Source: Krasilnikoviella flava
Lineage (GTDB): Bacteria; Actinomycetota; Actinomycetes; Actinomycetales; Cellulomonadaceae
Direction: 5' to 3'
NCBI RefSeq assembly: GCF_900167525.1
Contig: NZ_FUZQ01000002.1
Span: forward strand, 1-64,000
Length of the DNA: 64,000 nt
The position numbers and the translations under genes are program-made. The notes beneath the pieces are model-generated. The model worked only from the letters and a program-made list of their open reading frames with translations. It ran no database searches and was not told the DNA's origin. Shown piece after piece: positions 1 through 64,000 of this stretch; position 1 is the stretch's first letter, and each line of letters starts with the position of its first letter.

Positions 1-912
1 GCCCCGACTCTTTCCCAGCCCGCACCGGTGCGTGAGCGGGGCGTGATCGACACGTCCCTGCGGCAGGCCGCGCGGCGGCGCAAGGGGGTCCGGTCGGTCG
101 GGTTCCACGCGTTCATGATCGTGTGCACGATCGTGGTGCTGTATCCCGCGGCGTGGATGCTGATGAGCTCGTTCAAGCCCAGCAACGAGATCATCGGGAA
201 CATCAGCCTGTGGTCGGACAACCTGTCGTTGTCCAACTTCGCGACCGCACTGTCCGGGATCGGCGGGGTCGGGTTCTGGACCTTCTTCGGCAACTCGATG
301 ATCCTGGCCGTCGCGTCCGTGGTCGGGGTGGTGCTGTCCTCCACGGTCAGCGCGTACGCGTTCGCGCGGATCGACTTCCCCGGCCGCAGCGTGTTCTTCG
401 CGATCATGATCGGCACCCTGCTGCTGCCGTTCCACGTCGTGATCATCCCGCAATACATCATGTTCAACGAGCTCGGCATGGTGAACACGTTCATCCCGCT
501 GCTCGCGCCGAAGTTCCTCGCCGGCGAGGCGTTCTTCGTGTTCCTCATGGTGCAGTTCATGCGCAACCTGCCCCGCGAGCTCGACGAAGCAGCCCGCATC
601 GACGGCGCCGGGCACGCCCGCATCTTCGGCTCGATCATGCTGCCCCTGATGCGCCCCGCGATCATCACCTCCAGCATCTTCGCGTTCATCTGGTCCTGGA
701 ACGACTTCCTCGGCCCGCTGCTCTACCTGAAGAAGCCCGACCTGTACCCGCTGCCCATCGCGCTACGCCTCTACGTCGACCAGACATCCGTGTCCGACTA
801 CGGCGCCCAGATGGCCATGGCCGTCCTGGCCCTGCTGCCCGTGATGCTCTTCTTCATCCTCTTCCAGCGCTACATCGTCGACGGCGTCGCCACCCAAGGC
901 CTCAAGGGCTGA
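1..912 (+). CDS. ABC sugar importer permease, MalG type (5' end cut by window)
   Basis: Inner-membrane permease of a carbohydrate ABC importer (CUT1 family). The reading frame is open to base 1. The first in-window start is a GTG at base 28 (294 residues), but no Shine-Dalgarno site precedes it, so the true start may lie upstream. About six hydrophobic segments are visible. The family EAA loop, which contacts the ATPase, reads EAARIDGAGHARIF near residue 190. It is followed by a YesL-like gene, a rhamnogalacturonan lyase and a sugar-binding lipoprotein, so the substrate is probably a rhamnogalacturonan fragment (inference). The MalF-type partner should lie just left of the window. Confidence 0.9.
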   Translation, partial: APTLSQPAPVRERGVIDTSLRQAARRRKGVRSVGFHAFMIVCTIVVLYPAAWMLMSSFKPSNEIIGNISLWSDNLSLSNFATALSGIGGVGFWTFFGNSMILAVASVVGVVLSSTVSAYAFARIDFPGRSVFFAIMIGTLLLPFHVVIIPQYIMFNELGMVNTFIPLLAPKFLAGEAFFVFLMVQFMRNLPRELDEAARIDGAGHARIFGSIMLPLMRPAIITSSIFAFIWSWNDFLGPLLYLKKPDLYPLPIALRLYVDQTSVSDYGAQMAMAVLALLPVMLFFILFQRYIVDGVATQGLKG

Positions 913-962
913 CGATGGCACACGGCGAGACGGTGCACAGGAACGCGACGGAAGGGGTGGCC

Positions 963-1619
963 ATGGCGGCAAGGTCCGGGCGGGAGGGTCGCGGCCGGCG
1001 GAAGCGTTCCGGCGCGGCGGGCGAGACCCGCACCGGGGCGGCCCTCGGGCTGTTCGCCGAGGTGGTGCTGGCCGGCGTGCTGGTCGCGCTGGGCAGCCTG
1101 CTTCTGGTCACCGCGGTGCCGTCCCTGGCGGCGGGCGTGGCACACGTCCGCCGCCAGGTGACCGGCCACGAGATCGGGGTGGCCCGCTTCGCCCGCGACT
1201 GGTGGGCGGCCGTGCGGGCCCTGTGGCCGCTCGGTCTCGCCGCCGTCGCGGTGGCGCTGCTGCTCGCCCTCGACTGGCAGCTCGCCCGGGCGGACGTGCT
1301 GCCCGGCGCGAGCGTCGTCGCGGTGGTGGTCGCGGTGGCGGCGGCCGCCGTGGTCGTCGTGCTGGCCCGGGCGGCGGGGGCCTGGTCCGAGGGGGCCGAC
1401 ACCTCCTCCGGCAGCGCCACCGGGATGACGGCGCGCGAGGCGCTGGCCGCGGGCGCGCAGCGCACGCAGGACGACCTGACCGGGTCCGTGCTGCTCGCCG
1501 TCGCGGCAGCGCTGTGCGTCGTCTTCGTCTGGATGCTGCCGCCGCTCGTGCTGGTGGTGGGCGGCCTGCTCGCCCTCGCCGTGGTGGGTGTCGAGATCCG
1601 CCGCTCCGCGGCCGGCTGA
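963..1619 (+). CDS. YesL-like (DUF624-type) membrane protein
   Basis: A small integral membrane protein of 218 residues with a basic N-terminus and about four to five hydrophobic helices. Its layout resembles the DUF624/YesL proteins that sit beside rhamnogalacturonan ABC importers in Bacillus; the molecular role of that family is unclear. The ATG at 963 is preceded by GGAAGGGG with good spacing, so I prefer it to the in-frame ATG at 915. It lies between an ABC permease and the PL11 lyase on the same strand. Family assignment is by overall pattern and context, not by a strong motif. Confidence 0.6.
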   Translation: MAARSGREGRGRRKRSGAAGETRTGAALGLFAEVVLAGVLVALGSLLLVTAVPSLAAGVAHVRRQVTGHEIGVARFARDWWAAVRALWPLGLAAVAVALLLALDWQLARADVLPGASVVAVVVAVAAAAVVVVLARAAGAWSEGADTSSGSATGMTAREALAAGAQRTQDDLTGSVLLAVAAALCVVFVWMLPPLVLVVGGLLALAVVGVEIRRSAAG

Positions 1620-1640
1620 GCCGACCAACACACCGCCGAT

Positions 1641-1686
1641 GGTCGAGCGGGTCGAGACCTGGTCCGTGGTCTCGACAGGCTCGGCC
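1641..1686. repeat. REP-like imperfect palindrome
   Basis: Arms at 1641-1659 and 1668-1686 pair with three mismatches around a short loop. The right arm contains the motif TCTCGACAGGCTCGG, also found at 6676-6691 and, in part, at 25844-25862. It sits just before the PL11 gene and could act as an intergenic hairpin or attenuator. Confidence 0.6.
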
Positions 1687-1733
1687 GACACTGTCTGATT
1701 CCGCAATGCAACGATGCAGAGAGGAACGAACCC

Positions 1734-4064
1734 ATGCGTACGACCAGAACCACCGCGGGCGCCGTCGCGGCACTGACGGCGGGAGTGCTCGCCGTCGGCG
1801 GCGTCTCGGCCGCCGCGGCGCCGGCCCCCACCGGAGGCCACGGGCGGCCTGACGGCGTCCAGCTGGAGCACCTCGACCGGGGCCTCGTCGCCGCCTCGAC
1901 CAGCGAGGGCGTGTTCCTGTCCTGGCGGCTGCTCGGGGACGAGGTCACCGGGCACACCGACACCGGGATGGCCGGGCCGGGTTTCGTCGTCTTTCGGGAC
2001 GGGAAGCGGATCGCGACAGTCACGGACTCCACGAACTACGTCGACACGGCGACAGCAGGCGGCGGCGCGACCGCGCGCTACGCCGTCGCGCCCGTCACCG
2101 AGGGCAAGCACGGCACGGAGCTGGTCGGCAGGCCCAGCGCTCCCGTGACCGCCTGGTCCGACGACCACCTCGACGTCCCGCTGAACAAGCCCGCCGACGA
2201 CGTGACGCCGCTGGGCGAGCCGGTCACGTACTCCGCCAACGACGCGTCCGTCGCGGACCTCGACGGCGACGGCGCTCTCGAGATCGTCGTCAAGTGGTAC
2301 CCGTCGCGCGCCAAGGACGTGTCGCAGAAGGGGTACACGGGCAACACGTACCTCGACGCCTACGAGCTCGACGGCACCCAGCTGTGGCGCATCGACATGG
2401 GCGTCAACGTCCGCTCGGGCGCGCACTACACGCAGTTCCCGGTGCAGGACTTCGACGGCGACGGGACCGCCGAGGTCATGGTGAAGACCGCGCCGGGCAC
2501 CAAGGTCACGACGTACCGGGACGGGCGGCCCGCGAACGAGCGGTACGTGCCGATCTCGAAGGCGGACCGCAAGGCCGGCGTCACGAACCAGGACGACTAC
2601 CGCTGGAGCGCCGCGGACTACGCGGACCACCTCGTGGAGCTGTTCCAGGGCTGGACCGAGGAGCCCGAGGTCGAGAGCGGTCAGTGGCCGGCGACGATCG
2701 AGGCGGCGCTCGGCATCGAGCCGCGGTACGACTACCCGCTGTCCGAGGACGACGCCCGCGAGCTGGTGGACCTCTACGTGGACGAGTGGGCGCCCGCACG
2801 GTCGGACCGCAACGACCTGCGCACCTTCGACGGCTTCGTCCTCACCGGGCCGGAGTACCTGACGGTCTTCGACGGCCGCTCGGGCAAGCCGCTGGACACC
2901 GTGGACTACGAGCCGGGCCGCACGGACGACGGGCTGCGCTGGGGCGACTACGAGTGGACGCGGATCGAGCCGGGCAACCGCGTCGACCGGTTCCTCTCGG
3001 GCGTCGCCTACCTGGACGGCGAGCACCCGTCGGCGATCTTCGCCCGCGGGTACTACACGCGCGCCGCGATCGCGGCCTACGACTGGGACGGGCGGCACCT
3101 GTCGACGCGCTGGACCGCGGACTCCGGGTTCAAGCCGATGAACAACCCGTTCCTGGACAGCGCCAACAAGGGCGTGCGGCCGGACCCGGAGAACGAGCTG
3201 ACGCAGCTGTGGGGGCAGGGGTTCCACTCGCTGTCCGCGGCGGACGTCGACGGCGACGGCCGGCAGGAGATCGTCTATGGGGCGGCCACGCTCGACGACG
3301 ACGGGACGCTGCTCTACTCGTCGTCCGACACCCTGCCGGAGGGGTCGTCGAACCCGGGCGCCGAGGCGAACCTCGGCCACGGCGACGCCATGCACGTCAC
3401 CGACATCGACCCGGCGCGCCCGGGCCTGGAGATCTGGACCTGCCACGAGGGCGGTGCCGGCGTGCCGTACGGCTCGGTGCTGCGCGAGGCCGCGACGGGC
3501 GAGGCCTTGTTCGGGGCGTTCTCGGGCAAGGACACCGGCCGGTGCCTGGTCGGCGACGTCGACCCCACCCCCGGCATCGAGGTCTGGGCGTCCATGCCCG
3601 ACGGCACGGACGCGTCCGGGCTCCTCAGCGCCACGGGGGAGCAGCTGCGCGCCACCACGCCGGGCACCAACCAGACCGTGCGGTGGGCCGCCGACGGCAC
3701 CACCCAGATCGTCACCGGCTCGCGCGAGGAGACCCCGCGGATCGTCGACGGCGACGGCACCGTGCGCCGCACGCTGGAGGGCACGCGCACGAACAACGAC
3801 ACCAAGGGCAACCCGTCGCTCGTCGCCGACGTGCTGGGCGACTGGCGCGAGGAGGTGCTGGTGCGCACGACGGACTCGTCCGCGCTGCGGATCTACACCT
3901 CCACCGAGGTGAGCGACATCAAGATGTACACCCTGCTGCACGACCCGCAGTACCGGGCCGAGGTGGCCCGCCAGCAGACCACCTACAACCAGCCGTCGTA
4001 CCCGGGGTTCTACCTGGCGTCCGACACCGACTGGTCGCAGGTCCCCGTCCCGTCGCTGAAGTAG
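1734..4064 (+). CDS. Secreted rhamnogalacturonan endolyase, polysaccharide lyase family 11
   Basis: Cleaves the rhamnose-galacturonate backbone of rhamnogalacturonan I by beta-elimination, outside the cell. The 776 residues begin with a Sec signal peptide (MRTTRTT, a hydrophobic stretch, then AAA-AP). The mature part carries the repeated calcium-binding loops typical of the PL11 beta-propeller: DLDGDG near residue 180, DFDGDG near 240 and DVDGDG near 504. The length matches catalytic-domain PL11 enzymes without an added carbohydrate-binding module. AGAGAGGAAC lies before the ATG. It shares a strand and probably a transcript with the upstream importer genes and the downstream binding protein. 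Confidence 0.93.
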   Translation: MRTTRTTAGAVAALTAGVLAVGGVSAAAAPAPTGGHGRPDGVQLEHLDRGLVAASTSEGVFLSWRLLGDEVTGHTDTGMAGPGFVVFRDGKRIATVTDSTNYVDTATAGGGATARYAVAPVTEGKHGTELVGRPSAPVTAWSDDHLDVPLNKPADDVTPLGEPVTYSANDASVADLDGDGALEIVVKWYPSRAKDVSQKGYTGNTYLDAYELDGTQLWRIDMGVNVRSGAHYTQFPVQDFDGDGTAEVMVKTAPGTKVTTYRDGRPANERYVPISKADRKAGVTNQDDYRWSAADYADHLVELFQGWTEEPEVESGQWPATIEAALGIEPRYDYPLSEDDARELVDLYVDEWAPARSDRNDLRTFDGFVLTGPEYLTVFDGRSGKPLDTVDYEPGRTDDGLRWGDYEWTRIEPGNRVDRFLSGVAYLDGEHPSAIFARGYYTRAAIAAYDWDGRHLSTRWTADSGFKPMNNPFLDSANKGVRPDPENELTQLWGQGFHSLSAADVDGDGRQEIVYGAATLDDDGTLLYSSSDTLPEGSSNPGAEANLGHGDAMHVTDIDPARPGLEIWTCHEGGAGVPYGSVLREAATGEALFGAFSGKDTGRCLVGDVDPTPGIEVWASMPDGTDASGLLSATGEQLRATTPGTNQTVRWAADGTTQIVTGSREETPRIVDGDGTVRRTLEGTRTNNDTKGNPSLVADVLGDWREEVLVRTTDSSALRIYTSTEVSDIKMYTLLHDPQYRAEVARQQTTYNQPSYPGFYLASDTDWSQVPVPSLK

Positions 4065-4100
4065 TCCGCAACTACCTCGGCGGGGCAGGAACTACCTCGC
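4059..4100. repeat. 20-bp phased ACTACCTCGG repeat, two copies plus an inverted half copy
   Basis: ACTACCTCGG at 4071-4080 and ACTACCTCGC at 4091-4100 are exactly 20 bp apart. An inverted copy-like GAAGTAGTCC at 4058-4067 includes the PL11 stop codon. The same units with the same 20-bp period occur at 13111-13210, and a degenerate copy (CCACCTCGGC) lies near 5476. The array ends just before the Shine-Dalgarno site of the binding-protein gene. Confidence 0.6.
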
Positions 4101-4115
4101 CAGAGAGGAACACCC

Positions 4116-5441
4116 ATGAAGGTCCCCGCCCGTCGCCGGCTCGTCGCCGTCGTCGCCCCCGCGGCCGTCGTCGCGCTGCTCGCCTCGTCCTGCTCGGCGG
4201 ACGACGCCCCGTCGGGCGTCGCCGAGACGCTCGACCCGGACGAGAAGATCACCTTGACCGTCGCCTGGTGGGGCGACGACGACCGCGCCGCGCGGTACAC
4301 CGAGGCGCTGGACCTCTTCGAGGAGCAGCACCCGAACATCACCATCCAGAGCTCGTTCGTGACGTTCGACGACTACTGGACGGCGCGGGCCACCGAGGCG
4401 GCAGGCAGCTCGCTGCCCGACGTCATGCAGTTCGACTCGTCCTTCCTGCGCGAGTACGCCGGCACCGGGCAGCTGCTCGACGTCACGCCGTACCTCGGCG
4501 AGGGGTCGGACGCGGCGATCGACACGACCGAGCTCGCGCCTGAGCTCGTCGACTCGGGGTCGATCGACGACGCCGTGTACGCGGTGCCGACGGCCACGAA
4601 CACGTGGGCCACGTTCTACAACCCGTCCGTGGTGGAGAAGCTGGGCATGGAGCCGCCGGCCGAGGACTTCACGTGGGACGACCTGGCGGCGTGGACCGCC
4701 GAGGCGAGCGAGACGGGCGCCGGCGAGGACCCCGCGCTGTACGGGGCCAACGACTACACCGGCGTGTTCTGGGCGTTCCTGCAGCACCTGGTGCAGGAGG
4801 GCGTCACGCCGTTCACGGACGACGGGAAGCTCGGCTTCACCCGCGACGACATGGCCGAGTGGCTGCACTCCGGGGACGCGCTGCGCGAGGCCGGGGCGTT
4901 CTTCCCGGTGAAGCGTGCGCAGCAGCTCGCGCCCGAGGGCGGCTTCACCGTCAACGAGCAGGCGCTCGAGATGAGCTGGGACAACTTCCTCGCCGGGTAC
5001 GTGGCGGGCTCCGGGCAGGACGACATCGCGATGCTGCCCACGCCGTCCGGGTCGGACGGCGAGAAGCACATGTTCGCGCGCACCTTCCAGATGGCGGGCT
5101 CCGCGCACACCGAGCACCCGGCCGCGGTGGCCGCCCTGCTCGACTTCTTCGTCAACGAGCCCGAGGTGGGCCGCATCTTCGGCACGTCGAAGGGCGTGCC
5201 CGCCACGCAGGCGCAGCGCGACGCCATGGAGCTCGAGCCCGGCTCCGTCGACGAGCGGGTGGTGCAGTACGAGGAGGAGCGCGCCGACGACATCACCGAG
5301 CCGGCGCCCATCCCCGTGGAGGGGTTCGGCGCGCTCGAGGCGGAGTTCAAGCGCCTCGGCGAGGAGCTCGCGTACGGCAACGTCACGGCGGACGAGTTCG
5401 TCGAGCAGTGGTTCACGATGGCGGACTCGCAGCTCGCCTGA
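4116..5441 (+). CDS. ABC importer sugar-binding lipoprotein (solute-binding family 1)
   Basis: An extracytoplasmic binding protein of 441 residues that captures a carbohydrate for an ABC importer. It has a lipoprotein signal: basic N-terminus, hydrophobic stretch and lipobox LLASSC with Cys26 as the lipid anchor. The mature start KITLTVAWWGDDDRAARYTE is typical of family 1 binding proteins. AGAGAGGAAC precedes the ATG. The cognate permeases are probably the one at the left edge and one beyond it, with the PL11 gene inserted in the same operon. The ligand is likely an unsaturated rhamnogalacturonan oligosaccharide (inference from context). Confidence 0.92.
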   Translation: MKVPARRRLVAVVAPAAVVALLASSCSADDAPSGVAETLDPDEKITLTVAWWGDDDRAARYTEALDLFEEQHPNITIQSSFVTFDDYWTARATEAAGSSLPDVMQFDSSFLREYAGTGQLLDVTPYLGEGSDAAIDTTELAPELVDSGSIDDAVYAVPTATNTWATFYNPSVVEKLGMEPPAEDFTWDDLAAWTAEASETGAGEDPALYGANDYTGVFWAFLQHLVQEGVTPFTDDGKLGFTRDDMAEWLHSGDALREAGAFFPVKRAQQLAPEGGFTVNEQALEMSWDNFLAGYVAGSGQDDIAMLPTPSGSDGEKHMFARTFQMAGSAHTEHPAAVAALLDFFVNEPEVGRIFGTSKGVPATQAQRDAMELEPGSVDERVVQYEEERADDITEPAPIPVEGFGALEAEFKRLGEELAYGNVTADEFVEQWFTMADSQLA

Positions 5442-5498
5442 CCGCCTGACCCGGCACCGTCACCGCGAGATCCGAGCCACCTCGGCAGAGAGGCACAC

Positions 5499-6647
5499 AT
5501 GAAGGTCACCATCCTGGGCGCCGGCGCGATCGCCGGCGCGCACGCGGAAGCCGTCCGCGAGCTGTCCGCGCGCGGCGGGCCCGTCGGCGTCCGGCTGACG
5601 CACGTCGTCGACGTCGACCCCGGCCGCGCGGCCGCGTTCGCGGCCGAGCACGGGGTGCCGCACCACGGCACCGACCTGCAGGCGCTGCTCGACGCGGGCG
5701 AGGTCGACGTCGTGCACATCTGCACGCCGCCGTCGGTGCACCTGGACGCCGCGGTGGCGGCGCTGCGGGCGGGGGCGCACGTCGTCGTGGAGAAGCCGGC
5801 GGTCCTGTCGCTGGCCGAGGCCGACGCCCTGGCGGCGGCCGAGCGGCAGGCGATCGACGCGGGCCTGCCGGGTCGGTTCACCCAGATCGTGCAGCACCGG
5901 TTCGGCGCGGGGATCCAGCGGCTGCGCCGCATGCTCGACGACGGCACGCTGGGCGCCGCCTACGTGGCGCAGTGCGACACCCTCTGGTTCCGCACCCCGG
6001 AGTACTTCGAGGTGCCGTGGCGGGGGCGCTTCGACACCGAGGGCGGCGGCACCACCATGGGCCACGGCATCCACCAGTTCGACCTGCTGCTGGCCGTGCT
6101 CGGCCCGTGGACCGAGGTGCGGGCGATGGCCGGCAGGCTCGCGCGGCACACGGACACGGAGGACGTCTCGACGGCGCTGGTGCGGTTCGCGGGCGGCACG
6201 ATGGCGACGATCACGAACTCCGCGATCTCGCCGCGCCAGACGTCACGACTGCGCTTCGACACCGAGGCGGCGACGGTCGAGCTGGAGCACCTGTACGGGT
6301 ACGACGACACGAGCTGGACCATCACCCCCGCGGCCGGGCGCGAGGACGTCGCCGAGGCGTGGGCGGCGGACGCGGCGGCGACGCACGAGGCGTCGGACGG
6401 CGGCGCGAGCGGCCACCTGGCCCAGCTCGTGCCCACCTATCTCGCCCTGGCCGAGCGGCGCACCCCGCCGGTCACGGTCGCCGACACCCGCGCCACCCTC
6501 GAGCTGGCCGCGGCGATCTACAAGTCCGCGTTCACGGACGCCACCGTCCGGTCCGGCGAGATCGTCGAGGGCGACCCGTTCCACGCCTCGATGGCCGGCT
6601 CCGGCACGCCCTGGCCGCCGGTCAAGGACGTCCCGTCCGCTGGTTGA
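5499..6647 (+). CDS. Gfo/Idh/MocA family NAD(P)-dependent oxidoreductase
   Basis: A cytoplasmic sugar or sugar-acid dehydrogenase of 382 residues. The N-terminal Rossmann fold opens with VTILGAGAIAGAHAEAV (GxGxxG type). The EKP motif near residue 98 and HGIHQFD near 190, with the family's catalytic His/Asp pattern, are both present. It lies 57 bases after the binding-protein gene and probably belongs to the rhamnogalacturonan operon. It may process a released sugar acid such as a 4,5-unsaturated galacturonate product, but the substrate cannot be read from sequence. Its TGA stop is embedded in the REP-like palindrome at 6640-6691. Confidence 0.87.
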   Translation: MKVTILGAGAIAGAHAEAVRELSARGGPVGVRLTHVVDVDPGRAAAFAAEHGVPHHGTDLQALLDAGEVDVVHICTPPSVHLDAAVAALRAGAHVVVEKPAVLSLAEADALAAAERQAIDAGLPGRFTQIVQHRFGAGIQRLRRMLDDGTLGAAYVAQCDTLWFRTPEYFEVPWRGRFDTEGGGTTMGHGIHQFDLLLAVLGPWTEVRAMAGRLARHTDTEDVSTALVRFAGGTMATITNSAISPRQTSRLRFDTEAATVELEHLYGYDDTSWTITPAAGREDVAEAWAADAAATHEASDGGASGHLAQLVPTYLALAERRTPPVTVADTRATLELAAAIYKSAFTDATVRSGEIVEGDPFHASMAGSGTPWPPVKDVPSAG

Positions 6648-6691
6648 GCCTGTCGGAACCCGGCTCCCGGGGTCTCGACAGGCTCGACCAG
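6640..6691. repeat. REP-like palindrome overlapping a stop codon
   Basis: The 16-bp arms at 6640-6655 and 6676-6691 (CGACAGGCTCGACCAG on the right) pair with one mismatch. The left arm supplies the TGA stop of the upstream oxidoreductase. It may act as a transcription terminator or transcript 3' end, although no T-tract follows. Confidence 0.65.
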
Positions 6692-6730
6692 CAGTGCCCC
6701 CGCCGCCCGGTCTGACACGCCCTGAGAAAC

Positions 6731-6774
6731 GCCGACCGCGCGGTCGGCGCCCCTGTTAACGTGACCACGCTCAC
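6731..6774 (+). promoter_or_regulatory. Candidate operator region before the second ABC importer
   Basis: A perfect 18-bp palindrome GCCGACCGCGCGGTCGGC lies at 6731-6748. TGTTAAC at 6754-6760 follows, and then GTGA-N6-TCAC at 6761-6774 resembles a LacI-family half-site pair. The region lies 51 to 94 bases before the binding-protein start. The regulator is unknown. Confidence 0.4.
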
Positions 6775-6824
6775 ACGCGCCCGGGGCACGCGCCCCGGCC
6801 GACGTCACGACGAAGTGGGGACGG

Positions 6825-8159
6825 ATGCGACAGGTCACGAGACGGGAGCTCCTCGGCTGGGGGCTCGCCGGGGGAGCGACGGCGATGCTCGCCGGGTGCG
6901 CGACACCCGGCACGACGTCGGTCAACGCCCAGCCGGTGGTGCCGGCCGCGGCAGGGGAGAAGGTCACGCTCACGTACTGGGCGTGGCTCAAGGACCTGCA
7001 GAAGGTCGCCGACGTCTGGAACGCCAAGAACCCGGGCGTCCAGGTGCAGGTCTCCTGGATCCCGGGCGGTAACGACGGCGGCTACCAGAAGATGTACTCG
7101 GCGCTCGCGGCCGGCGGCGGGCCCGACCTGGCGCAGGTGGAGATGCGCACCGTGCCCGAGTTCATGCTGGTCAACGGGCTGGTCGACCTCGAGCGGTACG
7201 GGGTCTCGGAGCACGCCGACAAGTTCGACGAGACCCTCTGGAGCCAGGTGAGCTTCGCGGGCGGCGTCTACGGCATCCCGCAGGACTCCGGCCCCGTGGG
7301 GATGTACTACCGGCCCGACCTGTACGAGCAGGTGGGCGCCGACGTCCCCACCACGTGGGCGCAGTGGGCCGAGGTGGCGCCCGCGTTCCGCGACGCCGGC
7401 GTCTACATCGACTCCTTCCCGCTGGACGACACGTCGGTGTTCACCGCGCACGCCATGCAGGCCGGGGCCACGTGGCTGCGCAGCGCCGAGGACGGCTGGG
7501 TCATCGACATGGCGGGCGAGGTGACGCTCGACGTCGCGCGCTTCTTCGACCAGGTGATCGACGACGACCTGGTGACCACGGCCGCCAACCCCTACACCCC
7601 CGGCTGGTACGCCGCCGCGGCGCACGACCAGATCGCCTCCCTGGTGAGCGCGAGCTGGGGCGACGCGCTGCTGCAGAGCGTGAGCGGGGCCGAGGGGAAG
7701 TGGCGCGTGGCGCCCGCCCCGCGCTGGGACCACGGCTTCGGGTCGTCGTTCATCGGCGGCTCGACGTCGGCGGTGCTGGCGAACAGCAAGCACCCGAAGG
7801 AGGCGATGGAGTTCGCCGTCTGGATGAACACGGACCCGGAGGGCATCGACGCGATGATCGAGCACTCCGGGATCGGGTGGTCGCCCGCCCGCGACTACAT
7901 CGGGGCCGCGCGCGAGGAGCCGAGCGAGTTCTTCGGCGGGCAGCGGTACAACACGGAGGTCTTCCAGCCCGCCACGCAGGACCAGAACCCCGACTGGCAG
8001 TGGTGGCCGATCACGCAGCAGACGTTCAACATCCTCGGCGACGGGTTCCGGCGCAAGGCGACGGGCGGCACGCTCGTCGACGCCGTCGTCGCCGCGGAGG
8101 AGCGGACCATCGAGGTGTTCCGTCAGAAGGGCCTGACGATCCGGAAGGCGGAGCGATGA
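6825..8159 (+). CDS. ABC importer sugar-binding lipoprotein, Tat-type signal
   Basis: Solute-binding protein of 444 residues for a carbohydrate ABC importer. The signal carries twin arginines (TRRELLG) and a lipobox MLAGC with Cys25 as the lipid anchor, suggesting Tat export of a folded lipoprotein. The mature start KVTLTYWAWLKDLQKV is typical of family 1 binding proteins. It is the first gene of a tight operon: the next gene starts inside its stop codon (ATGA), followed by the second permease and a GH2 beta-galactosidase. Galacto-oligosaccharides from pectin side chains are therefore a likely ligand (inference). Confidence 0.92.
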   Translation: MRQVTRRELLGWGLAGGATAMLAGCATPGTTSVNAQPVVPAAAGEKVTLTYWAWLKDLQKVADVWNAKNPGVQVQVSWIPGGNDGGYQKMYSALAAGGGPDLAQVEMRTVPEFMLVNGLVDLERYGVSEHADKFDETLWSQVSFAGGVYGIPQDSGPVGMYYRPDLYEQVGADVPTTWAQWAEVAPAFRDAGVYIDSFPLDDTSVFTAHAMQAGATWLRSAEDGWVIDMAGEVTLDVARFFDQVIDDDLVTTAANPYTPGWYAAAAHDQIASLVSASWGDALLQSVSGAEGKWRVAPAPRWDHGFGSSFIGGSTSAVLANSKHPKEAMEFAVWMNTDPEGIDAMIEHSGIGWSPARDYIGAAREEPSEFFGGQRYNTEVFQPATQDQNPDWQWWPITQQTFNILGDGFRRKATGGTLVDAVVAAEERTIEVFRQKGLTIRKAER

Positions 8160-9118
8160 CCACGCAGACCACCACCACGCCGACCGGCGCGGCGCCCGGT
8201 ACGCGCGTCGCGGGCCGACCGCCGAAGAAGCGCAGCACCGCCGTCGACCGTGCGCCCTGGATCCTGGTGGGTCCGTTCCTCGCGCTGTTCCTGCTGACGT
8301 TCGTGCTGCCGATCATCGTGGCGATCGGGCAGAGCTTCACCACCGTCACCCGTGCCGGCCTGTTCGGCGAGCAGGGTGTCACCACGGGCTTCGCCTGGTT
8401 CGAGAACTACCGGATCGCGCTCGAGGACGGGAACTTCGTCGCGTCGATCTGGCGGATGCTGCTGTTCGGCGTCGTGCAGGTGCCGGTGATGATCGTCGCC
8501 GCGACGGTGCTCGCGCTGCTGCTCGAGTCCGCGTCGGCGCGCTGGCCCGGCTTCTTCCGCGCCACCTTCTTCATGCCGTACGGGATCCCGGGCGTCATCG
8601 CGACGATCCTGTGGTCGTTCCTCTACGTGCCGGGCCTGAGCCCGATCATCGACCTGACCGAGACGCTGTTCGGGTTCACGCCCGACTTCCTCGGCGCCGG
8701 CACCGTGCTGTGGTCCATCGCGAACATCGTCACCTGGACGTACGCGGGCTACAACATGCTCATCATCGTGGCCCAGCTCAAGGCCATCCCGCCGGAGATG
8801 TACGAGGCGGCGCGCGTGGACGGCGCCGGCCCGTGGCGCACGGCGTGGAGCATCCAGCTGCCGCTGATCCGCCCGGCGCTGGTGCTCACCACCGTCTTCT
8901 CCATCATCGGCACGCTGCAGCTCTTCGCCGAGCCTCAGCTGCTCATGACGGTCTCGCCCGCGATCGACTCGCAGTTCACGCCCAACCTGTCCGCCTACAC
9001 GACCGCCTTCGCCTACAACGACTACAACGTCGCGGCCGCCCAGTCGGTGCTCATCGCGCTCGTCGCGTTCGCGCTCTCCTTCCTCTTCCTCCGGCTGACG
9101 AACAGGAGCTCGCGATGA
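8156..9118 (+). CDS. ABC sugar importer permease, MalF type
   Basis: Inner-membrane subunit of 320 residues with a cytoplasmic N-terminal tail of about 35 residues, six transmembrane helices and the EAA loop EAARVDGAGPWRTAW near residue 218. The ATG at 8156 overlaps the stop of the binding-protein gene by 4 bases, and GGAAGGCGG lies just upstream, so translation is probably coupled. It forms the importer with the next gene. No ATPase gene is present in the operon. Confidence 0.93.
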   Translation: MTTQTTTTPTGAAPGTRVAGRPPKKRSTAVDRAPWILVGPFLALFLLTFVLPIIVAIGQSFTTVTRAGLFGEQGVTTGFAWFENYRIALEDGNFVASIWRMLLFGVVQVPVMIVAATVLALLLESASARWPGFFRATFFMPYGIPGVIATILWSFLYVPGLSPIIDLTETLFGFTPDFLGAGTVLWSIANIVTWTYAGYNMLIIVAQLKAIPPEMYEAARVDGAGPWRTAWSIQLPLIRPALVLTTVFSIIGTLQLFAEPQLLMTVSPAIDSQFTPNLSAYTTAFAYNDYNVAAAQSVLIALVAFALSFLFLRLTNRSSR

Positions 9119-10035
9119 CCAGCGCCACCGTCTCCACCGCGCCGCGCCGCACCGACGTCCCTGACGTCCCCGCCCCGCGGGAGGGCCGTTCCGGCCGCCG
9201 TCCGGCGTCGACGATCCTCGTCACCGGCATCCTCGTCGTCGTCGCGATCTACTTCCTGGTGCCCGTGTACTGGGTGGTCGTCGCGGCCTCGAAGACGACG
9301 GACGACCTGTTCGGCACCAACGGCTTCTGGTTCGGCAACACCTTCGCCCTGTTCGACAACCTCGGCGCCGTGCTCACGTACGGCGGCGGTGTCTTCGTCC
9401 GCTGGTTCGCCAACTCGGTGCTGTACGCCGGGGTGGGCGGGCTGATCGCCACGTACCTGGCCGCGGCGGGCGGGTACGCCCTGGCCAAGTACCGGTTCCG
9501 TGGGCGGAACCTCATCTTCGGGCTCGTGCTCGGCGGCGTCCTGGTGCCCGGCACGGCCACGGCCCTGCCGCTGTTCCTGCTGTTCAGCCAGCTCGGGCTC
9601 GCCAACACGTACTGGAGCGTGCTGATCCCGTCGCTCGTGTCGCCGTTCGGGTTCTTCCTGTGCCGCATCTACGCGGACGCCACCGTGGACTCCTCCCTCG
9701 TCGAGGCGGCCCGGATCGACGGCGCGGGGGAGCTGCGCATCTTCCACACCCTCGGGCTGCGGATCATGACGCCCGCCCTCGTGACCGTCTTCCTCTTCCA
9801 GATCGTCGGGATCTGGAACAACTACTTCCTGCCGCTCGTGATGCTGAGCGACCAGGACCTGTACCCGATCACCCTCGGGCTCAACAACTGGAACAGCCAG
9901 ACCGACCGGCTGCCCGAGTTCTACGAGCTCACCACCGGGGGCGTGCTGCTCTCGGTCATCCCGCTCGCCGTCGCCATGATCGTGCTGCAACGGTTCTGGC
10001 GCGGCGGCCTGACGGAAGGCGCTGTCAAGGCATGA
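9115..10035 (+). CDS. ABC sugar importer permease, MalG type
   Basis: Inner-membrane subunit of 306 residues with six predicted helices and the EAA loop EAARIDGAGELRIFHT near residue 197. The start is an ATGA overlap with the previous permease, and AGGAGCTCGCG provides the ribosome-binding site. Its own stop overlaps the ATG of the GH2 gene, so importer and enzyme are translationally linked. Confidence 0.93.
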   Translation: MTSATVSTAPRRTDVPDVPAPREGRSGRRPASTILVTGILVVVAIYFLVPVYWVVVAASKTTDDLFGTNGFWFGNTFALFDNLGAVLTYGGGVFVRWFANSVLYAGVGGLIATYLAAAGGYALAKYRFRGRNLIFGLVLGGVLVPGTATALPLFLLFSQLGLANTYWSVLIPSLVSPFGFFLCRIYADATVDSSLVEAARIDGAGELRIFHTLGLRIMTPALVTVFLFQIVGIWNNYFLPLVMLSDQDLYPITLGLNNWNSQTDRLPEFYELTTGGVLLSVIPLAVAMIVLQRFWRGGLTEGAVKA

Positions 10036-13000
10036 CCCTGCACTCCCCGCTCCCGCACGAGTCCACCGCGCCCTGGTCGGGGCGGGTCGACCCGCCACGG
10101 TCCGCCCCCGCCGGGGACACGCCCCGGCTCTCCCTCGACGGCACGTGGGGCTTCCGCCTCCTGGCGGGCGTCCCCGGTTCCCCGGGCGGCCACGGCGTGC
10201 TCCCCCACGGCGAGGCACCGGCCGACTTCGCGCAGCCGGGCTACGCGCCGTCGTCCGCCGCCGGCTGGGGCGAGCTCCCCGTGCCCGCGCACTGGGTGCT
10301 CGAGGGCGACGGCGCGCACGGGCGCCCGATCTACACGAACGTGCAGTTCCCGTTCCCGGTGGACCCGCCGCACGTGCCGGACGAGAACCCGACCGGCGAC
10401 TACCGTCGCGAGGTCGACGTCCCGGAGGCCTGGGCCGAGAGCGGCCGCGTGCTGCTGCGGTTCGACGGCGTGGAGTCGTTCTTCACGGTGTGGGTGAACG
10501 GCGTCGAGGTCGGTTCGGCATCGGGCAGCCGGCTCGCGCACGAGTACGACGTGACCGACGCCGTGCGCCCCGGCGCCAACACCGTCGCCGTGCGGGTGGT
10601 GCAGTGGTCGGCCGCGAGCTACCTCGAGGACCAGGACCAGTGGTGGCTGCCCGGCATCTTCCGCGACGTCACCCTGCTGCACCGGCCCGTCGGCGCGCTC
10701 GACGACGTGTGGCTGGACGCCGACTTCGACCCCGCCACGCAGGACGGCGTCCTCGTGCCGGAGGTGCGGGCCGACGACGCCGCGTACCCGGTGCGGCTGC
10801 GCGTGCCCGAGCTCGGGGTCGACGTCGTATGGGCCTCGCCCGAGGACGTCGCGCCCGTGGCCGTCGGCGCGGTGGAACCGTGGTCGGCGGAGGAGCCGAA
10901 CCTGTACGACGCGACCGTGGCGTCGGCGGGCGAGACGGTCACCCTGAGGGTCGGCTTCCGGCGCGTCGAGATCGTCGGCGACCGGCTGCTCGTCAACGGT
11001 CGCCGGGTCACGTTCTCCGGCGTGAACCGGCACGAGACGCACCCCGACCGCGGGCGCGTCTTCGACGAGCAGCATGCCCGCCGCGACCTGGCGCAGATGA
11101 AGCAGCACAACGTCAACGCCATCCGCACCAGCCACTACCCGCCGCACCCCGGGTTGCTCGACCTCGCCGACGAGCTGGGGCTGTGGGTGATCCTCGAGAC
11201 CGACCTCGAGACCCACGGCTTCGAGGCCGGCGGCTGGGTGGGCAACCCCAGCGACGACCCGCGCTGGCGCGACGCCTACCTCGACCGCGTGCGCCGCACC
11301 GTCGAGCGCGACAAGAACCACCCGAGCATCGTGCTCTGGTCGCTCGGCAACGAGTCGGGCACCGGCAGCAACCTCGCCGCGATGGCGGAATGGGTGCACC
11401 ACCGCGACCCGTCGCGGCCCGTGCACTACGAGGGCGACTACGCCGGCGAGTACACCGACGTCTACTCGCGGATGTACTCGACGGTGCCGGAGACGGAGTC
11501 GATCGGTCGCGACGACGTGCTCTCCCCGCTGCTCGGCTGCAGCGTCGCCGATTCGGCCCGGCAGCGGTCCAAGCCGTTCCTGCTGTGCGAGTACGCCCAC
11601 GCGATGGGCAACGGCCCGGGCGCGCTGGACCAGTACCGCGAGCTCGTGGACACCCACCCGCGGCTGCACGGCGGGTTCATCTGGGAGTGGCGGGACCACG
11701 GCATCCGCACCACCACGCCCGACGGAACCCCGTACTTCGCGTACGGCGGCGACTTCGGCGAGGTCGTGCACGACGGCAACTTCGTCATGGACGGCATGGT
11801 GCTGTCGGACGACACCCCCAGCCCGGGGCTGACCGAGTTCTGGCACGTCGAGCGGCCGGTCGTCGTGCGGCCGGTGGACGGGCCGGCGTCGGGGAGCGTC
11901 GAGATCTGGAACCGCCGCCACACCGCGGACACCGCCGACCTCGTGCTGCGCTGGCGCGTCGAGCACGACGGCGAGGTGGTCGCGTCCGGCGAGGACGGCG
12001 CGTCGGTCGCGGCGGGGGAGCGGGCCGTCGCCGGGCTGCTCGACCCGGCGTCCCTGCCGGAGGCGAGCCGGGGCGCCGAGGCGTTCCTCACCGTGGAGCT
12101 CGCGCTGCGCGAGACCGCGTCGTGGGCCGACGCCGGGCACGTCGTCGCGCGGGACCAGTGGGCGCTGCCGACGCCCGCCGCCGTCCGCGCGCCGCGTCGT
12201 GCGGGCGTGGCGCTCGCGGACGCCCCCGTCGCCTTCCGCGGGCCGGAGCTGGTGAACCTGGCCGGCGCGGACGTGTCCGCGCCGCGCGTCGAGCTGTGGC
12301 GCGCACCCACGGACAACGACCAGGGTGCCGCGATGGGGTCCTACGACGTCGGCGACCCGACCGCCATGCCGTGGCGCGGCATGCCCGCGCCGCCGGTCGC
12401 GGACCGCTGGCGCCGCCAGGGCCTGGACCGGCTCACCCACCGCACCGTCGCCGTCGAGCAGACCGCCGACCGGCTGCGGGTGCTGCGGCGCGTGTCGGCG
12501 GCGCAGAGCCGCGCGTCGATCGCCGTCGAGGAGACGTGGACAGCCGAGCGGTCCGCCTCCGGTGTCGTGGAGGCCGTGCTGCGCGTCGTCATGACGCCCG
12601 ACGACCGGTGGGACGACGTGTGGCCGCGGATCGGCGTGCACCTGGCGCTCCCGACCGACGTCGACGGCGCGGGGTGGTTCGGCCTCGGCCCGCACGACTC
12701 CTACCCCGACGTGCGCGGGTCGGTCGTGGTGGGGCGCCACCGCGCGGGCATCGACGACCTGTCCGTGCCGTACGCGCGGCCGCAGGAGTCCGGGCACCGG
12801 TCCGAGGTGCGCGAGCTGGTGCTGGAGCGCGGCGGCCGGCCGTGGGCGGGCGTGACGCTCGGCCGCGACGCGCGCGGTCGCCTGCCCGGGTTCACGCTCG
12901 CCCGGCACTCCGCCCACGAGCTCGCGGCGGCCGCCCACCCGCACGAGCTGCCCGAGCCGTCGAGCCACCACCTGTACGTGGACGCCGCCCAGCACGGCCT

Positions 13001-13091
13001 GGGCTCCCGCGCCTGCGGCCCGGACGTGTGGCCGACGGCGATGCTCCGCCCGCAGGCCCGCACCCTCGAGCTGCGCTGGCGCGCTCTGTGA
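10032..13091 (+). CDS. Beta-galactosidase, glycoside hydrolase family 2 (LacZ type)
   Basis: A cytoplasmic enzyme of 1019 residues, the usual length of LacZ-type GH2 enzymes. An N-terminal sugar-binding jelly roll is followed by an Ig-like domain, the TIM barrel and a C-terminal beta-gal small-chain domain. GVNRHETHP and NAIRTSHYPPHP near residue 360 are family signatures. The acid/base glutamate is in SLGNESGTG near residue 440 and the nucleophile in LLCEYAHAMGNGPG near 519. No signal peptide is seen. Coupled by an ATGA overlap to an ABC importer, it probably removes galactose from imported pectic galactan or arabinogalactan fragments. Confidence 0.95.
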   Translation: MTLHSPLPHESTAPWSGRVDPPRSAPAGDTPRLSLDGTWGFRLLAGVPGSPGGHGVLPHGEAPADFAQPGYAPSSAAGWGELPVPAHWVLEGDGAHGRPIYTNVQFPFPVDPPHVPDENPTGDYRREVDVPEAWAESGRVLLRFDGVESFFTVWVNGVEVGSASGSRLAHEYDVTDAVRPGANTVAVRVVQWSAASYLEDQDQWWLPGIFRDVTLLHRPVGALDDVWLDADFDPATQDGVLVPEVRADDAAYPVRLRVPELGVDVVWASPEDVAPVAVGAVEPWSAEEPNLYDATVASAGETVTLRVGFRRVEIVGDRLLVNGRRVTFSGVNRHETHPDRGRVFDEQHARRDLAQMKQHNVNAIRTSHYPPHPGLLDLADELGLWVILETDLETHGFEAGGWVGNPSDDPRWRDAYLDRVRRTVERDKNHPSIVLWSLGNESGTGSNLAAMAEWVHHRDPSRPVHYEGDYAGEYTDVYSRMYSTVPETESIGRDDVLSPLLGCSVADSARQRSKPFLLCEYAHAMGNGPGALDQYRELVDTHPRLHGGFIWEWRDHGIRTTTPDGTPYFAYGGDFGEVVHDGNFVMDGMVLSDDTPSPGLTEFWHVERPVVVRPVDGPASGSVEIWNRRHTADTADLVLRWRVEHDGEVVASGEDGASVAAGERAVAGLLDPASLPEASRGAEAFLTVELALRETASWADAGHVVARDQWALPTPAAVRAPRRAGVALADAPVAFRGPELVNLAGADVSAPRVELWRAPTDNDQGAAMGSYDVGDPTAMPWRGMPAPPVADRWRRQGLDRLTHRTVAVEQTADRLRVLRRVSAAQSRASIAVEETWTAERSASGVVEAVLRVVMTPDDRWDDVWPRIGVHLALPTDVDGAGWFGLGPHDSYPDVRGSVVVGRHRAGIDDLSVPYARPQESGHRSEVRELVLERGGRPWAGVTLGRDARGRLPGFTLARHSAHELAAAAHPHELPEPSSHHLYVDAAQHGLGSRACGPDVWPTAMLRPQARTLELRWRAL

Positions 13092-13110
13092 CGCCCCGAT
13101 CGCGCGTCGC

Positions 13111-13210
13111 GAGGTAGTGCACATCCCGCCGAGGTAGTCCGGTCCCTGCCGAGGTAGTTCGTGACATCGCGTCACGAACTACCTCGGCGGGAGCTGAACT
13201 ACCTCGGCGG
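13111..13210. repeat. 20-bp phased GAGGTAGT/ACTACCTC array with an 18-bp hairpin
   Basis: GAGGTAGT occurs at 13111, 13131 and 13151, and the inverted unit ACCTCGGCGG at 13181 and 13201, each set exactly 20 bp apart. The third direct and first inverted units form a perfect 18-bp stem (13148-13165 with 13171-13188, loop ATCGC). The last unit contains the TAG stop of the convergent ABC-F gene. The array separates the convergent GH2 and ABC-F genes and may serve as a two-way terminator. Confidence 0.75.
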
Positions 13211-14896
13211 GACGGCGGAGGTGTCCGCGACGGTCGCGCCGCCGTCGAGCACGATCCGCCGGCCGCGGAACCGCTCACGCATCGTCCGGTCGTGGGAGAC
13301 GAGCACGAGCGTGCCGTCGAACGCCGCGAACGCGCGCTCCAGCTCTTCGACGAGCGCGGGGGACAGGTGGTTGGTCGGCTCGTCCACCAGCAGCACGTCC
13401 GTCGTGGTGGTGACCACGCGCGCGAGCTCGAGGCGGGAGCGTTGCCCCTGGGACAGCTCGCGGACCGGGCGGGGCAGGTCCTCCGGGCGGAACAGGCCCG
13501 TGGCGAGCAGCGCCTCCGCGTGCTCCTCCAGGTCGCCCGGCCGGCCGGCGGCGAAGGCGTGCAGCACCGTGCGCGCGTCGAGCGACGTGAACCCGCCCGC
13601 CTGGCGCAGGTGCCCGACGGCGCCGACGGTGCGAGCCGTGCCGGTGTCCGGTGCGACCTCGCCCGCCACCACGCCCAGCAGCGTGCTCTTGCCCGCACCG
13701 TTCGGGCCGGTCACGAGCACGTGCTCGCCCGCGGCGATCGTCAGGCGGGGGACCGCGAGGCGCGGCGCGTCGAGACGGCCGCGCACCTCGACGCCGTCGA
13801 GGAGGATCGCGGGGCCGGTGCCGTCGGCCCCGCCGTCGCTCCGGTCCGTCGCCGGCCCGGCCGTAGCGACGTCGGTCCGGAATTCCGCCCGGTCGGCGGG
13901 CCGCTCGGCGGGGTCGTCGGTGAGCCGCCGCACCCGCTCCTTGGCGTTGCGGATGCGCCCGGTGGCGCCGTGGGTGCGCGCCCGGGAACGGAACGCGCCC
14001 GAGCCGAAGGAGGCCATGGGCAGCTTGCGCGGGATCCGCTCCATCGCCTCCGCGTTCGTGTCGGCGATCCGTTGCTGCCGGCCCAGGTCCGCGCGCCACC
14101 GCTCGTAGGCGAGCCGCAGCTGCTCGCGCTCGGCGTCCTTCGCCGCGAGGTAGCCCGCGTACCCGGTGCCGTAGCGCCGCGCGCCGCCGCCCTCGACCTC
14201 GACGAGCGTCGTGGTGAGGCCGGCCAGGAACGCGCGGTCGTGGGTGACCGCGACGACGGTGCCGTCGTGCGCGTGGAGGCGGTCGGTGAGCCAGTCGAGG
14301 GCGTCGTCGTCCAGGTCGTTGGTCGGCTCGTCGAGGAGCAGCAGCTCCGGGTCGGCCGCGAGCGTGGCCGCCAGCGCGAGGCGCGAACGCTCCCCGCCCG
14401 AGAGCGTGCCGAGCGCACGGCCATGGTCCAGGCCGGGCAGGCCCAGCCGGTGCAGCGCGACGGCGACCCGCCGGTCCGCGCCGCTCCCGTCGCGGGCGTC
14501 GAAGCGCGCGGTGAGCGCCCCGTACCGGCGCAGGGCGTCGTCCAGCGCGGCGCCGTCGAGCGTGCCGAGCCGGTCCTCGAGCGCCGCGATCTGCGCCGCG
14601 AGCGTGCGGAGGTCCGCCAGGAGGTGGTCGATCGCCTCGGCGACGGTGCTCGCCCCCGGCAGCTCGACCGTCTGCGGCAGGTACCCGGCGCCGCCCGGCG
14701 CGTGCACGACGCGGGTGCCGTTCTGTGGCTCCAGCGAGCCGGCGACGACGGCGAGCAGGGTGCTCTTGCCGGAGCCGTTGTCCCCGACGACGCCGACGCG
14801 CTCGCCCGGCGCGACGGTCAGGGACAGGCGGTCGAGCACCACGCGGTCGGCGTAGCGCAGGGTGATGTCGGTGAGGGTGAGCTGTGACGGGTCCAT
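13199..14896 (-). CDS. ABC-F family ATPase (antibiotic-resistance or translation-factor type)
   Basis: A 565-residue protein with two ATP-binding domains and no membrane segments. The first has Walker A GDNGSGKST near residue 40, signature LSGGERSRL near 165 and LLLLDEPTNDLD. The second has GPNGAGKST near 398, LSQGQRSRL and LLVDEPTNHL. The basic linker near residues 245-330 matches the ribosome-reaching arm of ABC-F proteins, which rescue antibiotic-stalled ribosomes or tune elongation. GGAAGGAG precedes the ATG. The gene is unrelated to its CAZyme neighbours. It could be a macrolide- or lincosamide-protection factor or a housekeeping Ettc-like factor; sequence reading cannot decide. Confidence 0.88.
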   Translation of the reverse strand: MDPSQLTLTDITLRYADRVVLDRLSLTVAPGERVGVVGDNGSGKSTLLAVVAGSLEPQNGTRVVHAPGGAGYLPQTVELPGASTVAEAIDHLLADLRTLAAQIAALEDRLGTLDGAALDDALRRYGALTARFDARDGSGADRRVAVALHRLGLPGLDHGRALGTLSGGERSRLALAATLAADPELLLLDEPTNDLDDDALDWLTDRLHAHDGTVVAVTHDRAFLAGLTTTLVEVEGGGARRYGTGYAGYLAAKDAEREQLRLAYERWRADLGRQQRIADTNAEAMERIPRKLPMASFGSGAFRSRARTHGATGRIRNAKERVRRLTDDPAERPADRAEFRTDVATAGPATDRSDGGADGTGPAILLDGVEVRGRLDAPRLAVPRLTIAAGEHVLVTGPNGAGKSTLLGVVAGEVAPDTGTARTVGAVGHLRQAGGFTSLDARTVLHAFAAGRPGDLEEHAEALLATGLFRPEDLPRPVRELSQGQRSRLELARVVTTTTDVLLVDEPTNHLSPALVEELERAFAAFDGTLVLVSHDRTMRERFRGRRIVLDGGATVADTSAVPPR

Positions 14897-15081
14897 GGGT
14901 GGGACTCCTTCCGTCGCCGGCGTCGGCGACCGTGGAGGACGGCGGGCGCGCGGACGCCGACGCGGAGCAAGGCTGTCGGACCTGCTCGACGCGTCGGCGC
15001 GGGTGTGCTCACAGAGTTCCCATCGCCGTGCACCCTACGGACCCGGCGCGCGGCGCACCAGCGGATTGTCGGGGGCCGGGC

Positions 15082-17448
15082 TCACCAGGACAGGGCGACC
15101 GGACCGATCAGCCCGGACGGGCGGCGGTCGCCCTCGTAGTAGTTCGCGGCGCTGTTGCTCACCAGCACCTCGAGGGTGCGACGGCCCGGCCGGAGCGTGC
15201 CCGCCGGGAGGTCGAGCACGTACGGCGCGGTGAGGGCGTGCCCGACGACGACGCCGTCCACGCGCACCGTCGCCGCCTCGCCGACGACGCCGAGGTCGAG
15301 GCGGGTGGCGCCCGCGCCGTCGGGCACGTCCACCTCCGCCGCGTACCGCACGGAGCCGGCGAGCCGGCGCAGCGCGGGCTCGCGGGACCAGTCGCCGAGG
15401 CGCAGCTCCGGGGGCGCGACGGCGGACGGGTCGTCCGCGATCGCGTCCGCGTCGCCGACGACGCGATCGACCGTGCCGCGCCAGCCCGCGACCTCGAGCC
15501 GCCGGCCGAGGGCCGGGGCCGCGGGGACGACCGGGCGCCCCGCGGCGCGGACGAGCGCGAGGGTGCGGCGGCGCTCCAGGTCCAGCAGCACACGGCCGTC
15601 GGCGTCGCGCTCCACCGGGTGCCGGGTGTCGGCGAACGGGTCCCACCAGCAGGCGTCGTCGGGCACGGCGGGGAGCTGCAGCGCGGTGCGGACCCGCTCC
15701 TCGCCCTCGTGGAAGACGACGTACCCGGCGCCACCGGCGAGGACGACGGCGCGCAGGCCGGGCGCCGCGGGCTCGGCGTCGACGACGGGCAGCGCGCGCG
15801 ACCGCAGGTCGTCCTTGAGCGCAGCGACGTCGGGCACGCCGTCGTCCGGGTCGACCAGGACCAGGTCGGTCCCCGCGGCGGCCGCGGCGTCGTCGCGGTC
15901 GACGTAGCCGAAGTCGACCTGCGCCTCCAGGAGGGCGCGCACCACCGGGCCCGACGGCGCGGCGTCGGGCCGGCTGAGCACCCCCACCGGCCACACGGGC
16001 GGCGTCGCGTCGAGCAGCTCCGCCACCCGCCGCACGTACCCGACCAGCGGCGCCAGGTGCGGCCACCACGAGTTCCACCGGCCGAGGTCGGGCTCGCTCT
16101 CGAACGCGCGGCCCCCGCGCACGGAGGCGAAGAACGCGTGCAGCACGGGCGTCGTCACGCCGCGGCTCAGGTACCAGTCGAGCAGCCAGCGCGCCTCGTC
16201 GAGGCTGAGTCGCCAGCCGTACGCGCCCAGCACCTCCGTCACGGCGGGTGCCCCCCGCCGTCGCGCGGCGCTCGCGGCCACCTTGGGCGCAGTGCTCTCG
16301 GGCCCGTCGAGGCCGCTGGTGCCCACGGTGTCCCCGGGAAGCACCCAGCGCCAGACCGTGTCCTGCCCCGGCCAGTGCAACCGGCCGGCGGTGGCCAGGT
16401 CGTCGGGCTCGGCCGGGTGACCGGTGAGGGCGATGCCGTGGGCGGCGCACCACGCGGCCTGCGCGTCGTAGTACACGCGGTGCAGCCGCGCCCGCACGGC
16501 GTCGTCGTAGGCGCGCACGAACCCCGTGGCGTCCGGGTCCGTGCCGCCGGGCCGCGTGCCGTCGCCGCTGTCCCACAGCTCGGGAAGCCGTCGCAGCACC
16601 TCGGGCTCGGGGACGTCGAGGCGGGCCGCGACCTCCGCCTCCAGCCCCGGCGTGTACGGGCGGGCGAGCGGGCGGTGCCCGCGGCCCAGCAGGAACGGCT
16701 CGTCCGTGAACATCGCGACGACCGTCGTGCCCAGGTGCTCCCCGAGCGCCGCCGCGTACGCGTCGTGGGTGAGCTCGAGAAACGTCGCGATGGCGTCCGG
16801 GTTCAGCAGGTCGGCCGCCGGCGGGGCGAGCGCGGAGCCGTCGTCCTGCTCCGCGTGCGCCCCGCGGATCGTGCCGCCGCTGGTCGCGTCGAACACCGCC
16901 GTCACGCGCCACGCGCCCGTCGGCAGGGCGAGCCGCACCAGTCCCGGCGCGTGCACCGGGAGCAGCACGGCGACCCTGCTTCCCGTGTCGTCGCCCGCGG
17001 GCCGCGCGACGACGCCCAGCAGCCGCGCGTCCAGGTCGCGACCCAGGGCGGGCCGCCAGTACGCGGCCTCGTCCCCGCCGTCCGGCCCGCTGTCCGTGAC
17101 CGCGACGTCGCGCGTCACGGGCACGAGGCAGCGCGCGGCGAAGGCGGGGTCGCGCGCCACGACGCCGCCGTTCGCCGACCCCGACGGGTACGACGCCTCG
17201 TCGTACAGCATCACCGCCAGCCCCAGCCGGGCGCACTCGTCCACCGCGACGCGCACCAGCCGCAGGAACTCCGCTGTCAGGTACCCGACGCGGCGGCCCA
17301 GCCCGACCCGGGCGCTGAGCGTGACCCCGACGAACCCGGCGCCGGCGATCTCCCGGAGCTGCCCGAGCACCGCGGCGTCGTCCAGGTCGTCGTTCCAGAA
17401 CACGAACGCGTAGGGCCCCACCGGCCCGTCCGGCGTGGGCGGCGGCAT
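15082..17448 (-). CDS. GH106-like alpha-L-rhamnosidase (large cytoplasmic glycosidase)
   Basis: A 788-residue protein without a signal peptide. The start PYAFVFWNDDLDDAAVLGQL and the motif LYDEASYPSGSANGG near residue 80 resemble family 106 rhamnosidases. A long TIM-barrel region follows. The C-terminal 130 residues look like a GH2-type sugar-binding jelly roll (VRYAAEVDVPDG through VLVSNSAANYYEGD). Its ATG overlaps the TGA of the GH42 gene by one base, so the two are translated together. Removing rhamnose from imported rhamnogalacturonan oligosaccharides would feed the rhamnose genes at 20.8-27.2 kb. The family call is by motif resemblance and should be confirmed by profile search. Confidence 0.72.
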   Translation of the reverse strand: MPPPTPDGPVGPYAFVFWNDDLDDAAVLGQLREIAGAGFVGVTLSARVGLGRRVGYLTAEFLRLVRVAVDECARLGLAVMLYDEASYPSGSANGGVVARDPAFAARCLVPVTRDVAVTDSGPDGGDEAAYWRPALGRDLDARLLGVVARPAGDDTGSRVAVLLPVHAPGLVRLALPTGAWRVTAVFDATSGGTIRGAHAEQDDGSALAPPAADLLNPDAIATFLELTHDAYAAALGEHLGTTVVAMFTDEPFLLGRGHRPLARPYTPGLEAEVAARLDVPEPEVLRRLPELWDSGDGTRPGGTDPDATGFVRAYDDAVRARLHRVYYDAQAAWCAAHGIALTGHPAEPDDLATAGRLHWPGQDTVWRWVLPGDTVGTSGLDGPESTAPKVAASAARRRGAPAVTEVLGAYGWRLSLDEARWLLDWYLSRGVTTPVLHAFFASVRGGRAFESEPDLGRWNSWWPHLAPLVGYVRRVAELLDATPPVWPVGVLSRPDAAPSGPVVRALLEAQVDFGYVDRDDAAAAAGTDLVLVDPDDGVPDVAALKDDLRSRALPVVDAEPAAPGLRAVVLAGGAGYVVFHEGEERVRTALQLPAVPDDACWWDPFADTRHPVERDADGRVLLDLERRRTLALVRAAGRPVVPAAPALGRRLEVAGWRGTVDRVVGDADAIADDPSAVAPPELRLGDWSREPALRRLAGSVRYAAEVDVPDGAGATRLDLGVVGEAATVRVDGVVVGHALTAPYVLDLPAGTLRPGRRTLEVLVSNSAANYYEGDRRPSGLIGPVALSW

Positions 17449-19553
17449 CAGCCGACCCGCACCACGCGCACCGCGCCCGCGGGCACGACGAGCGGTCCGT
17501 CGACGGCGTCGCCGGTGAGCAGCTCGACGCCGGTCACCGGGGCGCCTGCGGCGCCGAGCGTCGCGTCGGCGTCCGTGTGGTTGATCGCGAACAGCCACGA
17601 CGTCGCCACCCCGGTCGAGCCGCGCTGTCCTGAGCGTGTCGCAGGGTCGTCGGCCCACCGCCGCACCACCTCCACGCCCGCCGGCGCGACCACGTCCGGC
17701 CCCACGCCGGCCTCGGCCACGAGCCGCTCGGCGAGCGCGTCCAGGCCTGCCTCGTCGAGCCGCGTCGCGACGTACCAGGCCCGGCCGGACCCCACCTCGC
17801 GGCGGGTGATCGCCGGTCGCCCGGCGAGGGTGCCGTCGTGGTACGACGCGACCACCTCGGTGCCGTCGGTCACGCGCGTCTTCTCCGTCCACAGGTCGGC
17901 CCCGGCCTCGCCGCCCACCGCCTTGCCGACCACCCGCACGGACACGCCGTCCTGCAAGGGGTGGAACTCCTCGGTGCGCACGCCCAGCAGGTCGCGGAAC
18001 GCGCCGGGGTAGCCGCCGAGGCGCACGTGGTCGCTCTCGTCCACGATGCCGGAGAAGTAGGTGACGACGACGGTCGCCCCGCGCTCGGCGGCCGCCGCCA
18101 CGTTCGCGGCGTCCGCGTCGGTGACGACGTACGTGGTGGGCAGCACGACGAGGTCGTACCCGCCGAGGTCGGCGCCCGGCGGCACGAGGTCGGTCGTGAC
18201 GCCGAGCCGCCACAGGGCCCGGTACCAGGCCTGCACCTGGTCCATGTAGCGCAGGTCCTGGGTGGGGTGCGAGTCGAGCTCGGCCCCCCACCACGAGGGC
18301 CAGTCCACGACGACGGCCGCGCGCGAGCGCACCCGCGACCCGCGCACCTCGCCGAGCGCGCGCAGCGCCTTGCCGAGGTCCACGACGTCGCGCCACAGGT
18401 CGGAGTCGCGGCCGGCGTGCGGCACCATCGCCGAGTGGTACTTCTCGGCGCCCGCCCTCGACTGGCGCCACTGGAAGAACATCACCGAGTCCGCGCCGCG
18501 CGCGACGTGCTGCAGCGAGTTGCGCAGCATCTCGCCCGGGGCCTTGGGCGTGTTGCGCGGCTGCCAGTTCACCGCCGACGTCGAGTGCTCCATGAGGATC
18601 CACGGCGCACCGCCCGCGACGCCGCGCGTGAGGTCCGCGGAGAAGGCCAGGTCCACGTGCCGCTCGGGGTCGGCGGACATCGTGTAGTGGTCGTTGGCGA
18701 CGACGTCCAGCTCAGGGCCCCACGTGAAGTAGTCCATGCCCTTGCAGTGCGCGGTCGCCATGAGGTTGGTCGTGACGGGCACGTGCGGCGTGATCTCGCG
18801 GAGCGTGTCGCGCAGGTCGCGGTAGTAGTCGAGCAGCGCGTCGGAGGAGAACCGGTGGAAGTCGAGCTGCTGCGTCGGGTTGGCGAAGGTGGGCGCAGTG
18901 AGGGGCGGCAGCACGTCGTCGAACGACCCGTAGCGCTGGGACCAGAAGGCGGTGCCCCACGCCTGGTTGAGGGCGTCGACGCTGCCGTACCGGGCGCGGA
19001 GCCAGTCCCGGAACGCCGCGGCGGCCGTGTCCGAGTAGTCGCGCGACACGTGGCAGCCGATCTCGTTGTCCACGTGCCAGACGGCGAGGGCGGGGTGGTC
19101 GCGGTAGCGCTCGGCGATGCGGGTGGTCATGCGCAGCGCGTAGTCGCGGTGCACGGGGTGGGTGACGGCGTACGACTGGCGCCCGCCCTGGTGCAGCACG
19201 GTGCCGTCGGCCAGGCGGGGGAGGATCTCGGGGTGGCGGCGCGTGAGCCACGGCGGCGGCGACGCGGTGGCGGTGGCGAGCGCTACGCGGATCCCCGCCG
19301 AGTGCAGGCGGTCCATCGTCTCGTCGAGCCAGACCCAGTCGAGCTCGCCCTCGCGCGGCTCGATGGTGGCCCAGGAGAAGATCGCCACGCTGAGCACGTT
19401 GACGCCGGCCTCGCGCATGAGCTCGAGGTCCTCCAGGCGCACGTCCTGCGGCCACTGCTCGGGGTTGTAGTCGCCGCCGAAGCCGAGGCCGTCGAGGCCG
19501 GCGTTCCAGGGGCGGGGGGTGGGGGTGGACTCCGGTGTCGTGCGTCGTCGCAT
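17448..19553 (-). CDS. Beta-galactosidase, glycoside hydrolase family 42
   Basis: A 701-residue cytoplasmic enzyme. It opens with GFGGDYNPEQWP, the classic GH42 N-terminal motif. The acid/base glutamate is in WHVDNEIGCH near residue 166 and the nucleophile in ILMEHSTSAVNW near 322. The trimerisation domain and the C-terminal beta domain follow. An apparent insertion near residues 636-646 (PATRSGQRGSTGV) is encoded by a REP-like sequence at 17612-17645. The upstream region holds two candidate LacI operators (19569-19597). It probably cleaves galactan side chains and is coupled to the GH106-like gene. Confidence 0.94.
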   Translation of the reverse strand: MRRRTTPESTPTPRPWNAGLDGLGFGGDYNPEQWPQDVRLEDLELMREAGVNVLSVAIFSWATIEPREGELDWVWLDETMDRLHSAGIRVALATATASPPPWLTRRHPEILPRLADGTVLHQGGRQSYAVTHPVHRDYALRMTTRIAERYRDHPALAVWHVDNEIGCHVSRDYSDTAAAAFRDWLRARYGSVDALNQAWGTAFWSQRYGSFDDVLPPLTAPTFANPTQQLDFHRFSSDALLDYYRDLRDTLREITPHVPVTTNLMATAHCKGMDYFTWGPELDVVANDHYTMSADPERHVDLAFSADLTRGVAGGAPWILMEHSTSAVNWQPRNTPKAPGEMLRNSLQHVARGADSVMFFQWRQSRAGAEKYHSAMVPHAGRDSDLWRDVVDLGKALRALGEVRGSRVRSRAAVVVDWPSWWGAELDSHPTQDLRYMDQVQAWYRALWRLGVTTDLVPPGADLGGYDLVVLPTTYVVTDADAANVAAAAERGATVVVTYFSGIVDESDHVRLGGYPGAFRDLLGVRTEEFHPLQDGVSVRVVGKAVGGEAGADLWTEKTRVTDGTEVVASYHDGTLAGRPAITRREVGSGRAWYVATRLDEAGLDALAERLVAEAGVGPDVVAPAGVEVVRRWADDPATRSGQRGSTGVATSWLFAINHTDADATLGAAGAPVTGVELLTGDAVDGPLVVPAGAVRVVRVG
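17612..17645. repeat. REP-like element within the GH42 coding sequence
   Basis: On the minus strand the bases read CCCTGCGACACGCTCAGGAC and then a GGCTCGACCG half. They resemble the dispersed CGACAGGCTCAGG palindromes of this window. Translated in frame, they give about eleven residues between conserved GH42 blocks. Confidence 0.5.
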
Positions 19554-19568
19554 GGCACGAGTCTGTCA

Positions 19569-19597
19569 TGTATCGATTCAACGGGGAAGCGCTTGCC
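19569..19597 (-). promoter_or_regulatory. Two candidate LacI-family operators before GH42
   Basis: On the minus strand, TGAATCGATACA (19569-19580) matches the sites at 20797-20808 and 21352-21363 beside rhamnose genes. Next to it, GCAAGCGCTTCC (19585-19596) is a separate CG-centred palindrome of the general LacI type. Both lie within 45 bases of the GH42 start, suggesting dual control by the rhamnose regulator and another LacI protein. Confidence 0.55.
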
Positions 19598-19611
19598 GAC
19601 CGGTGTCCGGA

Positions 19612-19673
19612 TGCCGAACATGCACCTGCGCTCGGGATGTCGCCGCATCCCGAGCGCAGGTGCATGTTCGGCA
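19612..19673. repeat. Perfect 28-bp inverted repeat (hairpin)
   Basis: Arms 19612-19639 and 19646-19673 are exact reverse complements around the loop TCGCCG. It sits between the 3' end of the lacI-type gene and the GH42 promoter, so it may terminate lacI transcription. The arms include GAACATGCACCTGCGCTCGG, which resembles no other sequence I noticed in the window. Confidence 0.75.
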
Positions 19674-19686
19674 GGTGGGTGGTGGA

Positions 19687-20706
19687 TCAGCCGACGCCGG
19701 TCGTCGACTCGCGGACCACCAGCTCGGGCTGGAACGTCACCTGCTCGACGACGTCGTCGGGGTCCAGCAGCAGGTCCGCGGCGCGGTGGCCGAGCTGGTG
19801 GGTGGGCTGGCGCACCGACGTCAGGGGCGTCGCCAGCTCGCCCGCGAACGTGACGTCGTCGTACCCCACGACGGCCATCCCGGACGGCACCGGGACGCCG
19901 GCGGCGCGCAGCGTGCGCAGCGCGCCGAGGGCCGTGAGGTCGTTGACGCACATGGTGGCCGTCGGCCGGTCGGCGAGCCCGAGCACCTGCTCGGTGCCGG
20001 ACTGGCCGCCGTCGGCGTTGAGCGTGGAGATCGTGATCTCGACCAGCGCCTCGCCCGGGTCCAGCCCCAGCTCGACGAGCGCGTCGTGCAGGCCGGCGCT
20101 GCGGTCGGCGCACTGGCGGATCGTGTGCGCCCCGTTGAGGAAGGCGATGCGCTCGTGCCCCAGGTCGACGAGGTGGCGCGCGGCGGCGGCGGCGCCCGCG
20201 CGGTCGTCGACGGCCACCGACGACAGCGTGTCGACCGGCGACGGGCGGTCGAGCAGCACCACGCGCACGCCGCGGGCGCGGAGGGCCTCCAGGTGCTCGA
20301 CGTCGGGGGTGGACGGCACGACCATGAGGCCCTGCACCCCGTGCTCCTCGAACAGGCGCAGGTAGCGAGCCTCGCGCTCCGGGTTCTCGTCGGAGCTGGC
20401 GAGCATCAGCGTGTAGTCCGCCTCCTCGAGGCGGTCCTCGATACCGCGCGCCACGTCGGTGAAGAACGGGTTGGACACGTCGAGCACGATGGCGCCCGCC
20501 GTCGTGATGGTCCCGGCGCGGAGCTGGCGGGCGGAGCCGTTCGGCACGAACACGAGGTCGTCGATGGCGGCGAGCACCCGTTCGCGCGTGGCGGGGGAGA
20601 CGCGGTCCGGGCGGTTGAGCACGTTCGAGACGGTGCCGACCGACACCTTGGCCTGGCGCGCGACGTCGCTGATCGACGCGCGGCGGCGGGGGGCGGTCGT
20701 CGTCAT
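19687..20706 (-). CDS. LacI-family regulator, probable L-rhamnose repressor
   Basis: A 339-residue transcription factor. The helix-turn-helix and hinge occupy residues 10-60 (ISDVARQAKVSVGTVSNVLNRPDRVS), followed by a periplasmic-binding-type ligand domain. It is divergent from rhaM, with 89 bases between them, and near-identical candidate operators (TGAA-N4-TTCA with central CG) lie before rhaM, rhaI and GH42. It is therefore the best candidate for a rhamnose-responsive repressor; this is inference, as LacI-type rhamnose regulators are known in Actinobacteria. ATG start at 20706. Confidence 0.85.
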   Translation of the reverse strand: MTTTAPRRRASISDVARQAKVSVGTVSNVLNRPDRVSPATRERVLAAIDDLVFVPNGSARQLRAGTITTAGAIVLDVSNPFFTDVARGIEDRLEEADYTLMLASSDENPEREARYLRLFEEHGVQGLMVVPSTPDVEHLEALRARGVRVVLLDRPSPVDTLSSVAVDDRAGAAAAARHLVDLGHERIAFLNGAHTIRQCADRSAGLHDALVELGLDPGEALVEITISTLNADGGQSGTEQVLGLADRPTATMCVNDLTALGALRTLRAAGVPVPSGMAVVGYDDVTFAGELATPLTSVRQPTHQLGHRAADLLLDPDDVVEQVTFQPELVVRESTTGVG

Positions 20707-20783
20707 GGGCTGCTCCTCGGGTTCGGGCGCCTCGTCGCGCCTGGGCTCCAGCGTAGAGGTACCTGTGCGTGGTCCGGTCTTGC

Positions 20784-20808
20784 TAGGTTCATCGTATGAA
20801 CCGTTTCA
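20784..20808 (+). promoter_or_regulatory. Leaderless promoter and LacI-type operator at rhaM
   Basis: A -10-like TAGGTT (20784-20789) lies 6 bases before the ATG, and no Shine-Dalgarno site is visible, so the transcript is probably leaderless. The operator TGAACCGTTTCA (20797-20808) covers the start codon. A perfect 7-bp inverted repeat GGTTCAT/ATGAACC (20786-20802) overlaps both. Confidence 0.5.
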
Positions 20809-21170
20809 CCGACGACGGCGCAACGACGCACGTCTGTTTCGTGTCCCGCGTACGACGCGACCGGCTCGAGGAGTACAAGGCGGCCCATGCCGCGGTCTGG
20901 CCCGAGATGCTCGAGGCGCTGGCCGAGACCGGCTGGTACGACTACCGCCTGTTCCTCGGCGCGGACGGGCTGCTGGTCGGGGTCCTGCGGACGGACGACT
21001 ACGAGCGCGCGCAACGCGACATGGCCGCCCGCGAGATCAACGACCGGTGGCAGGCCGCCATGAAGGGCTTCTTCGAGCCGGCCGAGGGGCGGCCCGACGA
21101 GGGGTTCGTCCAGCTCGAGGAGGTCTTCCACCTGGAGTCGCAGCTCGAGGCCGCCCGCCGGGCCGGCTGA
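20796..21170 (+). CDS. rhaM: L-rhamnose mutarotase
   Basis: A 124-residue dimeric alpha/beta-barrel protein that interconverts the alpha and beta anomers of L-rhamnose. Family traits are visible: THVCFVSRVRRDRLEEYKAAHAAVWPEMLEALAETGWYDY is cut here to its key residues His, Tyr27-type and the WP pair. It is divergent from the LacI gene and first in the rhamnose region. A leaderless start with an operator across it is likely. Confidence 0.9.
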   Translation: MNRFTDDGATTHVCFVSRVRRDRLEEYKAAHAAVWPEMLEALAETGWYDYRLFLGADGLLVGVLRTDDYERAQRDMAAREINDRWQAAMKGFFEPAEGRPDEGFVQLEEVFHLESQLEAARRAG

Positions 21171-21180
21171 CCTGCCCCCG

Positions 21181-21291
21181 AGTTGTCAGAGCCACCTCGG
21201 GGTATACCCCTCCCTGGCTCTGACAACTGCGCAGGCTCGCGAGTTGTCGGACTCACGGCGGGCTATACCGCTCGGCGGGTCTGACAACTCG
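21181..21291. repeat. Two palindromic intergenic repeats (AGTTGTC...GACAACT)
   Basis: Copy 1 has perfect 14-bp arms at 21181-21194 and 21215-21228 around a core GGGGTATACCCC. Copy 2 has 15-bp arms at 21240-21254 and 21277-21291 with two mismatches around CTATACCG. They lie between rhaM and the rhaI promoter and could terminate the rhaM transcript. Confidence 0.65.
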
Positions 21292-21321
21292 GTGGGGCGG
21301 TGCTCGAGCCTGGACGGGCGG

Positions 21322-21363
21322 TTGACGCCGCCGCGGAGCCCCTCTAGGCTATGAAACGATTCA
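21322..21363 (+). promoter_or_regulatory. rhaI promoter with operator just after the -10 box
   Basis: TTGACG (21322-21327), a 17-base spacer and TAGGCT (21345-21350) form a good sigma-70-type promoter. The candidate operator TGAAACGATTCA (21352-21363) starts one base downstream of the -10 box, a position that would block transcription when a LacI protein is bound. Confidence 0.65.
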
Positions 21364-21424
21364 AAGCGGGCCGTGCACCGGCCGCACCAGCATCGCGCGA
21401 CGGAGCGCGGACGAGGAGGAGACC

Positions 21425-22606
21425 ATGACGGCGACGACGCCCGTGCTCGACGCACGGCTGCGCAAGGCCCTCGGCGAGCAGACCATCGAGCTGCCCTCGT
21501 GGGCGTTCGGCAACTCGGGCACCCGGTTCAAGGTCTTCGGCACGCCCGGGACCCCCCGTGACCCGTACGAGAAGATCGCGGACGCCGCCCAGGTGCACCG
21601 CTACACGGGCCTCGCGCCGCGGGTGTCGCTGCACGTCCCGTGGGACCTGGTCGACGACTTCTCCGACCTGGCCCGGCACGCCAAGGAGCACGGCGTGACC
21701 ATCGGGATGATCAACTCGAACCTGTTCCAGGACGACGACTACAAGCTCGGGTCGCTCACGCACTCCGACCCGGCCGTGCGCCGCAAGGCGGTCGCCCACC
21801 ACGTGCAGTGCATCGACGTCATGCGCGCCACGGGGTCCAAGGAGCTGAAGGTCTGGCTGCCGGACGGCACCAACTACCCGGGGCAGGACTCGATCCGCGC
21901 CCGGCAGGACCGGCTCGCCGAGTCGCTCGCGGAGATCTACGCCGAGCTCGACGACGACCACCGGATGGTGCTCGAGTACAAGTTCTTCGAGCCGGCGTTC
22001 TACCACACCGACGTGCCGGACTGGGGCACGTCGCTGCTGCACTGCCTCGCCCTCGGCGAGAAGGCGAACGTCGTCCTCGACACCGGGCACCACGCGCCCG
22101 GCACCAACATCGAGTTCATCGTGGCGCAGCTGCTGCGGCAGGGCCGGCTCGGCGCGTTCGACTTCAACTCCCGCTTCTACGCGGACGACGACCTCATGGC
22201 CGGCGCCGCGGACCCGTTCCAGCTGTTCCGGATCATGCACGAGATCGTGCAGGCGGACGCGCTGCGGCCCGAGTCGGGGGTGAACTTCATGCTCGACCAG
22301 TGCCACAACATCGAGGAGAAGATCCCCGGCCAGATCCGCTCCGTGATGAACGTGCAGGAGGCCACGGCCAAGGCGCTGCTCGTCGACGCCGAGGCCCTCG
22401 ACGCGGCGCAGCGGGCCGGCGACGTGCTCGGCGCCAACGGCGTGCTCATGGACGCCTACAACACGGACGTCCGCGGCCTCCTCGCCGACCTGCGCGTCGA
22501 GCAAGGCCGGGACGCCGACCCGATGAAGGCGTTCGCCGCGTCCGGCTACGCGGAGCGGATCGCGGCCGAGCGCGTGGGCGGCCAGCAGGCCGGCTGGGGC
22601 GCCTGA
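21425..22606 (+). CDS. rhaI: L-rhamnose isomerase (RhaI type)
   Basis: Converts L-rhamnose to L-rhamnulose in the cytoplasm. The 393-residue TIM-barrel protein is of the Pseudomonas/actinobacterial type rather than the E. coli RhaA type. Metal-ligand segments are recognisable: SLHVPWD, KVWLPDGTNYPGQ near residue 140, LEYKFFEPAFYHTD near 185, VLDTGHHAPGTN near 218 and FDFNSRFYADDD. GAGGAGACC precedes the ATG. It probably forms a transcript with the downstream esterase, rhaEW and rhaB. Confidence 0.93.
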   Translation: MTATTPVLDARLRKALGEQTIELPSWAFGNSGTRFKVFGTPGTPRDPYEKIADAAQVHRYTGLAPRVSLHVPWDLVDDFSDLARHAKEHGVTIGMINSNLFQDDDYKLGSLTHSDPAVRRKAVAHHVQCIDVMRATGSKELKVWLPDGTNYPGQDSIRARQDRLAESLAEIYAELDDDHRMVLEYKFFEPAFYHTDVPDWGTSLLHCLALGEKANVVLDTGHHAPGTNIEFIVAQLLRQGRLGAFDFNSRFYADDDLMAGAADPFQLFRIMHEIVQADALRPESGVNFMLDQCHNIEEKIPGQIRSVMNVQEATAKALLVDAEALDAAQRAGDVLGANGVLMDAYNTDVRGLLADLRVEQGRDADPMKAFAASGYAERIAAERVGGQQAGWGA

Positions 22607-22608
22607 GC

Positions 22609-23613
22609 ATGACCACGACGGCGGGCACGACGGCGGGCACGACGGCGGGCACGACGGCGGGCACGGCGCAGTCCGCCGTCGCCGATCGCGTGCTCGACGG
22701 CCCGCACGGCGACCTGCGCGTGCGCGTCTACCGGCCGGCGGGCGTGCCCGTCGCCGGCCTCGTGTGGGCCCACGGCGGCGCGTTCGCGCACGGCGACCTG
22801 GACATGCCCGAGGCCGACGGCGTCGCGCGCGGCCTTGCCGCCGCGGGGATCACCGTCGTCAGCGTCGAGTACCGCCTGGTGTCCGCGCTCGACTACCGCG
22901 TCCCGGGCGCGACGCCCGGGACGGACGGCGTCCGCTTCCCGGTGCCGTCCGAGGAGGTCGCCTTCGCCTTCGCGTGGGCGACGGGCGAAGGGGCCGCCGA
23001 CCTCGGGGTCCCCGCCGGTCGGTGGTCGCTGGGCGGCGCGAGCGCCGGCGGCGACCTCGCCGCGGGGGCGTCGCTGCGCCTGCGCGACCTTGCGACGGTC
23101 TCCCGTCGACCCGCCGCCGTCCCGCTCGGGCTCGGGTCGACCGGTCCGGACGGCGCGACGCCCGTACCCACGCCGCGCAGCGTCGTGCTCGCCTACCCGG
23201 TGACGCACCAGGAGCTGCCCGAGCCCACCGCCGAGCTGGCCGCCAAGATCGCGGCGCTGCCGCCGGAGAAGAACTTCCCGCCGGGGGCGGTGCGCGCGAT
23301 GAACGCGAACTACCTCGGCCACGACGGTCCCGCGGCCTCGCCGTACGCCTTCCCGGGCGGTGCGGACCTCCGCGGCCTCCCGCCCACGCTGATCGTCAAC
23401 TCCGACCACGACGCGCTGCGCTCGGGCGGCGAGGCCTACGCCGCCGAGCTCGCGGCCGCCGGGGTCGACGTCCTCGTGGTCCGCGAGGACGGCACCACCC
23501 ACGGCCACCTCAACCGGCCCGGCGAGCCCGGGTTCGCGCGCAGTCTCGCGCGGATCGCGGCGTGGTTGACCACGGACGCGCTCGTCGGCACCACGCACGA
23601 GCCCCCGCGCTGA
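22609..23613 (+). CDS. Alpha/beta-hydrolase (esterase) of the hormone-sensitive-lipase type
   Basis: A 334-residue cytoplasmic esterase. It has the oxyanion-hole motif WAHGGAFAHGD near residue 48 and the nucleophile elbow GGASAGGD near 146. The catalytic Asp is probably in NSDHDALR and the His in TTHGHLNR. The ATG lies two bases after the rhaI stop. The first 20 residues are a low-complexity TTAG repeat encoded by four 12-bp tandem copies. Its place in the rhamnose operon suggests removal of acetyl or other ester groups from rhamnose-containing products (inference). Confidence 0.82.
   Translation: MTTTAGTTAGTTAGTTAGTAQSAVADRVLDGPHGDLRVRVYRPAGVPVAGLVWAHGGAFAHGDLDMPEADGVARGLAAAGITVVSVEYRLVSALDYRVPGATPGTDGVRFPVPSEEVAFAFAWATGEGAADLGVPAGRWSLGGASAGGDLAAGASLRLRDLATVSRRPAAVPLGLGSTGPDGATPVPTPRSVVLAYPVTHQELPEPTAELAAKIAALPPEKNFPPGAVRAMNANYLGHDGPAASPYAFPGGADLRGLPPTLIVNSDHDALRSGGEAYAAELAAAGVDVLVVREDGTTHGHLNRPGEPGFARSLARIAAWLTTDALVGTTHEPPR
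22615..22662 (+). repeat. Four tandem copies of a 12-bp unit
   Basis: ACGACGGCGGGC is repeated four times without change and encodes the TTAG repeats at the esterase N-terminus. Copy number probably varies between strains. Confidence 0.85.
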
Positions 23614-23680
23614 CGTTCCCGTACCTCCTGACCGCACCCATCCCCGTCCGTCGGCCGACGGACCGACCACCGGAGCACCG

Positions 23681-25747
23681 ATGACGAACCAGACCGTCAA
23701 CCCGACCGTGGAGGCCCTCGTCGCCCGGTCGAACCGCCTGGGCGCCGACCCGAGGAACACCAACTACGCCGGCGGCAACACGTCCGCCAAGGGGATCGAG
23801 AAGGACCCGGTCACCGGGCAGGACGTCGAGCTGCTGTGGGTCAAGGGCTCCGGCGGCGACCTCGGCACCCTCACCGCGAAGGGCCTCGCCGTCCTGCGCC
23901 TCGACCGCCTGCGCGCGCTCACCGAGGTGTACCCCGGCGTCGAGCGCGAGGACGAGATGGTCGCCGCGTTCGACTACTGCCTGCACGGCAAGGGCGGCGC
24001 GGCCCCCAGCATCGACACGGCCATGCACGGCCTCGTCGACGCCGCGCACGTGGACCACCTGCACCCGGACGCCGGTATCGCGATCGCGACCGCCGTCGAC
24101 GGGCCGGAGCTGACGCGGCGGATCTTCGGCGGCAAGGTCGTGTGGGTGCCGTGGCGCCGCCCCGGCTTCCAGCTCGGTCTCGACATCGCGGAGATCAAGG
24201 CCGCGCACCCCGAGGCGATCGGCACGGTGCTCGGCGGGCACGGGATCACCGCCTGGGGCGAGACGGCCGAGGAGTCCGAGGCGAACTCGCTGTGGATCAT
24301 CGAGACGGCCGCGGCGCACATCGCCGAGCACGGCGCGCCGGAGCCCTTCGGGCCCGCCCTCGACGGCTACGGCGCCCTGGCCGCCGACGAGCGCCGCGCC
24401 AAGGCTGCCGCGCTCGCCCCGCACCTGCGCGCCGTCGCCTCCCACGACAAGCCGCAGGTCGGCCACTTCACCGACGCCGACGTCGTGCTCGACTTCCTGG
24501 CGAGCACCGAGCACGCGCGCCTCGCCGAGCTGGGCACCAGCTGCCCCGACCACTTCCTGCGCACCAAGGTGAAGCCGCTGGTCGTGGACCTGCCGGCCAC
24601 CGCGACGGTCGAGGAGATCGTCGAGCGCCTGTCCGAGCTGCACGGGGCGTACCGCGCCGACTACACGGCGTACTACGAGCGCGGCGCCGCCGGGGCGCGT
24701 GCCCGCGGCGAGGAGCCGCCCGCCATGCGCGGCGCGGACCCGGCGATCGTCCTCGTGCCCGGCGTGGGCATGTTCTCCTACGGCGCGGACAAGCAGACCG
24801 CGCGCGTGGCGGGGGAGTTCTACGTCAACGCGATCAACGTGATGCGCGGCGCCGAGGCGCTGTCCACGTACGCCCCGATCGACGAGTCGGAGAAGTTCCG
24901 CATCGAGTACTGGGCACTCGAGGAGGCCAAGCTCCAGCGCAAGCCGAAGCCCAAGCCGCTCGCGACGCGCGTCGCGTTCGTCACCGGCGCCGCGTCGGGC
25001 ATCGGCAAGGCCATCGCGACCCGCCTCGCGGCGGAGGGCGCGTGCGTCGTCGTCGCGGACCTGGACCTGGAGAAGGCGCAGGCCGCCGCGGCCGAGCTCG
25101 GTTCCACCGACGTCGCCGTCGGCCTGGCGGCGAACGTCGCCGACGAGGCCGCCGTGCAGGCCGCGCTCGCCGAGGCCGTCCTCGCGTTCGGCGGGGTGGA
25201 CATCGTGGTGAACAACGCGGGCCTGTCGCTGAGCAAGTCGCTCTTCGACACCACCGAGGCGGACTGGGACCTGCAGCACGACGTCATGGCCAAGGGCTCG
25301 TTCCTCGTGGCCAAGAACGCCGCGCGCATCCTCGTGGACCAGAAGCTGGGCGGCGACATCGTCTACATCTCGTCGAAGAACTCCGTCTTCGCGGGCCCGA
25401 ACAACATCGCCTACTCGGCCACCAAGGCCGACCAGGCGCACCAGGTGCGGCTGCTGGCCGCCGAGCTCGGCGAGCACGGCATCAAGGTCAACGGCATCAA
25501 CCCGGACGGTGTCGTGCGCGGCTCGGGCATCTTCGCCTCCGGCTGGGGCGCGAACCGCGCCAAGACGTACGGCATCGAGGAGCAGGACCTGGGCAAGTTC
25601 TACGCCCAGCGCACGCTCCTCAAGCGCGAGGTGCTGCCCGAGCACGTCGCCAACGCCGTCTACGCGCTGTGCACGTCCGACTTCTCGCACACCACCGGTC
25701 TGCACGTGCCCGTCGACGCGGGCGTGGCGCAGGCGTTCCTGCGATGA
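23681..25747 (+). CDS. rhaEW: Bifunctional L-rhamnulose-1-phosphate aldolase/L-lactaldehyde dehydrogenase
   Basis: A 688-residue fusion. The N-terminal class II aldolase domain (about residues 1-410) carries the zinc-type motif DHLHPDAG near 126 and cleaves L-rhamnulose 1-phosphate to dihydroxyacetone phosphate and L-lactaldehyde. The C-terminal short-chain dehydrogenase domain has VTGAASGIGKAI near 434, the NNAG motif, the catalytic serine in ISSKNS near 564 and YSATK near 577. It is expected to oxidise L-lactaldehyde to L-lactate. Such fusions are known in Bacillus and other rhamnose users. Its stop overlaps the rhaB start (ATGA). Confidence 0.92.
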   Translation: MTNQTVNPTVEALVARSNRLGADPRNTNYAGGNTSAKGIEKDPVTGQDVELLWVKGSGGDLGTLTAKGLAVLRLDRLRALTEVYPGVEREDEMVAAFDYCLHGKGGAAPSIDTAMHGLVDAAHVDHLHPDAGIAIATAVDGPELTRRIFGGKVVWVPWRRPGFQLGLDIAEIKAAHPEAIGTVLGGHGITAWGETAEESEANSLWIIETAAAHIAEHGAPEPFGPALDGYGALAADERRAKAAALAPHLRAVASHDKPQVGHFTDADVVLDFLASTEHARLAELGTSCPDHFLRTKVKPLVVDLPATATVEEIVERLSELHGAYRADYTAYYERGAAGARARGEEPPAMRGADPAIVLVPGVGMFSYGADKQTARVAGEFYVNAINVMRGAEALSTYAPIDESEKFRIEYWALEEAKLQRKPKPKPLATRVAFVTGAASGIGKAIATRLAAEGACVVVADLDLEKAQAAAAELGSTDVAVGLAANVADEAAVQAALAEAVLAFGGVDIVVNNAGLSLSKSLFDTTEADWDLQHDVMAKGSFLVAKNAARILVDQKLGGDIVYISSKNSVFAGPNNIAYSATKADQAHQVRLLAAELGEHGIKVNGINPDGVVRGSGIFASGWGANRAKTYGIEEQDLGKFYAQRTLLKREVLPEHVANAVYALCTSDFSHTTGLHVPVDAGVAQAFLR

Positions 25748-27216
25748 CGTCGACGTCGGCCGGACCCGGGGCGACGGCGGCGGGCACCCTCGCCGCCGTC
25801 GACCTGGGCGCCACCAGCGGGCGCGTCATCCTGGGCCGGTTCTCTTCGACAGGCTCAGGGCGCCGCGGGCAGACGATGCACCTGCAGCACGTCGCACGGT
25901 TCCCCAACGAACCGGTCCGCACACCGGACGGCCTGCACTGGAACCTGCTGGAGCTGTACCGCCAGGTGCTCGACGGCCTGGCCGCGGCGGAGCGCGAGGC
26001 GCCGGGGGAGATCCTCGGCGTCGGGATCGACTCGTGGGCCGTGGACTACGGGCTGCTGCGCGGCGGCCGCCTGCTCGGCGTGCCGTACCACTACCGCGAC
26101 GCGCGCACGGCGGACGGCGTGGAGCGGGTGCACGCCCGGGTCGACGCCGCCGCGCTGTACGCGCGCAACGGGCTGCAGCACCTGCCGTTCAACACCGTCT
26201 TCCAGCTCGCGACGGAGGGGCCGCTGCTCGACCTCGCCGACCGCATGCTGCTGGTGCCGGACCTGCTGGCGCACTGGCTCACCGGGGCGGAGGTCGCGGA
26301 GCGCACCAACGCCTCCACGACCGGGCTGCTCGACGCCCGCACGGGGGAGTGGGACACGGGTCTCGCCGACCTCGTCGGGATCCCGCCCGGGATCCTGCCG
26401 CCCCTCGTCGACCCGGGGGCGTCGCTGGGGACCCTCAGCCCCGACGTCGCGCAGCTGGTGGGCCGGGCGCTCGAGGTGACGGCCGTCGGCTCGCACGACA
26501 CGGCCTCCGCCGTCGTCGCGGTCCCCGCCGCCGACCGGGACGTCGCCTACGTCTCGTGCGGCACGTGGGGGTTGGTCGGCCTCGAGCTCGACGGGCCGGT
26601 GCTCTCCGAGGACGCCCGCCTCGCCGGTTTCACCAACGAGGGCGGCGTCGACGGTCGCACGCGCTTCCTGCACAACGTCATGGGGCTGTGGCTGCTCAGC
26701 GAGTCGATCCGCACCTGGGAGCGCGAGTCCACGGCGGCGCAGCGGTCCAGCACCCTGCAGGAGCTCCTGGCCGAGGCGGCGCACGTCACCGCGCCCGTCG
26801 CCGTCTTCGACGTCGACGACCCGCGCTTCCTGCCGCCGGGCGACGTCCCGGGGCGCATCGCCGCCTGGTGCCGCGAGCACGACCAGCCGGTGCCCGCCAC
26901 GCGGGGCGAGTACGTGCGCAGCATCGTCGAGAGCCTCGCGCAGGCGTTCGCGGACGCCGTCACGACGGCGGCGAGGCTCGCGGGCCGCACCGTCTCGACC
27001 ATCCACGTGGTCGGCGGGGGCGCGCAGAACACGCTGCTGTGCCAGGCCACGGCGGACCGCTCCGGGCTGCCCGTGGTCGCCGGTCCCGTCGAGGCCACCG
27101 CGATCGGCAACCTGCTGGTGCAGGCCCGTGCCCGCGGTCTCGTGGACGGCGGCCTGGAGGACCTGCGCGCGCTCGTCGCCGCGGCGTTCACGCCCGAGCG
27201 CTACGCGCCGCGGTAG
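25744..27216 (+). CDS. rhaB: L-rhamnulokinase
   Basis: Phosphorylates L-rhamnulose at C1 with ATP. The 490-residue protein is a FGGY-type sugar kinase. It shows the N-terminal phosphate loop AAVDLGATSGRVILGRF, the signature GIDSWAVDYGLL near residue 98, GSHDTASAV near 250 and the ATP-site VVGGGAQNTLL near 425. The ATG overlaps the rhaEW stop. Residues 34-41 (SSTGSGRR) are encoded by a REP-like sequence (25844-25862) and look like an insertion next to the phosphate loop. Its 3' end overlaps the convergent ATPase gene by 16 bases. Confidence 0.94.
   Translation: MTSTSAGPGATAAGTLAAVDLGATSGRVILGRFSSTGSGRRGQTMHLQHVARFPNEPVRTPDGLHWNLLELYRQVLDGLAAAEREAPGEILGVGIDSWAVDYGLLRGGRLLGVPYHYRDARTADGVERVHARVDAAALYARNGLQHLPFNTVFQLATEGPLLDLADRMLLVPDLLAHWLTGAEVAERTNASTTGLLDARTGEWDTGLADLVGIPPGILPPLVDPGASLGTLSPDVAQLVGRALEVTAVGSHDTASAVVAVPAADRDVAYVSCGTWGLVGLELDGPVLSEDARLAGFTNEGGVDGRTRFLHNVMGLWLLSESIRTWERESTAAQRSSTLQELLAEAAHVTAPVAVFDVDDPRFLPPGDVPGRIAAWCREHDQPVPATRGEYVRSIVESLAQAFADAVTTAARLAGRTVSTIHVVGGGAQNTLLCQATADRSGLPVVAGPVEATAIGNLLVQARARGLVDGGLEDLRALVAAAFTPERYAPR
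25844..25862 (+). repeat. REP-like half element inside rhaB
   Basis: CTTCGACAGGCTCAGGGCG matches the CGACAGGCTC core of the intergenic palindromes at 1668-1686 and 6676-6691. It is in frame and adds the residues SSTGSGR. Confidence 0.5.
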
Positions 27217-27797
27217 GACGCGGCGGTCGCCATGCCGATCGCCATGCCGGTCGCCATGCCGGTCGCGATCCTGGCGTCCGTGCCGGCGACCCCCGCGGGC
27301 ACGGCGACCAGGGCGACCGGCCCGACCGCCGGCGTGGCGCCGGCCAGCGGCGCGGCCGAGGCGAACTGCGCCCACACGTGCTTCTCGCCGTGGTCGGTGC
27401 GGTACCAGCCGACCCGGTCGGCGATGGTCTCGGCGAGCCGCAGCCCGTGCCCGCCCTCCCCGGGCTCGCGGTCCTGCGGCACGACGGGCGGCCGGTCGGG
27501 GCTGCGGTCCACGACGTCGAGCACCGCCACCCGTCCGTCGCACAGCAGCCGGGCCGTGACCGGCGGGCGCGCGTGCTCCAGCGCGTTCGCCACCAGCTCG
27601 CTCGCGACGAGCACCATCTGCTGACGGCCGGACAGGCCGCCGACGTCCGCCGCCGGCCCGGTCGCCGCGGCCTCGCAGTGACAGGGGAGGCGTGCCTCGA
27701 GCTCTGCCCGCACGTCCGCGAGCTCGTCGACGGTGCGCAGCGTCCACGACCCGACGACGGCGAGCCCCCGCGGAGGAACGCCCTCCCGCGGGCTCAA
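27201..27797 (-). CDS. RsbW-like ATP-binding protein (histidine-kinase-type ATPase fold)
   Basis: A 198-residue anti-sigma-factor-like serine kinase or sensor ATPase. The N box reads ELVANALEHA and the G box GGHGLRLAETIADRVGW, as in actinobacterial HATPase_c_2 regulators. No ATG or GTG fits. The TTG at 27797-27795 overlaps the TGA of a seven-codon upstream ORF that has a strong AGGAGG site, so I choose TTG with coupled translation. The C-terminal tail is low complexity (ATGMATGMAIGMATAAS), encoded by a 12-bp tandem repeat. The target is unknown. It converges on and overlaps the end of rhaB. Confidence 0.68.
   Translation of the reverse strand: MSPREGVPPRGLAVVGSWTLRTVDELADVRAELEARLPCHCEAAATGPAADVGGLSGRQQMVLVASELVANALEHARPPVTARLLCDGRVAVLDVVDRSPDRPPVVPQDREPGEGGHGLRLAETIADRVGWYRTDHGEKHVWAQFASAAPLAGATPAVGPVALVAVPAGVAGTDARIATGMATGMAIGMATAASYRGA
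27226..27261. repeat. Three tandem 12-bp units (GTCGCCATGCCG)
   Basis: Units at 27226, 27238 and 27250 differ only in the first base of the middle copy. They encode the TGMA-type tail of the RsbW-like protein on the minus strand. Confidence 0.75.
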
Positions 27798-27817
27798 CGA
27801 AGCACGCCCTGAACCAT
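27794..27817 (-). CDS. Seven-codon leader ORF (MVQGVLR) coupled to the ATPase gene
   Basis: ATG at 27817 follows a near-consensus AGGAGGCGGC. The ORF ends in TGA at 27796-27794, which overlaps the TTG start of the RsbW-like gene as TTGA. It probably loads ribosomes onto the weak TTG start. It is too short to judge by conservation here. Confidence 0.4.
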   Translation of the reverse strand: MVQGVLR

Positions 27818-27959
27818 GCCGCCTCCTGTGCCAACGGGGTCGTTTCCCTGCCGCAGGGCCGCGCCGGCGGCCGAGTCCGACGTCGACCCTACTGCCCCTC
27901 GGGCGGCGTCGCGCGCGCAGCCACCGGTTGCCTCGTGCGCGGCTGTGACCTGCAACGAC

Positions 27960-27999
27960 GCCCCGCCCGCGACCGTCGTCGGACGGTCGCGGGCGGGGC
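27960..27999 (-). terminator. Strong hairpin terminator after the pectate lyase operon
   Basis: The 18-bp arms 27960-27977 and 27982-27999 are perfectly complementary around the loop GTCG. The hairpin lies 15 bases after the PL1-CE8 stop codon on the minus strand. No T-tract follows, as is usual in GC-rich Actinobacteria. Confidence 0.75.
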
Positions 28000-28014
28000 A
28001 TCGCACCGGGGCGG

Positions 28015-30054
28015 TCAGCGACGCCAGGGGCGCCAGCCGTCGTCGCCGGTGAGGTACGCCTCGCGGGTGTGCGCGGCGGCCTCGTCGTCCGTCAGCTGCG
28101 GCCGCCCGTCGACGACCTGGCCGGCGGGCGCGGCGCCCGGCCCGGCGTTGCGGAACTCGCGCATGAAGTCGTCGCGCCACGACCATCCGCTCATGTCCGA
28201 CCAGGCGGGGGTGCCGACGTGCGCGCCCAGCCACGAGTCGCGCACCACGACCGACGGGTCGACGAGCGGGTTGCTGCTCGGGTGCCACGGGCGGCCGAGG
28301 AAGACGGTGCCCGCCGCGGCGTCGGAGGTGAACCGCGTGTGCGTGAACAGGAAGCCCTTGCCCCCCGGCACGGTCGCCGGGGCGGCCACGTACCCGTTGT
28401 TCGTCCCGGAGCCACGGTCCAGCGAGCGGATCTCCGAGTCCTCGACGACGAGGGTGCCGCCGCCGTAGACGAAGTCGACGTCCCCCTCGATGTACGAGCC
28501 CGTCACGTACGTGCGCGACGCCGTGTCGCCGGAGCCCGGGTCTGCGAGGTACGTGTCCTGGTTGCCGAGCAGCCGCACGTCGTCGAGCACCGTGCGGTCG
28601 CCCGACGTGCGCAGCGCGAGAGCCTGGCTCCCGCCGTTCGCGGCCTCGTCGTAGGCGTTCTCGACGGTGAGGTCGCGCAGCGTGACGTCCTCGGCCAGCA
28701 CCGACAGCACCGGCGAGCCGGTGTGCCCGAACGTGCCGCCGTAGAACTTGGCCTGGCCGGCGGCGAGGTCGTAGGTGAGCACCACGTCCTCGGGGTCGCC
28801 GGTCGCGCCACGGATCGTCACGCCGTCCGCGCCGGGCCACACGCGCACCACCTCGCGGTAGACGCCCGGCTCGACGACGATCTCCACCGGGTGCGACGAG
28901 CGCGAGGCCGCGCCCACGGCGGCCCCGATCGACGCGTAGTCGCCGGTGCCGTCGAGCGCTACCGTGACCGTGCGACGGACCTTCTCCGGCGCGCCGAGCG
29001 TGCCCGCGTCGGCCGTGAGGATCCGGACGACGTCGGCCACGTCGTCGGGCGCGTACGCGTACCGGGCGGCCGGGTCGAACGTCGGCCCGGTGTCGTCCTT
29101 GCGGCCGCGGATCGTGGTGAACCGGTTGTCGCGCGAGTCGACCTTCGAGGCCGGGTCCTTGGCGACGATCGCGTCCTCGCCGTTCGAGTAGACGCTCGAC
29201 TCGACGACGAGCTGCGACGCCCCGCGCGACATCGTGCCGTACTGCGCCTGCCCGTCGAACCAGTTGTTGTAGAGGTGTCCGGCGGCGACGTTGTCGATGC
29301 TCGCGTTGCGCTGGTAGGTGTTCGAGAACCGGTTGTGGTGCATCGTGATCTCGGTGACCACGTTGTCGGTCCAGCCCACGCCCACCGTCTTGTTGTGGTC
29401 GTGCAGGTAGTTCCACGACAGCGTGACCGCCGTGGAGTCCTTGCGGACGTCGATCAACCCGTCCCCCAGGCGCGTGAGCTCGTTGTGGTCGATCCACACG
29501 TGGCTGGACGTGTCGACGCGGATGCCGTCGTTGTCGTTCTCCGCGCTCTTGCCGTCCCAGTCGCCCGGCACGTACGAGTCGCGGAAGCGCAGGTTGCGCA
29601 CGACGACGTTCTGCACGTGGTCGAGCCGGAGGCCGACGCCCACCAGCTCGGCGTCCGACGCGAGGCCGACGATCGTCTTGTCGCTCGCCACGTCGATCAT
29701 CGAGCCGAACTCGGCGGGCTCGATCGTGCCCTTGACGTAGATGGTCAGCGGGTCGTCGGACGCCGCCGCGTCGGCGAGCGCGGCCGCGTCGCGGACGGTG
29801 ACGGCGTCGCCGCCCGCCCCGCCGGTCGTGCCGTGCGGGAGGTCGTCGGTCGGGGTGGCGGCGAAGCCGGTCGCGACGGGCGACCAGACCGGGCCGTCGG
29901 CCGTCGTGGTGGTGGGCGCGCCGATGCGGTCCAGCACCGTCGCCCCGGCCGCGGCCGGGTCGACGTCGGTGGCGTGCGCGGCGGGGGCGAGCAGGGTCAG
30001 GGCCAGCACCGGGGCGCCGAGCACGGCGGCGGCACGGGTCGTCGTGAGTCTCAT
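28015..30054 (-). CDS. Secreted pectate lyase (PL1)-pectin methylesterase (CE8) fusion
   Basis: A 679-residue two-enzyme protein with a Sec signal peptide (cleavage near AAHA-TD). The PL1 beta-helix (about residues 40-370) shows DNDGIRVD, VWIDHNELTRLGDG, HDHNKTVGVGWTD and HHNRFSNTYQRNAS, with the probable catalytic Arg. The CE8 domain (about 385-670) begins VTVALDGTGDYASIGAAV. It has the catalytic motifs GNQDTYL near 496, VDFVYGGG near 528 and FLGRPW near 586. Demethylation and cleavage in one chain suit methylated homogalacturonan. It lies 36 bases after the tandem paralogue. Confidence 0.93.
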   Translation of the reverse strand: MRLTTTRAAAVLGAPVLALTLLAPAAHATDVDPAAAGATVLDRIGAPTTTTADGPVWSPVATGFAATPTDDLPHGTTGGAGGDAVTVRDAAALADAAASDDPLTIYVKGTIEPAEFGSMIDVASDKTIVGLASDAELVGVGLRLDHVQNVVVRNLRFRDSYVPGDWDGKSAENDNDGIRVDTSSHVWIDHNELTRLGDGLIDVRKDSTAVTLSWNYLHDHNKTVGVGWTDNVVTEITMHHNRFSNTYQRNASIDNVAAGHLYNNWFDGQAQYGTMSRGASQLVVESSVYSNGEDAIVAKDPASKVDSRDNRFTTIRGRKDDTGPTFDPAARYAYAPDDVADVVRILTADAGTLGAPEKVRRTVTVALDGTGDYASIGAAVGAASRSSHPVEIVVEPGVYREVVRVWPGADGVTIRGATGDPEDVVLTYDLAAGQAKFYGGTFGHTGSPVLSVLAEDVTLRDLTVENAYDEAANGGSQALALRTSGDRTVLDDVRLLGNQDTYLADPGSGDTASRTYVTGSYIEGDVDFVYGGGTLVVEDSEIRSLDRGSGTNNGYVAAPATVPGGKGFLFTHTRFTSDAAAGTVFLGRPWHPSSNPLVDPSVVVRDSWLGAHVGTPAWSDMSGWSWRDDFMREFRNAGPGAAPAGQVVDGRPQLTDDEAAAHTREAYLTGDDGWRPWRR

Positions 30055-30090
30055 GGATGCTCCTCGATCAAGGGTGTCGATCAGGGGTGG

Positions 30091-31653
30091 TCAGGAGTCG
30101 CGCGGGTCGTCGGTCGAGCGCCCGCCGCCGACGAGGGCGACGTCGTCGAGCACCGTGCCGTCGCCGGCGTCGCGCAGGGCGAGCGTCTCGCGCGGCCCGT
30201 TCGCCTCGGCGTCGTACGTGTTCTCGAGCGTGAGGTCGCGCAGGGTGACACCGTCGGCGAGGACGGTCGCGGTGGCCCAGTCGCTGGCGGGCTTGTCGTA
30301 CGTGACGACGACGTCGGCCGGGTCGCCGGTGGCGCCGCGGATCGTGAGGCCCTCGGCGCCCGGCCACACGGACAGCACCTCGCGGTACGTGCCCGGTCCG
30401 ACGACGATCTCGACCGGCCGGAGCGACCGCGACGCCGCGCCGACGGCGGCCTGGACGGACAGGAAGTCGCCCGTGCCGTCCTGCGCCACCATGACCTGGC
30501 GTCCCAGGCGCTCGTCGCGCGAGGAGCGGGTGCCGGCGTACCGGGTGAGCAGCGGGACGACGTCCTCGACGTCGTCGGCCGTGTACTCGTAGAGGTCGGA
30601 CGCCTCGAAGGTCGGCCCGGTCTCGGCCGGCTCCTCGCCCCAGTTCCCCCGGAACAGGTTGTCGCGCTGGTGCAGGCGGGCGGCGTCGCCGCTGAGGATG
30701 AGCGGGTTGCGGGCGTTCTCGTAGACGCTGGACTCCACCAGCAGCGTCGACCCGCCGCGCGACGTCGTGCCGTACGAGCTCACCCCGGACAGCCAGTTGT
30801 TGTAGAGGTGGCCGAGCGCCACGTTGTCGATGCTGCCGTTGCGCTGGTGCACGTTGGAGAACCGGTTGTGGTGCAGCGTCAGCGTGGTCACGACGTTGTC
30901 CGTCCACCCGACGCCGAGCGTCTTGTTGTGGTCGTGGAAGGAGTTCCACGACGCCGTCACGGCGGTGGAGTCCTTGCGCACGTCGAGCTGGCCGTCGCCG
31001 AGGCGCGCGAACTCGTTGTGGTCCACCCACACGTGGTCGGAGGTGTCGATGCGGATGCCGTCGTTGTCGTTGTCCGCGCTCTTGCCGTCCCAGTCGGCCG
31101 CGACGTACGAGTCGCGGAACGTCAGGTTGCGGATGATGACGTTCTCGACCTCGAGCAGCCGCAGCCCGCCGCCGACGAGCTCGCCGCCGGTCGCCGCGCC
31201 GACGATCGTCTTGTCGCTCGCCACGTCGATCATCGAGCCGAACGGCTCCACGTCGAGGGTGCCCTGCACGAGGATCGTCAGCGGCTCGTCGGCCGCCGCG
31301 AAGGCCGCGAGGTCCGCGGCGTCGCGCACCGTGACGGTGCGGCCGCCGGCGCCGCCGGTGGTGCCGTCCGGCAGCTCGTCGGTCGGGACGGAGGCGAAGC
31401 CTGTCGCCGTGGGGGACCAGACGGGGCCGTCCGCGGTGGTCGCGGGCGGCGCCCCGATGCGGTGCAGCAGCGCCCGGCCGGCAGCCTCGGGGTCGGTGCC
31501 GGGCGACGCCTGCGCCGCCGGGGCGAGCAGCGTCAGGCCGAGCACGGGCGCGGCCAGGGCCGCCGTGACCCGGCGGGCTCGCGAGCCGGTCCGGTGCGGC
31601 CGGGGGGAGGTGGTGCGGTGCGGGGAGTGCCGATGGTCCGCGGTGAAGGGCAT
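30091..31653 (-). CDS. Secreted pectate lyase (PL1) with a truncated CE8 domain
   Basis: A 520-residue paralogue of the next gene. A signal peptide with an extended basic N-terminus (MPFTADHRH) ends near AAQA-SP. The PL1 domain keeps VWVDHNEFARLGDG, HDHNKTLGVGWTD and HHNRFSNVHQRNGS. From about residue 388 a CE8 domain starts (VMVAQDGTGDFLSVQAAV) but stops at residue 520, just where the paralogue has GNQDTYL. All catalytic esterase residues are therefore absent. GAGAGG precedes the ATG. It is first in the pectin operon, under the CCGG-centred operator at 31838-31851. Confidence 0.9.
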   Translation of the reverse strand: MPFTADHRHSPHRTTSPRPHRTGSRARRVTAALAAPVLGLTLLAPAAQASPGTDPEAAGRALLHRIGAPPATTADGPVWSPTATGFASVPTDELPDGTTGGAGGRTVTVRDAADLAAFAAADEPLTILVQGTLDVEPFGSMIDVASDKTIVGAATGGELVGGGLRLLEVENVIIRNLTFRDSYVAADWDGKSADNDNDGIRIDTSDHVWVDHNEFARLGDGQLDVRKDSTAVTASWNSFHDHNKTLGVGWTDNVVTTLTLHHNRFSNVHQRNGSIDNVALGHLYNNWLSGVSSYGTTSRGGSTLLVESSVYENARNPLILSGDAARLHQRDNLFRGNWGEEPAETGPTFEASDLYEYTADDVEDVVPLLTRYAGTRSSRDERLGRQVMVAQDGTGDFLSVQAAVGAASRSLRPVEIVVGPGTYREVLSVWPGAEGLTIRGATGDPADVVVTYDKPASDWATATVLADGVTLRDLTLENTYDAEANGPRETLALRDAGDGTVLDDVALVGGGRSTDDPRDS

Positions 31654-31837
31654 CGTCGCGCCTCTCGTGAGACTCGGGCCGGTGGCCCTCGGGTCGGGAC
31701 GAGCGGGCGGCGGCCCCGGGCGCCGTCGTGGCGGGTCCCCGGTGGTGCCTGTCGTTGCTGGTCGTGCTGCTCGTGGTGCGGCCGACGTCGGTGTCGGACT
31801 TCCCGTGCCCGTCGCGCTCTGCGACCGGAAACGCCTC

Positions 31838-31884
31838 AGAAACCGGTTTCTCACAACGTAGCCGATGGTGGACGCCCGCGTCAA
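31838..31884 (-). promoter_or_regulatory. Promoter and operator of the pectate lyase operon
   Basis: On the minus strand, TTGACG (31884-31879), an 18-base spacer and TACGTT (31860-31855) form a promoter. The perfect 14-bp palindrome AGAAACCGGTTTCT (31838-31851) begins 3 bases downstream. The same GAAACCGGTTTC core occurs twice before the GH43 gene, so the LacI-DUF6807 fusion protein is the likely regulator. Confidence 0.65.
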
Positions 31885-31927
31885 TAGTTCAGCCGCCGGT
31901 ACCAATCGGAGCGTGCGGAGGGCGGAG

Positions 31928-32689
31928 CTACCGCGCCGCTGCGCCGAGCCGGTCGCGCCATCGCTCCCACGGGGGCGCGACCGCCCAGTTCAGCCGCAGC
32001 GTGCGCGCCGCCCGGACCAGGCGACGGCGGCGGCCGTACCGCAGGGTCCGGGCGGACACACCGACCCGGAGGTGCCGGTCCCGGACGATCCGGCGGCGGG
32101 GCCCGAGCGCGAACGCGAGGTCCAGGTCGTCGTGGACCTCCGGGTCGACTCGTTCGACCTGGTCGCGCACGGCCCACCAGGTGCTGCGGCGCAACGCCAT
32201 GCAGGAGCCCCACAGCGCGGTGTGGCCGAGCGCCATCCGGGTGCTGGCGTAGTAGGCGGAGAGGTAGAGCGCGCACGCCCAGCGGCCGCCCCGCAGGTCG
32301 GTGAACGTCCCCGTCCCGGTCACGGCGTCGACGGCCGGGTCGGCGGCCATGCGCTCGGCGACGGCCCGCACCCAGCCGGGGCCGGGCTGCGAGTCGGCGT
32401 CGAGGCGCGCCAGGACCTCGCCCCGGGCCGTGTCGTACCCCGCCGCGGCGGCCGCGGGGATGCCGACCCGCGGCTCGTGGACCACGACCGCGCCCGCGCG
32501 CCGCGCGACGTCGGCGGTCTCGTCGGTGGAGGCGTTGTCCACCACCACGACCTCGAGCGGAGAGAGGGTCTGCGCCGCGAGGAGCGTGAGGCACCGCTCG
32601 AGCGCGGCGGCGTCGTCGCGGGCGGGGACGACCACGGAGACCGTGGGAAGCGGCCGCCCCGCGGGCGGGGCGGCCGGCACCCCCGTCAC
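31928..32689 (-). CDS. Glycosyltransferase family 2
   Basis: A 253-residue cytoplasmic or membrane-associated GT-A transferase. VSVVVPARDDAAALERCL is the nucleotide-binding start, VVVDNASTDET follows near residue 50, and LARLDADSQPG near 95 contains the DxD-type metal site. DDLDLAF near 195 resembles the usual ED base region. The GTG start overlaps the TGA of the upstream membrane-protein gene (GTGA), so the pair is translationally coupled. Donor and acceptor are unknown; a polyprenol-phosphate or cell-envelope glycan role is possible. Confidence 0.82.
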   Translation of the reverse strand: MTGVPAAPPAGRPLPTVSVVVPARDDAAALERCLTLLAAQTLSPLEVVVVDNASTDETADVARRAGAVVVHEPRVGIPAAAAAGYDTARGEVLARLDADSQPGPGWVRAVAERMAADPAVDAVTGTGTFTDLRGGRWACALYLSAYYASTRMALGHTALWGSCMALRRSTWWAVRDQVERVDPEVHDDLDLAFALGPRRRIVRDRHLRVGVSARTLRYGRRRRLVRAARTLRLNWAVAPPWERWRDRLGAAAR

Positions 32690-33297
32690 GGGAGCCCCCG
32701 CGCCGGTGTCCGGGCAGCGACCCCGGCGACGAGCAACGCCGCCGCGACGCTGCCGGCCAGCGCCGCCGCGAGGTCGCCGACGGTGTCCGGGTACGTCACG
32801 TGGATGCTGTCGTCGACGAAAGTGTGCCCCGCGGCCTCGAGCAGCTCCCAGACGACGGCGAGCAGCACGCCGAGGCCGGCCGTCGTCAGCGCGGCCGTCG
32901 CGCGGTGCCGGACGGGGGAGACCGCGACGCCGCCCCGGGTCAGCACCTGATGGGCCAGGGCCGCGAGCGCCCCGGTCGCGACGGCGTGCACGAGCAGGTC
33001 CAGACCCTCGACCCGCTCGTAGAGCCCGGCCACGGCGCACCACGCGGCGGCGAGCATGACCGTGCCGCACGTGACGTCGAGCCAGGCGGGGGCGCCGGCC
33101 GCCCGGGGCACCATCGAGCCGCCCAGGACGAGGGCGAACAGCGCGACGGCGACGCCGTCCGACGTCGCCGCGGCGACCAGGACGCTCACCAGCGCGGCGG
33201 CGCGGACGGCGTCGCCCAGCACGATGCCCCACGTCGGCCTCCCCGGCGCGGGGCTCCATGCCGTCCTGGTGCGCGTGGTCAGCGGTGCCGGCGTCAC
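32686..33297 (-). CDS. YjdF/DUF2238-like membrane protein
   Basis: A 203-residue protein with about six hydrophobic helices. VVWELLEAAGHTFVDDS and YPDTVGDLAAALAGSVAAAL near the C-terminus resemble the E/D-rich signature of the DUF2238 (YjdF) family, whose role is unknown. It is coupled by a GTGA overlap to a GT2 glycosyltransferase, which hints at a shared envelope function (inference). Confidence 0.6.
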   Translation of the reverse strand: MTPAPLTTRTRTAWSPAPGRPTWGIVLGDAVRAAALVSVLVAAATSDGVAVALFALVLGGSMVPRAAGAPAWLDVTCGTVMLAAAWCAVAGLYERVEGLDLLVHAVATGALAALAHQVLTRGGVAVSPVRHRATAALTTAGLGVLLAVVWELLEAAGHTFVDDSIHVTYPDTVGDLAAALAGSVAAALLVAGVAARTPARGLP

Positions 33298-33368
33298 GTG
33301 GCCAGCCTAGGCAGCGGCGGCGGGAGCCCACCCGTCGAGCGACGGAGAGGGCCCCTGCCGCCGGACGG

Positions 33369-35333
33369 TCAGGGCAGCCGGGCGGCGCCCACCCGCGCGA
33401 CGGCGAGGTCCGCGACGTCCCCCGCCCCCACGATGTCGAGGCGCCGGTCGACGACGGCCGCCACGACGTCGACCTCGAGCGACGACCCCGCCGGCACCTT
33501 CCGCACGGCGTCCCAGGCGAGCGCCGGGCCGAGGCCCACGTAGTCGCCCACGCGCGCGAACCAGGGGTCGGGCTCGCCGGACACCTGGGCCAGCACCAGC
33601 GTGGTCCACGCCGACCCGGACCGTCGCACGACCGCCACCCACGGGTTGCGCGAGCCGTGCACGTCGCCGCCGCGGTCCGGGCTCAGCGCGACGGCCTCGT
33701 CCCCCGACGGGAGCCGCCAGAACCACCCGCCGTACCCGGCGCCGGGGCGGCCGTTGGTCGCCGGGCTGCCGATCTCCACGTCGGCGTCGCCCGCGTGCAG
33801 GGAGCCGTGCCAGCCGAGCGCCCAGGCGTCGACCTCGGGCAGCACGACGGCCGTCAGGCGCCGCTCCTCCGTGAGCTGCACGCCGCCGCGCTCGTCGAGC
33901 CAGCGCAGCCCCTGGCTCAGGGTCGACCCGCCGTCCGTCACCTCCGTGCGCGCGACCTCTTGCCGGCCGTGGTTCGCGAGCAGGGTCGGGCCCTGGTCGC
34001 GCACATAGGTGCGACCGCCCCAGTGGCTGGTGCCGTCGACGTCGGCCACCGCCATCGAGACGCCGTAGTGGTGGCGGTGGTCCACCGGGCTCTTGGCGGT
34101 CATCGCCACGCCCTGCAGCGAGTGCACCGGGTGCAGGAACGGGCGCGGGCTGTGCACGCCCGGCATCGACGCGCCGCGGGTGTACCGGGCCAGGGGACGG
34201 TCGTCGCCGATGCCGAGCACCCAGTCGTCGTCGGCGGCGCGCCAGCGGGCACGGACCTGGTCGTCGCGGGCGTGGGCCCGCCCCGCGAGGTCGGCGGACG
34301 TCACGCCGAGCCGCCGCGCGGGCGGCACGGGTCCCGTGCTGCCCCGCACCACCAGGCCGGGCGTGACGTGCAGGGCGGCGCCGTCGCCCGGCGTCGGGCG
34401 CTCCGTGCCGAGCACCCGGGCGTGCAGCAGCTCCCACGCGCGCCGGCCCAGGTCGGCCTGCGGCACGGCGGCCGTGGTCAGCGACGGCGTGGCGTACCGC
34501 GCGAGCTCGATGTCGTCGAAGCCGCCGATCGAGATGTCGCCCGGCACGGCCACGCCCGCCTCGTTGAGGCGCGCCAGGAGGCCGAACGCGACGAGGTCGT
34601 TGAACGCGACGACGCCCGTCGCGCCGGTGGCCAGCACCGCGTCGGCCGCGCGGTACCCGGCGTCCACCGTCGGGCCGCAGGGCACCGTCGTGACGCGGAG
34701 GCCGGGGTGCCGCTCGCGGGCGTCGTCCAGGGCGCGGGCACGCAGCGCGTTCGAGGCGCTGGACCGCGGCCCCGCGACGTAGGCGAGCTCGCGGTGCCCG
34801 AGCGCGACCAGGTGGTCCACCATGCTGCGCACGCCCGCCGCGTAGTCGACGCGCACGCTCGGCACGGTGAGGCCGGGCACGTGCCGGTTGATCACGACCA
34901 CCGGCTCCAGGCGCGGCAGGAGCTCCAGCAGCGCGTTCTCCGACGTGCGTGGCGCGGCGAGGACCAGTGCGTCGCAGCGCAGCCGTGCCTCGAGCGCGAC
35001 CTCGGCCTCGTCGCCCGTGTTCTCCGCCGTCTCGGCCACGAGCACCCGGTAGTCGTGCGGGGCGGCCGCCGCCATCGTGCCCCGCAGGATCTGCTGGAAC
35101 ATCGGGTTCGCGAGGTCGGGCACGACGAGCGCGACGGAGTTGGTGCGGCCCAGGGACAGGCTGCGTGCCACCCTGCTGGGCTGGTAGCGCAGGTCCCGCG
35201 CGGCGACGCGCACCCGCTCGGCGATGTCGGTCGCGACGGTGGCCCGTCCGTTCATCACCCGCGAGACGGTGGCCCGCGAGACCCCGGCGGCGGCCGCCAC
35301 CTCGTCGATCGTGGGCCCGCCCGAGCGGGCCAT
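33369..35333 (-). CDS. LacI-type regulator fused to a DUF6807 (PmoA-like) domain
   Basis: A 654-residue fusion. Residues 1-60 hold the helix-turn-helix (TIDEVAAAAGVSRATVSRVMNG) and hinge. Residues 60-335 form a LacI ligand domain (SIGGFDDIELARYATPSLTT). From about 350 the chain becomes a DUF6807-type domain: HRHHYGVSMAVADVDGTSHW, LANHGRQEV, GYGGWFWRLP and SRNPWVAV. That family is annotated PmoA-like and its function is unknown. The ATG overlaps the GH43 stop by one base. Candidate operators (GAAACCGGTTTC type) precede GH43 and the pectate lyase operon. The extra domain could act as an enzyme on, or sensor of, the inducer. Confidence 0.83.
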   Translation of the reverse strand: MARSGGPTIDEVAAAAGVSRATVSRVMNGRATVATDIAERVRVAARDLRYQPSRVARSLSLGRTNSVALVVPDLANPMFQQILRGTMAAAAPHDYRVLVAETAENTGDEAEVALEARLRCDALVLAAPRTSENALLELLPRLEPVVVINRHVPGLTVPSVRVDYAAGVRSMVDHLVALGHRELAYVAGPRSSASNALRARALDDARERHPGLRVTTVPCGPTVDAGYRAADAVLATGATGVVAFNDLVAFGLLARLNEAGVAVPGDISIGGFDDIELARYATPSLTTAAVPQADLGRRAWELLHARVLGTERPTPGDGAALHVTPGLVVRGSTGPVPPARRLGVTSADLAGRAHARDDQVRARWRAADDDWVLGIGDDRPLARYTRGASMPGVHSPRPFLHPVHSLQGVAMTAKSPVDHRHHYGVSMAVADVDGTSHWGGRTYVRDQGPTLLANHGRQEVARTEVTDGGSTLSQGLRWLDERGGVQLTEERRLTAVVLPEVDAWALGWHGSLHAGDADVEIGSPATNGRPGAGYGGWFWRLPSGDEAVALSPDRGGDVHGSRNPWVAVVRRSGSAWTTLVLAQVSGEPDPWFARVGDYVGLGPALAWDAVRKVPAGSSLEVDVVAAVVDRRLDIVGAGDVADLAVARVGAARLP

Positions 35334-36871
35334 CAGGCGTCCTTCCCGGCCACGGCGACGCGCACCGGGCCGAAGGTGCCGCCGTCGTCCGGCCGCAGGT
35401 CCGCCCCGAGCGGGGCGCTCGAGAAGAGGCCGACCTCGGCGCCGATCCAGTGGCCGACGCGTGCCTGCCACGGCGCTGCCGCCTCGTGCCACTCCGCGGC
35501 GGCGGCGCCGTCGCCCTCCGCCGGCGGGTCGGGTCGCCAGCTCCATGTGACCGCGCCCTCGGCGTCGACCGCCGTGCGCAGGACGACGCTCGTCGCGCCG
35601 CCCGGCACGGGCTCCTGCGCGAGGATCTCCTCGTCGCCGTAGGTCCCGCCGCGCCGCACGGTCACCTCGACGCCGACAGGAGTGCGCAGCAGACCTGCCC
35701 ACGCGTACTCGCGGCCGAGGACGGCGACGCCGGCGCGGGTGCCGGGCGCGTCGCCCGACAGCGCGACCCGGGTCTCCCAGGTGCTCGGCTGCCCGGGCAG
35801 CTGCTGGCAGAGCACGGCGCCCTGGTCGCGCAGGTTGCCCCGCGCGGACGGCTGGGCGGGCAGGCGCAGCGTGCCGGCGCCGTCGGCCACGGCCCAGCCG
35901 TCGACGGGGTTCGCCTGCCAGTGCCAGCGGGGCGCGAGCCCGGGGGCGGAGAAGTCGTCGCTGCGCACCGGCTCGCCCGGCTCGGCGCCCGGCACCGGCG
36001 TCGGGTGGGCGAGCACCGGCCGGCCCTCGTCGCCCAGCACCGGCCACCCGTCGTCGTCCCACCGCACCGGCTGCAGGTGCACCACGCGCCCGAAGACGCC
36101 GCGGTCCTGGAAGTGCAGGAACCAGTCGTGTCCGTCCGGGGTGTCGACCCACGCGCCCTGGTGCGGGCCGTTGACGGGGGTGTCGCCCTGCTCCAGCACC
36201 ACGCGGTGCTCGTACGGCCCCCAGACCGAGCGGGACCGGAACGCCGTCTGCCAGCCGGTCGCGACCCCGCCCGCGGGGGCGAAGATCCAGTACCAGCCGT
36301 CGCGCTGGTACAGCTTGGGGCCCTCGAGGGTGCGGAAGCCGGGCAGCTCGTCCCCGTCGACCACGGTGCGCGCCGGCCCGACGGCGCGGCGCAGCGCCGG
36401 GTCCACCTCGACCACCGTGAGCCGGTTCTTGACCCCGGCGCGGCTCTTGGCCCAGCCGTGCACGAGGTAGGCACGGCCGTCGTCGGCCCACAGCGGGCAC
36501 GGGTCGATGAGGCCCTGGCCCGGGAGCAGGCACCACGGCTCGGACCACGGCCCGCGCGGGTCGGCGGCGGTGAGGACGAAGATGCCGTGGTCCGGGTCCG
36601 GGTAGACGATCCAGAACAGGCCGTCGTGGTGGCGCAGGCTGGGCGCCCACACCCCGGAGCCGTGCCGGGGGAGCGCGTAGTGCCCGGCGGGCGGCACGGC
36701 GGGCAGCGCGTTGGCCACGTGCTCCCAGGACACCAGGTCGCGGGAGTGCAGCACGGGCAGCCCGGGGGCACGGTTGAAGCTGGACGCGATCAGCCAGTAG
36801 TCGTCCCCGACGCGTACCGCGTCGGGGTCCGGCCAGTCCGCGTCGAGGACCGGGTTGCTGTAGTGGGTCAT
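35333..36871 (-). CDS. Glycoside hydrolase family 43 (arabinofuranosidase/xylosidase type)
   Basis: A 512-residue cytoplasmic enzyme. The five-bladed propeller has the catalytic base in NPVLDADWPDPDAVR near residue 15, the pKa-modulating Asp in GLIDPCPLWAD near 120 and the acid in FRTLEGPKLY near 178. The C-terminal half (from about 310) is a concanavalin-like beta-sandwich common in GH43 enzymes. GGAAGG precedes the ATG. It is coupled to the LacI-DUF6807 gene and has paired operators upstream. It probably trims arabinose or xylose from imported hemicellulose or pectin oligosaccharides. Confidence 0.9.
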   Translation of the reverse strand: MTHYSNPVLDADWPDPDAVRVGDDYWLIASSFNRAPGLPVLHSRDLVSWEHVANALPAVPPAGHYALPRHGSGVWAPSLRHHDGLFWIVYPDPDHGIFVLTAADPRGPWSEPWCLLPGQGLIDPCPLWADDGRAYLVHGWAKSRAGVKNRLTVVEVDPALRRAVGPARTVVDGDELPGFRTLEGPKLYQRDGWYWIFAPAGGVATGWQTAFRSRSVWGPYEHRVVLEQGDTPVNGPHQGAWVDTPDGHDWFLHFQDRGVFGRVVHLQPVRWDDDGWPVLGDEGRPVLAHPTPVPGAEPGEPVRSDDFSAPGLAPRWHWQANPVDGWAVADGAGTLRLPAQPSARGNLRDQGAVLCQQLPGQPSTWETRVALSGDAPGTRAGVAVLGREYAWAGLLRTPVGVEVTVRRGGTYGDEEILAQEPVPGGATSVVLRTAVDAEGAVTWSWRPDPPAEGDGAAAAEWHEAAAPWQARVGHWIGAEVGLFSSAPLGADLRPDDGGTFGPVRVAVAGKDA

Positions 36872-36917
36872 GGTCGCCTTCCGTCACGTCGCTGGGACAG
36901 TCGGCGAGAAACCGTGA

Positions 36918-36962
36918 GAAACCGGTTCCCGCCGTGCTGAGCCCAGCCTAGCAACCGGTTTC
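36918..36962 (-). promoter_or_regulatory. Paired LacI-type operators before GH43
   Basis: GAAACCGGTTCC (36918-36929) and GCAACCGGTTTC (36951-36962) are near-identical palindromes whose centres are 33 bp apart, about three helical turns. Both match the 31838-31851 palindrome. They probably bind the LacI-DUF6807 protein as an autoregulated pair. Confidence 0.65.
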
Positions 36963-36987
36963 CGCCGGAGGGAACGCCCGGGTGGGC

Positions 36988-37476
36988 TCAGCCGGCCAGC
37001 ACGTGCGACACGTAGAGGGCCGTGGACCCGACGAGGGCGACGGCGCCGAGCCCGAGGGCGAGCCGCTGCATCGCGCGGTTCCCCGCACCGGAGCGGAGCC
37101 GGACGGTCGCCCAGGCGACGGTGGCGGCGGCCGCGACCGGGGCCACGACCGTCACGAGGGAGAACACCGCGAGCACGACGAGCCACACGTCCGCGGCGGG
37201 GGTCGGCGCCCGGTCCGGCGTCGGGGCGGCCGGGGCGGCGGTGGTCGTCCCGGCGGGGGTCGCCGCGGCGGCGATGGCGTCCACCGGCCCCAGCTCGTCG
37301 AGCACGCGCCGCGCGGAGTCGTCGTCGGCCCCGTACCGGGCGAGGGACTCGGCGGCGTGCTCGCGCACCGCGGCCAGGGTCTCCGCGCGCTCGCGCGGGT
37401 CCGCGGTCGTGAGGGCGCGGTCGAGGTCGTCGAGGTACGCCTCGACCAGCGGCGGGACGGCGGGAGATGCGGTCAT
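36988..37476 (-). CDS. HAAS-domain membrane protein downstream of PadR
   Basis: A 162-residue protein. Residues 10-65 form a HAAS-type alpha-helical domain (VEAYLDDLDRALTTADPRERAE, then VLDELGPVDAIA). An Ala/Pro-rich linker and two transmembrane helices (VWLVVLAVFSLVTVVAPVAA and LALGLGAVALVG) follow. The ATG overlaps the TGA of padR. PadR-HAAS pairs are common stress or envelope regulators, and the target is unknown here. Confidence 0.78.
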   Translation of the reverse strand: MTASPAVPPLVEAYLDDLDRALTTADPRERAETLAAVREHAAESLARYGADDDSARRVLDELGPVDAIAAAATPAGTTTAAPAAPTPDRAPTPAADVWLVVLAVFSLVTVVAPVAAAATVAWATVRLRSGAGNRAMQRLALGLGAVALVGSTALYVSHVLAG

Positions 37477-37811
37477 CGAGGCTCCAAGGTCGTGCGGACG
37501 TCTTCCGTGAACCGGGCCCAGGTGGCGGTGAACGTCTCGAGCGCCGCCCGGCCCTCGGCCGTGAGCTCGTAGTACCGACGCGGCGGGCCCACCGGGGACG
37601 CCACCTGCGTCGTCGTGACCCAGCCCTGCTGGCGCAGGCGCGAGAGCAGCGGGTACAGCGTGCCCTCGCTGGTCAGCAGGGTGCTCGTGGCGCCGAGGCG
37701 CTCGGCGAGCTCGAGCCCGTACGCGGGCCCCGAGCGCAGGCAGGCCAGGACGCAGTACTCCACGACTCCCTTGCGGAGCTGGGTGAGGACGGCGTCGCGC
37801 GTCGGTACCAT
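37473..37811 (-). CDS. PadR-family transcriptional regulator
   Basis: A 112-residue winged-helix repressor: YCVLACLRSGPAYGLELAERL, TSEGTLYPLLSRLRQQGWV and RRYYELTAEGRAAL are family signatures. The 13-bp perfect palindrome CTTGCGACGCAAG (37837-37849), 26 bases before the start, is a candidate autoregulatory site. It is translationally coupled to the HAAS gene. Confidence 0.88.
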   Translation of the reverse strand: MVPTRDAVLTQLRKGVVEYCVLACLRSGPAYGLELAERLGATSTLLTSEGTLYPLLSRLRQQGWVTTTQVASPVGPPRRYYELTAEGRAALETFTATWARFTEDVRTTLEPR

Positions 37812-37836
37812 GCCTCACAAGGTAGCCATCCGGTTC

Positions 37837-37849
37837 CTTGCGACGCAAG
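37837..37849 (-). promoter_or_regulatory. Candidate PadR operator
   Basis: A perfect 13-bp palindrome with a TATCTT -10-like box beside it (37848-37853 on the minus strand), immediately upstream of padR. Confidence 0.45.
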
Positions 37850-37901
37850 ATAGCGGGGCGCACGACGGCCGCGGACGGTGCCGCCGCCAGGTGCCGGAGC
37901 G

Positions 37902-39221
37902 TCAGGCCCCGGCGTCGTCCGCCACGGCGAGTGCGAGCTCGCAGAACATGGAGTCGGCCCACGAGAACCAGGGCCGGGAGAAGGCCGTCGGGTCGGACGG
38001 GTCGAAGCTCTCGTGCACGCGCCCGGTGCCGCCGTCGGTGTCGGCGATCAGCCGCAGGAGACGCACGCGGTCCTCGGGCGTGCCGGTGAGGCCCTCGACG
38101 GCGAGGGCGATCGGCCAGACGTGGCCGGGCTTGGTGTGCGGGCTGCCGACGCCGGCCGCCACGGTGCCCGTGAACCAGTACGGGTTCGCCGGGCTGAGCA
38201 CGAAGTCGCGCGTCGCGCGCCAGACCTCGTCGTCGAGGACGTCGGGGGCGGTCAGCGGGAGGGACAGCAGCGAGGGGGTGTTGGCGTCGTCCATGCACAG
38301 CACGCCGCCGAGCCCGTCGACCTCGTAGGCGTACATCGGCCGGCCGGCGGCCGGGGACCCAGCGGGGGCGGGCACGACCCCGTGAGCGGTGACGCCGTCG
38401 ACGAGCTCGCAGGACAGCCCCCGCGCGTCGTCGGCCAGGGCCGGGTCGCGGTACACCTCGTCGGCGATCTCCGCCACGGCCCGCAGCGCCTGGGCGGCGA
38501 ACAGGTTCGCCGGCACGTTGTACCCGTAGGTGCAGGCGTCGTCCGAGGGGCGGAAGGCGCTCCACGTCATGCCGGTGAACCCGACCGGGGTGCCGCGGCC
38601 GTCACGCGCGAGCGTCTCCGTGGGGATGTCCGTCTCGCGGGAGAAACGGTACGGCGAGCTCTCGTGCCGCTGCTCGGCGCGGAGCTGGTCGACGACCGTG
38701 CGCAGCACGCGGTGCGTGCGGTCGTCGAGGACGTCCGTGCGCCCGGTCTCCCGCCACAGCCGGTGGGCCAGCGTGACGGGGTACGCGAGGCTGTCGACCT
38801 CGTACTTCTGCTCCCACACGTGCGGGTCGTCGCAGACGTCCTCGGGGTCGTAGTGCGCACCCGTGGGCCCGTCGTTGAACGCGTTGGCGTACGGGTCGTG
38901 GTCCAGGCAGGCGAGCTGGCGGCGCACGACGGCCGCGACCAGGTCGGCCAGCGGCGGGCACTCGCGCAGGAACCGCAGGTAGGGCGTGAGCTGCGTGGTC
39001 GAGTCGCGCAGCCACATCGCGGGGATGTCGCCGGTGATGACGAACGCGGAGCCGTCGGCGCCGATCGTCACCGTGTCGGTCAGGGTGCGCCGCAGCGCGG
39101 CGGCGACCATCGCGCCGACGCGCTCGCCCGCGACGGCCCGCACGCGGCCCGCGGCGGCGTGCAGGGTCGCGTCGATCGCCGGGTCGAGGCGGTGGGGCCC
39201 GGTCGTGCTCAGCGTTCCCAC
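37902..39221 (-). CDS. Glycoside hydrolase family 125 (exo-alpha-1,6-mannosidase type)
   Basis: A 439-residue cytoplasmic enzyme. GDIPAMWLRDSTTQLTPYL near residue 65 is the hallmark GH125 motif with the likely acid. EQKYEVDSLAYP near 130, GMTWSAFRPSDDACTYGYNVPAN near 225 and KPGHVWPIALAVEG near 365 are also typical. The start is a GTG at 39221 preceded by AGGAGG, overlapping the end of the GH3 gene by 13 bases. GH125 enzymes remove terminal alpha-1,6-mannose, often from N-glycans or yeast mannan. Context (GH5_18-like enzyme, ABC importer) agrees. Confidence 0.9.
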   Translation of the reverse strand: MGTLSTTGPHRLDPAIDATLHAAAGRVRAVAGERVGAMVAAALRRTLTDTVTIGADGSAFVITGDIPAMWLRDSTTQLTPYLRFLRECPPLADLVAAVVRRQLACLDHDPYANAFNDGPTGAHYDPEDVCDDPHVWEQKYEVDSLAYPVTLAHRLWRETGRTDVLDDRTHRVLRTVVDQLRAEQRHESSPYRFSRETDIPTETLARDGRGTPVGFTGMTWSAFRPSDDACTYGYNVPANLFAAQALRAVAEIADEVYRDPALADDARGLSCELVDGVTAHGVVPAPAGSPAAGRPMYAYEVDGLGGVLCMDDANTPSLLSLPLTAPDVLDDEVWRATRDFVLSPANPYWFTGTVAAGVGSPHTKPGHVWPIALAVEGLTGTPEDRVRLLRLIADTDGGTGRVHESFDPSDPTAFSRPWFSWADSMFCELALAVADDAGA

Positions 39222-41497
39222 GGGGTGGAGTCCTCCTGGTCGGTGACGCGCACGGTCGCGGCGTCGGCGGGCTGGTCGGTGTCGGGGGTGCACCACACGC
39301 CGACCGTGAGCGGCACGGCGGCGGGCACGCCCGAGGCCCACGACCCGAGCTCGTCGAGGCCGAGCCGGAACGTCAGCGGCGTCGTCGCGCCCGGCTCGAC
39401 CGTGACGCGCCGGACGCCGAGCAGCGTCCGGCGGCGCGGCCTGATGCCGCGCTCGTGGCGCCGCCCGTAGAGGGGCACGGACACCGTGGCGGGAGCCGGG
39501 CCGTCGTTGGTGACGTCGACGGCCACCTCGGCGGCACCGCCTTCGGCGAGGACGGCCGCGGCGACCGAGGTCACGTCCGCACGGAGGGCGGCCGTGACGC
39601 CGGGCGTGTGCGCGGTCCCGAGCGGCAGCCCCCGCAGCACGGGGTTGTCCACGTAGCCGCGGGCGGTCTCCATCCGCTCGTCGTGCGCCACGGGCACGAC
39701 GCCGTCGGCCGCGGGGAACGTGGCCGGCAGCCGGCCCGAGGCGGCTCCGGTGAGCAGCGCGTCGGCGATCGCGGCGCCGCCGGCGGGGCCGGGGAACGGG
39801 ACGACGAGCAGCGCGTCGACGAGCGGCAGCAGCTCGCTCAGCACCCGCGGGCGACCGTCGACGACGACGCCGACCACCGGACGGCCGGACGCCCGCGCGG
39901 CGCGCGCGACGTCGAGCTGGGCCTGCGGCAGGGCGACCGAGGACAGGTCGACGCCCTCGCCGTTCGTGGTGTCGGGGGCGGGGCCCTCGACGGCGCCGTT
40001 GTCCGCGAACTCGTCGTCGTAGCTGCGCCGGCTGGAGCCGCCGAGCACGACGACCGCCACGTCGGCGGCGGCGCACGCCTCCCGCACGGCGTCGAGCGCA
40101 CGGGGCCCGTCGGGCTGCTCGTCGGGCCGGACGTCGAGCGGACCGCGCAGCCGGCTGCCGGGGGCGTGCCGCACGGTCCCCGCGCCGAGCCGGGCCGTGA
40201 GCGCGGACAGCACCGTGGACGCCGCCGGGTCCGAGGGCGGGCGCGGCGGCGTGTAGTCGCCGAGCTGCGCGTCGAGGTCGTCGGCGTTCGGGCCGACGAC
40301 GGCGACCGTCGCCCCGGCGCGCAGCGGCAGCACGCCGTCGTCGCGCACGAGGACCACGGACTGCCGCGCGGCGCGCTCGACGAGCGCGACGACGTCCCGC
40401 TCGGGGGCCGGCGTGGCGGGCACGGGGTCGCCGAGCAGCCCGAGGCGCTGCTTGAGCCCGAGCACGCGGTCGACGGCTTGGTTCAGCACGGCCTCCTCGA
40501 CCAGGCCCCGGTCCAGGGCCTTCTCGACGTGCGTGAACGCCTCGTCCCAGAGGCTGAGGTCCACGCCCGCCTGCAGCGCGAGCGCGGCGGCCGACGCGGG
40601 GTCGGGGGAGCTGTCGCGCAGGCGGTCGATCGCGGTGCCGTCGGCCATCACGAGCCCGCGCCAGCCCCACGCCTCCCGGATCGTGCCGGTGAGCAGCTCC
40701 TCGTTCGCGCTGCACGGCACGCCGTCGACGTCGTTGTACGCGGCCATGTACCCGGCGACGCCCGCGCGCGCCGCGGCGAACGCGGGGCGCAGGTGCAGCT
40801 CGCCGAGCTCGCGCCGCCCGATCGGGGCTCCGGAGCCGTTGCGGCCGCCGATACCGGCCCCCTGGCCGGCCAGGTGCTTGGCCACGACCGCGACGTGCCC
40901 GCCGTCGATCGGGTCGTCGCACGACGTCGTGCCCTGCATGCCCCGGACCGTCGCCTCGACGAGCGCCGCCGCCAGCGCCGGGTCCTCGGAGAAGCACTCC
41001 TCTGCCCGGCCCCAGCGCGGGTCGCGCAGCACGTCGAGGCCCGAGACGAGCGCGACGTGCGTGCCGCGGGCGCGTGCCTCCGTCGCCACGAGGGCGCCGA
41101 GCTCCTCGGTGAGCGCGGCGTCCATGCCGGCGCCCAGGGCAAGGTTGACGGGCAGCGTCGTCCCGCCGAGCGCCATCAGGCCGTGCGGGGCCTCCTCGAC
41201 GAACAGGACGGGCAGGCCGTCGCCGTACCGCGTCACGTGCTCCTGCACCGCGGCGTACGCCTCGGCGCTGCGCTCCGGCGGGACGCCGTTCTCCCAGCGC
41301 ACCGCCGACCAGGGGTCGGCGCGTAGCACGCCGTAGAGGGCGCCGAGCCCGCCCCACCGGTCGACCTCGGCGCGCAGGACGTCGGTGACGCGCGGCGCTC
41401 CGTCGACCCAGCGCACGGCCTCCCAGCCCTTGAGGCGCTGGTTGACCTGGCCGATGCGGGTCCGCAGGGGCAGCGAGGCGGCGGCGACGGGCGTCAT
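39209..41497 (-). CDS. Glycoside hydrolase family 3 (beta-glycosidase)
   Basis: A 762-residue enzyme without a signal peptide. The barrel domain has DPRWGRAEECFSEDP near residue 155, VVAKHLAGQG near 200 and the nucleophile Asp in GLVMADGTAIDRL near 285 (family usually SDW). The sandwich domain contains VAVVGPNADD near 390, and a fibronectin-like domain (GSWASG) closes the chain. It overlaps both neighbours: ATGA with the permease gene and 13 bases with GH125. Substrate cannot be fixed; beta-glucoside, beta-xyloside or another linkage in the imported oligosaccharide is possible. Confidence 0.9.
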   Translation of the reverse strand: MTPVAAASLPLRTRIGQVNQRLKGWEAVRWVDGAPRVTDVLRAEVDRWGGLGALYGVLRADPWSAVRWENGVPPERSAEAYAAVQEHVTRYGDGLPVLFVEEAPHGLMALGGTTLPVNLALGAGMDAALTEELGALVATEARARGTHVALVSGLDVLRDPRWGRAEECFSEDPALAAALVEATVRGMQGTTSCDDPIDGGHVAVVAKHLAGQGAGIGGRNGSGAPIGRRELGELHLRPAFAAARAGVAGYMAAYNDVDGVPCSANEELLTGTIREAWGWRGLVMADGTAIDRLRDSSPDPASAAALALQAGVDLSLWDEAFTHVEKALDRGLVEEAVLNQAVDRVLGLKQRLGLLGDPVPATPAPERDVVALVERAARQSVVLVRDDGVLPLRAGATVAVVGPNADDLDAQLGDYTPPRPPSDPAASTVLSALTARLGAGTVRHAPGSRLRGPLDVRPDEQPDGPRALDAVREACAAADVAVVVLGGSSRRSYDDEFADNGAVEGPAPDTTNGEGVDLSSVALPQAQLDVARAARASGRPVVGVVVDGRPRVLSELLPLVDALLVVPFPGPAGGAAIADALLTGAASGRLPATFPAADGVVPVAHDERMETARGYVDNPVLRGLPLGTAHTPGVTAALRADVTSVAAAVLAEGGAAEVAVDVTNDGPAPATVSVPLYGRRHERGIRPRRRTLLGVRRVTVEPGATTPLTFRLGLDELGSWASGVPAAVPLTVGVWCTPDTDQPADAATVRVTDQEDSTPWER

Positions 41498-42348
41498 CCC
41501 TTCACCGCACCCGAGAGCAGCGCGCGCTGCATCTGCCGCTGCAGCACCGTGTAGACGAGGTACACGGGCAGCAGCGTGAACAGCGTGCCTGCCATGAGGA
41601 CGCCGTAGTCGGTGCCGGCGTCCACCTTGAGCGTGGGCAGGGCGACCTGGATCGTGCGCTGCGCCGTGTCGGGCCCGATGAGGATCAGCGGGTACAGGTA
41701 CGCGTTCCAGAACGACAGGAAGTTGAGCAGCAGCACGGTCGCGATGCCGGGGATGCAGATGGGCAGGTAGACCTGGCGCAGCACCTGCAGGGAGGTGGCG
41801 CCGTCCATGGACGCGGCCTCCTCGAGCTCCCGCGGGATCGTCCGCATGAACGACGTGAGGATGACGATCGAGAGCGGGAGGGCGGTGGCCGGCAGCAGGA
41901 AGACGACGAACGTGCGCGTGTGGAAGAGGCCGAGCGCCGCCGCGAGCAGGAACGTCGGGAAGAGCGCGGCGAACGACGGGATCAGGAAGCCGAGCGCGAA
42001 GACGCCCTCGACGACCTTGCCGGCACGGCCGCGGGCGCGGGCCAGCGCGAACGACGCGGGCAGCGCCAGCACCAGCGTGAGGACCAGGGCGGCGAGCGTC
42101 GTCAGCACCGAGTTCGCGATGGCGAGCCAGAGGTCGGCCTGGTCGATCGCCGTCACGAAGTTCGACAGGTCCCACGTGGTCGGCAGCGACAGCGGGGACT
42201 CGAAGATCTGCTCGTTGTCCTTGAACGACGAGACGATGAAGTAGTAGAAGGGCACGATCAGCAGGGCGGCGTAGATCCAGGCGAGCGTGCCGCTCGTGAT
42301 CGAGCCGATGCGGTCGCGCATCGGGAGGGTGGTGGTGCGCCGGGCCAT
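41494..42348 (-). CDS. ABC sugar importer permease, MalG type
   Basis: A 284-residue inner-membrane subunit with six helices and the EAA loop EAASMDGATSLQVL near residue 178. AGGAGCAAGCC precedes the ATG. The next gene (GH3) starts inside its stop codon, linking transport and hydrolysis. Confidence 0.92.
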   Translation of the reverse strand: MARRTTTLPMRDRIGSITSGTLAWIYAALLIVPFYYFIVSSFKDNEQIFESPLSLPTTWDLSNFVTAIDQADLWLAIANSVLTTLAALVLTLVLALPASFALARARGRAGKVVEGVFALGFLIPSFAALFPTFLLAAALGLFHTRTFVVFLLPATALPLSIVILTSFMRTIPRELEEAASMDGATSLQVLRQVYLPICIPGIATVLLLNFLSFWNAYLYPLILIGPDTAQRTIQVALPTLKVDAGTDYGVLMAGTLFTLLPVYLVYTVLQRQMQRALLSGAVKG

Positions 42349-42374
42349 GGCTTGCTCCTGGGGCTGGTCGGGGA

Positions 42375-43310
42375 TCAGTGGGTCGCGCGGAGCACGCGCC
42401 GGATGGCGCCCATGCCCAGCAGCCCGATCACGAAGAGGATGACGCCGACGGCCTGGCTGTAGCCGAGGTCGGCCTCGACGAACGCCTTCTGGTAGATGAG
42501 GTAGGCGAGGGTCGTCGTCGAGGTGCCGGGGCCGCCCTGGGTCAGCAGCAGCACGTTCTGCGCCGAGTTGAAGAGCATCGACAGGAACTGGAGCATCGTG
42601 ACGACGCCGATGAAGTCGCGCGCGATGGGCCAGTACATGCGCCAGGCGATGCGCCAGTCGTCGGCACCGTCGATGCGTGCCGCGGAGACGATCTCGGTGT
42701 CCACGCCGTCGAGGCGGGAGGCGATGAGCACGGCGGAGTAGCCGATGCCGCTCCACAGCTCGACGGCGATGATCGCGCCCAGGGCCGTGGTCGGGTCGGC
42801 GAGCCACGCGGTGCCGTCGAACCCGAGCGGGCGCAGCACGCCGTTGACGAGGCCGTCCGGGTTGAGCATCGCGTAGAACACCATCGCCGTCGCGGGGGCG
42901 GAGATGAGCGCCGGGATGAAGAGCAGGTACCGCAGCACCCGGTGCCCGCGCGGCTTCTGCACCACGTAGAACGCGAGCAGGAAGGCGAGCACGATCATGA
43001 TCGGCAGCCCGACGACGATCTGGACGGCGGAGTTGCGGGTCGCGGCCCAGAACGTCTCGTCCGAGAACACGGTGGCGAAGTTGTCGAACCCCGCGAACGT
43101 CGGCGTGGCGAGCATGCCCGGCCACGACAGGAACGCGATGACGAACATCGCCACCACGGGGCCGATCATGAACACCGCGTACCAGACGAGCGCGGGCAGG
43201 GCGAGGCCGGGGAACCGCTCGCGGAGCGTCCTGCGCCGGGTCCTGGCGGGGGTGCCCGGAGGCGGGTTGCGGGTGGCGGCGGGAGCGCCGGCGTCGACGA
43301 GGGCGGTCAT
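42375..43310 (-). CDS. ABC sugar importer permease, MalF type
   Basis: A 311-residue inner-membrane subunit with a proline/arginine-rich cytoplasmic N-terminus, six helices and the EAA-like loop SAARIDGADDWRIAWRM near residue 212. It stands between the binding-protein gene and the MalG-type gene, 25 bases from each. Confidence 0.92.
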   Translation of the reverse strand: MTALVDAGAPAATRNPPPGTPARTRRRTLRERFPGLALPALVWYAVFMIGPVVAMFVIAFLSWPGMLATPTFAGFDNFATVFSDETFWAATRNSAVQIVVGLPIMIVLAFLLAFYVVQKPRGHRVLRYLLFIPALISAPATAMVFYAMLNPDGLVNGVLRPLGFDGTAWLADPTTALGAIIAVELWSGIGYSAVLIASRLDGVDTEIVSAARIDGADDWRIAWRMYWPIARDFIGVVTMLQFLSMLFNSAQNVLLLTQGGPGTSTTTLAYLIYQKAFVEADLGYSQAVGVILFVIGLLGMGAIRRVLRATH

Positions 43311-43335
43311 GGGGATCCTTTCGTGGCGCCGGCGG

Positions 43336-44622
43336 TCAGGCCGCGTCGTAGGACTTCTCGAACGCGTCGACGATCCGTGCGGCGGACGCGGAGGACCCGT
43401 AGGCCATGGCGGTCACCTTGATCATCGGTTCGAAGACGGAGTCGGGGATGAGCAGGTCGGGCAGCATCACGGGCGTGACGTCGTCGTCGGTGAGGCGGGA
43501 CGCCTGCGCGACCAGCGGGAAGTCCTGGCTGACCGTGTCGGTGACGCGGTTCATGTCGCGGCCGGAGCCCAGGACGAACGCGTCGGTGACCTCGTCGGAG
43601 TACAGGTCCTGGACGAACGGCTTGATGAGGTCGAGCTTGTCGGCGCCGTTCTCGCTGATCCAGATGCCGTGCCCGTTGTAGCTCTTGATGACGCTGGGGT
43701 GTGCCAGCACGCCGCCGCTCGACGGGACCGGCCAGCCGCCGACGGTGACCTCCTTCGCCCGCTCGTTCGGGACGAGGGCGAGCGCCGAGGACATCGCGGG
43801 CACGATGGCGGCCTTGCGGGTGTTGAACTGCGTGAGCTCGGAGTCCGAGGTGTAGCCCTGCACGTCGTCGACGAAGACGCCCGCGTCGCGCAGCATGACG
43901 AAGTGCTCCACGCCCGCGACGGCGCCGGCGCTCTCGGAGAGCTTGCCGGTCGAGAAGACGGTGCGCGCCTCCTCCTGGCTGACGAACCCCTGGAGGATCT
44001 GCAGGAACAGCTTCTGCCCGCTCCAGTCCGAGCCGCCCACCGTGACCGGTCCGATGCCCTTCGACCGCAGGGCGTCGGCGACGGCGATCAGCTCGTCGGA
44101 CGTGGTGGGGACCTCGACGCCGGCCTCCTCGAGGAGGCCGGTGTTGAAGGACACGGGCCAGTTGGTCCGTGTGAAGGGGAACGCCCGCAGGCGGCCCTCG
44201 TCGTCGGTCCACTCCGCCACGGCCTCGGGCAGGATCTTGTCGCGCAGGTCCCAGGCGTCGAGCAGGTCGGTCACCGGGATGGTCGCACCGGCGTCCGTCC
44301 AGCCCAGCGTGCGGCCCATCATGTTGACGATCGCGACGTCGGCCTGCTTGCCCGCAAGCGTGCTCGTCTCGAAGACGATGGGCAGGTCGGAGCCGTTCTT
44401 GAGCTGGGCGACGATGCGGCCGGTGCGGCGCCGGTAGGCCGCGACCACGTCCGAGAACACCTGGGCGCCGGCGACGGCGCCGCTGAGCTGGGTGTGCACG
44501 GAGATCGAGCCCGGCCCGCTGGACGCGGGGACGAGGGCTCCGCAGCTCGCGAGGAGCGGCGTGGCGATGGCGCTGCCGAACACGGCTTTCAGCACGGCAC
44601 GCCTGCTGACGTCGTGGGTCAC
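43336..44622 (-). CDS. ABC importer sugar-binding lipoprotein, Tat-type signal
   Basis: A 428-residue solute-binding protein. The signal has twin arginines (VSRRAVLKAV) and a lipobox PLLASC with Cys27. It is the first gene of the importer-GH3-GH125 operon, divergent from a LacI gene with two operators between. Ligand probably a mannose-containing oligosaccharide (inference from GH125 and the GH5-like gene). Confidence 0.9.
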   Translation of the reverse strand: MTHDVSRRAVLKAVFGSAIATPLLASCGALVPASSGPGSISVHTQLSGAVAGAQVFSDVVAAYRRRTGRIVAQLKNGSDLPIVFETSTLAGKQADVAIVNMMGRTLGWTDAGATIPVTDLLDAWDLRDKILPEAVAEWTDDEGRLRAFPFTRTNWPVSFNTGLLEEAGVEVPTTSDELIAVADALRSKGIGPVTVGGSDWSGQKLFLQILQGFVSQEEARTVFSTGKLSESAGAVAGVEHFVMLRDAGVFVDDVQGYTSDSELTQFNTRKAAIVPAMSSALALVPNERAKEVTVGGWPVPSSGGVLAHPSVIKSYNGHGIWISENGADKLDLIKPFVQDLYSDEVTDAFVLGSGRDMNRVTDTVSQDFPLVAQASRLTDDDVTPVMLPDLLIPDSVFEPMIKVTAMAYGSSASAARIVDAFEKSYDAA

Positions 44623-44688
44623 TGAGCCTCCCTGGGAGCTGCGGTGCGTCGTTCAGGTGGTCGGAGACCGTCCTCCGACACCGCCTCT

Positions 44689-44735
44689 TGTAAAGCGGTA
44701 CACATCAAGTGGCGAGCAACGTATACCGCTTTACA
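44689..44735. promoter_or_regulatory. Two LacI operators between divergent lacI and importer operon
   Basis: TGTAAAGCGGTACA (44689-44702) and its inverted copy TATACCGCTTTACA (44722-44735) match at 13 of 14 positions. Their centres are 33 bp apart, fitting DNA looping or a tetramer. The regulator is almost certainly the adjacent LacI protein. Confidence 0.8.
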
Positions 44736-44768
44736 CGGGAGGGTCAACCCCCTACTCTCGGACGCACC

Positions 44769-45782
44769 ATGACAGCAACGAGCCCGAAACGCGTGACGAT
44801 CGCCGACGTCGCCCGCCGCGCCGGCGTCTCGCCCTCCGCCGTGTCGCACGCCTTCAACGGGCGCCCCAACGTGTCCGAGGCGACGGCAGCCCGGATCCGC
44901 GCGGCGGCCGACGAGCTCAACTGGCGGCCCAACTACGCGAGCCGCAAGATCTCCGGTCAGGGCGGACGCAGCCTCGGCCTCGTCATCGCCCGCTCGCGGG
45001 ACACGTTCGGCCGGGACCCGTTCTTCATGCGCCTGCTCGCCGGGCTCACGGAGCCGCTCGCCGACATCGGGTGGTCGCTCTCGCTCACCCTGGTGCAGGC
45101 CGACGAGGAGGAGCGAGTCTACCGGCAGTGGTGGGGCGAGCAGCGCGTCGACGCCTTCCTGCTGGTCGACGTACGGGACGACGACCCGCGGCTCGGCCTC
45201 GTCGAGCAGCTCGGCGCCCCCGCGGTGCTGCTCGGTGCGCCCGTCGAGGACGGCGTCCCGGCCGTCACCGTGCAGGACGAGACGGCGTTCGCCACCGTCC
45301 TCGACCACCTCGCCGGCCTCGGCCACCGCGGCGTCGCCCGCGTCACCGACGCACCTGGCCTCGCCCACACGGGGGCTCGCGACCGACGCTTCTCGCGGGC
45401 TGCCGCCGAGCTGGGGGTCGAGGCCACGTTCGTCGCCTGGGACCCGGCTGCCGGCGACCCGGTCGCCGACCTCCTCGGCCGCCTCGGCGCCGCGACCGCG
45501 ATCGTCGTGGACAGCGAGTCGATCGCCGCCCAGATCGTCGCGCACGCGCCGGAGGTCGGCGTCCGGGTGCCCGACCAGCTGTCCGTCGTGGCCTGGGAGG
45601 ACTCCTGGGTCTCGACGCTCGTGCGGCCGCGGCTCACCGCCCTCGACGCCCCCGTCGAGGAGAGCGCGCGGACCGCCGTCGCGCTGCTCGAACAGCTCGT
45701 GCGCGGCGAGGCCGCCGAGTCCCGGACCGTCAGCGGTCGCCGGCTGGTCGTGCGCGACTCGACGGCGCCGGCGCCCCAGTAA
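44769..45782 (+). CDS. LacI-family regulator of the mannose-oligosaccharide locus
   Basis: A 337-residue repressor with helix-turn-helix VTIADVARRAGVSPSAVSHAFNGRPNVS at residues 8-35 (key motif RRAGVSPSAVSHAF) and a LacI ligand domain. I chose ATG 44769 because the DNA-binding domain begins right after it; a longer frame to 44709 runs through the operator. It is divergent from the importer operon and 38 bases before the GH5-like gene. Confidence 0.88.
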   Translation: MTATSPKRVTIADVARRAGVSPSAVSHAFNGRPNVSEATAARIRAAADELNWRPNYASRKISGQGGRSLGLVIARSRDTFGRDPFFMRLLAGLTEPLADIGWSLSLTLVQADEEERVYRQWWGEQRVDAFLLVDVRDDDPRLGLVEQLGAPAVLLGAPVEDGVPAVTVQDETAFATVLDHLAGLGHRGVARVTDAPGLAHTGARDRRFSRAAAELGVEATFVAWDPAAGDPVADLLGRLGAATAIVVDSESIAAQIVAHAPEVGVRVPDQLSVVAWEDSWVSTLVRPRLTALDAPVEESARTAVALLEQLVRGEAAESRTVSGRRLVVRDSTAPAPQ

Positions 45783-45820
45783 CCACCCCCAGCACCACCG
45801 AGACACAGCGAGGAAGCACC

Positions 45821-47071
45821 TTGACTTCGACCGTGCCGCGCTTCGGCGTCAACTACACCCCGTCCCGCGACTGGATGTTCCAGTGGATGGCCGTCGACCC
45901 CGATGTCGTCCGCGCCGACTTCGAGGCGATCGCCGGGCTGGGCGTCGACCACGTCCGTGTCTTCCCGCTGTGGCCCGTGCTGCAGCCGAACCGCACGCTG
46001 GTGCGCCGCCGCGCGCTCGACGACGTCGCGCTCGTGACCGACGTCGCCGCGGAGTTCGGGCTCGACGTCGCGGTCGACGTCATCCAGGGGCACATGTCGG
46101 GCTTCGACTTCGTCCCCGCCTGGCTCGTGAACTGGCACGACGGCAACATGTTCGCCGACCAGGGCGCGATCGACGCCCAGGCCGCCCTCGTGGCCGCCGT
46201 CTACGACGCCGTGCGCGACAGGCCGAACTTCATGGGCCTCACCCTCGGCAACGAGCTCAACCAGTTCCTGGAGCCGAACCCGGCCGCGATGCCCGCCACC
46301 GCCGACCAGGTGACCCACTGGATGACGTCGCTGCTCGAGGCGCCCCGCGACCGCGACCCGCGCCACGTCGTCGTGCACAGCGAGAACGACCACCTCTGGT
46401 ACTGGGACGACCACTCGTTCCTGCCTGAGCACGCCTCGCGGCTCGGCGACATGACCACCGTGCACTCCTGGATCTTCAACGGGACCGCCACCCGTTACGG
46501 CGCGCTGTCGCCGCAGTCCGTGCGGCACGCGGAGTGGATGATCGAGCTGTCGAAGGCCTTCGCCACCGACCCCGGCCGCCAGGTGTGGCTGCAGGAGGTC
46601 GGCGCCCCGTCGATGAACCTCGCCGAGGCCGAGATGCCCGAGTTCTGCTCGCGCACGATCGAGGCCGCTCTGACGTCGAGCGACCTTTTCGCCGTCACCT
46701 GGTGGTGCTCGCACGACGTCACCCGCGACCTGGCGGACTACAAGGACCTCGAGTACTCGCTCGGTCTTCTCGACACCGAGAACCGCGTCAAGCCGCTCGG
46801 CCGCCGGTTCGCGGAGGTCGTCGCCGACGCCCGGCGGGGCGCGCTGCCGCTCGCGCAGCCGCGCACCGTCGGCGTGGTGGTCGACGTCGACGGCGCGGAC
46901 CTGCCGCTCTCGCGTCCCTCGCTCGGCCCCGGGGGCGCCGTCTTCGAGCTCTGGCACGAGCTGCGCGAGCGGGGCGCCGACGTGACCGTCGTGACCAGCG
47001 CGACCGCCGCCGACCCTGCGGCGCTCGCCGCCCGCGGCGTCACCGAGCTCGCACGCGCCGAGGTGCGCTGA
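45821..47071 (+). CDS. Glycoside hydrolase family 5, subfamily 18-like (beta-mannosidase type)
   Basis: A 416-residue cytoplasmic TIM barrel. RFGVNYTPSRDWMFQW at the N-terminus and GVDHVRVFPLWPVLQPNRTL near residue 47 resemble bifidobacterial GH5_18 enzymes, which remove the core beta-mannose of N-glycans. The acid/base is in LGNELNQF near 144 and the nucleophile in WLQEVGAPS near 258. The start is a TTG at 45821 with GAGGAAG before it. Together with GH125, GH3 and the importer it suggests use of manno-oligosaccharides or N-glycan cores. The subfamily call is from memory of the motif pattern. Confidence 0.82.
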   Translation: MTSTVPRFGVNYTPSRDWMFQWMAVDPDVVRADFEAIAGLGVDHVRVFPLWPVLQPNRTLVRRRALDDVALVTDVAAEFGLDVAVDVIQGHMSGFDFVPAWLVNWHDGNMFADQGAIDAQAALVAAVYDAVRDRPNFMGLTLGNELNQFLEPNPAAMPATADQVTHWMTSLLEAPRDRDPRHVVVHSENDHLWYWDDHSFLPEHASRLGDMTTVHSWIFNGTATRYGALSPQSVRHAEWMIELSKAFATDPGRQVWLQEVGAPSMNLAEAEMPEFCSRTIEAALTSSDLFAVTWWCSHDVTRDLADYKDLEYSLGLLDTENRVKPLGRRFAEVVADARRGALPLAQPRTVGVVVDVDGADLPLSRPSLGPGGAVFELWHELRERGADVTVVTSATAADPAALAARGVTELARAEVR

Positions 47072-47105
47072 CGTCCCACGTCCCACGTCCCACGGCGCCG
47101 CACGA

Positions 47106-47142
47106 CGACGCCCCGCCGCCTCGAGGAGGCGTCGGGGCGTCG
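47106..47142. terminator. Bidirectional hairpin between GH5 and the DUF1801-like gene
   Basis: CGACGCCCCG pairs with CGGGGCGTCG, with further pairing of the inner CGCCT/AGGCG. It lies between convergent genes. Its left half is nearly identical to the hairpin at 47701-47750. Confidence 0.75.
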
Positions 47143-47154
47143 CCCCGTTCGGGA

Positions 47155-47586
47155 TCAGCCCGCCGCGGCGCGCACCAGAGCGGTGAGCCGCTCCTCGAAC
47201 GCGGGGGTCCAGGCGAGCACCGCGAAGGCGGTCGGCCAGTAGTCGCCGTCGTCGAGCTGCGCGGCGGGGTCGAAGCCGACCGTCGCGTAGCGGGTGCCGA
47301 ACTTCGCGGCGGGCTGCACGAACACCACGATCTTGCCGGCGGCGTTCGCGAACCCGGGCATGCCGTAGTACGTCTTCGGGACGAGGGCGGGCGCGACCTC
47401 GGTCACCACGCGGTACAGGCCCTCGGCGATGTCGCGGTCGGTGCCCTCGAGCGGCTCGATCGCCTCGCGCACGGCCTTCTCGCCGGCCGCCCGGTTCTTG
47501 CCCGCCTTCTCCTGCTCGCGCAGCTCCTTGGCACGCTGCTTGACGGCGGCGCGCTCGTCGGCGCTCAGACCCTCGGACGTGGCCAT
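47155..47586 (-). CDS. DUF1801/YdhG-like small protein
   Basis: A 143-residue cytoplasmic protein. The charged N-terminus (ADERAAVKQRAKELREQEKA) is followed by a YdhG-type fold: YYGMPGFANAAGKIVVFVQPA and TVGFDPAAQLDDGDYWPTAFAV. Homologues are called iron chaperones or DUF1801; the function is not settled. GGAGGAACGTC precedes the ATG. It is a single gene flanked by two near-identical hairpins. Confidence 0.72.
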   Translation of the reverse strand: MATSEGLSADERAAVKQRAKELREQEKAGKNRAAGEKAVREAIEPLEGTDRDIAEGLYRVVTEVAPALVPKTYYGMPGFANAAGKIVVFVQPAAKFGTRYATVGFDPAAQLDDGDYWPTAFAVLAWTPAFEERLTALVRAAAG

Positions 47587-47700
47587 GACGTTCCTCCCCG
47601 GCTGGTGGCGCGACGCCCGCTGGCGTCGCACCACCCACGCTAGAGACCGGCCCCCCGCCGCGCTTCTCCGATCCTGATCGATACCCACGGCGCCCTCGTC

Positions 47701-47750
47701 CCGCACGACGACGCCCCGCCGCCTCGATGAGGCGACGGGGCGGCGTGCGG
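47701..47750. terminator. Long hairpin upstream of the DUF1801-like gene
   Basis: CCGCAC/GTGCGG, GCCCCG/CGGGGC and CGCCTC/GAGGCG pair in succession. It is placed to end transcription of the 47810-51143 operon on the minus strand. The 27 bases of its left arm repeat the sequence at 47099-47125 with at most one change. Confidence 0.7.
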
Positions 47751-47809
47751 CGGGCCGGCGTCGGCGACAGACCCGCACCGGGGTGTCAAGGCCCGGTGTG
47801 CTGGGCGGG

Positions 47810-48709
47810 CTACAGGTGCGGCAGCACGTGCCGCGCGTACCGCTCGCCGACGGTGCGGGCGGTGTCCCGGGGGTCGGCGGCCCAGATCTCCTCGTTGAAG
47901 ATCTCGGTCTCGACGTCCCCGGTGTACCCCGTCTCGGCGACCCACCGCGAGATCGTCGGGAAGTCGACGTACCCGTCGCCCACGTGGCCGCGCGAGTTGA
48001 GCGGGTCGGCGGCGAGCGGCAGGTTCCAGTCGCACACCTGGTAGCCCGCGATCCGGCCCTCGGCCCCGGCCCGCGCGATCGAGGACCGCAACTGCGGGTC
48101 CCACCACACGTGATAGGTGTCGACGACGACGCCCACGGTCTCGGGGGCGAACGGCGCGGCGAGGTCGAGCGCCTGCCCGAGGGTGGAGATCACGGCGCGG
48201 TCCGCGGCGAACATCGGGTGCAGCGCCTCGAGCACGATCCGCACGTCGTGCTCGGCCGCGAACGGCGCGAGCTCGGCGAGGCGGTCGGCCACCCGGGCGC
48301 GGGCGGCGGCGACGTCCCGGTCGCCCGGCCCGGCGTCCGGGCGGGGCCCCTGGCCGGGCACGCTGAGGGCGGGCAGCCCGCCGACGACGAACACCAGCTC
48401 GCGGGTGCCGACGCCCGCCGTCTCCTCGATCGCGCGCTTGTTGTCGTCGAGGGCGGCCGCGATGCCCGCCTCGTCGGCGGCGGTGAGGAACCCGCCGCGG
48501 CACAGCGACGACACGCGCAGGCCGGCGTCCGACACGATCCGCGCGGCCTTCTCGGCGCCGTGCTCCTGCACCTGGTGGCGCCACAGGCCGACGGCGCCGA
48601 GCCCGGCCGACGCGGCGGCGTCGACCGCCTCGGAGAGCGTGGCGTGCTTGACGGTGGCGGTGTTGAGCGAGCAGCGGCTCAGGTCCGGGGTGCTGCCGGT
48701 GGCGCTCAC
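47810..48709 (-). CDS. Sugar phosphate isomerase/epimerase family TIM barrel
   Basis: A 299-residue AP-endonuclease-2-like barrel, a superfamily of metal-dependent sugar isomerases, epimerases and lyases. Metal-ligand segments are VLEALHPM near residue 150, VVDTYHVWWDP near 190 and NSRGHVGDGYVDF near 240, then VETEIF near 260. The GTG start overlaps the DUF993 stop (GTGA). It is the last gene of a three-gene operon with a DUF993 protein and a Gfo/Idh/MocA oxidoreductase. The pathway is not identified. Confidence 0.82.
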   Translation of the reverse strand: MSATGSTPDLSRCSLNTATVKHATLSEAVDAAASAGLGAVGLWRHQVQEHGAEKAARIVSDAGLRVSSLCRGGFLTAADEAGIAAALDDNKRAIEETAGVGTRELVFVVGGLPALSVPGQGPRPDAGPGDRDVAAARARVADRLAELAPFAAEHDVRIVLEALHPMFAADRAVISTLGQALDLAAPFAPETVGVVVDTYHVWWDPQLRSSIARAGAEGRIAGYQVCDWNLPLAADPLNSRGHVGDGYVDFPTISRWVAETGYTGDVETEIFNEEIWAADPRDTARTVGERYARHVLPHL

Positions 48710-49974
48710 GCGGTCACCCCGTTCGTCACCAGCAGGGCGTCCAGGCGGCGCGCGGCCAGGGCGGGGTCGAGCAGCATGCCGCAGCCGTCGGCAAGACGGG
48801 CCAGCTCCACGAGGTGCGCCAGCGAGCGGCCCGACTGGAGGCCGCCGACCAGCTGGAAGCCGGGCTGGAACCCGTTCAGCCAGGACAGGAACGCCACGCC
48901 CGTCTTGTAGTAGTAGGTCGGCGGCGCGAAGATGTGCCGCCCCAGCTTCTCGGTCGAGGCGAGGATCGCGTGCCCGCGGGCCGCGCCGTCCGGGTCGCCG
49001 GCCGTGCCGGCGTCGAACGCCTGCAGCGCGGTGGACGCGGCCGGGTAGATCGCCGCGAAGATGCCGAGCAGGGCGTCGGAGTGCCCCTGCTCGTCGCCCG
49101 CGATCAGCTCGGGGTAGTTGAAGTCGTCGCCGGTGTACAGGCGCACGGGCGAGCCCTCGAGCGCGGCGAGCGCACGGCGCAGCCCGATCTCGTGCTGCGC
49201 GTCGAGCAGCGAGACCTTGACCCCGTCGACCTTGTCCTGGTGGGCCTTGACGAGGTCGAGGAACGTCGACGTCGCCGACTCCACGTCGTCGGAACCCCAG
49301 TAACCCGCGAGGGCCGGGTCGAACATCGTGCCGAGCCAGTGCAGGACGACGGGCCTGTCCGCCTCGGCCAGCACCGCGTCGTAGACACTGGCGTAGTCCT
49401 CGGGGGAGCGCGCGACCTTCGCCAGCGCGCGCGAGGCCATGACGATGACCTGTGCCCCGGCGTCCTGCACCACGCGGACCTGCTCGCGGTACGCGTCCGT
49501 GACGGCGGCCAGCCCGGCCTCGCCGGGCTCGACGGACGCGGGGTCGAGCTGGTCGGTGCCCGCGCCGCAGGCGATGCGCGCGCCGACGGACGCGGCCTCC
49601 GCCGACGACCGGCGCACGAGCTCCTGCGTCGCGGCCCAGTCCAGGCCCATCCCGCGCTGCGCGGTGTCCATGGCGTCGGCGACGCCCAGGCCGTGCTCCC
49701 AGATCCGGTGCCGGTAGGCGAGCGTCGCGTCCCAGTCCACGAGTGCGGGCGCGCCCGGCACGTTCTCGGCGCCGACCTGCGGCACGACGTGGGCCGCGGC
49801 GAACGCGACGCGCGAGGTGATCGGGCCGGACGGCGTGGTCCACGGGCCGGGCGCGTGCAGCTCGCGCACCTCGGTGCCCGTGGCGCGCCCCGCGGCGTCG
49901 AACCGGGGGAGGCGCACGGTGACGCCGGAGGGCTCCAGCACGGGGAGCAGGCGGGTGGCGGTCGGTGTCGTCAC
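48706..49974 (-). CDS. DUF993 protein (dihydrodipicolinate synthase-like)
   Basis: A 422-residue TIM-barrel protein of a family related to class I aldolases and lyases. The block IACGAGTDQLDPASV near residue 125 and GVKVSLLDAQHEI near 250, with a likely Schiff-base lysine, are family traits. The GTG start overlaps the stop of the oxidoreductase gene. An aldol cleavage of a keto-sugar product is plausible but unproven; the family has no established reaction that I know of. Confidence 0.8.
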   Translation of the reverse strand: MTTPTATRLLPVLEPSGVTVRLPRFDAAGRATGTEVRELHAPGPWTTPSGPITSRVAFAAAHVVPQVGAENVPGAPALVDWDATLAYRHRIWEHGLGVADAMDTAQRGMGLDWAATQELVRRSSAEAASVGARIACGAGTDQLDPASVEPGEAGLAAVTDAYREQVRVVQDAGAQVIVMASRALAKVARSPEDYASVYDAVLAEADRPVVLHWLGTMFDPALAGYWGSDDVESATSTFLDLVKAHQDKVDGVKVSLLDAQHEIGLRRALAALEGSPVRLYTGDDFNYPELIAGDEQGHSDALLGIFAAIYPAASTALQAFDAGTAGDPDGAARGHAILASTEKLGRHIFAPPTYYYKTGVAFLSWLNGFQPGFQLVGGLQSGRSLAHLVELARLADGCGMLLDPALAARRLDALLVTNGVTA

Positions 49975-51143
49975 AGCGTGATCTCCGGGACGTCGAGACG
50001 GCGGCCCTCGGCCGACGACTGCAGGCCCAGCTCGGCGAGCTGCACGCCGCGCGCGGCGGACAGCAGGTCGAAGCGGTGCGGGCGGCCGGCGACGACGTCG
50101 CGCAGGAACTCCTCCCACTGCAGCTTGAAGCCGTTGTCGAGGTCGGCGTTGGCGGGCACCTCGAGCCACTGGTCGCGGAAGGGCTCCGTGACGGGCAGGT
50201 CCGGGTTCCACACGGGCTTGGGGGTGTGGGCGCGCTGCTGCGCGACGCACTTGCGCAGCCCCGCGACGGCCGAGCCGTGGGTGCCGTCGATCTGGAACTC
50301 CACGAGCTCGTCGCGGTACACGCGCACGGCCCAGGAGGAGTTGATCTGCGCCACGACCGGGTCGCCGCCCGGGGTCTCGATCTCGAAGATGCCGTACGCG
50401 GCGTCGTCGGCGGTGGCCGCGTACTCCTTGCCCTGCTCGTCCCATCGGGTGGGGATGTGGGTGGTGGTCTGCGCGTTGACGGTCTTGACCGCGCCGAGGA
50501 TGCCCTCGAGGACGTAGTTCCAGTGGCAGAACATGTCCGTGGTCATGCCGCCGCCGTCCTCCTTGCGGTAGTTCCACGACGGGCGCTGCGCGGCCTGGTG
50601 CTCGCCCTCGAACACCCAGTAGCCGAACTCGCCGCGCAGCGACAGGATGCGGCCGAAGAAGCCCTCGTCCACGAGGCGACGGAGCTTCACCAGGCCGGGC
50701 AGGTACAGCTTGTCGTGCACGACGCCGGCGGTGACGCCGGTCTCGTCGCGCAGCCGGGCCAGGTCGACGGCCTCGGCCAGCGTCTCCGCGGTCGGCTTCT
50801 CGGTGTAGACGTGCTTGCCGGCCTGCATGGCCTTGGTGAGCGTCTTGGCGCGCAGCGACGTCATCGAGGCGTCGAAGACGACGTCGATCGAGGGGTCGGC
50901 GATGATCCCGTCGAGGTCGGTGGTGTATTCCGTGACCCCGTGCTGCTCGGCCAGCTCGGCGAGCTTGGACTCGTTGCGGCCCACGAGCACGGGCTCCACC
51001 TGCACGCGCGAGCCGTCGGGCAGCTCGACGCCGCCCTGGTCGCGGATCGGCAGGATCGAGCGCACGAGGTGCTGGCGGTAGCCCATGCGGCCGGTGACGC
51101 CGTTCATCGCGATGCGCAGGGTGCGCGTGGGAGTGGTGCTCAC
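49971..51143 (-). CDS. Gfo/Idh/MocA family oxidoreductase
   Basis: A 390-residue NAD(P)-dependent dehydrogenase. The Rossmann start is LRIAMNGVTGRMGYRQHLVRS (loop GVTGRMGY), the EKPTAET motif lies near residue 118, and MTTDMFCHWNYVLEGILG near 200 holds the usual catalytic region, with H in place of the canonical spacing. First gene of the operon under the promoter at 51189-51235. It probably oxidises a sugar, giving a keto-sugar for the two TIM barrels. Confidence 0.85.
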   Translation of the reverse strand: MSTTPTRTLRIAMNGVTGRMGYRQHLVRSILPIRDQGGVELPDGSRVQVEPVLVGRNESKLAELAEQHGVTEYTTDLDGIIADPSIDVVFDASMTSLRAKTLTKAMQAGKHVYTEKPTAETLAEAVDLARLRDETGVTAGVVHDKLYLPGLVKLRRLVDEGFFGRILSLRGEFGYWVFEGEHQAAQRPSWNYRKEDGGGMTTDMFCHWNYVLEGILGAVKTVNAQTTTHIPTRWDEQGKEYAATADDAAYGIFEIETPGGDPVVAQINSSWAVRVYRDELVEFQIDGTHGSAVAGLRKCVAQQRAHTPKPVWNPDLPVTEPFRDQWLEVPANADLDNGFKLQWEEFLRDVVAGRPHRFDLLSAARGVQLAELGLQSSAEGRRLDVPEITL

Positions 51144-51188
51144 TCGGGACTCCTTCGTCGGTGCGTCCCGGAGGGGAGACGCGAATTC

Positions 51189-51235
51189 GGAATGCGCTTT
51201 CCCTCAAAGTAGGACGCCGTGGGCGCCGGCGTCAA
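51189..51235 (-). promoter_or_regulatory. Promoter and LacI operator of the Gfo/Idh-DUF993 operon
   Basis: On the minus strand, TTGACG (51235-51230), an 18-base spacer and TACTTT (51211-51206) are followed by the palindrome GGAAAGCGCATTCC (51189-51202). A LacI protein such as that at 58687 may bind it. Confidence 0.65.
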
Positions 51236-51300
51236 GAAGGGAGCCGTGCCGCCCGCTCGGGACATGCGGGAATCCGGCTGGTTGACACCTCAGGGTCATC

Positions 51301-51322
51301 CGTGTTTCCTATAGGAAACACG
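51301..51322 (+). promoter_or_regulatory. Perfect 22-bp palindrome before the sugar-acid-type cluster
   Basis: CGTGTTTCCTA and its exact reverse complement meet without a spacer. A TATAGG -10-like box sits at its centre, and TTGACA lies at 51282-51287. It is 27 bases before the TTG start of the TIM-barrel gene. GntR (57855) is a likely binder, though an IclR-type protein elsewhere is possible. Confidence 0.6.
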
Positions 51323-51348
51323 ATTCGCCCCGATCGACGGAGATCCCC

Positions 51349-52278
51349 TTGCGTACTGCCGACACCTGGCCCATCGCGGCCAACATGCTGTCCTTCGGCT
51401 CCACGGCCGCGGACGGCACTCCCAACCTCGAGGCCCCCGCGGCGGCGTGGCGGAGCCAGCTCCAGCAGGTGGCCGACCTCGGCTTCACCGACGTCGACCC
51501 CACCGACGCCTGGCTGTCGATCGGGGAGATGAGCGACGTGCGGTTCGACGAGCTGCTCGTCGTCCTCAAGGAGGTCGGGCTCAGCGTGCCGTCCGTGTCG
51601 ACCACGCGCCGCAGCGTCGTGGACGCCGCCCGCGGGGAGGACTACCTGCGGTTCGGGCACACGATCATCGACCGGGCGCCGGCGCTCGGCGCCGAGGTCG
51701 TGAACTTCGGCTTCATGCAGGCGCTCGCGCCCGCCCAGGAGCGGGCGCTGTGGTTCTGGCTCGCCGAGGGGCACCGCGACGACCTCGAGGACACCGAGAA
51801 CCGTGACCTGGCCGTCCGCCGGATCCGGGAGCTCGCCGACCACGCCGCCCAGGTGGGCGTCCAGGTCAGCCTCGAGATGTACGAGGACACGTACATCGGC
51901 ACGCCGGACCTCGCGGTGCGCTTCCTGCAGGACGTCGACCGGGACAACGTCGGCCTCAACCCGGACCTCGGCAACCTCGTGCGCCTGCACCGGGAGATCG
52001 AGGACATCCCGACGATGTTCGCCAAGGTGCTGCCCCACACGAACTTCTGGCACATCAAGAACTACACGCGCGACGTGGACCTGGCGACGGGCGCGTACGC
52101 GACCCACCCGACCCCGCTGGTGCAGGGCGTCGTCAACTACCGCGTGATGATCCGCCAGGCGCTCGAGCACGGTTTCGACGGCGTGTTCGTCTGCGAGCAC
52201 TACGGGTCCGACAGCCTCGGGGTCGCCGCGCTCAACCGCGACTACATCCGCGGCGTCCTGCGCTCCGCCGGGCGCTGA
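51349..52278 (+). CDS. TIM-barrel sugar isomerase/epimerase/decarboxylase-like protein
   Basis: A 309-residue AP-endonuclease-2-type barrel. Likely metal ligands are in SLEMYEDTY near residue 182, NPDLGNLV near 205, NFWHIKNY near 230 and VFVCEHYG near 283. The TTG start has GGAGA upstream. It heads a cluster with a DAK kinase, RpiB-like and TPI-like isomerases, a 3-hydroxyacid dehydrogenase and an MFS carrier. In that setting it may isomerise or decarboxylate a 3-oxo sugar acid (hypothesis). Confidence 0.8.
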   Translation: MRTADTWPIAANMLSFGSTAADGTPNLEAPAAAWRSQLQQVADLGFTDVDPTDAWLSIGEMSDVRFDELLVVLKEVGLSVPSVSTTRRSVVDAARGEDYLRFGHTIIDRAPALGAEVVNFGFMQALAPAQERALWFWLAEGHRDDLEDTENRDLAVRRIRELADHAAQVGVQVSLEMYEDTYIGTPDLAVRFLQDVDRDNVGLNPDLGNLVRLHREIEDIPTMFAKVLPHTNFWHIKNYTRDVDLATGAYATHPTPLVQGVVNYRVMIRQALEHGFDGVFVCEHYGSDSLGVAALNRDYIRGVLRSAGR

Positions 52279-52343
52279 GCCTCCGCCCCTCCGGTGCGCC
52301 CGCGGCGCGCCACCCCGATTCGCACGAGCAAAGGTGCTGGTCC

Positions 52344-54086
52344 ATGACGTACGTCCACAACCGTCCCGAGGACTTCGCCCGCGAGGCCCTGAGCGGCCTC
52401 GTCAAGGCCCATCCGGGCACCCTGCGCCGGGTGCCCGGCGGGGTGGCGCGCGCCGAGGGCACCCGCCCCGGCAAGGTCGCCGTCGTCGTCGGCGGCGGCT
52501 CCGGCCACTACCCGGCGTTCGCCGGGCTGGTCGGCGAGGGCGTGGCCGACGCCGCCGTCTGCGGCGAGGTCTTCGCCTCCCCGTCCACCCGCCAGGTGCT
52601 CGACGTGTGCCGCGCCGCCGACGCGGGCGCCGGCATCTGGCTGTCGTTCGGCAACTACGCCGGTGACGTCCTCAACTTCGGCGCGGCGGCCAGCCGCCTG
52701 CGCGCCCAGGGCGTCGACGTGGCCGTACGCCTCGTGACCGACGACGTCGCCTCGGCCCCCGCGGACCGCGCGGCGGAGCGCCGCGGCGTCGCGGGCGACC
52801 TGGTGGTCTTCAAGGTCGCGGGCGCTGCCGCGGAGTCGGGCGCCGACCTGGCCGAGGTGGACCGTCTCGCGGGGCTGGCGAACGAGCGCACCCGCTCCTT
52901 CGGCGTCGCCTTCGACGGCTGCACGCTGCCCGGCGCGGACTCGCCGCTCTTCAGCCTCCCGGAGGGGACGGCCGGCTGGGGCCTCGGCATCCACGGCGAG
53001 CCGGGCATCGGCGAGGAGCAGGTGCCTCCGGCGGCGGACCTCGCCGCCGAGCTCGTGGGGCGCGTGCTCGCGGACCGGCCCGGCGACGCCGACGGGCGCG
53101 CCGCCGTCCTGCTCAACGGCCTCGGCACGGTGAAGTACGAGGAGCTCTTCGTGCTGTGGGACCGGGTGCACGACCTCCTGCTCGAGCAGGGCGTCACGCT
53201 CGTCGCGCCGCTCGTCGGTGAGTACGTCACCAGCCTCGACATGGCGGGCTGCTCGCTGACCGTCGCGTGGCTCGACGACGAGCTCGAGCCGCTGTGGCTC
53301 GCGCCCGCCACCACGCCCGCGTTCCGGCACGGCGGCTGGCGCGCCGCACCGTCGTCGTCCGCGCCCGAGGCGGCCACCGAGCCGGAGCCGCCGCTCGTCC
53401 TGGCGACCACCGCCGAGGGGGCCGCCGCCGCTCGCACCGTCGTGCGGGCGCTGCACCGCGCGCAGGAGGTGCTGCACGCCGCGGAGGACGAGCTCGGCCG
53501 GCTCGACGCCGTCGCCGGTGACGGCGACCACGGCCGGGGGATGGCGCGCGGGGTCGACGCCGCGGTCGGGGCGGCCGACGAGGCGCTGGCCGCCGGCGCG
53601 GACGCCCCGTCCGTGCTGCGCCGCGCGGCCGACCGCTGGGCCGACCGGGCGGGCGGGACCTCGGGCGCCCTGTGGGGCGTCGGGCTGCTCGCGCTGGCCG
53701 ACGGGCTCGCGGCCGACGTCGCGCTGACCGGCACGCACGTCGCCGACGGCGTCCGCGCCGCTCGCGACGAGGTGTGCGCGGTGGGCGGCGCCCGCGTCGG
53801 GGACAAGACGCTCGTCGACGCGCTCGACCCGGCCGTCGAGGCGCTGGCCGCGGCGCACGCGGACGGCGCGACCGCCGCCGACGCGTGGCGCGCCGCCGTG
53901 CGGGCCGCCCGCGAGGGCGCCGCCCGCACGCAGGACATCACGGCACGTCGCGGCAGGTCGCGCGTGCTGGGGGACAAGAGCCTCGGGGTCGCCGACCCGG
54001 GGGCGACGTCGCTCGCGCTCCTCCTCGCCGAGGTGGGGGCCGCGCTCGGCGTCAGCACGGACGACGTGGAGGTGGCTGCACGATGA
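52344..54086 (+). CDS. Dihydroxyacetone kinase-family (DhaK-DhaL) kinase, probably for a tetrulose
   Basis: A 580-residue fusion. The DhaK domain (1-330) has [12 protein letters not shown] near residue 52, CTLPG near 193 and GIHGEPGI near 215, with the family's conserved substrate-binding region. The DhaL domain (about 360-580) has the Mg-ATP loop [12 protein letters not shown] near 390 and GTSGALWG near 435. Family members phosphorylate dihydroxyacetone or tetruloses. The RpiB-like and TPI-like neighbours, as in erythritol and erythrulose pathways, favour L- or D-erythrulose. Its stop overlaps the next start (ATGA). Confidence 0.88.
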
Positions 54087-54601
54087 CCACGACGCAGGAG
54101 ACGACCGCGCTGCGGGTCGTCGTCGGCTCGGACGACGCCGGGTTCGACTACAAGGAGCTGCTCAAGGCCGACCTCGAGGCCGACGCCCGCGTCGCCTCGG
54201 TCACCGACGTCGGCGTGGGCGCCGACGAGCACACGCACTACCCGTACGTGGGTGCCGCCGCGGCGCGGCTCGTCGCCGAGGGCAAGGCCGACCGGGCGCT
54301 GCTCGTGTGCGGCACGGGCCTCGGCGTCGCCATCGCCGCGAACAAGGTGCCCGGAGTCCGCGCCGTCACCGCCCACGACTCCTTCTCCGTGGAGCGTGCC
54401 GTGCTGTCCAACGACGCCCAGGTGCTGTGCTTCGGCCAGCGCGTGGTCGGTATCGAGCTGGCGCGGCGTCTGCTGCGCGAGTGGCTCGGCTACCGGTTCG
54501 ACCCGACGTCGGCGTCCGCGTCCAAGGTCGCGGCGATCGGCGAGGTCGAGGCCGACGCGGGCACCGGGGCCGTCCCGGAGCCCGTCGGGTCCTGCGGATG
54601 A
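54083..54601 (+). CDS. RpiB-type isomerase, probably D-erythrulose-4-phosphate isomerase
   Basis: A 172-residue protein of the RpiB/LacAB family. [16 protein letters not shown] near residue 12, [22 protein letters not shown] near 72 (catalytic Cys in VCGTG) and [14 protein letters not shown] are signatures. In erythritol-type pathways such enzymes (EryI/DerI) convert D-erythrulose 4-phosphate to D-erythrose 4-phosphate. Start and stop both overlap neighbours (ATGA), so it is in one transcript with the kinase and TPI-like genes. Confidence 0.87.
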
Positions 54602-55371
54602 CCCGCAGGCCGCTCGTCGCCGTCTCCCTCAAGGCGTACCTGGGGGCCGCGGACACGGAGCGCTGGCTCACCGAGGTCGCGGAGGTGGCGACGAGCGCGG
54701 CCACCACCCCGGCGGGCGACGTCGAGCTCGCCGTCCTGCCGTCGTTCCCCCTGCTGCCCGCGGCCGCGCGGCTGCTGGCCAGGACGTCCGCGAGGTGGGG
54801 CGCGCAGGACGTCGCGCCCGGGGCGCAGGGCGCGCAGACCGGCGAGGTCACCGCGGCGCTGCTCGCCGAGCTCGGGTGTCGGCTCGCCGTCGTCGGCCAT
54901 GCCGAGCGGCGCTCGGCGTTCCATGAGGACGGCGACGTGGTGCGCGCCAAGGTGGCCCGCCTCGTCGAGGCGGGGGTGACGCCCCTGCTCTGCGTGGGCG
55001 AGGAGGAACAGACCTCCCCGACGGAGGCCGCCGCGGTCGCCGCGGACCAGCTCGAGGACGCCCTGCGCGGCTCGGGGGCGCCGGACGTCGTCGTCGGCTA
55101 CGAGCCCGTGTGGGCCATCGGCGCCCCCCGCCCCGCGCCCGCCGCGCACGTCGTGACGGTGGCTCGCGCGCTGCGCGAGCGCCTCGACGCGCTCGGCGTC
55201 GAGGGCCGGGTGCTCTACGGCGGGGCCGCCGGCCCGGGCACCCTCACGGCGCTCGCCGGCGCCGTCGACGGGGTGTTCCTCGGGCGGTTCGCCCACGACG
55301 TCGCCGCCCTGCGCGACGTGCTCGACGAGGCCGCGGCCGCGCGACCTGCGGATTCGGCCGTCCGGCCGTGA
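54598..55371 (+). CDS. TPI-like isomerase, probably L-erythrulose-1-phosphate isomerase
   Basis: A 257-residue triosephosphate isomerase homologue. The catalytic Lys lies in VSLKAYLG near residue 11, where TPI normally has NxK. The His is in VVGHAERRS near 100 (normally GHSERR), the Glu in GYEPVWAIG near 165, and the phosphate loop is [10 protein letters not shown] near 208. These changes and the neighbours point to a tetrulose-phosphate isomerase (EryH/LerI type) rather than glycolytic TPI. Confidence 0.85.
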
Positions 55372-55406
55372 CCGCCACAGACTGGACCACGAGAGAGGAA
55401 GCAACG

Positions 55407-56366
55407 ATGGTCACCAGCATCAGCAGCGTCGCCGTGATCGGTGCCGGCTACATGGGAGGCGGCATCGCGCAGTCGCTCGCGCTCGCGGGCCTGCCCGTCA
55501 CGATCGCCGACGTCTCCGCCGAGGCGACCGAGGCCGCCTACGCCCGCCTGCTCGGCGAGGCGCAGGAGTTCGAGGACGAGGGCCTGTACGACGCCGGCGC
55601 GACGGAGACGATCCGCGCGAACCTGCGCACGGCACCGTCGATCGAGGAGGCGGTCGCGGACGTCGACTTCGTCGAGGAGGTCGTCTTCGAGTCGGTCGAG
55701 GTCAAGCACGACGTGCTGGGCCGCATCTCGGCCGCGGCCCGCGAGGACGCGATCATCGGGTCGAACACGTCGACGATCCCCGCCCGGGTGCTCGCGACGG
55801 CGGTGAAGAACCCGGAGCGGTTCCTCACCGTCCACTTCTCGAACCCCGCACCGTTCATCCCGGGCGTCGAGCTCGTGCTCGGCGAGCGCACCGACGAGGC
55901 CGTCGTGCCCGCGGTCAAGGAGCTGCTCGCCAAGGCGGGCCGCGAGGCCGCGATCGTCGCCGACGTGCCCGGCTTCGTGCTCAACCGCCTGCAGTACGTG
56001 CTGCTCAAGGAGGCGATGTCGATCGCCGAGGAGGGCATCGCGTCCCCCGAGGACATCGACACCGTGGTGCGCACGACATTCGGCTTCCGGCTGGGCTTCT
56101 TCGGCCCGTTCGCCATCGCGGACCAGGCCGGCCTGGACGTGTACGCCGGCGGGTTCCGCACCTTCGAGGAGGCCTTCGGCGAGCGGCTGAGCACGCCGGA
56201 CCTCATCCAGGAGGCCGTGGCGGGCGACCGGCGCGGCGTCAAGAACGGCAAGGGCCTGCTGAAGGACTACACGCCGGAGCAGGTCAAGGCGCTCGTCGCC
56301 CACCGCAACAAGGCGTACAGCGAGATGGGTCGCCTCGTGCGCGGTCTCGGGCCGGCCCCGGCCTGA
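55407..56366 (+). CDS. 3-hydroxyacyl-CoA dehydrogenase-fold hydroxyacid dehydrogenase
   Basis: A 319-residue NAD-dependent enzyme. The Rossmann loop is VAVIGAGYMGGGIAQSLALAG; SNTSTIPA near residue 120, HFSNPAPFIPGVELV near 145 and GFVLNRLQYVLLKEA near 190 are 3HCDH family motifs. The family also includes L-gulonate 3-dehydrogenase and carnitine dehydrogenase. No fatty-acid genes are nearby; the MFS sugar-acid carrier follows. It therefore probably oxidises C3 of a sugar acid. AGAGAGGAAG precedes the ATG. Confidence 0.85.
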   Translation: MVTSISSVAVIGAGYMGGGIAQSLALAGLPVTIADVSAEATEAAYARLLGEAQEFEDEGLYDAGATETIRANLRTAPSIEEAVADVDFVEEVVFESVEVKHDVLGRISAAAREDAIIGSNTSTIPARVLATAVKNPERFLTVHFSNPAPFIPGVELVLGERTDEAVVPAVKELLAKAGREAAIVADVPGFVLNRLQYVLLKEAMSIAEEGIASPEDIDTVVRTTFGFRLGFFGPFAIADQAGLDVYAGGFRTFEEAFGERLSTPDLIQEAVAGDRRGVKNGKGLLKDYTPEQVKALVAHRNKAYSEMGRLVRGLGPAPA

Positions 56367-56373
56367 CCTGCCC

Positions 56374-56403
56374 GCGCGGCCCGGCGGAGCCGCCGGGCCG
56401 CGC
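56374..56403. terminator. Perfect 13-bp hairpin between dehydrogenase and carrier genes
   Basis: GCGCGGCCCGGCG and its exact complement flank the loop GAGC. Located 8 bases after the dehydrogenase stop, it could lower read-through into the carrier gene or protect transcript ends. Confidence 0.6.
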
Positions 56404-56474
56404 CGCGACCCACCCCGGGCACCGCTCGTCGCCGAGCCGTGCCCGCCACCACCGAGACACAGGAGTCCTCGCTC

Positions 56475-57812
56475 GTGACACAGGTCATCGAAACCGCCCT
56501 CATCAGGAAGGTGACCCTCCGGCTGCTCCCGCTGCTGGTCGCCCTCTACACGGTCGCGTACATCGACCGGTCCGCGGTCGGCTTCGCCCAGCTCAGCATG
56601 GGGGCGGACGTCGGCATCGGCGACGCCGCGTTCGGCCTCGGGGCGGGGCTGTTCTTCATCGCGTACTTCCTGTTCGAGGTGCCGAGCAACGTCCTCATGC
56701 AGAAGTACGGGCCGCGCATGTGGTTCGTCCGCATCCTCGTGACGTGGGGCATCATCACGATGGCCATGGCGCTCACGCAGGGCCCGGTGAGCTTCTACGT
56801 GCTGCGGTTCCTGCTCGGCGTCGCCGAGGCGGGCTTCTACCCCGGCGTGATCTTCTACCTCACCACCTGGTTCCCGCACCGGCACCGGACGAAGGCCACG
56901 GGCACCTTCGTCATCTCGGCGCCGCTCGCCTTCATCATCATGTCGCCGCTGGCGGGGTGGCTGCTGGGCGTGTCGGGCTTCGGGCTGTCCGGCTGGCAGT
57001 GGCTGTTCGTCGTCGTCGGCGCGGCCGCCGTGCTCATGGCGATCCCCACGTGGAAGCTCCTCCCCGAGGGGCCGCGCCAGGTGAAGTGGCTGTCCAAGGA
57101 CGAGTCCGACTGGATCGAGCACGAGCTCGCGAAGGACAAGGCCGAGCGCAAGCAGGAGGACGGCAAGAACCCGCTGCGCACGCTGATCGACAAGCGGGTC
57201 CTCGTCTTCGCGCTGCTGTTCTTCCCGTCGACGGTCGGCGTCTACGGGCTGTCGTTCTGGCTGCCCCAGGTGGTGGACAGGTTCTCCACCTCGACCCTGC
57301 AGACCGGCCTGCTCACCGACGTGCCCTACCTGTTCGCGCTCGTGGGCGTGCTCGTGACCTCGCGCTGGGCGGCCCGCCACTTCAAGGACAACTGGGTGCC
57401 GCTGGCGTGCCTGTTCGTGGGCGCGGGGCTCGGCATGGGGGCGAGCGCCACCTTCGGGTCCCCGGCGATGCAGCTCGCGTCGCTCTCGCTCGCCGCGTTC
57501 TGCGTCTACTCCATCGCGGGCGTCTTCTGGTCGCTGCCGAGCGGGGTCCTCGCCGGGGCGACGGCGGCGGTCGCCATCGCGGCCATCAACTCGTTCGGCA
57601 ACCTCGGCGGTTTCATCGGCCCGTACGTCGTCGGCCTCTTCACGCAGGCGACCGGCACCACGGAGGCGGGCATGTACTTCCTCATGGTGGTGCTGTTCCT
57701 CGGGGCGCTCGGCACCTTCGCGGCGCGCCGCGCCGTGGGGCGGATCCAGCGGTCGGACGACGCGGTCGCGGCGACGCCGCGCACCGACGGCGCGGACGTC
57801 ACGCGGGTCTGA
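56475..57812 (+). CDS. MFS carrier, anion:cation symporter (sugar-acid) type
   Basis: A 445-residue inner-membrane carrier with twelve hydrophobic helices. LLVALYTVAYIDRSAVGFAQ in helix 1, EVPSNVLMQKYGPR near residue 75 and GVAEAGFYPGVIFYLTTWFP near 120 are hallmarks of the ACS family, which imports hexonates, tartrate and similar anions with protons. GTG at 56475 has AGGAG upstream, so I prefer it to GTG 56439. It defines the substrate of the cluster as a sugar acid (inference). Confidence 0.9.
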   Translation: MTQVIETALIRKVTLRLLPLLVALYTVAYIDRSAVGFAQLSMGADVGIGDAAFGLGAGLFFIAYFLFEVPSNVLMQKYGPRMWFVRILVTWGIITMAMALTQGPVSFYVLRFLLGVAEAGFYPGVIFYLTTWFPHRHRTKATGTFVISAPLAFIIMSPLAGWLLGVSGFGLSGWQWLFVVVGAAAVLMAIPTWKLLPEGPRQVKWLSKDESDWIEHELAKDKAERKQEDGKNPLRTLIDKRVLVFALLFFPSTVGVYGLSFWLPQVVDRFSTSTLQTGLLTDVPYLFALVGVLVTSRWAARHFKDNWVPLACLFVGAGLGMGASATFGSPAMQLASLSLAAFCVYSIAGVFWSLPSGVLAGATAAVAIAAINSFGNLGGFIGPYVVGLFTQATGTTEAGMYFLMVVLFLGALGTFAARRAVGRIQRSDDAVAATPRTDGADVTRV

Positions 57813-57834
57813 CTCGGCGGACGACCGTCGTGCC

Positions 57835-57883
57835 GCGAGCCGGCACCCTCCCCGCTACGCGCCGGGCGAGGGTGCCGGCTCGC
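57835..57883. terminator. Bidirectional terminator between carrier and gntR
   Basis: Perfect 16-bp arms (57835-57850 with 57868-57883) separate convergent genes. The stop codon of gntR lies in the loop. Confidence 0.8.
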
Positions 57884-58562
57884 CGCGTTCCGCCAGCGAC
57901 CGGCTCCGCACGCCCTCGATGTGGCGGCGCATGAGCTCCTGGGCCTGCTCGGGGACGCCCGACCGGATGGCGTCGAGCACCGCGCGGTGCTCGGCGACGG
58001 CGACGTCCTTGTCCGTGACGCCGGTGCCGGAGAACTGGCGGAACCGCTGCACCAGCCCCCCGAGCGCCGCGAACGCGGCCTGCAGGTAGGTGTTGTCGGC
58101 GGCCTCCGCGACCAGGGTGTGGAAGCGCTCGTCGGCCTCCCAGTAGTCGCGGAACTCCTGGTAAGTGGGGCCGTTGGGGGAGGCCTCCAGCTCCGCGACG
58201 GCGCGCTCGAGCGCGGCGACGAACTCGCCGTCGCCGCGCGCGCAGGCGTAGAAGGCGTTCACCGGCTCGACGGCGAGGCGGGCGTCCATGAGGTCCGCCA
58301 GCTCCTTGGCCGTGGGGGCCGGTGCCACGAAGTAGCCCCGCAGGGCCACGCGGTGCACCATGCCGGTGGCCTCGAGGCGGGCCAGCGCCTCGCGCACGGG
58401 GGTGGGGGAGACGTCCAGGTCCCGGGCGAGGGCGTCGATGTTGAGGCTGCTGCCCGCCGCCAGGGTGCCGTCCATGAGCCGCGACAGGAGCTCGTCGAAC
58501 ACGTGGTCGGCGAGCACCCGGCGCCGCACGGGCGTCGTGGTCGGAGCGCTGGTCCTGGGCAC
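57855..58562 (-). CDS. GntR-family regulator, FCD (FadR) subfamily
   Basis: A 235-residue regulator. The winged helix covers residues 12-75 (VFDELLSRLMDGTLAAGSSLN, then VSPTPVREALARLEATGMV). The FCD effector domain follows (DARLAVEPVNAFYACAR, DERFHTLVAEAADN, VAEHRAVLDAI), with the metal-binding Asp/His pattern typical of regulators that sense carboxylic acids. A GTG start, no Shine-Dalgarno site and TAGAAT seven bases upstream suggest a leaderless transcript. It is the likely controller of the sugar-acid cluster it converges on. Confidence 0.88.
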   Translation of the reverse strand: MPRTSAPTTTPVRRRVLADHVFDELLSRLMDGTLAAGSSLNIDALARDLDVSPTPVREALARLEATGMVHRVALRGYFVAPAPTAKELADLMDARLAVEPVNAFYACARGDGEFVAALERAVAELEASPNGPTYQEFRDYWEADERFHTLVAEAADNTYLQAAFAALGGLVQRFRQFSGTGVTDKDVAVAEHRAVLDAIRSGVPEQAQELMRRHIEGVRSRSLAERGEPAPSPGA

Positions 58563-58568
58563 GGGGGA

Positions 58569-58574
58569 ATTCTA
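58569..58574 (-). promoter_or_regulatory. -10 box for leaderless gntR
   Basis: TAGAAT on the minus strand ends 7 bases before the GTG. No clear -35 hexamer was seen. Confidence 0.4.
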
Positions 58575-58686
58575 TCGACGTGGTGGGGAAAGCGGTCGGC
58601 CTGCCCGTCGTTAGGCTGTCCGCAGGCGCGCCACGGTGCGAGCCGGCATCGGGCGGCGCCGTCGCCCCACGACGTGGAGGTGAGAC

Positions 58687-59700
58687 GTGCCCCGAGCGAG
58701 GCTGCAGGACGTCGCCGACCGCGCGGGGGTCTCCCTCGCCACGGCTTCGCGGGTGCTCAACGGGTCGGCGCGCCAGCCCGGGGCCGACCTGGTCGCCCGG
58801 GTCAGGGCCGCTGCGGCGGAGCTGGGCTACGTCGTGAACGCGCAGGCGCAAGCCCTGGCGCGCGCCCGGTCGGGGCTCCTCGGCCTGGTCGTGCAGGACA
58901 TCTCCGACCCGTACTTCTCCTCCATCGCCGCCGGGGCGCAGGACGCGGCGCGGGCGAGCGGACGCCTCGTGCTGCTCGCGTCCACCGGTCGGGACCCCGA
59001 GGCGGAGCGGGAGGCGGTCGCCGCCTTCGCCGCGCACCGGGTCGAGGCGGTCGTCGTCGCCGGCACGCGCTGGACACCCGACGAGGACGCCGCCCTCGCG
59101 GCCGAGCTCGACGCGTTCGTCGCCGCCGGCGGCCGGTCCGTCATCGTCGGCCAGCCCGTAGGCGACGGCGGGGTGGTGCGCCCGCCCAACGCCACGGGGG
59201 CCCGCGCTCTCGCGGAGGCCTTGCTGGCACAGGGGCAGCGGCGGTTCGTCGTGCTCGGGGGGCCGGCGCGCGTCGTGACGTCGCGCGAGCGGACCGACGC
59301 GTTCACGGCCGCCGCCGGGGCCGCAGGCGCCGAGGTCGCGGAGGTGCTGGTCACCGAGTTCTCCCGCGACGGCGGCTACGCGGCCGGCGACGACGTCGCC
59401 GCGCTGGTGCGCGCCGACACGGCCGGCGAGCCGCTGACGGTCTTCGCCGTCACCGACGTCATGGCGATCGGGCTCATCGCCCGCCTGCGCGAGCTGGGCG
59501 TCGAGGTGCCGCGCGACGTGCGGGTCGCCGGGTTCGACGACGTCCCCACCCTGCGCGACCATGTGCCGGCGCTGTCCACCGTGCGCATCCCGCTCGAGGA
59601 GATGGGCAGCCTCGCCGTGCAGGCCGCCGTCGGCGAGACCGCGCCCGGCGCCGTCACCGAGATCGACTTCGAGGTACAGCTGCGCGACTCCACGCGCTGA
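58687..59700 (+). CDS. LacI-family regulator
   Basis: A 337-residue repressor with helix-turn-helix LQDVADRAGVSLATASRVLNGS at residues 6-27 (key motif RAGVSLATASRVLNG), followed by the ligand domain (AVTDVMAIGLIARL, VAGFDDVPTLRDHVPALSTV). GTG start with GGAGGTGAGAC upstream. No carbohydrate gene adjoins it directly; the LacI-type palindrome at 51189-51202 is a candidate target. Confidence 0.87.
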   Translation: MPRARLQDVADRAGVSLATASRVLNGSARQPGADLVARVRAAAAELGYVVNAQAQALARARSGLLGLVVQDISDPYFSSIAAGAQDAARASGRLVLLASTGRDPEAEREAVAAFAAHRVEAVVVAGTRWTPDEDAALAAELDAFVAAGGRSVIVGQPVGDGGVVRPPNATGARALAEALLAQGQRRFVVLGGPARVVTSRERTDAFTAAAGAAGAEVAEVLVTEFSRDGGYAAGDDVAALVRADTAGEPLTVFAVTDVMAIGLIARLRELGVEVPRDVRVAGFDDVPTLRDHVPALSTVRIPLEEMGSLAVQAAVGETAPGAVTEIDFEVQLRDSTR

Positions 59701-59718
59701 CGGTCCGACGTCCGCGGC

Positions 59719-60951
59719 TCAGGCGCGCGCGAGCATCATCCCCAGCCCGCGGTGTGCCCGCTCGACCGTGGCCGAGTACGCCGACAGCATCCGCACGTGG
59801 CTGAACCGCGGCCTCGCCGCGACCAGCGCGCCGGTGAGGGCGTCCCGCCGCGCCGCGGCCTCGCGCCACGCCGCGGCGATCTCGGCCGGGTCGAAGCCGG
59901 TCACGAGACCGATCCCGTCCACGATCCGCGCGCTGTCGCCCACCGGCGTCGTGACCGGCACCGCCCCGCACATCGCGCCCTCGATGAGGCACAGGGGCGC
60001 GGCCTCGCCGAACGTCGACGTGAGCGCGACGACGTCCGAGGCCGCGAGCACCGCCTCCATGTCGTGCCGCACGCCGAGCAGGTGCACGCGGTCGAGCAGG
60101 TCGGGCCGGTCGCCGAACGCGGTGCGGAGGTCGGCCGCGAGGTCCGGGTTGGTCGGGGTCATGCCGGAGCCGCACATCACGACGTGCGCGTCGGCGTCGT
60201 CCGCGAGCAGCTCGCGCGCCGCGGCGACGAAGAGCCGGGGGTTCTTCATCGGGTCGTAGCGCGCCGCGTACGTCACGACCGTCCCGTCGGCGGGCAGCCG
60301 GTGCGCCCCGCGGACCGCCAGGCGGCGGGCGGGGCGCGCGGGACGGAAGCGGGTGAGGTCGACGCCGTTCGGGACGACCCGCAGCAGGTGGGCGGGCACG
60401 CCGGCGGCCTCGTAGGCGGCGCGCGTGGACTCGGCGCAGCAGACGACGGCGGCGAGCCGGCCGTCGTCCGCGGCGCGCAGCAGATGTCCGAGCCCCGACC
60501 CCTGGTGCTCCGGGTCGGAACGGTGCAGGCAGGCGACCACCGGGCGGTCGGGCAGCAGGTCCGGACGGGAGAGCAGCCGCATCGGCTGCTCCTTGAGCGA
60601 CAGGACCACGTCGGTGCGCCGCAGCTCCCGGGCCAGGTGCTCGGCCTCGGCGTCGGTGAGGACCTCCGGGTCGTGGGGCACCTCGGACGAGCGGCCGAGC
60701 GACGTCACCCGCACGCCCGCGGCCACCAGCTGCCGGAACCGGCGGTCGTCGACCATGCGTTGCAGGGCGGCGTCGCGCCGCACCTCGTCGTGGACGCTCA
60801 GCACCGCGTGCTGCTGACGGCCCTGGGCGTGCAGCCCCGCCACGACCGACGAGTGCAGCACGCGGGCACCGCCGCTGAAGAAGCCCTCGTAGAGGGACAG
60901 GACTCGGACTGCTCCGTGCCGGACGTTCCGTTCGATCCTGCGCTCGGCCAT
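59719..60951 (-). CDS. Glycosyltransferase family 4
   Basis: A 410-residue GT-B transferase. N-terminal acceptor domain: VLSLYEGFFSGGARVLHSSVVAGL (glycine-rich FFSGGA loop). C-terminal donor domain: LRVVPNGVDLTRFRP near residue 215, VTYAARYDPMKNPRLFV near 250 and the EX7E-like TSTFGEAAPLCLIEGAMCGAVPV near 335. The ATG at 60951 has AGGAGG nine bases upstream. It is a lone gene, convergent with LacI. An envelope glycan or glycolipid product is likely; acceptor unknown. Confidence 0.86.
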   Translation of the reverse strand: MAERRIERNVRHGAVRVLSLYEGFFSGGARVLHSSVVAGLHAQGRQQHAVLSVHDEVRRDAALQRMVDDRRFRQLVAAGVRVTSLGRSSEVPHDPEVLTDAEAEHLARELRRTDVVLSLKEQPMRLLSRPDLLPDRPVVACLHRSDPEHQGSGLGHLLRAADDGRLAAVVCCAESTRAAYEAAGVPAHLLRVVPNGVDLTRFRPARPARRLAVRGAHRLPADGTVVTYAARYDPMKNPRLFVAAARELLADDADAHVVMCGSGMTPTNPDLAADLRTAFGDRPDLLDRVHLLGVRHDMEAVLAASDVVALTSTFGEAAPLCLIEGAMCGAVPVTTPVGDSARIVDGIGLVTGFDPAEIAAAWREAAARRDALTGALVAARPRFSHVRMLSAYSATVERAHRGLGMMLARA

Positions 60952-61108
60952 GGGGACCACCTCCTGCTCCCAGAGTGAGCGGCGATGGTGTGAGGCGGAT
61001 GACCGGCGTGTGACATTCTCATGACGCGTCGTGGCCCTGTGATGGGCAGGCCTTGGGCATCTGCGGTGCGGTCGTCGTCGCGTCGGGGTCACGTGCCATC
61101 GTGGGCCC

Positions 61109-61678
61109 ATGGTCACGGGTCCGCGGTCGCCGACGTCGGTCGCGCTGCTGCGGGGGATCAACGTGGGGGGCAACCACCCGATCGCGATGTCCGACCTCGC
61201 CGCGTGCTTCCGCGACGGGGGTCACGGCGCGGTGCGCACCGCCCTGCAGAGCGGGAACGTGCTGCTGGCCGCCGACCCGGCGAGCGGGCCGGAGCTCGAG
61301 GACGCGATCGAGCGGATGCTCGCCGCCCGCTTCGGGTTCGCCGTCCCGACGCTCGTCCGCTCGCGGGACGAGCTCGCGGCCACCGTCGCCGCCGCGCCGC
61401 CGGACCACGGCTCCGGCGCGCTGCGCAGCGAGGTCCTCTTCCTCAAGCACCCGCTCACCGCGACGGAGGTGCTCGACCGGATGCCGGCGCTGCGCGACGG
61501 CGTCGACGCCGTCGCACCCGGGCCGGGGGCCGTCTACTTCTCCCGTGTCGCGGCGCAGGCGCGCAGGACCCGGATCACCCGGCTGATGGCCCTGCCCGTG
61601 TTCCGGCAGATGACCGTGCGGACCTGGCGGACGACGACCTGCCTCCTCGCGCTGCTCGACGAGCCGCTGCCCCCGTAG
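61109..61678 (+). CDS. DUF1697 protein
   Basis: A 189-residue cytoplasmic protein. VALLRGINVGGNHPIAMSDL at the N-terminus, TALQSGNVLLAA near residue 45 and TRITRLMALPVFRQMTVRTWRT near 155 (short motif TVRTWRT) are family signatures. The biological role is not known. It lies divergent from the GT4 gene and convergent with a VOC-fold gene. Confidence 0.85.
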   Translation: MVTGPRSPTSVALLRGINVGGNHPIAMSDLAACFRDGGHGAVRTALQSGNVLLAADPASGPELEDAIERMLAARFGFAVPTLVRSRDELAATVAAAPPDHGSGALRSEVLFLKHPLTATEVLDRMPALRDGVDAVAPGPGAVYFSRVAAQARRTRITRLMALPVFRQMTVRTWRTTTCLLALLDEPLPP

Positions 61679-61693
61679 CCAGGGCGGCCCGCC

Positions 61694-62068
61694 TCAGTCG
61701 AGGCAGAACTCGTTGCCCTCGACGTCCTGCATGGTGATGCAGGACTCCTCCTCGCCGTCGGCGTACTGCGTGTACAGGTAGACGGCGCCCAGCGGCTCGA
61801 GGCGCTCCTGCTCGGCCCGCAGCGCGGCGAGCCGCTCGTCGCCGACCAGCCCGGTGCCGACGCGGACGTCGAGGTGCACGCGGTTCTTGACGACCTTGCC
61901 CTCGGGCACGCGCTGGAAGTACAGCCGCGGGCCCTCGCCGGTGGGGTCGACAGCGACGCTCGTCACGCCCTCCGGCATGACGTAGCCCAGCACCTCGCAC
62001 CAGAAGCGGGCGACCCGCTCCGGTTCCGCGCAGTCGAAGGTCACCTGGAGGGTCCGCACCGTTGCCAT
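61694..62068 (-). CDS. VOC-fold (glyoxalase/dioxygenase superfamily) protein
   Basis: A 124-residue protein. VTFDCAEPERVARFWCEVLGY at the start, LYFQRVPEGK and KNRVHLDVRVG in the middle and TMQDVEGNEFCLD at the C-terminus are the actinobacterial VOC pattern, with His and Glu metal ligands. Such proteins are often annotated as glyoxalase-like. Substrate unknown. Confidence 0.85.
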   Translation of the reverse strand: MATVRTLQVTFDCAEPERVARFWCEVLGYVMPEGVTSVAVDPTGEGPRLYFQRVPEGKVVKNRVHLDVRVGTGLVGDERLAALRAEQERLEPLGAVYLYTQYADGEEESCITMQDVEGNEFCLD

Positions 62069-62133
62069 GCGCCCACCGTAGGGGCCGGCCCCGTCGGGCA
62101 CGACGGGATATCGGGCCGGCTCAGGCGAGCGGA

Positions 62134-62805
62134 TCAGGGGGTGAGGAGTGCGCGGATGTCCCGCTCGGCCTGCGCCGGAGTGGCGGTGCGGCAGCCGAGG
62201 TCGGTCCACCGGCGCACCAGCGCCGGCTCGGCCCGCAGCAGCCCCCAGCCCCGGCGCACCAGCGTCGGCAGCGGCTTGCGCGACTCGGCGACGTCGCGCA
62301 GGAAGCGGAACCAGAAGGTCACCAGGCGCGGCTGCGTGAGGCAGATCGCGTCCGCGAGGATGCCGTCCGCCCGGCACGCGGCGACCAGCTCCGCCGCGAA
62401 GATGCCCTCCGCGACCACCAGTGGGGCGTCGCCGGCCTCCAGCACCGTGCCGCCCGTGCGGCGCGAGGTGGGGATGTCGTACACCGGCACGTCCGCGCGG
62501 CCCGTGCGCACCACCGCGCGCAGGGCATCCAGGGCGGCGGCGGAGTCCCAGCTGCGCGGGTCGTCCCAGTCGACGATGCCGTAGCGCATCGGCATCCCCG
62601 GGAAGTCGACGTCGTGGTAGAAGTCGTCGAGGTTCACCACCGGGAGGCCGAGGCGTCGCGTGAGCGCCGTCTTGCCCGATCCCGACGGGCCCGTGAGCAG
62701 CACGATCCGCCGGGCGGGACGACGGGCGCCGGGCGGCACCTCGAAGAGGGCGTCGGACTCGTTCGCCGGGTCGTCCACCGGCGGCGCGCTGTCGGTCACG
62801 GGCAC
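62134..62805 (-). CDS. P-loop kinase (uridine kinase-like)
   Basis: A 223-residue nucleotide-binding protein. Walker A IVLLTGPSGSGKTALTRRL lies near residue 28 (GPSGSGKT), the lid-type segment NLDDFYHDVDFPGMP near 50 (DDFY as in uridine kinases), and VVAEGIFAAELV near 120 is a Walker-B-like strand. The frame stays open to an ATG at 62862, but codon third-position GC falls before about 62805, so I prefer the GTG there; GTG 62799 is also possible. Substrate uncertain. Confidence 0.72.
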   Translation of the reverse strand: MPVTDSAPPVDDPANESDALFEVPPGARRPARRIVLLTGPSGSGKTALTRRLGLPVVNLDDFYHDVDFPGMPMRYGIVDWDDPRSWDSAAALDALRAVVRTGRADVPVYDIPTSRRTGGTVLEAGDAPLVVAEGIFAAELVAACRADGILADAICLTQPRLVTFWFRFLRDVAESRKPLPTLVRRGWGLLRAEPALVRRWTDLGCRTATPAQAERDIRALLTP

Positions 62806-62889
62806 CCATTGTGCGGCCTTCGACGCGCACTGACGACAGGCCGGCGCCGCGGCCTGAGCCATGACCGCCCGGCGACCGTCGCCCAGGTC

Positions 62890-62918
62890 TTGCGAAAACG
62901 TTATCGACATCGTTACCT
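62890..62918 (+). promoter_or_regulatory. Candidate promoter and LacI-type operator of the xylanase gene
   Basis: TTGCGA (62890-62895) and TTACCT (62913-62918) are 17 bases apart. GAAAACGTTATC (62894-62905), a CG-centred near-palindrome, lies between them and overlaps the -35 box. Confidence 0.45.
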
Positions 62919-62987
62919 TGCAGCACGTCGGACCAGTTCGACGGTCTCGCCCGAGCCCGTCGATGACCCGACCGGAGAGGAACAACG

Positions 62988-64000
62988 ATGTCCCATTCCC
63001 CCCAGATGAAACGTGCCGCTGCCGTCGCGGCGGCGGCCGCCACCGTCCTCGCTCTGACCGTCCCCGCGGCCCAGGCCGCACGGCCGGAACCGACGCTGCG
63101 ATCCGAGAGCCCGCGCGACCTCGAGATCGGCAGCGCCGTGTGGGGCCAGAACGAGCTGCTCGGCTACGACCGCAAGCACCCGAACGAGTTCCAGAAGATC
63201 CTCGGTGACGAGTTCGGCTCGCTCACCCCGGAGAACGACATGAAGTGGGCCGAGATCCATCCCGAGCCCGACGTCTACGACTTCTCGGGTGCGGACGCCG
63301 TCATGGCCTTCGCCCGTGCCAACGGCCAGGAGGTCCGCGGGCACACCCTGCTCTGGCACAGCCAGAACCCTGCGTGGGTGACCGAGGCTGCCGGTACCTG
63401 GACCTGCGACGAGGCGCGTGACGTCCTCGAGGACCACGTGCGCACCGTCGTCGGCCGCTATGCCGGCGAGGTCTACGAGTGGGACGTGATCAACGAGGTC
63501 GTCCAGGACGACTGGGACGCGGGCGGCGTGCGCCTGCGCACGGAGGCCAACCCGTTCCTCAAGGCCTGCGCGGACGACCCGGTCGGCCTGCTCGGCGACG
63601 TCTTCCGGTGGGCGCACGAGGCGGACCCCGACGCGCTGCTCTTCATGAACGACTACAACGCGGAGGGCATCAACGCCAAGACGGACGCCTACTACGCGCT
63701 GGCGAAGCAGCTCCTCGCCGACGGCGCGCCGCTGCAGGGGTTCGGCGCCCAGAGCCACCTGAGCCTCCAGTACGGCTTCGACGACTCGATGCAGGCGAAC
63801 TTCGAGCGGTTCGCGGACCTCGGGCTGAAGGTCGCCGTCACCGAGGCCGACGTCCGGATGCCGCTCGGTGACGACGGCGAGCCGACCGCCGAGCAGGTCG
63901 CGCTCCAGGCCGACCGGTACGGCCGGCTGCTGGACGCGTGCCTCGCCGTCTCCGCCTGCACGAGCTTCACGGTCTGGGGCTTCGACGACGAGCGGTCGTG
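62988..64000 (+). CDS. Secreted endo-1,4-beta-xylanase, glycoside hydrolase family 10 (3' end cut by window)
   Basis: The frame is open from ATG 62988 (AGAGGAACAACG upstream) to the window end, giving 337 residues. A Sec signal peptide (MKRAAAVAAAAATVLALTVP, cleavage near AQA-A) leads into the GH10 barrel: FGSLTPENDMKWAEI near residue 76, GHTLLWHSQNP near 122, acid/base Glu in EWDVINEVVQDD near 168 and nucleophile in VAVTEADVRM near 285 (usual ITELD). It cuts xylan outside the cell. Any binding module lies beyond the window. Confidence 0.94.
   Translation, partial: MSHSPQMKRAAAVAAAAATVLALTVPAAQAARPEPTLRSESPRDLEIGSAVWGQNELLGYDRKHPNEFQKILGDEFGSLTPENDMKWAEIHPEPDVYDFSGADAVMAFARANGQEVRGHTLLWHSQNPAWVTEAAGTWTCDEARDVLEDHVRTVVGRYAGEVYEWDVINEVVQDDWDAGGVRLRTEANPFLKACADDPVGLLGDVFRWAHEADPDALLFMNDYNAEGINAKTDAYYALAKQLLADGAPLQGFGAQSHLSLQYGFDDSMQANFERFADLGLKVAVTEADVRMPLGDDGEPTAEQVALQADRYGRLLDACLAVSACTSFTVWGFDDERS

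Follow-up and report, generated by a model that had tools for sequence, protein, structure and literature searches.

A putative catabolic operon for a five-carbon sugar acid in Krasilnikoviella flava, with a predicted route through L-erythrulose to D-erythrose 4-phosphate

Which compound is broken down by a run of actinobacterial genes that joins a sugar kinase and two isomerases to a TIM barrel, a dehydrogenase of the 3HCDH fold and an anion carrier? This question is raised by a locus of Krasilnikoviella flava in the window analysed here, the first 64,000 nucleotides of contig NZ_FUZQ01000002.1, in which six co-directional genes on the + strand, followed by a GntR/FCD gene on the - strand, occupy positions 51349-58562. 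All genes named in an earlier sequence-only reading are present in the window, on the strands given there, as judged by Pfam and NCBIfam profiles. The spacings between the + strand genes are, in order, 65, -4, -4, 35 and 72 bp, and as these are short the six genes are likely to form an operon. The same set recurs beyond chance in many genomes when neighbourhoods are compared, as that reading had proposed doing; these come from numerous genera of actinobacteria and, in a few cases, from proteobacteria. A divergent Gfo-DUF993-TIM trio at 47810-51143 was considered as a further part of the pathway and rejected, being near the TIM barrel gene in just 7/83 loci and separate from it in locus L056.

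Gene content and the predicted route

We interpret the locus, with a probability of about one half, as an operon that breaks down a free C5 sugar acid under regulatory control, a reading supported at the level of sequence by gene content, conservation, a shared operator core, dehydrogenase replacement and the presence of separate housekeeping-type copies. The acid would be imported by the MFS carrier and oxidised at its C3 hydroxyl with NAD by the 3HCDH-fold dehydrogenase (henceforth HCDH), whereupon the TIM barrel protein (TIMb), with a divalent metal, would convert the resulting 3-oxo acid to L-erythrulose and CO2. The DAK kinase would then form L-erythrulose 1-phosphate and the TPI-like enzyme D-erythrulose 4-phosphate, and the pathway would end at D-erythrose 4-phosphate, its entry to central metabolism. 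We found no published description of this gene set or route in the openly licensed literature that was searched.

The last steps are the firmest part of this scheme. The kinase (52344..54086) is a fused Dak1-Dak2 protein and, by its profiles and motifs, a candidate L-erythrulose 1-kinase of the LerK kind; HGEPG is found in 61/62 and GDGDHG in 58/62 members of its family, and we take these to be the substrate histidine and the metal/ADP motif of an ATP-type kinase. The sequence-only reading hinged on this protein being other than an ordinary dihydroxyacetone kinase, and it proved distinct from the PTS-type DhaKLM set of the genome: the one further Dak1 match there belongs to a DhaK-DhaL-(EIIA-man/HPr) set located at C4, with 45% identity over DhaK. 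The RpiB-like isomerase (LacAB_rpiB; 54083..54601) scores 194.9 against TIGR02133, a ribose-5-phosphate isomerase family with a cut-off of 168.2, and 141.9 bits against the DerI model, whose cut-off is 240. The TPI-like isomerase (TIM/TPI; 54598..55371) matches the ordinary TPI 1yya better (141.4 bits) than the L-erythrulose-1-phosphate isomerase 11ef (98.6); among the 51 rows of its family the start motif is unmatched in eight and the third pattern in 36. Altered active-site flanks, claimed earlier for both isomerases, were found in the TPI-like protein, which has SLK and GHAER where the canonical TPI encoded elsewhere in the genome has NWK and GHSER. A second RpiB likewise lies elsewhere in the genome.

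LerK, LerI and DerI are presented as a module leading from L-erythrulose to D-erythrose 4-phosphate in one report (PMC10733421), and a yeast erythritol cluster contains DAK/TPI/RpiB-type genes according to another (PMC5992420). The present operon resembles these systems (LerK/LerI/DerI, EryH/EryI and yeast EYK1/EYI1) in gathering DAK, TPI-like and RpiB-like proteins in one cluster, but differs in that an acid-type transporter, HCDH and TIMb replace the polyol dehydrogenase. The assignment of the trio to this kind of module from the letters alone is supported, and the three proteins very probably phosphorylate and isomerise L-erythrulose to D-erythrose 4-phosphate.

The dehydrogenase and its exchange around the TIM barrel

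HCDH (55407..56366) combines the 3HCDH_N and 3HCDH domains, and its assignment to this fold was borne out by Pfam, by motifs and by an AF2 model (pLDDT 91.7). S122, H143, E155 and N193 are invariant among 29 sequences and match the catalytic Ser/His/Glu/Asn of the fold, with roles that we presume from human HADH, and the motifs H..NP....P.VE and GFRL.FFGPF occur in all 53 family members compared. This fold, together with Foldseek matches headed by 3-hydroxybutyryl-CoA dehydrogenases, with CoA-type enzymes outranking the free-acid enzyme 4om8 (rank 22), could be taken to mean that HCDH is a true acyl-CoA enzyme merely adjoining a dihydroxyacetone-type module. However, HCDH reaches the cut-off of no NCBIfam family, and it departs in its signature segments from the four CoA-type enzymes compared (3mog, 9fbd, 6aa8 and 4kug): the CoA-type MKL/MQL segment and the short loop before GP are absent, and HCDH instead has P152 and GFRL.FFGPF, the proline before VE being shared with 4om8 where the four CoA-type enzymes have Lys or Gln. 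We infer from these missing segments that HCDH is a non-CoA enzyme. Further, thiolase, hydratase and ligase are absent from the operon genes, and HCDH is tightly linked to TIMb and replaced in 11/84 loci by a PdxA-family enzyme, so that the acyl-CoA interpretation appears very improbable.

The closer comparison is with 4om8, an FHMPC dehydrogenase acting on a free acid, which has in common with HCDH the fold, the His/Glu pair, the proline of HxxNPxxxxPxVE and the longer loop before GP. L-gulonate 3-dehydrogenase/lambda-crystallin and L-carnitine dehydrogenase are, we presume, further free-acid enzymes of this fold with HCDH-like motifs. In contrast to these, HCDH forms a subfamily of its own, whose partners are TIMb and a kinase of the L-erythrulose type. 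We therefore consider it fairly probable, from these sequence features, that HCDH oxidises a sugar acid at C3 with NAD.

The linkage of HCDH to TIMb is seen across related loci. TIMb distances correlate with HCDH distances (r=0.88 over 62 loci, against a maximum of 0.21 in 500 permutations), with a contribution from shared genome ancestry. HCDH accompanies TIMb in 57 of 84 loci, two with short copies (L059 and L101; 55/84 above 500 bp), and PdxA in 11, all of which also carry TctA; no locus has both dehydrogenases. The 500-bp rule was applied to the distance correlation, the TIMb tree and the tally given next. Since the 80 named loci were the top-ranking ones among at least 549 relatives and are skewed to close kin, with one of the loci (L141) ending at a contig edge, a less biased draw is provided by the 394 genomes of the organism's own class, 19 of which have TIMb at 1e-40: in the stretches fetched around it 12 show HCDH, three PdxA with TctA, four neither and none both, and DAK is present in 16. 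On the TIMb tree, which omits L134 (its TIMb is identical to that of L079, and it is kept in the operator-core and class counts) and L145, PdxA requires eight changes, all eight forced by starred branches in a quick method. In a near relative a 91% identical TIMb stands beside PdxA in place of HCDH; L052 (Isoptericola), which branches beside the clade of the window itself, has PdxA and TctA, with HCDH absent from its 20.9 kb stretch. As read from these neighbourhoods, a PdxA-family dehydrogenase replaces HCDH around a conserved TIMb.

The TIM barrel reaction and the nature of the acid

TIMb (51349..52278; AP_endonuc_2, PF01261) begins with TTG at 51349, preceded by GGAG, while a codon-usage gene caller favoured 51385. 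Its closest known structure is 5tnv (E 2e-119; 60% identity by Foldseek), a xylose-isomerase-like TIM barrel of M. smegmatis with Mg, whose deposited name gives no function; 5tnv is also the top PDB fold for the AF2 model (pLDDT 95.2), and TIMb carries a metal site. A candidate 3-oxo-acid decarboxylase is the role we slightly favour for it: passing from a C5 acid to a C4 ketose requires the removal of CO2, and TIMb is, besides HCDH, the only uncommitted enzyme in the operon, though CO2 might also be lost spontaneously. The NCBIfam families that HCDH matches are, we assume, not oxidative decarboxylases. Alternatively, TIMb might be an isomerase or epimerase, for instance converting a 2-oxo to a 3-oxo acid before or after the oxidation, with CO2 lost spontaneously or through the dehydrogenase and the endpoints still L-erythrulose and D-erythrose 4-phosphate. 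Below 5tnv, most of the ranked folds belong to epimerases and isomerases of ketoses and ketose phosphates, the nearest characterised ones being UlaE and ketose 3-epimerases, and none of the 50 nearest folds listed carries the name of a decarboxylase. Moreover, PdxA-family enzymes normally couple oxidation with decarboxylation by themselves, so that a decarboxylase would be redundant in the PdxA loci and TIMb might act there as an isomerase or epimerase; some loci, of Brachybacterium and others, also have 2-hydroxyacid dehydrogenases and LtnD-like enzymes in the vicinity of TIMb. We regard this alternative as unlikely, though the most serious one for TIMb.

A decarboxylating TIM barrel also recalls D-apionate breakdown, whose enzymes include the lactonase ApnL, the oxidoisomerase ApnO and OiaC/OiaK/OiaX/OiaT, and D-apionate had been put forward as an attractive substrate. 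The pathways are alike in taking in an acid, passing through a 3-oxo acid and losing CO2, and one branch reportedly ends at L-erythrulose, which would fit both the predicted endpoint and the LerK/LerI/DerI trio; on that account TIMb would be an OiaC-type 3-oxo-isoapionate decarboxylase acting on apionate or a close branched acid. ApnO is indeed found in 8/84 TIMb loci, mostly of Brachybacterium, with an ApnL-like gene in two. However, in all eight ApnO loci a separate AP_endonuc_2 protein is encoded at a distance of about 1 kb from ApnO, that of L066 with 23% local identity to TIMb, and 76/84 TIMb loci were seen without ApnO. Neither ApnL nor ApnO was found in the organism's own genome (an empty result of this kind proves nothing by itself; the ApnL model was positive in G664, G665 and G667, while for ApnO the same tool offered no positive control). 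In G664, which holds the sole ApnL over the curated cut-off, the ApnL cluster includes ApnO, a RuBisCO-like protein and what we take to be a homologue of DUF1537-type kinases, and some 45 kb separate it from TIMb; among 289 genomes of its class eight have ApnL at 1e-100 (one over the cut-off) and one has TIMb. As alphaproteobacterial ApnL homologues are mostly below this cut-off (1/289 above), the neighbourhoods L151-L157 say little. Finally, the tertiary C3 alcohol of apionate is beyond the reach of any dehydrogenase. With a different dehydrogenase fold and a TIMb unlike the ApnO-linked barrel, the proposal of D-apionate does not hold up well, and we consider it improbable.

Our first choice, tentatively, is instead a linear L-pentonate, L-arabinonate or an epimer, on the evidence of neighbour genes in other genomes; an L-pentonate is favoured because C3 of L-erythrulose would derive from C4 of the pentonate. 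In L142 an ArfA arabinofuranosidase gene (726 against a cut-off of 625) directly follows HCDH, and GH39 genes occur in seven loci (two families, one member of each typed), which is suggestive of L-arabinose as the source of the acid. The carrier (MFS_1; 56439..57812), a candidate sugar-acid importer of the ACS type, has D-galactonate and 4-hydroxyphenylacetate permeases as its best NCBIfam names, both below cut-off (285.6 bits against 395 for TIGR00893). Transporters in the 84 TIMb loci include GntP (30), MFS (21) and TctA (13), and in some loci ABC sugar transporters, which are not acid carriers, adjoin TIMb. Threonate-type genes are also seen near TIMb, with an LtnD-like HIBADH in 9/84 loci and a kinase typed SBD_N/NBD_C, presumably OtnK. 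Ascorbate-derived L-xylonate or L-lyxonate was considered as well; the two HIBADH proteins scored both fell below the ThreonDh cut-off, and it stays only an idea.

A shared operator core and the wider pathway

Immediately upstream of the TIMb gene, at 51302..51321, lies a perfect 20-bp palindrome, GTGTTTCCTATAGGAAACAC, a candidate operator to which the sequence-only reading makes no reference (one match, against 0.00 expected from 100 shuffles). Its 12-mer core has one exact copy in the genome and one copy with a single mismatch. A TTGACA hexamer at 51282..51287 (+ strand) is a possible -35 element, the -10 element being missing at standard spacing, and a consensus scan found no full promoter upstream of TIMb. 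Across 99 loci the core TCCTATAGGA has 67 exact sites against 0.46 expected from base composition, all 67 outside called genes; it stands before TIMb in 45 cases, before DAK in 28 and before GntR in eight, and the exact core is missing in 50 of the loci. The 10-bp core precedes both TIMb and DAK in relatives, with a separate site for each unit in nine loci. The GntR/FCD regulator (57855..58562, - strand), whose family is present in 51/83 clustered loci, is a putative binder of the palindrome and may repress through it until an intermediate binds.

That TIMb and DAK share an operator core also bears on a reading in which the trio serves an erythritol or threitol pathway, as in M. smegmatis, while HCDH and TIMb do something unrelated. 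Tetritol catabolism uses the same kinase and isomerases, according to PMC10733421 and PMC12780249. Nevertheless, the six operon genes include neither a polyol dehydrogenase nor an ABC transporter, although SDRs and ABC transporters occur near TIMb elsewhere, and TIMb stays with HCDH. We therefore hold the tetritol reading to be quite improbable compared with a sugar-acid operon.

Beyond this genome, the loci may represent a widespread non-phosphorylative aldonate pathway of Actinobacteria, in which free L-pentonates would undergo oxidation at C3 and then lose CO2 to give L-erythrulose, often under a TCCTATAGGA operator; we advance this with some reserve. With equal reserve, TIMb might be served in it by exchangeable NAD dehydrogenases (3HCDH fold, PdxA and perhaps isocitrate-dehydrogenase-like enzymes or SDRs) and by three classes of acid transporter. 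If true, this would assign a role to 5tnv, an orphan structure, and to a 3HCDH subfamily that matches pyridine-carboxylate and acyl-CoA dehydrogenases best; it would also add a new, direct entry for pentose acids to erythrose 4-phosphate and account for a gene set that recurs across numerous genera of actinobacteria and in a small number of proteobacteria. With its unrelated dehydrogenases swapped around a single conserved enzyme, the pathway would then be a clear natural example of rewiring.

Organization and conservation of the gene set

Sequence and domain profiles bear out all of the genes described in the sequence-only reading, six on the + strand and a GntR/FCD gene on the - strand (57855-58562). 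The six encode an AP_endonuc_2 TIM barrel (TIMb, 51349-52278), a DAK kinase, RpiB-like and TPI-like isomerases, a 3HCDH-fold dehydrogenase (HCDH, 55407-56366) and an ACS-type MFS transporter, and the gaps between successive genes (65, -4, -4, 35 and 72 bp) suggest that they form one operon. The actinobacterial host has a genome of 4.85 Mb, and among the matches listed, the closest named relatives of TIMb, at 93% and 91%, come from species of Isoptericola.

The gene set is real and conserved, and a common operator marks about half of the loci. TIMb was recovered at 1e-40 in 19 of 394 genomes of the class; within the stretches fetched around it, 12 genomes have HCDH, three have PdxA, four have neither and none has both, while DAK is present in 16. 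Among the four with neither, L138 has TIMb in the company of a TctA homologue and a dehydrogenase of the isocitrate/isopropylmalate type, and L141 ends at a contig edge. A sample of 84 TIMb loci, in which near relatives predominate (largely the best 80 of at least 549), has HCDH in 57, PdxA in 11 and both in none. Across 62 loci, distances for TIMb track those for HCDH with a correlation of 0.88, part of which reflects shared genome ancestry. L143, an odd variant whose stretch has neither HCDH nor PdxA, has TIMb-DAK-RpiB together with a gene of the adenosine deaminase family and an ABC transporter whose binding protein is of the Bmp type.

Among 296 genomes of the phylum, HCDH homologues of 54-66% identity occur in three others (G074, G008 with two copies, and G257), after which identity falls to 44% or less. 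One copy in each of the three adjoins TIMb, DAK, RpiB, TPI and GntR. The second G008 copy (L039:8827-11941; 53%) has no such set in its neighborhood; its neighbors are an SDR and a member of the histidinol dehydrogenase family, and the three may serve a route from polyol to acid based on this type of dehydrogenase. Homologues at 41-44% occur in another family of the phylum (L041-L048); in L046 the surrounding genes, for a metallo-beta-lactamase-fold protein, an ApbA-type reductase and an iron alcohol dehydrogenase, represent a different pathway.

The candidate operator and neighboring genes

A perfect 20-bp palindrome (51302-51321), a candidate operator, lies 27 bp ahead of TIMb, and its 12-mer core has one exact copy in the genome and one site with a single mismatch. 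In 99 loci there are 67 exact copies of the palindrome's 10-bp core, TCCTATAGGA, where base composition predicts 0.46, and none of the 67 is inside a called gene; 45 precede TIMb and 28 precede DAK, a single site sometimes counting for two divergent genes. Sites are present in 49 loci and absent from 50. In L040, L080, L083, L092, L093, L097, L100, L110 and L136, where TIMb and DAK belong to different units, each unit has its own site, which joins the two halves in a single regulon despite their separation. From gene linkage, we infer that GntR binds the palindrome.

Divergent from the operon, a - strand trio (47810-51143) comprises a Gfo/Idh/MocA gene and two genes that we take to be of the DUF993-type and TIM-barrel families. 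It has counterparts close to TIMb in 7 of 83 loci, one of them from a Mycobacterium (L068). The trio probably acts on a substrate of its own. A LacI regulator past the GntR gene (58687-59700) probably belongs with this trio, since its relative adjoins the trio in L055 and L056.

Two dehydrogenases alongside TIMb

In TIMb, E176, D206, H235 and E283, presumably the counterparts of metal ligands in ketose 3-epimerases, are either fully conserved or kept in at least 90% of 33 sequences; R87, R212, R215, K237, R241 and R265 are invariant, a set that would suit an acid substrate. A close relative from M. smegmatis was solved with magnesium (5tnv). HCDH rises above no NCBIfam cut-off in a model search. 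The solved structure closest to it by sequence is a pyridine-carboxylate enzyme, 4om8; Foldseek places CoA enzymes on top and 4om8 at rank 22. HCDH differs from four aligned CoA-type enzymes in two segments, namely a proline ahead of VE, which it shares with 4om8, and a longer loop ahead of GP, whose GFRL.FFGPF segment is found in 53 of 53 HCDH members.

Placing the PdxA label on the TIMb tree (97 rows, quick method) takes 8 changes, each of them imposed by starred branches. The neatest replacement case involves close neighbors of the window: L051 (TIMb 93%) has HCDH, whereas L052 (TIMb 91%) has the order TIMb-DAK-RpiB-TPI-GntR followed by PdxA with TctA, and HCDH is absent from its 20.9-kb stretch around TIMb. 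Most simply, the two dehydrogenases, although unrelated, would have equivalent functions. PdxA oxidizes the hydroxyl beta to a carboxylate, and HCDH would do likewise; a difficulty is that PdxA enzymes usually also decarboxylate.

Proposed substrate and entry into the L-erythrulose module

The proposal that an imported five-carbon sugar acid is converted via L-erythrulose to D-erythrose 4-phosphate is sound at the pathway level, but the version with D-apionate as substrate fits poorly and is unlikely. In the host genome, a profile search did not find the lactonase ApnL, which the same model matched in other genomes, nor did a query lacking a positive control find the oxidoisomerase ApnO. ApnO occurs in 8 of 84 TIMb loci, in all 8 adjoining another AP_endonuc_2 protein, whose local identity to TIMb is 23% in the copy compared. 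The ApnL of G664 (score 1042.6; cut-off 750) clusters with ApnO, a RuBisCO-like protein and a probable sugar-acid kinase, about 45 kb from TIMb.

Transporters near TIMb include GntP permeases (30/84 loci), MFS proteins (21/84, window included), TctA (13/84, covering all 11 PdxA loci) and, in some loci, ABC sugar transporters (e.g. L059, L104, L143 and L144). FMN-dependent 2-hydroxyacid dehydrogenases (11/84) and D-2-hydroxyacid dehydrogenases (15/84), found together in several Brachybacterium loci, could invert C2. Some clusters neighbor plant-wall genes, such as GH39 or, directly 3' of HCDH in L142, the arabinofuranosidase ArfA. These dehydrogenases and plant-wall genes are clues to a linear acid, and on stereochemical grounds its C4 would be L-configured, which makes L-arabinonate our first guess. 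Brachybacterium loci L090, L066, L080 and L083 gather several modules around one TIMb (ApnO with its TIM barrel, PdxA-Tct, HCDH, FMN/D-2-hydroxyacid dehydrogenases and LtnD-like), a possible hub for sugar acids.

Downstream, domain profiles place both DAK domains in the kinase and the isomerases in the RpiB and TPI families. These copies are probably specialized, because the genome separately encodes a DhaK-DhaL-(EIIA-man/HPr) set, a second RpiB and a canonical TPI. The relevant passages of PMC10733421 give LerK as an L-erythrulose 1-kinase, with LerI and DerI converting L-erythrulose 1-phosphate to D-erythrose 4-phosphate, and those of PMC5992420 give the same three types (DAK/TPI/RpiB) in the Yarrowia erythritol cluster. 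Two results speak against assignment to the LerK/LerI/DerI module: the RpiB-like protein falls below the DerI model cut-off but above that for ribose-5-phosphate isomerase, and the TPI-like protein matches 1yya, an ordinary TPI, with a higher score than 11ef, deposited as L-erythrulose-1-phosphate isomerase. No description of the pathway was found in the openly licensed papers searched, and its novelty most likely lies in a new entry into the known L-erythrulose module.
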